14,893 nucleotides of DNA, taken from contig JABSQL010000246.1 in the NCBI GenBank assembly GCA_013215865.1, positions 1 through 14,893 of the forward strand, read 5' to 3'. Positions 1 through 14,893 of the stretch are shown here, piece after piece. The stretch is from Candidatus Margulisiibacteriota bacterium (lineage in GTDB: Bacteria > Margulisbacteria > Marinamargulisbacteria > DT-59). The translations under genes were made by a program, and so were the position numbers. Under the pieces are notes generated by a model. The model was not told where the DNA came from. It worked only from the letters and a program-made list of their open reading frames with translations, and did not search any database. Numbering within the stretch: position 1 is the first letter of the stretch; each line of letters starts with the position of its first letter.

Positions 1-837
1 AAAAATGTGGCCTCTGTAATGGTGACAGCCTCATTCCCACCATATCTTAAGAAAGGGCAAACCATCGATATTATGGTGTCTTCTCTGGGAGATGCCACAA
101 GCCTATTAGGTGGTACATTGTTATTAACAGAAGTTAAGGGGCCTGATTTTAATACATATGCTGTGGCTCAGGGGCCTGTAATCGTTGGGGGGCTTTCTGG
201 TAAATCCAATCGTAGTATGATGCTTAAAAATCAAACAACAGTTGGGCGAATTCCAGATGGGGCGATCGTTGAACGAGAGGTATCCATTACGCCTAAAGAC
301 CCTCATCATATTACAATCGTGTTGAATGAGCCCAATTTTGTGACTGCAACAAGAGCGTCTCGGGCGATTGAAGAAAAAGGGTATGTGGGGGTTAAAGCCA
401 TGGATGCCAATACCATTAAAATCCCCATAGACAAATCAAAAGAATACGATTTTGTTGAGACTGTGGCACTTTTGGAGAATATTACTTTTACGCCAGATAC
501 ATCTTCAAAAATCGTAATAAATTCTCGGACAGGCACGGTAGTTATTGGCCAAATGGTCAGATTATTTCCTGTCGCTTTAACCCACGGAAATGTGTCAATA
601 AACATAGAAGACGTACCTGAATTCGCCTATACCTTTCCAGGTGATGATCGTCATAGTAAAAAGCAAGTAAGTGTTAAAGAGTCCTCACAAAAAGTGATAC
701 ATTTATCACCGAATTCAACACTTTCAAGCCTTGTAGAGGCGTTAAATGAAATAGGGGCCACGCCCAAAGATTTGGTTTCTATCATACAAGCATTAAAGAA
801 ATCGGGTGCATTGATAGCAAGTATTGAGTTGATTTGA
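1..837 (+). CDS. flgI: Flagellar P-ring protein FlgI, 5' end cut by window
   Basis: FlgI forms the P-ring, the periplasmic bushing around the flagellar rod. The frame is open from base 1, so the N-terminus (Sec signal peptide and about 80-100 residues) lies outside the window; the GTG at base 7 is an internal Val codon, not a start. About 278 residues remain. Family hallmarks seen are the opening VMVTASFPP stretch, the GQ-IDI-VSSLGDA-SL-GGTLL block, the YAVAQGPVIVGG block, a central VVIGQMVRLFPVALTHGN strand pair and the C-terminal ending LVEALNEIGATPKDLVSIIQ followed by a helix and GALIASIELI. The gene is first of the flagellar cluster here, with the rod-binding gene starting 23 bases after its stop. 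Its presence implies an outer membrane. No frameshift or missing block is visible. Confidence 0.95.
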   Translation, partial: KNVASVMVTASFPPYLKKGQTIDIMVSSLGDATSLLGGTLLLTEVKGPDFNTYAVAQGPVIVGGLSGKSNRSMMLKNQTTVGRIPDGAIVEREVSITPKDPHHITIVLNEPNFVTATRASRAIEEKGYVGVKAMDANTIKIPIDKSKEYDFVETVALLENITFTPDTSSKIVINSRTGTVVIGQMVRLFPVALTHGNVSINIEDVPEFAYTFPGDDRHSKKQVSVKESSQKVIHLSPNSTLSSLVEALNEIGATPKDLVSIIQALKKSGALIASIELI

Positions 838-860
838 GTATGATAAGGAGTTGAAGAAAA

Positions 861-1187
861 ATGCTTGAACTAAGTAACTTATATCCAGAGTTTATAAAAT
901 ATAACCAAAGTGTCAATAATCAAAGAGCCTATCTGTCGGGCGATGCAGAGCAAGCGGCAATGATTGAGTTTGAAGCATATTTTCTTAAGAAAATATTTTT
1001 AAAGAATGTGTTTACATCTAAAGCCTTTAAACTTGAAGATGAGGATGAGAATGATAGTGTTGTCATGGATATGGAAAATCCAATTGCTGATGAAATTATA
1101 ATGGATGAAGTAGCGAGAGAACTTGCGGAGTTGAATCTATTTGGATTTAAGGAAATCATTGGATCAAGAAAAAGAAAGCAGTCTTGA
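861..1187 (+). CDS. flgJ: FlgJ-like rod-binding (rod-capping) protein
   Basis: A 108-residue protein resembling the N-terminal rod-binding domain of FlgJ, the scaffold that helps rod subunits assemble in the periplasm. What I see: an FEAYFLKKIF helix (typical FEA-FL--ML of the family) at about residues 33-42, an acidic linker, then a C-terminal ADEIIMDEVARELAELNLFG block matching the family's final helix that ends in a Gly and an aliphatic residue. There is no muramidase domain, as in many non-gammaproteobacterial single-domain versions. No signal peptide is seen. The start is supported by AAGGAG at 845-850. It follows flgI, the usual place of this gene. Its last 47 bases overlap the sigma factor frame. 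The assignment rests on short motifs and position, so it is moderate. Confidence 0.65.
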   Translation: MLELSNLYPEFIKYNQSVNNQRAYLSGDAEQAAMIEFEAYFLKKIFLKNVFTSKAFKLEDEDENDSVVMDMENPIADEIIMDEVARELAELNLFGFKEIIGSRKRKQS

Positions 1188-1920
1188 AATTGATGTTGAT
1201 GGGCTAAGGGCTCATGAACTGTCTTCTCATAAATCAAAAAAATCAATTCCTGAAAAATTTGTAAAAATGCACTTTGCCACCGTTAAAACGGTAGCATCCA
1301 AATTGGCGAGTGGCAGAAAATTACCTCCTGGCATTGTGTTTAATGACTTGGTTTCTTGGGGAGTAGAAGGCCTTATTAAGGCAAGGGAGTTATTTGACGC
1401 TAAAAAAGGGGCGAAATTCGTTACATATGCTTCCATTCGAATTAAGGGAGAAATATTGGATAAGATAAGAGAGGAATGGCAGCAAAGAAGTCCATCTAGT
1501 TACCGAAAGTACAAAGAGGAAGCAAAAGAAAGGATTGCACAATTATTAGAGGGACATGTGATCGGAGTGAATGGACCATTTGATAATACTAAGGGTGATA
1601 TTCAAGATCTTATATCAGGCTCAGCAATATCATATTCTTTATCCCTTGAAAATATTGATACGGGATTTGGTAAAGGCAAATCTAAGCCTGAGTTTGTTGA
1701 AAATATGGAGAAAGAGGAAAACAATTCAATATTATGGGAGGCCGTAGATAAAGAGTTGAATAAGCAAGAGGTAAGGTTTGTGAACTTATTTTATAGGAGA
1801 GGGATGAGTCAAAAAGCGATTGCCTCAAAGTTGAAGATGTCTCAAAGTAAAATTTCAAGAATGCATCATCAAGTTTTAAATCGGCTTAAGAACAAATTAA
1901 AGCAGGAATATGATTTTTAA
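1141..1920 (+). CDS. fliA: Sigma-28-family (FliA-like) RNA polymerase sigma factor
   Basis: A sigma-70 family factor of the FliA/WhiG group that directs RNA polymerase to late flagellar promoters in known systems. Region 2 (about residues 35-115) shows the LPPGIVFNDLVSWGVEGLIKA block followed by FVTYASIRIKGEILDKIREEW, the FliA form of the core-binding and -10-recognition helices. Region 3 (about 130-185) is weakly conserved. Region 4 (about 200-255) ends with a clear helix-turn-helix, SQKAIASKLKMSQSKISRMH. The start is uncertain: TTG at 1141 lies inside the preceding gene, and TTG at 1159, six bases after an AGGA, is an equally good choice (253 residues). Either way translation is coupled to the upstream gene. 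Finding the sigma gene between rod-scaffold and rod genes suggests that it is made together with the basal body. No anti-sigma FlgM is visible here. Confidence 0.8.
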   Translation: MDLRKSLDQEKESSLEIDVDGLRAHELSSHKSKKSIPEKFVKMHFATVKTVASKLASGRKLPPGIVFNDLVSWGVEGLIKARELFDAKKGAKFVTYASIRIKGEILDKIREEWQQRSPSSYRKYKEEAKERIAQLLEGHVIGVNGPFDNTKGDIQDLISGSAISYSLSLENIDTGFGKGKSKPEFVENMEKEENNSILWEAVDKELNKQEVRFVNLFYRRGMSQKAIASKLKMSQSKISRMHHQVLNRLKNKLKQEYDF

Positions 1921-1944
1921 TAGTGTGATATAGTAGGATCATAT

Positions 1945-2400
1945 ATGAGATTATTGATTTTTTGTTATTTTATTTTTTCTACAGCCATTTTGTATGGGGT
2001 GAATCCGTATCTAAATGAAGGTTACATCTTAGATCATAATTCTGTAAAAACAGTAAACAGACAAAGTATTGGATTGAAAAAAACATATATGACAATAGAT
2101 GAAGTGGTTATGGGACCAGCAGAAAATCGTCTTGTAACAGGTATCAATGATATGGCACACAGACAGGCCATTTATGCATATAATATTGCCAATACATCTA
2201 CACAGGGATTTGTTCCTATACGATTCAAAGATGAATATGAGGGTGTGCAAAAGTTTAAGTATCCTCTCACGGAAGTGAACATGGAGGAAGAGATGGCCAG
2301 GCTAACAAAGTCACGTTTACGGCATAGTGCCTATGTAAAATTACTATCAATGAAAATGTCTATTACAAGGAAAATAGCTGCGCTAGGAAAGGGTGGCTAG
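1945..2400 (+). CDS. flgB: FlgB-like proximal rod protein with N-terminal signal peptide
   Basis: FlgB forms the innermost part of the flagellar rod. The family D0 signature is present: an HRQAIYAYNIANTSTQGFVP stretch with NIAN at residues 80-83, and a C-terminal VNMEEEMARL block leading to a helix ending near IAALG. The oddity is the N-terminus. Residues 1-18 read as a Sec signal peptide (Arg2, then a hydrophobic run through Leu16, possible cleavage after Gly18), and NIAN lies about 48 residues later than in usual FlgB. Canonical FlgB leaves through the flagellar type III exporter and has no signal peptide. AGGA at 1935-1938 supports this start; the next in-frame ATG (residue 49) has no ribosome binding site. 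The large central part is short and the family match is moderate, strengthened by flgC starting two bases after the stop. Confidence 0.75.
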   Translation: MRLLIFCYFIFSTAILYGVNPYLNEGYILDHNSVKTVNRQSIGLKKTYMTIDEVVMGPAENRLVTGINDMAHRQAIYAYNIANTSTQGFVPIRFKDEYEGVQKFKYPLTEVNMEEEMARLTKSRLRHSAYVKLLSMKMSITRKIAALGKGG

Positions 2401-2402
2401 AC

Positions 2403-2861
2403 ATGATCATACCTAGGCTTTTGTTGCTGCTCTGTGTGGCTTCTTTGGGGGTGTTTTCTCCTAATTTGATGGCATTGGGTGTAGATGATGCAATGGAATT
2501 TAGTGCATCTGGTATCATGGTCCAGAAGATGCGACTCACGATTACAGCTGAAAATATCGCAAATATCTCTACATTTAAAACAGACAGTGGGTTGCCTTAC
2601 CGCCGCAAGTTTGCTGTAATAGTACCAGATAAGAAGGGGGTAAGACTGTCAGAAATCAGAGAAAGTTCCCAGCCTTTTGGTAAAGCGTATGATCCGCCTA
2701 ATCCACTTTCAGATAAAAGTGGATTTGTGCATGTTCCTAACGTGAGTCTGGGAGAAGAAATGGTTACCTTGGCATATACTCAGCTTCTTCATGAAGCGAA
2801 TGTGACTGCTTTTAAATCTGCAAAAGCAATGTATCAGCAGTCCTTAGAATTGCTTAAATAG
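2403..2861 (+). CDS. flgC: FlgC-like proximal rod protein with N-terminal signal peptide
   Basis: FlgC is a proximal rod subunit. The match is strong: AMEFSASGIMVQKMRLTITA leading to NIAN at residues 51-54, then SGLPYRRKFAV, KAYDPPNPLSDKSGFVHVPN, a SLGEEMVTLAYTQLLHEAN block and a final NVTAFKSAKAM helix. Residues 1-24 form a convincing signal peptide: Arg5, five leucines in a row, a hydrophobic core and a possible cleavage after Ala24 (LMA). The mature part then starts just where ordinary FlgC starts. An in-frame ATG at 2469 (Met23) would give a protein of ordinary length, but it has no ribosome binding site, whereas the start used here is preceded by a G-rich stretch (AAAGGGTGG) and sits two bases after flgB. 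A signal peptide on a rod protein is atypical, because rod subunits normally use the type III exporter. Confidence 0.9.
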   Translation: MIIPRLLLLLCVASLGVFSPNLMALGVDDAMEFSASGIMVQKMRLTITAENIANISTFKTDSGLPYRRKFAVIVPDKKGVRLSEIRESSQPFGKAYDPPNPLSDKSGFVHVPNVSLGEEMVTLAYTQLLHEANVTAFKSAKAMYQQSLELLK

Positions 2862-2933
2862 TGCTTGATTTGTTGACCAAAGACTTGTTATATTTGGGAA
2901 ATTGCGCTAAAAAGGTATGGTAAGGAGTTTTTA

Positions 2934-3251
2934 ATGGCAGACTATATATCCGCTCTATCAGCTACACAGTTAAGCCAATCGCAGGCATCTCGACTCGCAA
3001 AGCCTGTCCCCATGGCCCTGAACACGCCACCATTTCAGTTGTTAATGGATCATGCTGTATCTGCTTTTGCCAGTTTAAGTTCTATGGAAGCTGAAAATAA
3101 CCGGTTAATTAAACGATATTTACGTGGGAAAGCGACTGTAGATGAAGTGTCTGTATCAACGAGTAAATTGAATCTTGCTATGCAATTGGCAACAACTGTA
3201 CTTACGACAAGTGTTCAAACTTTTACACAACTTCAGAACACACCGTTATAA
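2934..3251 (+). CDS. fliE: FliE-like basal-body adaptor protein
   Basis: FliE joins the MS-ring to the rod and is normally the first substrate of the flagellar exporter. The 105-residue length fits the family. The C-terminal two thirds (about residues 33-103) form a helical stretch with FQLLMDHAVSAFASLSSME, NRLIKRYLRGKATVDEVSVS and a final long helix rich in Thr, Ser and Gln. This follows the family plan of F-LL--A----V---E------L--G-----EV. No signal peptide is present, unlike the two rod genes upstream. AAGGAG at 2922-2927, six bases before the ATG, is the best ribosome binding site in the cluster. The order flgB-flgC-fliE-fliF-fliG is the classical one and supports the call as much as the sequence does. 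Confidence 0.72.
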   Translation: MADYISALSATQLSQSQASRLAKPVPMALNTPPFQLLMDHAVSAFASLSSMEAENNRLIKRYLRGKATVDEVSVSTSKLNLAMQLATTVLTTSVQTFTQLQNTPL

Positions 3252-3284
3252 TAAAATGAAATTAAAAAAGGACTGATTAATCAT

Positions 3285-4946
3285 ATGGCTGAGGTAGGTG
3301 CTCCAGAACCGTTAGAAGACGAAGATATTTTGGAAGAAACATTAGATGATAATATTGAGGGGACTTCAAGAAGAAGAACGGTCATTATTGCCATTATTAT
3401 ATTGGCTGTGTTAATTATAGTCTCAGTCTTGTTTTTTTTGCGGGTTTTAGGGGATGATAATAGCGAATCAACCGTTTTAACGAACCAAGAGCAGACGGCT
3501 ACAATATCGCCAACAATCCCAAATAATAATCGAAAAAACAGAAATAAGAAAGTGAAGTATGCAAAGCTGTATCAACAGTTGGATGGTGAGCAGTTGGCAG
3601 ATGTCATTCGGGAACTTACTTTCAATGAAATTAGATATGATTTTGAACAAAGAGGCAAGTTTTTTGATTTGCTTGTGGAGAAAGATTATCTGGAAGACGC
3701 CAAAATTCTACTAGCACGGAAGGGGGTTCCAACGGGTAGTGCCAAAGGGTTTGCCATTTTTGATGAAGCGCAAACAGTGGGTGTGACAGAGTTTGATAAG
3801 CGTATACGGTTTATGAGAGCGTTATCAGGGGAGCTTGAAAATGCGCTTGTTCGTTTAGATGGCATTGTTGACAGTAAAGTTCAAATTGTAATGCCTGAGA
3901 GACGTCTTTTTTCTGTTGCTCAGCACCCTGTGACGGCATCAATACTCATTCGCAAAGCAAATGGGTATGTGATCACAGATGATCTGGTGTTTAGCATTAT
4001 AGAGTTGACATCAAGTGCTGTTGAGGGTTTATTACCTCAAAATGTGTCCGTCATCGATACACAAGGTAGAGTGTTGTCTACTGGCGTGTGGGAGCGGATG
4101 TGGGCAAAGTATAATGACAAACAAGAGTCTTCTGAATCTCAGTCTAAGCCCCAAGCCGTGCCGGCTGCAGCATTTATTGCTCCTACTGAAGAAAATGTCG
4201 TTCAGCCGACACAGAACGCCGTTAAAAATTGGGTTCAGGCCAAGCGTACAATAGAGAAAAGATTAGAGACAAAGGCGATCGGTCAATTATCTTCAATTAT
4301 TCCCAGGAATGGATTTAATTTAGCCATTAATGTTGAGCTAGTTGGACCGTCCATAGGCCAGGAATTTCGTATTAACAGAATAACCACGAGTATTGTGGCG
4401 GATCAAACAAAGATCCAACTCAATAAACTCTTGAAAAAGGAAATATTTTCCACGGTGGCAAGTGCGATTGGTTATGTAAAAGGACGAGATATTATCCAGC
4501 TCAATAAAGGCCATGTGAATCACATATCATTGGTAACACTAACCGCCAAGCCAGATTCAAATGTAGTCAGTCAGAGTGTTGTCGTAAGTGATGTAAAACC
4601 TGTGGAAGATAAACCCTCTTTTTTTGCGGGGATCGTTGGGATGTTATCTTTTCAGAAATGGATAGATATAGTAATGGATTACTGGTTTGTTACTTTCGGT
4701 ATAGGACTTTTTATTGTGGCAGGGGTTGTCTTGAAGCGGGCCCGGTCGAAACGGTCATTCCTTGAAGAGGCACAGTTATCTGATTTGCCCTCTGACACCG
4801 ATTCAAAAAAAACGGGTGATGTTCATGAAGAGCTTCTCAAAAAAGTCAACGATGTTGATGTAGAGTCTTTGGCCAAAGTTTTAGAGTCCTGGTGCCAAGT
4901 GACGGGTGAGCAGCAGGAAGAAGTGAAGGAGCAACAGTCAGCATGA
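3285..4946 (+). CDS. fliF: Flagellar MS-ring protein FliF
   Basis: FliF builds the inner-membrane MS-ring on which the basal body assembles. Seen in order: an acidic cytoplasmic N-terminus (1-28), transmembrane helix 1 (about 32-52), a linker, the first ring-building motif from about residue 91 (AKLYQQLDGEQLADVIREL and following ARKGVPTG), the second through ERRLF to VLSTGV (about 160-267), and a Gln/Ser/Pro-rich linker (about 268-316). The third ring-building motif spans about 317-420 (AKRTIEKRLE to GRDIIQLNKG), transmembrane helix 2 about 466-484, and a C-terminal tail with a VESLAKVLESWCQV helix like the FliG-binding helix. Length 553 is normal. The long beta-collar insertion that normally splits the third motif looks almost absent (NVELVGPSIGQEF runs directly into INRITTSIVAD). 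AAGGA at 3268-3272 precedes the start. The stop overlaps the next start (ATGA). Confidence 0.92.
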   Translation: MAEVGAPEPLEDEDILEETLDDNIEGTSRRRTVIIAIIILAVLIIVSVLFFLRVLGDDNSESTVLTNQEQTATISPTIPNNNRKNRNKKVKYAKLYQQLDGEQLADVIRELTFNEIRYDFEQRGKFFDLLVEKDYLEDAKILLARKGVPTGSAKGFAIFDEAQTVGVTEFDKRIRFMRALSGELENALVRLDGIVDSKVQIVMPERRLFSVAQHPVTASILIRKANGYVITDDLVFSIIELTSSAVEGLLPQNVSVIDTQGRVLSTGVWERMWAKYNDKQESSESQSKPQAVPAAAFIAPTEENVVQPTQNAVKNWVQAKRTIEKRLETKAIGQLSSIIPRNGFNLAINVELVGPSIGQEFRINRITTSIVADQTKIQLNKLLKKEIFSTVASAIGYVKGRDIIQLNKGHVNHISLVTLTAKPDSNVVSQSVVVSDVKPVEDKPSFFAGIVGMLSFQKWIDIVMDYWFVTFGIGLFIVAGVVLKRARSKRSFLEEAQLSDLPSDTDSKKTGDVHEELLKKVNDVDVESLAKVLESWCQVTGEQQEEVKEQQSA

Positions 4947-5458
4947 TAACATTTAGTGGTAAAGAAAAGGCGCTATTGTTGATGTCTCTTTTGGGGACAG
5001 ATCATCCCGTAATGGAATATGTATCTCCCGAAGTGAGAGATCTCTTATTATCTGAAATGAAACATGTTCCAAAAGCAGATCCAGAAGCGGTTAATGCGCT
5101 GCTTTCAGAAGTATTATCTTCTGCACAAAAATCTGAATCTAATTCACAAGTTGAAGAGATTGAGTTATCTGAAAAAAATGAAGATGTTGCATCTGCTCCA
5201 GAGTCAGTGTATCCTCAAGGTGGTCCTGGTACTAAAGAAATAGCAGACCGTATATGTAAGCAAAATCCTCAGGTGATTGCGTTTATTTTGGCTAAGTTAG
5301 ACGAGGATAAAAAGGCAGAGATTATGCCCTTCATTCCCGATTCTATAAAGGAAACTATAAATGAGATTGAAGTTGAAAATGTTCCCATTTCGGATAAGAT
5401 TTATAACAAAATTCATGAAATTATTTGGGGGGATGTAACAGGTGAACACAGCGAGTAA
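4943..5458 (+). CDS. fliG: Short FliG-like switch protein without the C-terminal motor domain
   Basis: FliG links the MS-ring to the rotor; its N-domain binds FliF, its middle domain binds FliM, and its C-domain generates torque with the stator. This protein has only 171 residues against the usual 330-350. Residues 1-75 resemble the start of FliG_N (LTGKEKAA-like SGKEKALLLMSLLG, then SPEVRDLLLSEM). A charged low-complexity linker follows (about 76-95). Residues 96-142 match the middle-domain core, with NPQ at 108-110 (usual EHPQ) and VIAFILAKLDEDKKAEIMPF. Nothing corresponds to FliG_C. The downstream reading frames encode the signal peptide of the next gene, so a recent frameshift does not explain the loss. 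Overlap with fliF by four bases and position directly after it support the identity. Another, complete fliG may exist elsewhere in the genome. Confidence 0.62.
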   Translation: MITFSGKEKALLLMSLLGTDHPVMEYVSPEVRDLLLSEMKHVPKADPEAVNALLSEVLSSAQKSESNSQVEEIELSEKNEDVASAPESVYPQGGPGTKEIADRICKQNPQVIAFILAKLDEDKKAEIMPFIPDSIKETINEIEVENVPISDKIYNKIHEIIWGDVTGEHSE

Positions 5459-8078
5459 TCGGTTACTGCGGTCGTTTTTTCTGGGCTCTTTATTGCTTAT
5501 ACTATTCAGTATGCCCCTTTTTTCGAGTCCTTTAGAGTTGGAGCAGATGTTTTATAGTATGTCTGTTGAAGAGCGGGCACGGGTCATGCAAAACTTGTCA
5601 CCGCAAACACAACAGAGGCTCAGGACTAATCCAAAATATACATCCTATTTGTCAGGCATTGATATGTCTCAAACGCAAAACCCTGGAAGGAAAACCGTTC
5701 CAGATATAGAGCAAGTTTTTGAAGAATCTGATTACACTCGACAAGTCAATCCCAATAAGCTTGAAGAGAGAAATAGCATATATCAAAATAGTAATGTTGA
5801 AGGTGATACCTCTGATTTGTCAGTTATTGAGCAGATGTTTGTGTCGAAGGAGTATGTGCCCACTTTTTCTGTAGATGCGACGCCCAACCCATACCCATTT
5901 GTTTTTGAGAGACACGCTTCTTCTAATATACACTCAGTAGAAGCGCAAGTGAGCGTATCCGCTGACAAGGCGCGCGCTAAACTTAATAAAGGTCATGGTT
6001 CTGCACTTTCTTCTCCCGTTAGACAATTTGGATATGATATTTTTCAGAAGAGAAGTATATTTGAACGATATAGTTTTCAAATGGAACAATCTCAGGTGGG
6101 TCCAGACTATATTTTGGGGCCCGGTGACAGCCTTCTCGTATATATTTGGGGTAAGCTGGAGCAACAGTACGATATGAAAATAGATGAGCAAGGACGGATA
6201 TTCCTTCCGAAAATTGGTCATATTAGTTTATTGGGTGTCCGATTTGGAGATGTGAAAAAAGTGCTCAATACAGAATTGAGTCAACTTTATACCAACTTCG
6301 AGATGAGTGTCATGATGAATGGTCTTAGAAGCGTATCTGTGTATGTATTAGGGGATGTGACTTATCCTGGTACGTATCAAATCCCTTCTTTTTCTTCGGT
6401 TCTTAAGGCACTGTATAAAGCCTCGGGTCCCACGAAAATTGGCTCTCTAAGAAATATTAAGCTCATTCGTAATAATAAAATTATTGCCACGATCGATTTA
6501 TATCAATATCTCATTCATGGAAATCGTCATCATGATGTAAAACTGGAGCCTAATGATACTATATTTGTACCTTCTATTGGGCCGGTTGCTCTGATTAAAG
6601 GGGGTGTGAAACGGCCTGCCATATATGAGTTAATCCCACAAAACACGGTATATGATTTAATTACTTTGGGCGGAGGGCTGTTAGCGACGTCCTATTATAA
6701 ACATATTCAAGTTGCGCAAATAGAAAATGGTGATCAACAGGTCATTAAAGACTTATCTTTCGACTCAAAGCCATCTATGGTTAAAGCCCTCAAAAAAACA
6801 AAACTAAAAAATGGTGATGCGGTCACTATACTCCCAGTATCAGAAACACTTTATAAATATGTGACCCTAGAGGGGAATGTGAAGCGCCCTGGTGTATATG
6901 CAATTGAAACAGATATGACTTTAGAGAGGCTGATTGAATATGGCTCTGGCTTTGAAGATGATACTTTTTTAGAGAAAATAGATGTCTTTCGATATATTTC
7001 TAAAGATAGACGAGAACTGATTGGATTGAATTATCATGATGAAACAACAAAGCAATTTAAATTGGCCCAATGGGATGTTGTGCGTGTATATTCTCATCAT
7101 AACATTTCAGGAGATCAGTTTGTATCTATCAGCGGGTCAATTGAGTCTCCTGGAAGGTACACATTCTTTATCGGTATGAAGGTGAAGGATTTGGTATTTC
7201 TATCAAAACCAGATTCTAGAGCAGATTTGAGCCGAGTTGAGGTGTTTAGACGGTCTTTATCTCAAGAGGGAAGGCAGCTATATCAATTAGATATAAGTAA
7301 AGATAAATCGGCATCTACACAGAACATTTTTTTGCAATACAATGATGAAGTATTTGTGAGAGCCCGTTCTAGCTTGTCTGAGACAAAACGTATCTTGTTA
7401 TCTGGGAAAATTAATTTCCCTGGTATTTACATGGCAAGAGATGGAGAATCATTAAGTTCTATCATACAAAGGGCAGGAGGACTGTCTCATAATGCTTTTT
7501 ATGAAGGAGCTGTTTTCACACGACAAGCGATATTTAAAAGAGAGAAAACAGAGAATAATAAGATTCTCCTTGAAGAGAAAAAACGTCTCTTCTATGACCA
7601 AAAAAGAGAGGGAAGCTCTGAAACCTATAAAGAAGCATTGGGCTTTCTTGAGGAAAAAATAAAATTAAGCAAAGGGAGGTTAGTGATTAATTTAGATGAA
7701 ATCGTTAATCAATCAGGGAATGAATATGACATTGCCATTCAAGATGGAGATACACTTTATGTACCAGAGATGCCATCTTCGGTGCTTATAACAGGCGGTG
7801 TTCACCATTCCACAGCTGTTCAGTATAGACCGTATAAAAATGCGTTATATTACATCAATTCTGTGGGTGGATTTACAGACTATGCAGATAAAAGAAATGT
7901 GATGGTACTGAAAGCAGATGGCTCAATTTCTAAGAAAGCAAGCGATGTTTCTTTGGGGGATACTGTGTATGTGCCAGAAGTGATTAAAACGAGATTTAAC
8001 CCCGTTGATTTTATTGTCAAGATCTCAAACAATATTGTAACCGTATTGGGTGCTGTCTTAATTATTGGTAAATTGTAG
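5442..8078 (+). CDS. Large multi-SLBB polysaccharide export protein (Wza-type)
   Basis: An 878-residue protein of the polysaccharide export (Wza/SLBB) family, which forms the periplasmic and outer-membrane conduit for exopolysaccharide or capsule. GTG start inside the fliG-like gene, preceded by a run of six G; the signal peptide (about 1-29, hydrophobic core LLLILF) begins only from this start. There is no lipobox Cys, unlike classical Wza. Residues 30-215 are a Gln/Ser-rich region with three EQ(M/V)F motifs at 34, 90 and 130 and an FGYDIF motif. The export domain starts at GPDYILGPGDSLLVYIWG (220 onward). About six SLBB-type repeats follow at roughly 296-378, 380-467, 468-552, 553-642, 643-780 (with a charged helical insertion) and 781-850. 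The end (about 855-878) is a hydrophobic helix. It is followed 11 bases later by its co-polymerase partner. No glycosyltransferase is in the window. Confidence 0.93.
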   Translation: MNTASNRLLRSFFLGSLLLILFSMPLFSSPLELEQMFYSMSVEERARVMQNLSPQTQQRLRTNPKYTSYLSGIDMSQTQNPGRKTVPDIEQVFEESDYTRQVNPNKLEERNSIYQNSNVEGDTSDLSVIEQMFVSKEYVPTFSVDATPNPYPFVFERHASSNIHSVEAQVSVSADKARAKLNKGHGSALSSPVRQFGYDIFQKRSIFERYSFQMEQSQVGPDYILGPGDSLLVYIWGKLEQQYDMKIDEQGRIFLPKIGHISLLGVRFGDVKKVLNTELSQLYTNFEMSVMMNGLRSVSVYVLGDVTYPGTYQIPSFSSVLKALYKASGPTKIGSLRNIKLIRNNKIIATIDLYQYLIHGNRHHDVKLEPNDTIFVPSIGPVALIKGGVKRPAIYELIPQNTVYDLITLGGGLLATSYYKHIQVAQIENGDQQVIKDLSFDSKPSMVKALKKTKLKNGDAVTILPVSETLYKYVTLEGNVKRPGVYAIETDMTLERLIEYGSGFEDDTFLEKIDVFRYISKDRRELIGLNYHDETTKQFKLAQWDVVRVYSHHNISGDQFVSISGSIESPGRYTFFIGMKVKDLVFLSKPDSRADLSRVEVFRRSLSQEGRQLYQLDISKDKSASTQNIFLQYNDEVFVRARSSLSETKRILLSGKINFPGIYMARDGESLSSIIQRAGGLSHNAFYEGAVFTRQAIFKREKTENNKILLEEKKRLFYDQKREGSSETYKEALGFLEEKIKLSKGRLVINLDEIVNQSGNEYDIAIQDGDTLYVPEMPSSVLITGGVHHSTAVQYRPYKNALYYINSVGGFTDYADKRNVMVLKADGSISKKASDVSLGDTVYVPEVIKTRFNPVDFIVKISNNIVTVLGAVLIIGKL

Positions 8079-8089
8079 GGATAATATTC

Positions 8090-8788
8090 ATGTCACAACT
8101 CTATGAAGAAGATGAAATTGATTTACTAGAATACGTCAGCAAAATCCTAAAGCATAAATATACGATATTGTTAGTGGTAGTTATATCAATGGTAGGGTGT
8201 GTAATCTATAATTATTTTGCACCAAGGTATTATTATGCTGAAACTACTTTCTTTCTGCCAAAGTCATCGAGTACCGCAACGAGTGGGCTTATATCCCAAT
8301 ATGCAAGAATACTTGGTTCAGGGGCACAATCTTCAGATTTTGGTGGTTACTTATCCTCACTCGTTGAAAGTAATCGGATCCAGCTGTTAGTAGCGAATGA
8401 TTTGAAGTCCAGTTTGAAGGCAGATACCTTGCCTGAAGTTTTAGGTCAATTAGAGCTTAAACGGGTGAAGCTTTCTTCTAGGGAGTCAGTGCAAGTATTA
8501 TCTTATGAGCATCAAAATCCCGAGATCGTCATGAAGGTTATTGCAAGCTATTTCCAGAACTTGGGCGTGCTTAACCAAGAGTTAGACTTGAGTGTTCAAA
8601 AGCAACTCATTACTGTTTTAGACCCTGCTACCCTGCCCATATCTCCTTCCAAACCCAACAAAAAGAAGAATTTAATGGTGACATTGTTTGGGGCCTTATT
8701 TGGCAGTATTGTGCTTATTTTATCTAAAGATTTCATTACAAATATATCGCATCAATTAAAAAAGGTTCAGTCAGACCCGATCTCATAG
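8090..8788 (+). CDS. Wzz-type chain-length determinant / polysaccharide co-polymerase
   Basis: An inner-membrane polysaccharide co-polymerase that sets chain length and contacts the export channel in known systems. Seen: an acidic N-terminus with DEIDLLEYVSKILKHKYTIL leading into transmembrane helix 1 (about 24-44), the Wzz-like YYAETTFFLPKSS strand, a periplasmic domain, and the typical LDPATLPISPSKPNKKKN proline-rich segment just before transmembrane helix 2 (about 195-212). A short cytoplasmic tail ends the protein. At 232 residues it is small; the long periplasmic coiled coil of large family members is missing, and there is no fused tyrosine kinase domain, nor a separate kinase next door. 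AGGGA at 8077-8081 overlaps the stop of the export gene and serves as ribosome binding site, so the pair is cotranscribed. Confidence 0.87.
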   Translation: MSQLYEEDEIDLLEYVSKILKHKYTILLVVVISMVGCVIYNYFAPRYYYAETTFFLPKSSSTATSGLISQYARILGSGAQSSDFGGYLSSLVESNRIQLLVANDLKSSLKADTLPEVLGQLELKRVKLSSRESVQVLSYEHQNPEIVMKVIASYFQNLGVLNQELDLSVQKQLITVLDPATLPISPSKPNKKKNLMVTLFGALFGSIVLILSKDFITNISHQLKKVQSDPIS

Positions 8789-8798
8789 CCGTTCACTT

Positions 8799-8826
8799 TT
8801 GAGATATTGTCATCATACGATATGAT
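8799..8826 (+). promoter_or_regulatory. Sigma-70-type promoter of the histidine kinase gene
   Basis: TTGAGA (8799-8804), a 16-base spacer and TATGAT (8821-8826) match the housekeeping consensus at five of six and four or five of six positions. The -10 element ends nine bases before the kinase ATG, so the mRNA would have almost no leader. No start site has been measured. Confidence 0.5.
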
Positions 8827-8827
8827 G
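8811..8827. promoter_or_regulatory. Inverted repeat overlapping the -10 element, possible operator
   Basis: CATCATA and TATGATG are perfect 7-base inverted arms separated by CGA. The right arm contains the -10 hexamer of the proposed kinase promoter. A protein bound here would block polymerase. The arms are short and AT-rich, so chance is possible, and no regulator is identified. Confidence 0.35.
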
Positions 8828-8835
8828 GTAATAGG

Positions 8836-10011
8836 ATGAAACAAACACTCTCTCATCAGATATTAGTCCCAGTTATATCATGTCTTATCTTAGGATTTGT
8901 TGTGTTTGTGATCAGCAGCTTTGTGATTGTACAAGATGCGTTTGACACACAATATAAGGTGATTCAAGAGACAGCTTCCGCTAATGGCTCATTAAAATTA
9001 GGTTCACGTTATATATCAACATTCAATGATGGTGTAGAGGCTGTAATATTGAGGCAGTTTTGGTTGGGAATTGTGCTTTTGGGTCTCACCACACTGATTG
9101 TGTATTGGGTGATTCATCGAATTTCAAAGTCTATAGGTCATTCAGTTTTTAGCACAGAAAAATCGGATCATTTTGAGCAGCTAGATAAAACGCATCGCGA
9201 TATGTATGATGCTCAAAAGCGTGAAACAATTGCTAAATTATCTGCGGGTGTGGCGCATGAAATTAATAATCCGTTGGGCTTTGTAGAGAACAATATATTT
9301 TCACTGCAGCTGTATGTGACAAAGCTGAAGGAGATATTAACACACCATGAGGAATTTTTCAGAGCTATTTGTGATGGGCCATACAACAAAGAGTTAAGCC
9401 AATTAGAAACCAAGCAAAAAGAGTTGAAAATAGATCATATATTAACAGATTTGGATGATCTGTTTTCTCAAACTTTGGAAGGCATTCGCCGTATCAATGC
9501 GATTACAAAAGCATTGTCAGATTTTTCTGGAAGAGGTATGCAAGAAAATGGAGCTTTGAATCTGAATAAAGCGATTGAGAATACATTGATTGTGAGTCGT
9601 TACGAATATCGAAATAAAATAAATGTGAAGACAAATTTTGGAGAAGTTCCAGAAATAATGTGCCATGTGGGAAAAATAAATCAAGTGCTCTTAAATTTAA
9701 TTTTGAATGCGACTCAGGCGGTTAATGGAATCGAACATACTGATAAAGGGGAAATCCATATCCGAACATTTCAAGAGGGTGTTTTTGTTTATTGTGAAAT
9801 ATCGGATAATGGTCCTGGTATAAAGAAAGAGGATATGAAGAAGGTATTTGATCCATTTTATTCTAAAAAATCAGATGGTAAAGGTATTGGGCTTGGGTTG
9901 AATATATCCTATGACATCATTAAACAGCACGGGGGGGATATAACGGTTGGTGGAGAAAAGGGGAAGGGTGCAACGTTTACGGTTAAGTTGCCGATTCACT
10001 CACTTGCTTGA
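8836..10011 (+). CDS. Membrane-bound sensor histidine kinase
   Basis: A 391-residue sensor kinase that should autophosphorylate on His and pass the phosphate to a response regulator. Two transmembrane helices (about 9-31 and 72-93) enclose a periplasmic part of only about 40 residues, with no recognisable sensor fold. The phospho-acceptor is His141 in AGVAHEINNPLGFVENN. The ATPase domain has NQVLLNLILNATQAV (N box, about 282), DNGPGI (G1, about 324), FDPFYSKK (F box) and GKGIGLGL (G2). All catalytic boxes are intact. The segment between H box and N box includes a charged insertion (about 165-205). No clear ribosome binding site precedes the ATG. The end overlaps the convergent regulator gene by 16 bases, which makes that regulator a candidate partner; the sigma-54 activator downstream is another. 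Confidence 0.95.
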   Translation: MKQTLSHQILVPVISCLILGFVVFVISSFVIVQDAFDTQYKVIQETASANGSLKLGSRYISTFNDGVEAVILRQFWLGIVLLGLTTLIVYWVIHRISKSIGHSVFSTEKSDHFEQLDKTHRDMYDAQKRETIAKLSAGVAHEINNPLGFVENNIFSLQLYVTKLKEILTHHEEFFRAICDGPYNKELSQLETKQKELKIDHILTDLDDLFSQTLEGIRRINAITKALSDFSGRGMQENGALNLNKAIENTLIVSRYEYRNKINVKTNFGEVPEIMCHVGKINQVLLNLILNATQAVNGIEHTDKGEIHIRTFQEGVFVYCEISDNGPGIKKEDMKKVFDPFYSKKSDGKGIGLGLNISYDIIKQHGGDITVGGEKGKGATFTVKLPIHSLA

Positions 10012-10376
10012 GTGCAAAGGGTCTTTTGTATGATGTCTATAAGAGAACTATATTTAGCTGTTTTAACAGCATAATCATTTGCACCTGCTCTTCTTGCATG
10101 CACCGCATTTATTTCTTCATATGAGCCAGTCATAATAATGATTTTAATGTCAAGATAAGCATCGTTTTCTCTAATGGTTTTACATAATTCAATGCCATTC
10201 ATATCCGGTAAAAGGGTATCAATAATCACCAAATCTACGGTATTCCCAGAGAGATATTTTAAAGCTCCTTTACTATTTGGACTAAAATACACATGTGTAA
10301 AATTGGATTTGTGTAGGTAATGGCGTAAAGAATACCGATCGTCCTCATCATCTTCAACCACTAATATACGTTTCAT
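9996..10376 (-). CDS. Single-domain response regulator (CheY-like receiver)
   Basis: A 126-residue stand-alone receiver domain. The acidic pocket is Asp9/Asp10 (VVEDDEDD), the phospho-acceptor is Asp53 (VIIDTLLPDMNG), the switch Thr is Thr83 (IIMTGS) and the conserved Lys is Lys105, followed by Thr where most receivers have Pro. There is no output domain, so it acts by protein contact or as a phosphate carrier. The start overlaps the stop of the upstream regulator (ATGA), showing a two-gene minus-strand operon. Its 3' end overlaps the kinase gene tail to tail. It could receive phosphate from that kinase; it is not close enough to CheY to claim motor binding. Confidence 0.95.
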   Translation of the reverse strand: MKRILVVEDDEDDRYSLRHYLHKSNFTHVYFSPNSKGALKYLSGNTVDLVIIDTLLPDMNGIELCKTIRENDAYLDIKIIIMTGSYEEINAVHARRAGANDYAVKTAKYSSLIDIIQKTLCTQASE

Positions 10377-10840
10377 TGGATGGCAGTATCATGTGAGTGC
10401 GCTAATATCATTTGCCCCCAGTAGGTATTAAAAACATTTAACTGGTCAATAAATAAAGCAAATGAAATAGGTTTTTTTAAATATCCAGAAGCACCAAGGC
10501 TATAACATTTTTTAATGTCTGCTGGCTGGGTTGATGAAGATAACATAATGCAAGGTATAAAATTAAAGTTGGGGTTTGACTTAATTTGGCTCAGCAAATC
10601 AGGTCCTTTCATGCCTGGCATGTTGATGTCCATAAGAATCAGGTCAGGCGGGGGAGAATCTGACGGGTTTTGAAATGGGGCTTGATGAGCTAAGAATTTT
10701 AGGGCATCAATACCGTTACAAACACAATAAATGGTATTTATCTGTGTGGTTTTGCTAAATGCCCGTTGGTAAATAGCAATGTCGTCCTCGTTATCTTCAA
10801 CAATTAATATGTTTAGGTTTGGAGGTGACTGCTGATCCAT
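10373..10840 (-). CDS. Single-domain response regulator, Rcp1-like
   Basis: A 155-residue receiver of the type found with phytochromes and hybrid kinases (Rcp1 family). Acidic pocket Asp16 and neighbours (IVEDNEDD), phospho-acceptor Asp71 (LILMDINMPGMKG), switch Ser at about 101 (IMLSSST) and Lys123-Pro124 (GYLKKP). A Pro-rich loop (SDSPPPD) precedes the phospho-acceptor strand. The family's C-terminal Phe/Trp helix (about FNTYWGQ) is present. There is no DNA-binding domain. It is the first gene of the two-regulator operon and is divergent from the sigma-54 activator. A -10-like TATACT with an upstream TG lies six bases before the ATG and no ribosome binding site is seen. Confidence 0.94.
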   Translation of the reverse strand: MDQQSPPNLNILIVEDNEDDIAIYQRAFSKTTQINTIYCVCNGIDALKFLAHQAPFQNPSDSPPPDLILMDINMPGMKGPDLLSQIKSNPNFNFIPCIMLSSSTQPADIKKCYSLGASGYLKKPISFALFIDQLNVFNTYWGQMILAHSHDTAIQ

Positions 10841-10846
10841 ATTTAA

Positions 10847-10855
10847 AGTATATCA
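10847..10855 (-). promoter_or_regulatory. Extended -10 promoter element for the regulator pair
   Basis: On the minus strand the sequence reads TGATATACT, an extended -10 (TGn plus TATACT), ending six bases before the ATG at 10840. The transcript would start at or next to the start codon. No good -35 is seen. Confidence 0.4.
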
Positions 10856-10900
10856 TGGGTGGTTATTGTATTAGTAATTTTGCTCATGGCTTCTGAAGTT

Positions 10901-10909
10901 TGGTATAGT
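10901..10909 (+). promoter_or_regulatory. Extended -10 promoter element for the sigma-54 activator gene
   Basis: TGGTATAGT is an extended -10 (TGn plus TATAGT) ending nine bases before the ATG at 10919. Together with the missing ribosome binding site it argues for a leaderless transcript and for 10919 over the upstream GTG as start. Confidence 0.4.
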
Positions 10910-10918
10910 TACAATAAG

Positions 10919-12259
10919 ATGCTTGAAAATTGCGTGGTCATTATAGATGATGAAGAGTCATTGGTTAAATCTATTATTCGATTGTTATCGGATGAGAACC
11001 TTATATTTGAAACCGCTTCAAACGGGAAGCAGGGCTTGAAAAAATGTATCGAACATTCACCTGAATTGGTGATTGTTGACTATCAAATGCCTGAAATGGA
11101 TGGTTTGGAATTCATAAAAGCATTGAAATCAATTCAATCGGATGTGCCTGTAATCGTCATGACTGCCCATGGTGACAGAGAAGTAGGGATACAATTTTTA
11201 AAAGAAGGGGCTTTTCGTTATTTAGAGAAGCCCTTTAAAGGAGATGAGTTTAGACTCACCGTCATTGAAGCCATTAAACAATCAAAACTCCTTAAAGAAA
11301 ATAAGACCTTGTCTACTATTATTAACTTAAAAGATGATTTTTCTGAGATTATTGGAGAAAGTTCTGCAATGAAAGAATTGTTTGATGTCATACATAAGGT
11401 GGCAGCAACAGAAGCTACTGTACTGATTCAAGGAGAAAGTGGTACTGGTAAGGAGCTGATTGCAAAAGCCATACATGAAAAAAGTGATAGATGTAGTGGA
11501 CCATTTATTCGATTTAATTGTGCAGCATTACCGGAAACGTTGATTGAGAGCGAACTGTTTGGGCATGAGAAGGGTGCTTTCACGGGTGCAGAGCAGCTCA
11601 AATTGGGGCGATTTGAACTGGCTAACGGGGGGACTATATTTGTTGATGAGATAGGAGAATTGAGTCTGAAGATGCAGGTTAAACTTCTTCGCGTATTACA
11701 AGAAAGGGAATTTGAGCGCGTGGGTGGTACGCATACTCTTTCTGCAGATATTAGGGTAATTGCGGCAACAAATAGAAACTTACAAGATATGGTCAGAGAG
11801 GGTTCTTTCAGGGAAGACCTTTTTTTCCGTTTAAATACATTTCCGATCACTATTCCTCCATTAAGAAATCGGGGAGATGATGTTCTATTATTGGCAGAAT
11901 CTTTTCTGCAACGATATTCTGTTGAGCATAAAAAGAAGGGTCTACATCTTAATGAAGGTGCGATGTCATGCTTAAAGCAGTATCAATGGACAGGAAATAT
12001 TAGAGAGCTACAAAATGTAGTGTCTCGTGCAGTGATTTTGAGTGAAAATGGTCAAGATATTAGTAAAGAGTTATTAATAATGGGGGAGCTTTCTCATTCA
12101 AGCCAGCTCTCAAACTATTTTGATCAAGAGTTAACAGAGGAAGCGCTCATGAAGGCGTATGCGCGTCATGTTCTCAAGAAATTCAACGGAGTGAAAAAAG
12201 ACACTGCCCAAGCACTCGGAATAAATTTCAGAACACTTAATAATCGGTTGGCTGACTAA
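10919..12259 (+). CDS. Sigma-54-dependent response regulator (NtrC family)
   Basis: A 446-residue activator that remodels sigma-54 RNA polymerase with ATP. The receiver (1-120) has Asp10/Asp11, phospho-acceptor Asp54 (LVIVDYQMPEMDG), a TAH switch motif and EKPF. The AAA+ domain (about 140-380) has Walker A GESGTGKE (about 171-178), GAFTGA (about 219-224), which contacts sigma-54, and Walker B GTIFVDE (about 239-245). A short Fis-type helix-turn-helix closes the protein (KKDTAQALGINFRTLNNRL). All parts are intact. The frame is open upstream to a GTG at 10859, but those 20 residues are hydrophobic, lie before the receiver and overlap the promoter, so ATG 10919 is preferred. Next to basal-body genes it could be a FlgR-like regulator, but no sigma-54 promoter was found in the window. 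It overlaps aspS by four bases, tail to tail. Confidence 0.96.
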   Translation: MLENCVVIIDDEESLVKSIIRLLSDENLIFETASNGKQGLKKCIEHSPELVIVDYQMPEMDGLEFIKALKSIQSDVPVIVMTAHGDREVGIQFLKEGAFRYLEKPFKGDEFRLTVIEAIKQSKLLKENKTLSTIINLKDDFSEIIGESSAMKELFDVIHKVAATEATVLIQGESGTGKELIAKAIHEKSDRCSGPFIRFNCAALPETLIESELFGHEKGAFTGAEQLKLGRFELANGGTIFVDEIGELSLKMQVKLLRVLQEREFERVGGTHTLSADIRVIAATNRNLQDMVREGSFREDLFFRLNTFPITIPPLRNRGDDVLLLAESFLQRYSVEHKKKGLHLNEGAMSCLKQYQWTGNIRELQNVVSRAVILSENGQDISKELLIMGELSHSSQLSNYFDQELTEEALMKAYARHVLKKFNGVKKDTAQALGINFRTLNNRLAD

Positions 12260-14058
12260 TCTTGAATGTGTTTAATATGAAGTTCTTTTAGCTGTTCATC
12301 TGAGACAAGGGAAGGCGCAGAGGTTAAGGGGCTCATTGCCGTTCGATTTTTGGGGAAAGGAATGACCTCCCGAATAGATGGTGTGTTTAAAATGATAGAA
12401 AGCAGTCTATCCAAACCCAATGCAATGCCGCCGTGAGGTGGGGTGCCATATTGAAGTGCACGAACGAAAAAACCAAATTGTCTGTCTATGTCTGTATCCG
12501 TAAAGCCAAGTAATTTAAAGAGATGGTGTTGTATTTCAGGTTGAAAAATACGTATACTCCCTCCGCCCACTTCTTCACCATTTATAACCAAATCGTAGGC
12601 CCTAGCATTTATAGCAAGTAATTTTTTTGGATCCGTAATATTTCGAATATCTTCTGACGGGGACGTAAAAGGGTGATGCATGGGGGTTAGTACACCCTCT
12701 TTTTCCTCAAATAACGGAAAATCTGTCACCCAACACATTTTATGGAAATTTTTGGGAATAACATCTTGTTTTTTTGCTATAAATAGTCGAAAACGGCCCA
12801 GTACCTCATTCACAAGCCGATGAGAAGTATCTGCAACAAAAAAAAGGACGTCATTATTTTCTGCACCCATTCGTTCCTGTAACGCAGCTTGCTCTGATTC
12901 GTTAAAAAATTGCACAATATTAGATGCCAGTTTTCCATCTTCCACTTTCATCCAAGTGAGTCCTTTGCCACCTAACTTGGTGATGACATCTTTTGCAAGC
13001 TCATTTTGAAGAGTGTTTTTTCCCAATTTACTCGCCTGACCTTTGAGGTTAATGCCTTTAATAATGCCACCTTTAGCGATAATGGTTTTGAAAATAGAAT
13101 AACCAACATTGGTCAATAAGTCTGTAACATCAACCATTTTCATGTCAAATCGAAGGTCAGGGTGATCATTACCATATAAATTTATTGCATCATGATAGGT
13201 TATTCGCGGGAAGGGGACGGGGATGTCTATCTTCTGAGATTTAAATATAGATTCCATAAGGGACTCTATTAAAGAGTACACAAAAGATTCATCAATGAAT
13301 GATGCTTCTATGTCGATTTGAGTGAATTCTGGTTGCCTGTTGGGACGTAAATCTTCATCTCTAAAGCATTTAACGATTTGGTAGTATCGTTCAAACCCAC
13401 TCATCATTAGTAATTGTTTAAAGAGCTGAGGAGATTGGGGTAATGCATAAAATTGACCTTCATGAATTCGACTTGGAACCAAATAGTCTCTGGCACCCTC
13501 AGGCGTGCTTTTTGTAAGAATAGGTGTCTCGATATCAAGAAAATCAGATTGATTCAAAAACTGGCGAGTGGTTTGAATAATTTCATGGCGTTTAATGATG
13601 TGTTGTTGCATACTTTGCCTGCGCAAGTCTAAATAACGATATTGTAATCGGATGTCCTCATCAACAGGGCTTTCAGGTATTGTATCTGAATCATGAAATC
13701 CTTTTTCAGATATCATGAACGGGGGTGTTTTTGATTTATTTAGGATAATAAGTTTATGTACAAGAACCTCGATTTCTCCCGTATCAATTTGGGGATTTGT
13801 GGTATCTTCTTTTCTTTGTGATACAAGCCCATGAACCTCGATTACATATTCAGATCGCAACGTTTGAGCCAGTTCGTAGGCTTCCTGATCTGTCTCACGA
13901 CCAAATACGACTTGAATAATGCCCTTAATGTCTCTTAAGTGGATGAATAAAAGGTGCCCATGATCACGGACAGCATCAACAAACCCCATGAGGGTGACTT
14001 CCTTTGAAATATCTGTTTTGTTGAGCAGTCCACAATAAGATCTTGTTTTCACGTTCAT
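12256..14058 (-). CDS. aspS: Aspartyl-tRNA synthetase, bacterial type
   Basis: Charges tRNA with aspartate in the cytoplasm. The 600-residue length fits the bacterial form. Seen in order: an N-terminal anticodon-binding OB fold (1-110) with RDHGHLLFIHLRD, the RLQYRYLDLRR hinge, class II motif 1 (FLDIETPILTKSTPEGARDY), motif 2 (YYQIVKCFRDEDLRPNRQPE), the bacterial insertion domain (about 300-425), HHPFTSP, and motif 3 (GIALGLDRLLSIIL). The residue after RD in the OB fold is His33; at this position His is typical of non-discriminating enzymes and Leu of tRNA-Asp-specific ones. The gene stands alone on the minus strand, divergent from the radical SAM gene and convergent with the activator. A TATGAT lies 11 bases before the start; no strong ribosome binding site is seen. 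Confidence 0.98.
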   Translation of the reverse strand: MNVKTRSYCGLLNKTDISKEVTLMGFVDAVRDHGHLLFIHLRDIKGIIQVVFGRETDQEAYELAQTLRSEYVIEVHGLVSQRKEDTTNPQIDTGEIEVLVHKLIILNKSKTPPFMISEKGFHDSDTIPESPVDEDIRLQYRYLDLRRQSMQQHIIKRHEIIQTTRQFLNQSDFLDIETPILTKSTPEGARDYLVPSRIHEGQFYALPQSPQLFKQLLMMSGFERYYQIVKCFRDEDLRPNRQPEFTQIDIEASFIDESFVYSLIESLMESIFKSQKIDIPVPFPRITYHDAINLYGNDHPDLRFDMKMVDVTDLLTNVGYSIFKTIIAKGGIIKGINLKGQASKLGKNTLQNELAKDVITKLGGKGLTWMKVEDGKLASNIVQFFNESEQAALQERMGAENNDVLFFVADTSHRLVNEVLGRFRLFIAKKQDVIPKNFHKMCWVTDFPLFEEKEGVLTPMHHPFTSPSEDIRNITDPKKLLAINARAYDLVINGEEVGGGSIRIFQPEIQHHLFKLLGFTDTDIDRQFGFFVRALQYGTPPHGGIALGLDRLLSIILNTPSIREVIPFPKNRTAMSPLTSAPSLVSDEQLKELHIKHIQD

Positions 14059-14104
14059 GGCTTCATTTCATCATAAAGTAATTAGTCTTGCAACAGAAGG
14101 ATCA

Positions 14105-14113
14105 TGCTAAAAT
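14105..14113 (+). promoter_or_regulatory. Extended -10 promoter element for the radical SAM gene
   Basis: TGCTAAAAT is an extended -10 (TGn plus TAAAAT) ending eight bases before the ATG at 14122. A TTGCAA at 14088-14093 is only 14 bases upstream, too close for a normal -35. No ribosome binding site lies before the start. Confidence 0.35.
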
Positions 14114-14121
14114 AGAAGCAA

Positions 14122-14865
14122 ATGAATATTTTGAACCAATTTGACCACTATCGTACATTACGAGTGACACAAGAATGTCAGTTAAAATGTGGTCATTGTC
14201 CATTATGGAAATCAGAAGTGGCCCCTCACCCTATTTGGGATTCGTTGTTTGACTTATTTAAAGATGATCTGTTTGTGACGATTGTCCCTCCAACTATTCG
14301 TGTGATCGACCTGATAGGCGGAGACCCATTTAATGAGCCCGACTTAGAAAAAATTCTGTTGTTTTTACATAAAAAGCACATTAAAATTAGACTGTGGACA
14401 CATGGTTTAACCATGCGGTCCCAGATTCAATCGGTGTTACCGTATCTTCACCATGTTTATTTGTTTTTTCCCGCCCCAAATGAAGCCGCTTATTATCATA
14501 TAACGGGGTTTGATGGTTTCTCGCAATGCAAAGACACTTTAGAATTTTTGTTAGCAAACCAAGCCGTTACTTTGAACTGCCCTGTCCAGACAGATACCAT
14601 TCAAGAGTTGCCTGAAATCTATGATATTGCAGTATCAAAAAATGTTCCCTTGATGATTCACTATGACCCAGATCTATTTACGCGTGAATCTCGGCAATAT
14701 ATTCGCCGTTTCAATCGAATGAAGAATGTGACTGTTTTGCAACATAGGCCCCGTAATGGAAAGCAATGCCAGGTAGTACCTATTCATATGCAAGTGCCAT
14801 CATCTAACCGTAAAATATATTTTAAAGAAACGATGAATAGAATCAGACATAAAATTCAGATATAA
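14122..14865 (+). CDS. Small radical SAM protein of unknown substrate
   Basis: A 247-residue radical SAM protein, which should use an iron-sulfur cluster to cleave S-adenosylmethionine. The cluster motif C-x3-C-x2-C is Cys19, Cys23 and Cys26 (RVTQECQLKCGHCPLW). IGGDPF at 65-70 is the SAM-binding GGEP-type motif with Asp in place of Glu. The early half follows the usual beta/alpha barrel (IRLWTHGL, LHHVYLFFPAP). The C-terminal half shows no second cysteine cluster: only Cys153 and Cys217 remain, so a SPASM or Twitch domain is absent. The end is basic. It resembles MoaA/PqqE-type or organic-radical activating proteins in layout only; I cannot name a substrate. There are no biosynthetic neighbours in the window to guide a guess. 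Confidence 0.85.
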   Translation: MNILNQFDHYRTLRVTQECQLKCGHCPLWKSEVAPHPIWDSLFDLFKDDLFVTIVPPTIRVIDLIGGDPFNEPDLEKILLFLHKKHIKIRLWTHGLTMRSQIQSVLPYLHHVYLFFPAPNEAAYYHITGFDGFSQCKDTLEFLLANQAVTLNCPVQTDTIQELPEIYDIAVSKNVPLMIHYDPDLFTRESRQYIRRFNRMKNVTVLQHRPRNGKQCQVVPIHMQVPSSNRKIYFKETMNRIRHKIQI

Positions 14866-14872
14866 TGTCACG

Positions 14873-14893
14873 ATGGCATCAACAACACTTTCT
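14873..14893 (+). CDS. Possible first codons of a further gene, cut by window end
   Basis: An ATG at 14873 opens a frame of seven codons (Met-Ala-Ser-Thr-Thr-Leu-Ser) that runs off the window. A perfect TATAAT (14861-14866) overlaps the radical SAM stop codon and ends six bases before this ATG, repeating the short-leader arrangement seen at other starts. The piece is too short to prove coding. Confidence 0.3.

Follow-up and report, generated by a model that had tools for sequence, protein, structure and literature searches.

Basal bodies that retain an export gate without a filament have been described in Buchnera (PMC8109811), and an FlhA-related 'hat-like' inner-membrane structure has been tied to the flagellar export core, likewise without a filament (PMC9380563). 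The system described here, from a Candidatus Margulisiibacteriota genome of the class Marinamargulisbacteria, shares with the flagellar basal body and export apparatus FliF, FliE, FlgB, FlgC, FlgF/G, FlgA, FlgH, FlgI, FliHIJ, FliM/N, FliOPQR, FlhAB, and a FliA-like sigma factor. It differs from a flagellum in that profile search found flagellin, FlgD, and CheW in 0/27 class genomes each, in a FliG that lacks the torque domain, in signal-like N-termini on FlgB, FlgC, and FlgF, and in an FlhA lineage of its own. Whereas Buchnera is one reduced symbiont lineage, the Margulisbacteria system spans its phylum and coexists with flagella in 8/56 genomes; the hat-like structure occurs in ordinary flagellated species, is not made by FliF, and is not assigned a gene in the available text of its report (PMC9380563). 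With injectisomes the system shares a flagellum-related export gate and, as we infer, a role in secretion, but its FlhA, FlhB, FliP, FliR, and FliI fall under the SctV, SctU, SctR, SctT, and SctN cut-offs, and it keeps the P- and L-rings. Likeness to Wza/Wzz polysaccharide export is confined to positions 5442-8788 of the window (the whole stretch of 14,893 nucleotides that was analysed), where Poly_export, SLBB, and Wzz are matched.

Table 1. Features of the window, with coordinates, strand, and the evidence for each.
Feature	Coordinates	Strand	Evidence
FlgI, P-ring	1..837	+	Pfam FlgI 291 bits; 5' end off contig
FlgJ-like rod-cap candidate, 108 aa	861..1187	+	named by position only
FliA/WhiG-type sigma factor	1141..1920	+	Sigma70_r2 and r4
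FlgB-like proximal rod protein, extended N-terminus with signal-peptide-like beginning	1945..2400	+	Flg_bb_rod and FlgB matches below cut-off; alignment
Signal-peptide-like start of FlgB	1945..1998	+	hydropathy and site heuristics; cleavage point uncertain
FlgC-like proximal rod protein	2403..2861	+	TIGR01395 100.0 bits vs cut-off 102.1, from residue 30
Signal-peptide-like start of FlgC	2403..2474	+	alignment and heuristics
FliE-like protein, without signal peptide	2934..3251	+	Pfam FliE 17.9 bits vs cut-off 22.4; FliE cluster in relatives
FliF, MS-ring protein	3285..4946	+	YscJ_FliF 145.9 bits; fliF 128.6 vs cut-off 129.75
Short FliG, 171 aa: FliG_N and first part of FliG_M, without FliG_C	4943..5458	+	Pfam
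SLBB/Poly_export outer-membrane polysaccharide exporter	5442..8078, GTG start	+	Pfam; Wza-type solved chains
Wzz-type chain-length protein	8090..8788	+	Pfam Wzz 42.3 bits

The gene order of the locus, FlgF/G-FlgA-FlgH-FlgI-FlgJ-sigma-FlgB-FlgC-FliE-FliF-FliG, is flagellar; FlgF lies beyond the reach of the window contig. MS-ring, rod, P-ring, and L-ring proteins are all present: FliF and FlgI of the window exceed their Pfam cut-offs, FlgH and FlgA are found in a class relative, and FlgB, FlgC, and FliE are recognisable in the window yet all below their cut-offs. The initial annotation had called FlgB, FlgC, FliF, and FliG altered, and this holds, with FlgB and FlgC, which carry N-terminal extensions, under the curated cut-offs and FliF 1 bit under. 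Matches of the window FlgB to the Flg_bb_rod and FlgB profiles begin at residues 64-68, and the window FlgC also matches solved FlgC chains. The product of 861..1187 has no Pfam or NCBIfam match and is called FlgJ-like because of its constant place after FlgI and because it forms its own cluster in relatives. The sigma factor scores 109.6 bits against FliA_WhiG, below the cut-off; its first start is the TTG at 1141, and the true start may be later. Genes fliF and fliG overlap by 4 bases.

Gene content, distribution, the truncation of FliG, the FlhA lineage, and the signal-like N-termini point to what is likely a type III secretion system made from flagellar parts that ends at the rod and does not rotate, and whose proximal rod, in the class, would be delivered via Sec. 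In the inner membrane, FliF would sit with the FlhA/FlhB/FliPQR gate, supplied by FliHIJ, and the short FliG would link FliF to FliM/FliN without a torque domain. FlgH and FlgI would line the passage across the outer envelope. Sec would carry the class FlgB, FlgC, and FlgF into the periplasm, where they would assemble onto FliE; the export gate would remain the exit for FliE itself and for the FlgG-type subunits, and the finished channel may then secrete proteins or build a short FlgG-like appendage. SLBB-Wzz would be a separate polysaccharide exporter that happens to lie in the same gene run in the window genome.

Judged by plain hydropathy in gene order, signal-like starts are found in the class on FlgB (18/19), FlgC (19/20), and the first FlgF/G copy (16/18), and are absent from FliE (0/22) and later FlgF/G copies (0/22); the positive controls FlgA, FlgH, and FlgI score 17/18, 17/19, and 17/20. 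This was one of three signal-peptide rules applied: the loose rule was too permissive, with 15/40 FlgF/G and 14/24 FliF positive, and the stricter rule recovered FlgC in only 12/20 and also matched some FliG and FliF sequences. In alignment, canonical FlgC begins where the extension of the window FlgC ends. The trait varies across the phylum, with signal-like starts on none of these proteins in some classes, on FlgC only in others, on FlgC and FlgF in genome G031, and on FlgB, FlgC, and FlgF in Marinamargulisbacteria. It is rather unlikely that the extensions are uncleaved membrane anchors or the product of wrong start calls, with no Sec-borne rod subunit at all. Internal ATGs at codon 50 of the window FlgB, a possible rival start, and at codon 23 of FlgC would fit such a reading, as would a mixed codon-position test, in which third positions were the most changed in 5/6 pairs (two of them narrowly) but not in the FlgB of g15. 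The pattern, however, follows the gene and not the genome, and in G031 and G028 the FlgC of the system has a signal-like start whereas the flagellar FlgC of the same genomes has none. On these sequence features, the general secretion route appears to bring part of the rod into position.

The core of the machine is conserved across the phylum. Among 56 genomes (27 Marinamargulisbacteria, the window genome included, and 29 from other classes), FliF relatives are found in 51, FlhA in 49, a FliM/FliN domain in 51, and FliI over its cut-off in 50. Flagellin (Flagellin_N) is found in 8/56 and FlgD in 7/56, all among the 29 other-class genomes, and CheW in 10/56. These are Pfam-based counts, which hook or filament proteins more divergent than the models would escape; Flagellin_N matched its controls in E. 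coli, B. subtilis, Caulobacter, and Thermotoga, and the hook protein FlgE was examined solely via Flg_bbr_C, among the matches listed. Each of the eight flagellin genomes carries a secretion-type locus plus a flagellum, and a full-length FliG too. The single-contig genome G032 encodes FliF, FlhA, FliI, and two FliMN_C matches, with no match to flagellin, FlgD, MotB, FliG_C, or CheW. In the window genome itself, FlhA, FlhB, FliR, FliQ, FliP, FliO, and FliN are on contig C246 and FliHIJ on C292; a machine without any export gate is ruled out by FlhA and the other gate genes found on these other contigs. To this extent the initial annotation's candidate for a new system stands: the data support reading the altered basal-body genes as a system found throughout the class that seems not to have been described and probably does not rotate.

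The gate is flagellar in kind, since the FlhA, FlhB, FliP, FliR, and FliI of the system score over curated flagellar cut-offs and under the injectisome ones (hrcV 664.9 vs 692.25; FlhB_rel_III 334 vs 358; fliR_like_III 127.5 vs 163.05; III_secr_ATP 600.3 vs 604.75). FlhA nonetheless splits into two lineages, system and flagellar (33 vs 6). In the FlhA tree, 15 system rows form one group (100/100) that excludes five SctV rows and the phylum's own five flagellar rows; support for keeping flagellar and system rows separate is only 82/72. The FlhA branch measured 3.62 changes per column under a mixture model with a short search and 0.48 under LG+G4 with other rows, and the grouping alone, not the branch length, is used here. 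Injectisome identity is rejected on the curated cut-offs together with the FlhA/SctV tree. The flagellar character of the gate and of the gene order, and the Buchnera precedent for filament-less basal bodies (PMC8109811), could instead indicate a decayed or divergent flagellum whose filament, hook, and torque parts were lost or changed, either a relic or an ordinary flagellum with unrecognised outer parts. We think this improbable: the system has an FlhA lineage of its own and is kept throughout the phylum, a single-contig genome has it without recognisable filament, hook-cap, stator, torque, or chemotaxis matches, and the existence of two FlhA lineages and of both machines in all eight flagellin genomes argues against its being just a decayed flagellum.

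The absence of rotation is suggested by FliG. In the window protein, FliG_M is covered at 2-42 of 76, Pfam finds no FliG_C torque domain, and against solved full-length FliG chains the profile aligns to no more than about residues 3-160; the fold is predicted from sequence. Neither FliG_C nor MotB was found in the window genome, which is 78% complete. Across the class, FliG_C is present in 22/27 genomes and MotB_plug in 21/27, so that torque might after all be contributed from a separate locus by a FliG_C protein with MotA and MotB: in the 11 class loci fetched, MotB lies at a separate locus, and in 8/11 a FliG-like gene is directly beside MotA and MotB. Against such a rotary machine, which we rate as distinctly unlikely, the FliG_C proteins of the class either carry a membrane anchor themselves or have a FliF_C-type partner of their own, and the system of other classes does without these parts, with MotB_plug in 0/21 and FliG_C in 1/21 of the flagellin-less genomes. 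We also scanned for short motifs, GGxG-like in FliM, EHPQ-like in FliG, a C-terminal W in FliF, and CheY-binding-like in FliM. This weak test matched the first in 8/13 FliM, the second in 23/29 FliG, the third in 28/41 FliF, and the fourth in 0/13 FliM; the C-terminal W pattern tests nothing because both true flagellar FliF sequences were missed.

The genes that follow fliG probably belong to another system. Their arrangement is as first annotated: the SLBB gene starts at a GTG (5442) 17 bases inside fliG, with GGGGGGAT immediately 5' of it, and 11 bases separate its stop from the Wzz start (8090). Given the overlap, cotranscription of fliG and SLBB in the window genome is plausible. The earlier remark that no terminator or promoter is visible between the two gene sets is fair but carries little weight, site counts being near expectation (for 1900-9000, four terminator-like sites vs 3.7 expected and 24 promoter-like sites vs 21.4 expected); the sole plus-strand terminator-like site in 4943-8788 (7404-7420) falls inside the SLBB gene, and the cluster carries its own FliA/WhiG-like sigma gene, so a sigma-70 promoter scan tells little. 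A survey of gene neighbourhoods found SLBB directly 3' of fliG in just 2 of the 22 class loci where the gene after fliG is visible, namely the window and G017 (34 bases after fliG), which stand apart in the tree (support for the parting branch 87/92); in G003, of G017's family, another gene takes this place. Polysaccharide genes near fliG also occur in G014 and G003, and in G014 the fliF contig also carries SLBB and Wzz, at a distance of six genes and about 5.6 kb. An SLBB relative is present in 17/27 class genomes, in 13 of the 17 on a contig other than that of fliF, and G018 has SLBB with no fliF match. The initial annotation's proposal of one envelope machine joining basal body and SLBB-Wzz channel, for which the overlap, the short gap in G017, and the polysaccharide genes near fliG in G014 and G003 speak, fails on the rarity of the adjacency and on the separate contigs, is rejected on the gene maps and SLBB search, and is in our view highly improbable. 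The initial annotation had named adjacency confined to one genome as a refuting result, and the survey comes close to it. The pair are probably ordinary neighbours and not part of the basal-body machine.

The preferred reading, a non-rotary secretion system with a Sec-borne proximal rod, allows a further and more tentative one: the Margulisbacteria flagellum may have split in two, giving this export half and, in Marinamargulisbacteria, a torque half that lacks an export gate and consists of a FliF_C-type membrane ring, MotA, MotB, and a FliG that retains its C-domain. In the export half, FliF would have retained the YscJ-like part and FliG the adaptor part only. If this were true, the export half would be a third type III secretion line beside flagella and injectisomes, and the torque half a rotary motor without a flagellum. 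Sec-type signals on rod proteins would contradict the rule of rod assembly through the export gate alone and would reveal a stepwise change. How flagella give rise to secretion machines can be tested in nature on an export system that is kept across a phylum with no torque domain, hook cap, filament, or chemotaxis and that exists beside flagella in eight genomes.

The initial annotation read the overlap of fliG with an SLBB exporter gene, and the Wzz gene behind it, as a possible hybrid machine joining a basal body to polysaccharide export across the envelope. Its coordinates and overlaps hold, and domain searches uphold its domain assignments; the hybrid itself is unsupported. Genes were mapped in 40 fliF neighbourhoods taken from 38 relatives. 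Marinamargulisbacteria (hereafter the class) are represented by 24 loci, the window included, of which 22 are informative for the next gene because the contigs of genomes G001 and G009 stop at fliF. SLBB directly follows fliG in two of the 22, the window and genome G017, where the gene map places it 34 bases after fliG. In G014, six genes, sugar-nucleotide-like ones among them, separate fliG from SLBB and Wzz, which are about 5.6 kb away; in G003, of the same family as G017, one of these genes follows fliG; and the remaining class loci have unrelated or opposite-strand genes there. Searching with the SLBB protein gave relatives in 17 of the 27 genomes of the class. They share a contig with fliF in three (G000, G014 and G017) and lie on a different one in 13; G018 has SLBB but no fliF match. 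A tree of six joined proteins unites G014, G017 and G003 at 100/100 and places the window elsewhere at 87/92. Given the rare adjacency, the spread over contigs and the placement of the window apart from G017, the fliG-SLBB link is local and labile. Sugar-nucleotide-like genes, named by eye, lie downstream of fliG in G014, G017 and G003 (loci L036, L042 and L046), suggesting that polysaccharide genes were often taken up behind fliG in that family group.

By gene maps and Pfam searches on representatives, the class loci have the following genes in common: FliK-like, FlhB-C-terminus-like, two or three of FlgF/FlgG type, FlgA, FlgH, FlgI, a short gene in the place of FlgJ, one for a sigma factor, FlgB, FlgC, FliE, FliF and a FliG of reduced length. 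The source genome is a 2.2 Mb draft of 495 contigs, 78.5% complete, and the window is one whole contig of 14,893 bases. In this genome the export gate is encoded apart from the basal-body locus, with FlhA, FlhB, FliR, FliQ, FliP, FliO and FliN on contig C246 and FliH, FliI and FliJ on C292; curated models identify the gate as flagellar, not injectisome. Relatives of the protein encoded between FliP and FliQ (Table) occur in 6 of the 20 fetched export-gate loci.

Coordinates of features in the window and in fetched loci (L-handles)
Locus	Position	Feature	Remark
Window	8836-12259	Histidine kinase, two response regulators, NtrC-type regulator	After Wzz; ordinary genes
L036	17616-17999	Stand-alone FlhB C-terminal domain protein (Bac_export_2 positions 262-335)	Adjoins FliK-like gene
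L072	3214-4221	336-aa protein with signal-like start, without Pfam match	Between FliP and FliQ
L072	5709-6446	ParA/MinD-like and radical-SAM-like genes of export-gate operon (with next row)	Named by eye
L073	2143-3459	As preceding row	Named by eye
L128	4635-7320	Extra FlgG-like gene, small export-chaperone-like gene (by eye), large genes without Pfam family	Candidate tip and cargo of secretion system
L129	6853-9824	As preceding row	Candidate tip and cargo of secretion system

Among the same 56 genomes (27 of the class, the source genome included, and 29 of other classes), FliF is found in 51 (24 class, 27 other), FlhA in 49 (22 and 27), FliMN_C in 51 (22 and 29) and FliI, over cut-off, in 50 (24 and 26). 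Flagellin, FlgD and CheW are each absent from all 27 class genomes and present in 8, 7 and 10 of the 29 others, respectively. FliG_C occurs in 31 (22 and 9) and MotB_plug in 29 (21 and 8); in the class loci fetched, both lie at loci separate from the system. Flagellin was not found in 21 of the other-class genomes; of these, 19 have FliF and 19 have FlhA, none has MotB_plug, and one has FliG_C (G039, matching part of the model). G032, one of the 21, is a single contig without matches to flagellin, FlgD, MotB, FliG_C and CheW, so in that genome draft gaps do not explain their absence.

FliG_N binds FliF, FliG_M binds FliM and FliG_C meets the stator. The window FliG comprises FliG_N and 41 positions of FliG_M by Pfam, and the class FliG profile aligns with no more than about residues 3-160 of solved FliG chains. 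With FliG_N and part of FliG_M kept and FliG_C absent, it can join rings and should not take up torque; we infer a ring adaptor. Motif counts are weak. A FliG_C protein stands beside MotA and MotB in 8 of 11 separate class loci fetched (L114, L115, L116, L117, L118, L121, L131 and L132; also L119). This protein either carries a signal-like start and a membrane stretch itself or is encoded after a protein of FliF_C type (L116, L117, L119 and L121 pass the YscJ_FliF_C cut-off). The locus has the look of a rotor with its stator but no export gate.

The system is probably a second machine beside the flagellum, not a relic. All eight flagellin genomes (G028, G031, G034, G037, G040, G043, G046 and G049) have two FliF matches and a full-length FliG of 337-343 aa, and also hold the system locus, with a protein of 174-202 aa in the place of FliG; in seven this protein has no match to the window FliG, and its name comes from position and inspection by eye. 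FlhA separates into a group of 33 system rows and one of 6 flagellar rows. In a tree with outside references, three sets each group at 100/100, namely 15 rows of the system, 5 flagellar ones from the phylum and 5 of SctV; the position of system FlhA outside all flagellar rows has support of only 82/72.

Class FlgB and FlgC begin with signal-peptide-like stretches. The plain hydropathy threshold is reached by 18 of 19 FlgB, 19 of 20 FlgC and, for FlgF/G, 16 of 18 first copies, by the positive controls FlgA (17/18), FlgH (17/19) and FlgI (17/20), and by none of 22 FliE or 22 later FlgF/G copies. The window contig stops short of FlgF. A stricter signal rule retains FlgB in 18/19 and FlgC in 12/20, with some false matches in FliG and FliF; a looser one gives 19/19 and 17/20. 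Outside the class, the hydropathy threshold is reached by 1 of 16 FlgB and 7 of 14 FlgC, all seven encoded at the system locus in genomes with flagellin; in G031 and G028 the FlgC of the flagellum falls below it and has no signal-like start. In the FlgC alignment (A4), canonical N-termini begin at the end of the class extension; a codon-position test on six gene pairs is only partly telling for the extensions. Of 5,395 FlgC matches, the best 120 include 73 with a signal-like start, 72 among the first 78 and 1 among the last 42; where these 73 carry names, they are Margulisbacteria but for one labelled as a Thermoproteota archaeon. Two signal-like FlgC fit poorly (P0041 and P0127): one is this archaeal entry, perhaps from a mis-sorted bin, and the other stands amid otherwise signal-less matches.

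In the working that we propose, FliF and the export gate would form the base, with FliE seated on the gate; FlgB, FlgC and FlgF would be delivered by Sec from the periplasmic side, FlgG-type subunits and cargo would pass through the gate, and FlgI and FlgH would line the exit. As no hook cap or flagellin was found, the channel may end at the rod or a short FlgG-like tip. Contig C179 of the source genome holds a further FlgG-like gene adjoining one small gene and several large ones without a known family, candidates for tip and cargo. The main texts of two papers that name Marinamargulisbacteria (PMC6349859, PMC6784892) do not contain 'flagell'; Margulisbacteria are named among rare phyla with flagellins (PMC7018530) and among phyla with FlgV (PMC11607428). 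Searches of open-access literature brought up no account of the system, nor of FlgB, FlgC and FlgF with Sec signals, which does not prove absence from print. The altered basal body is real and unusual: it belongs to what is probably a non-rotary secretion system, derived from the flagellum and spread over the phylum, with a rod that seems to be built in part through Sec.
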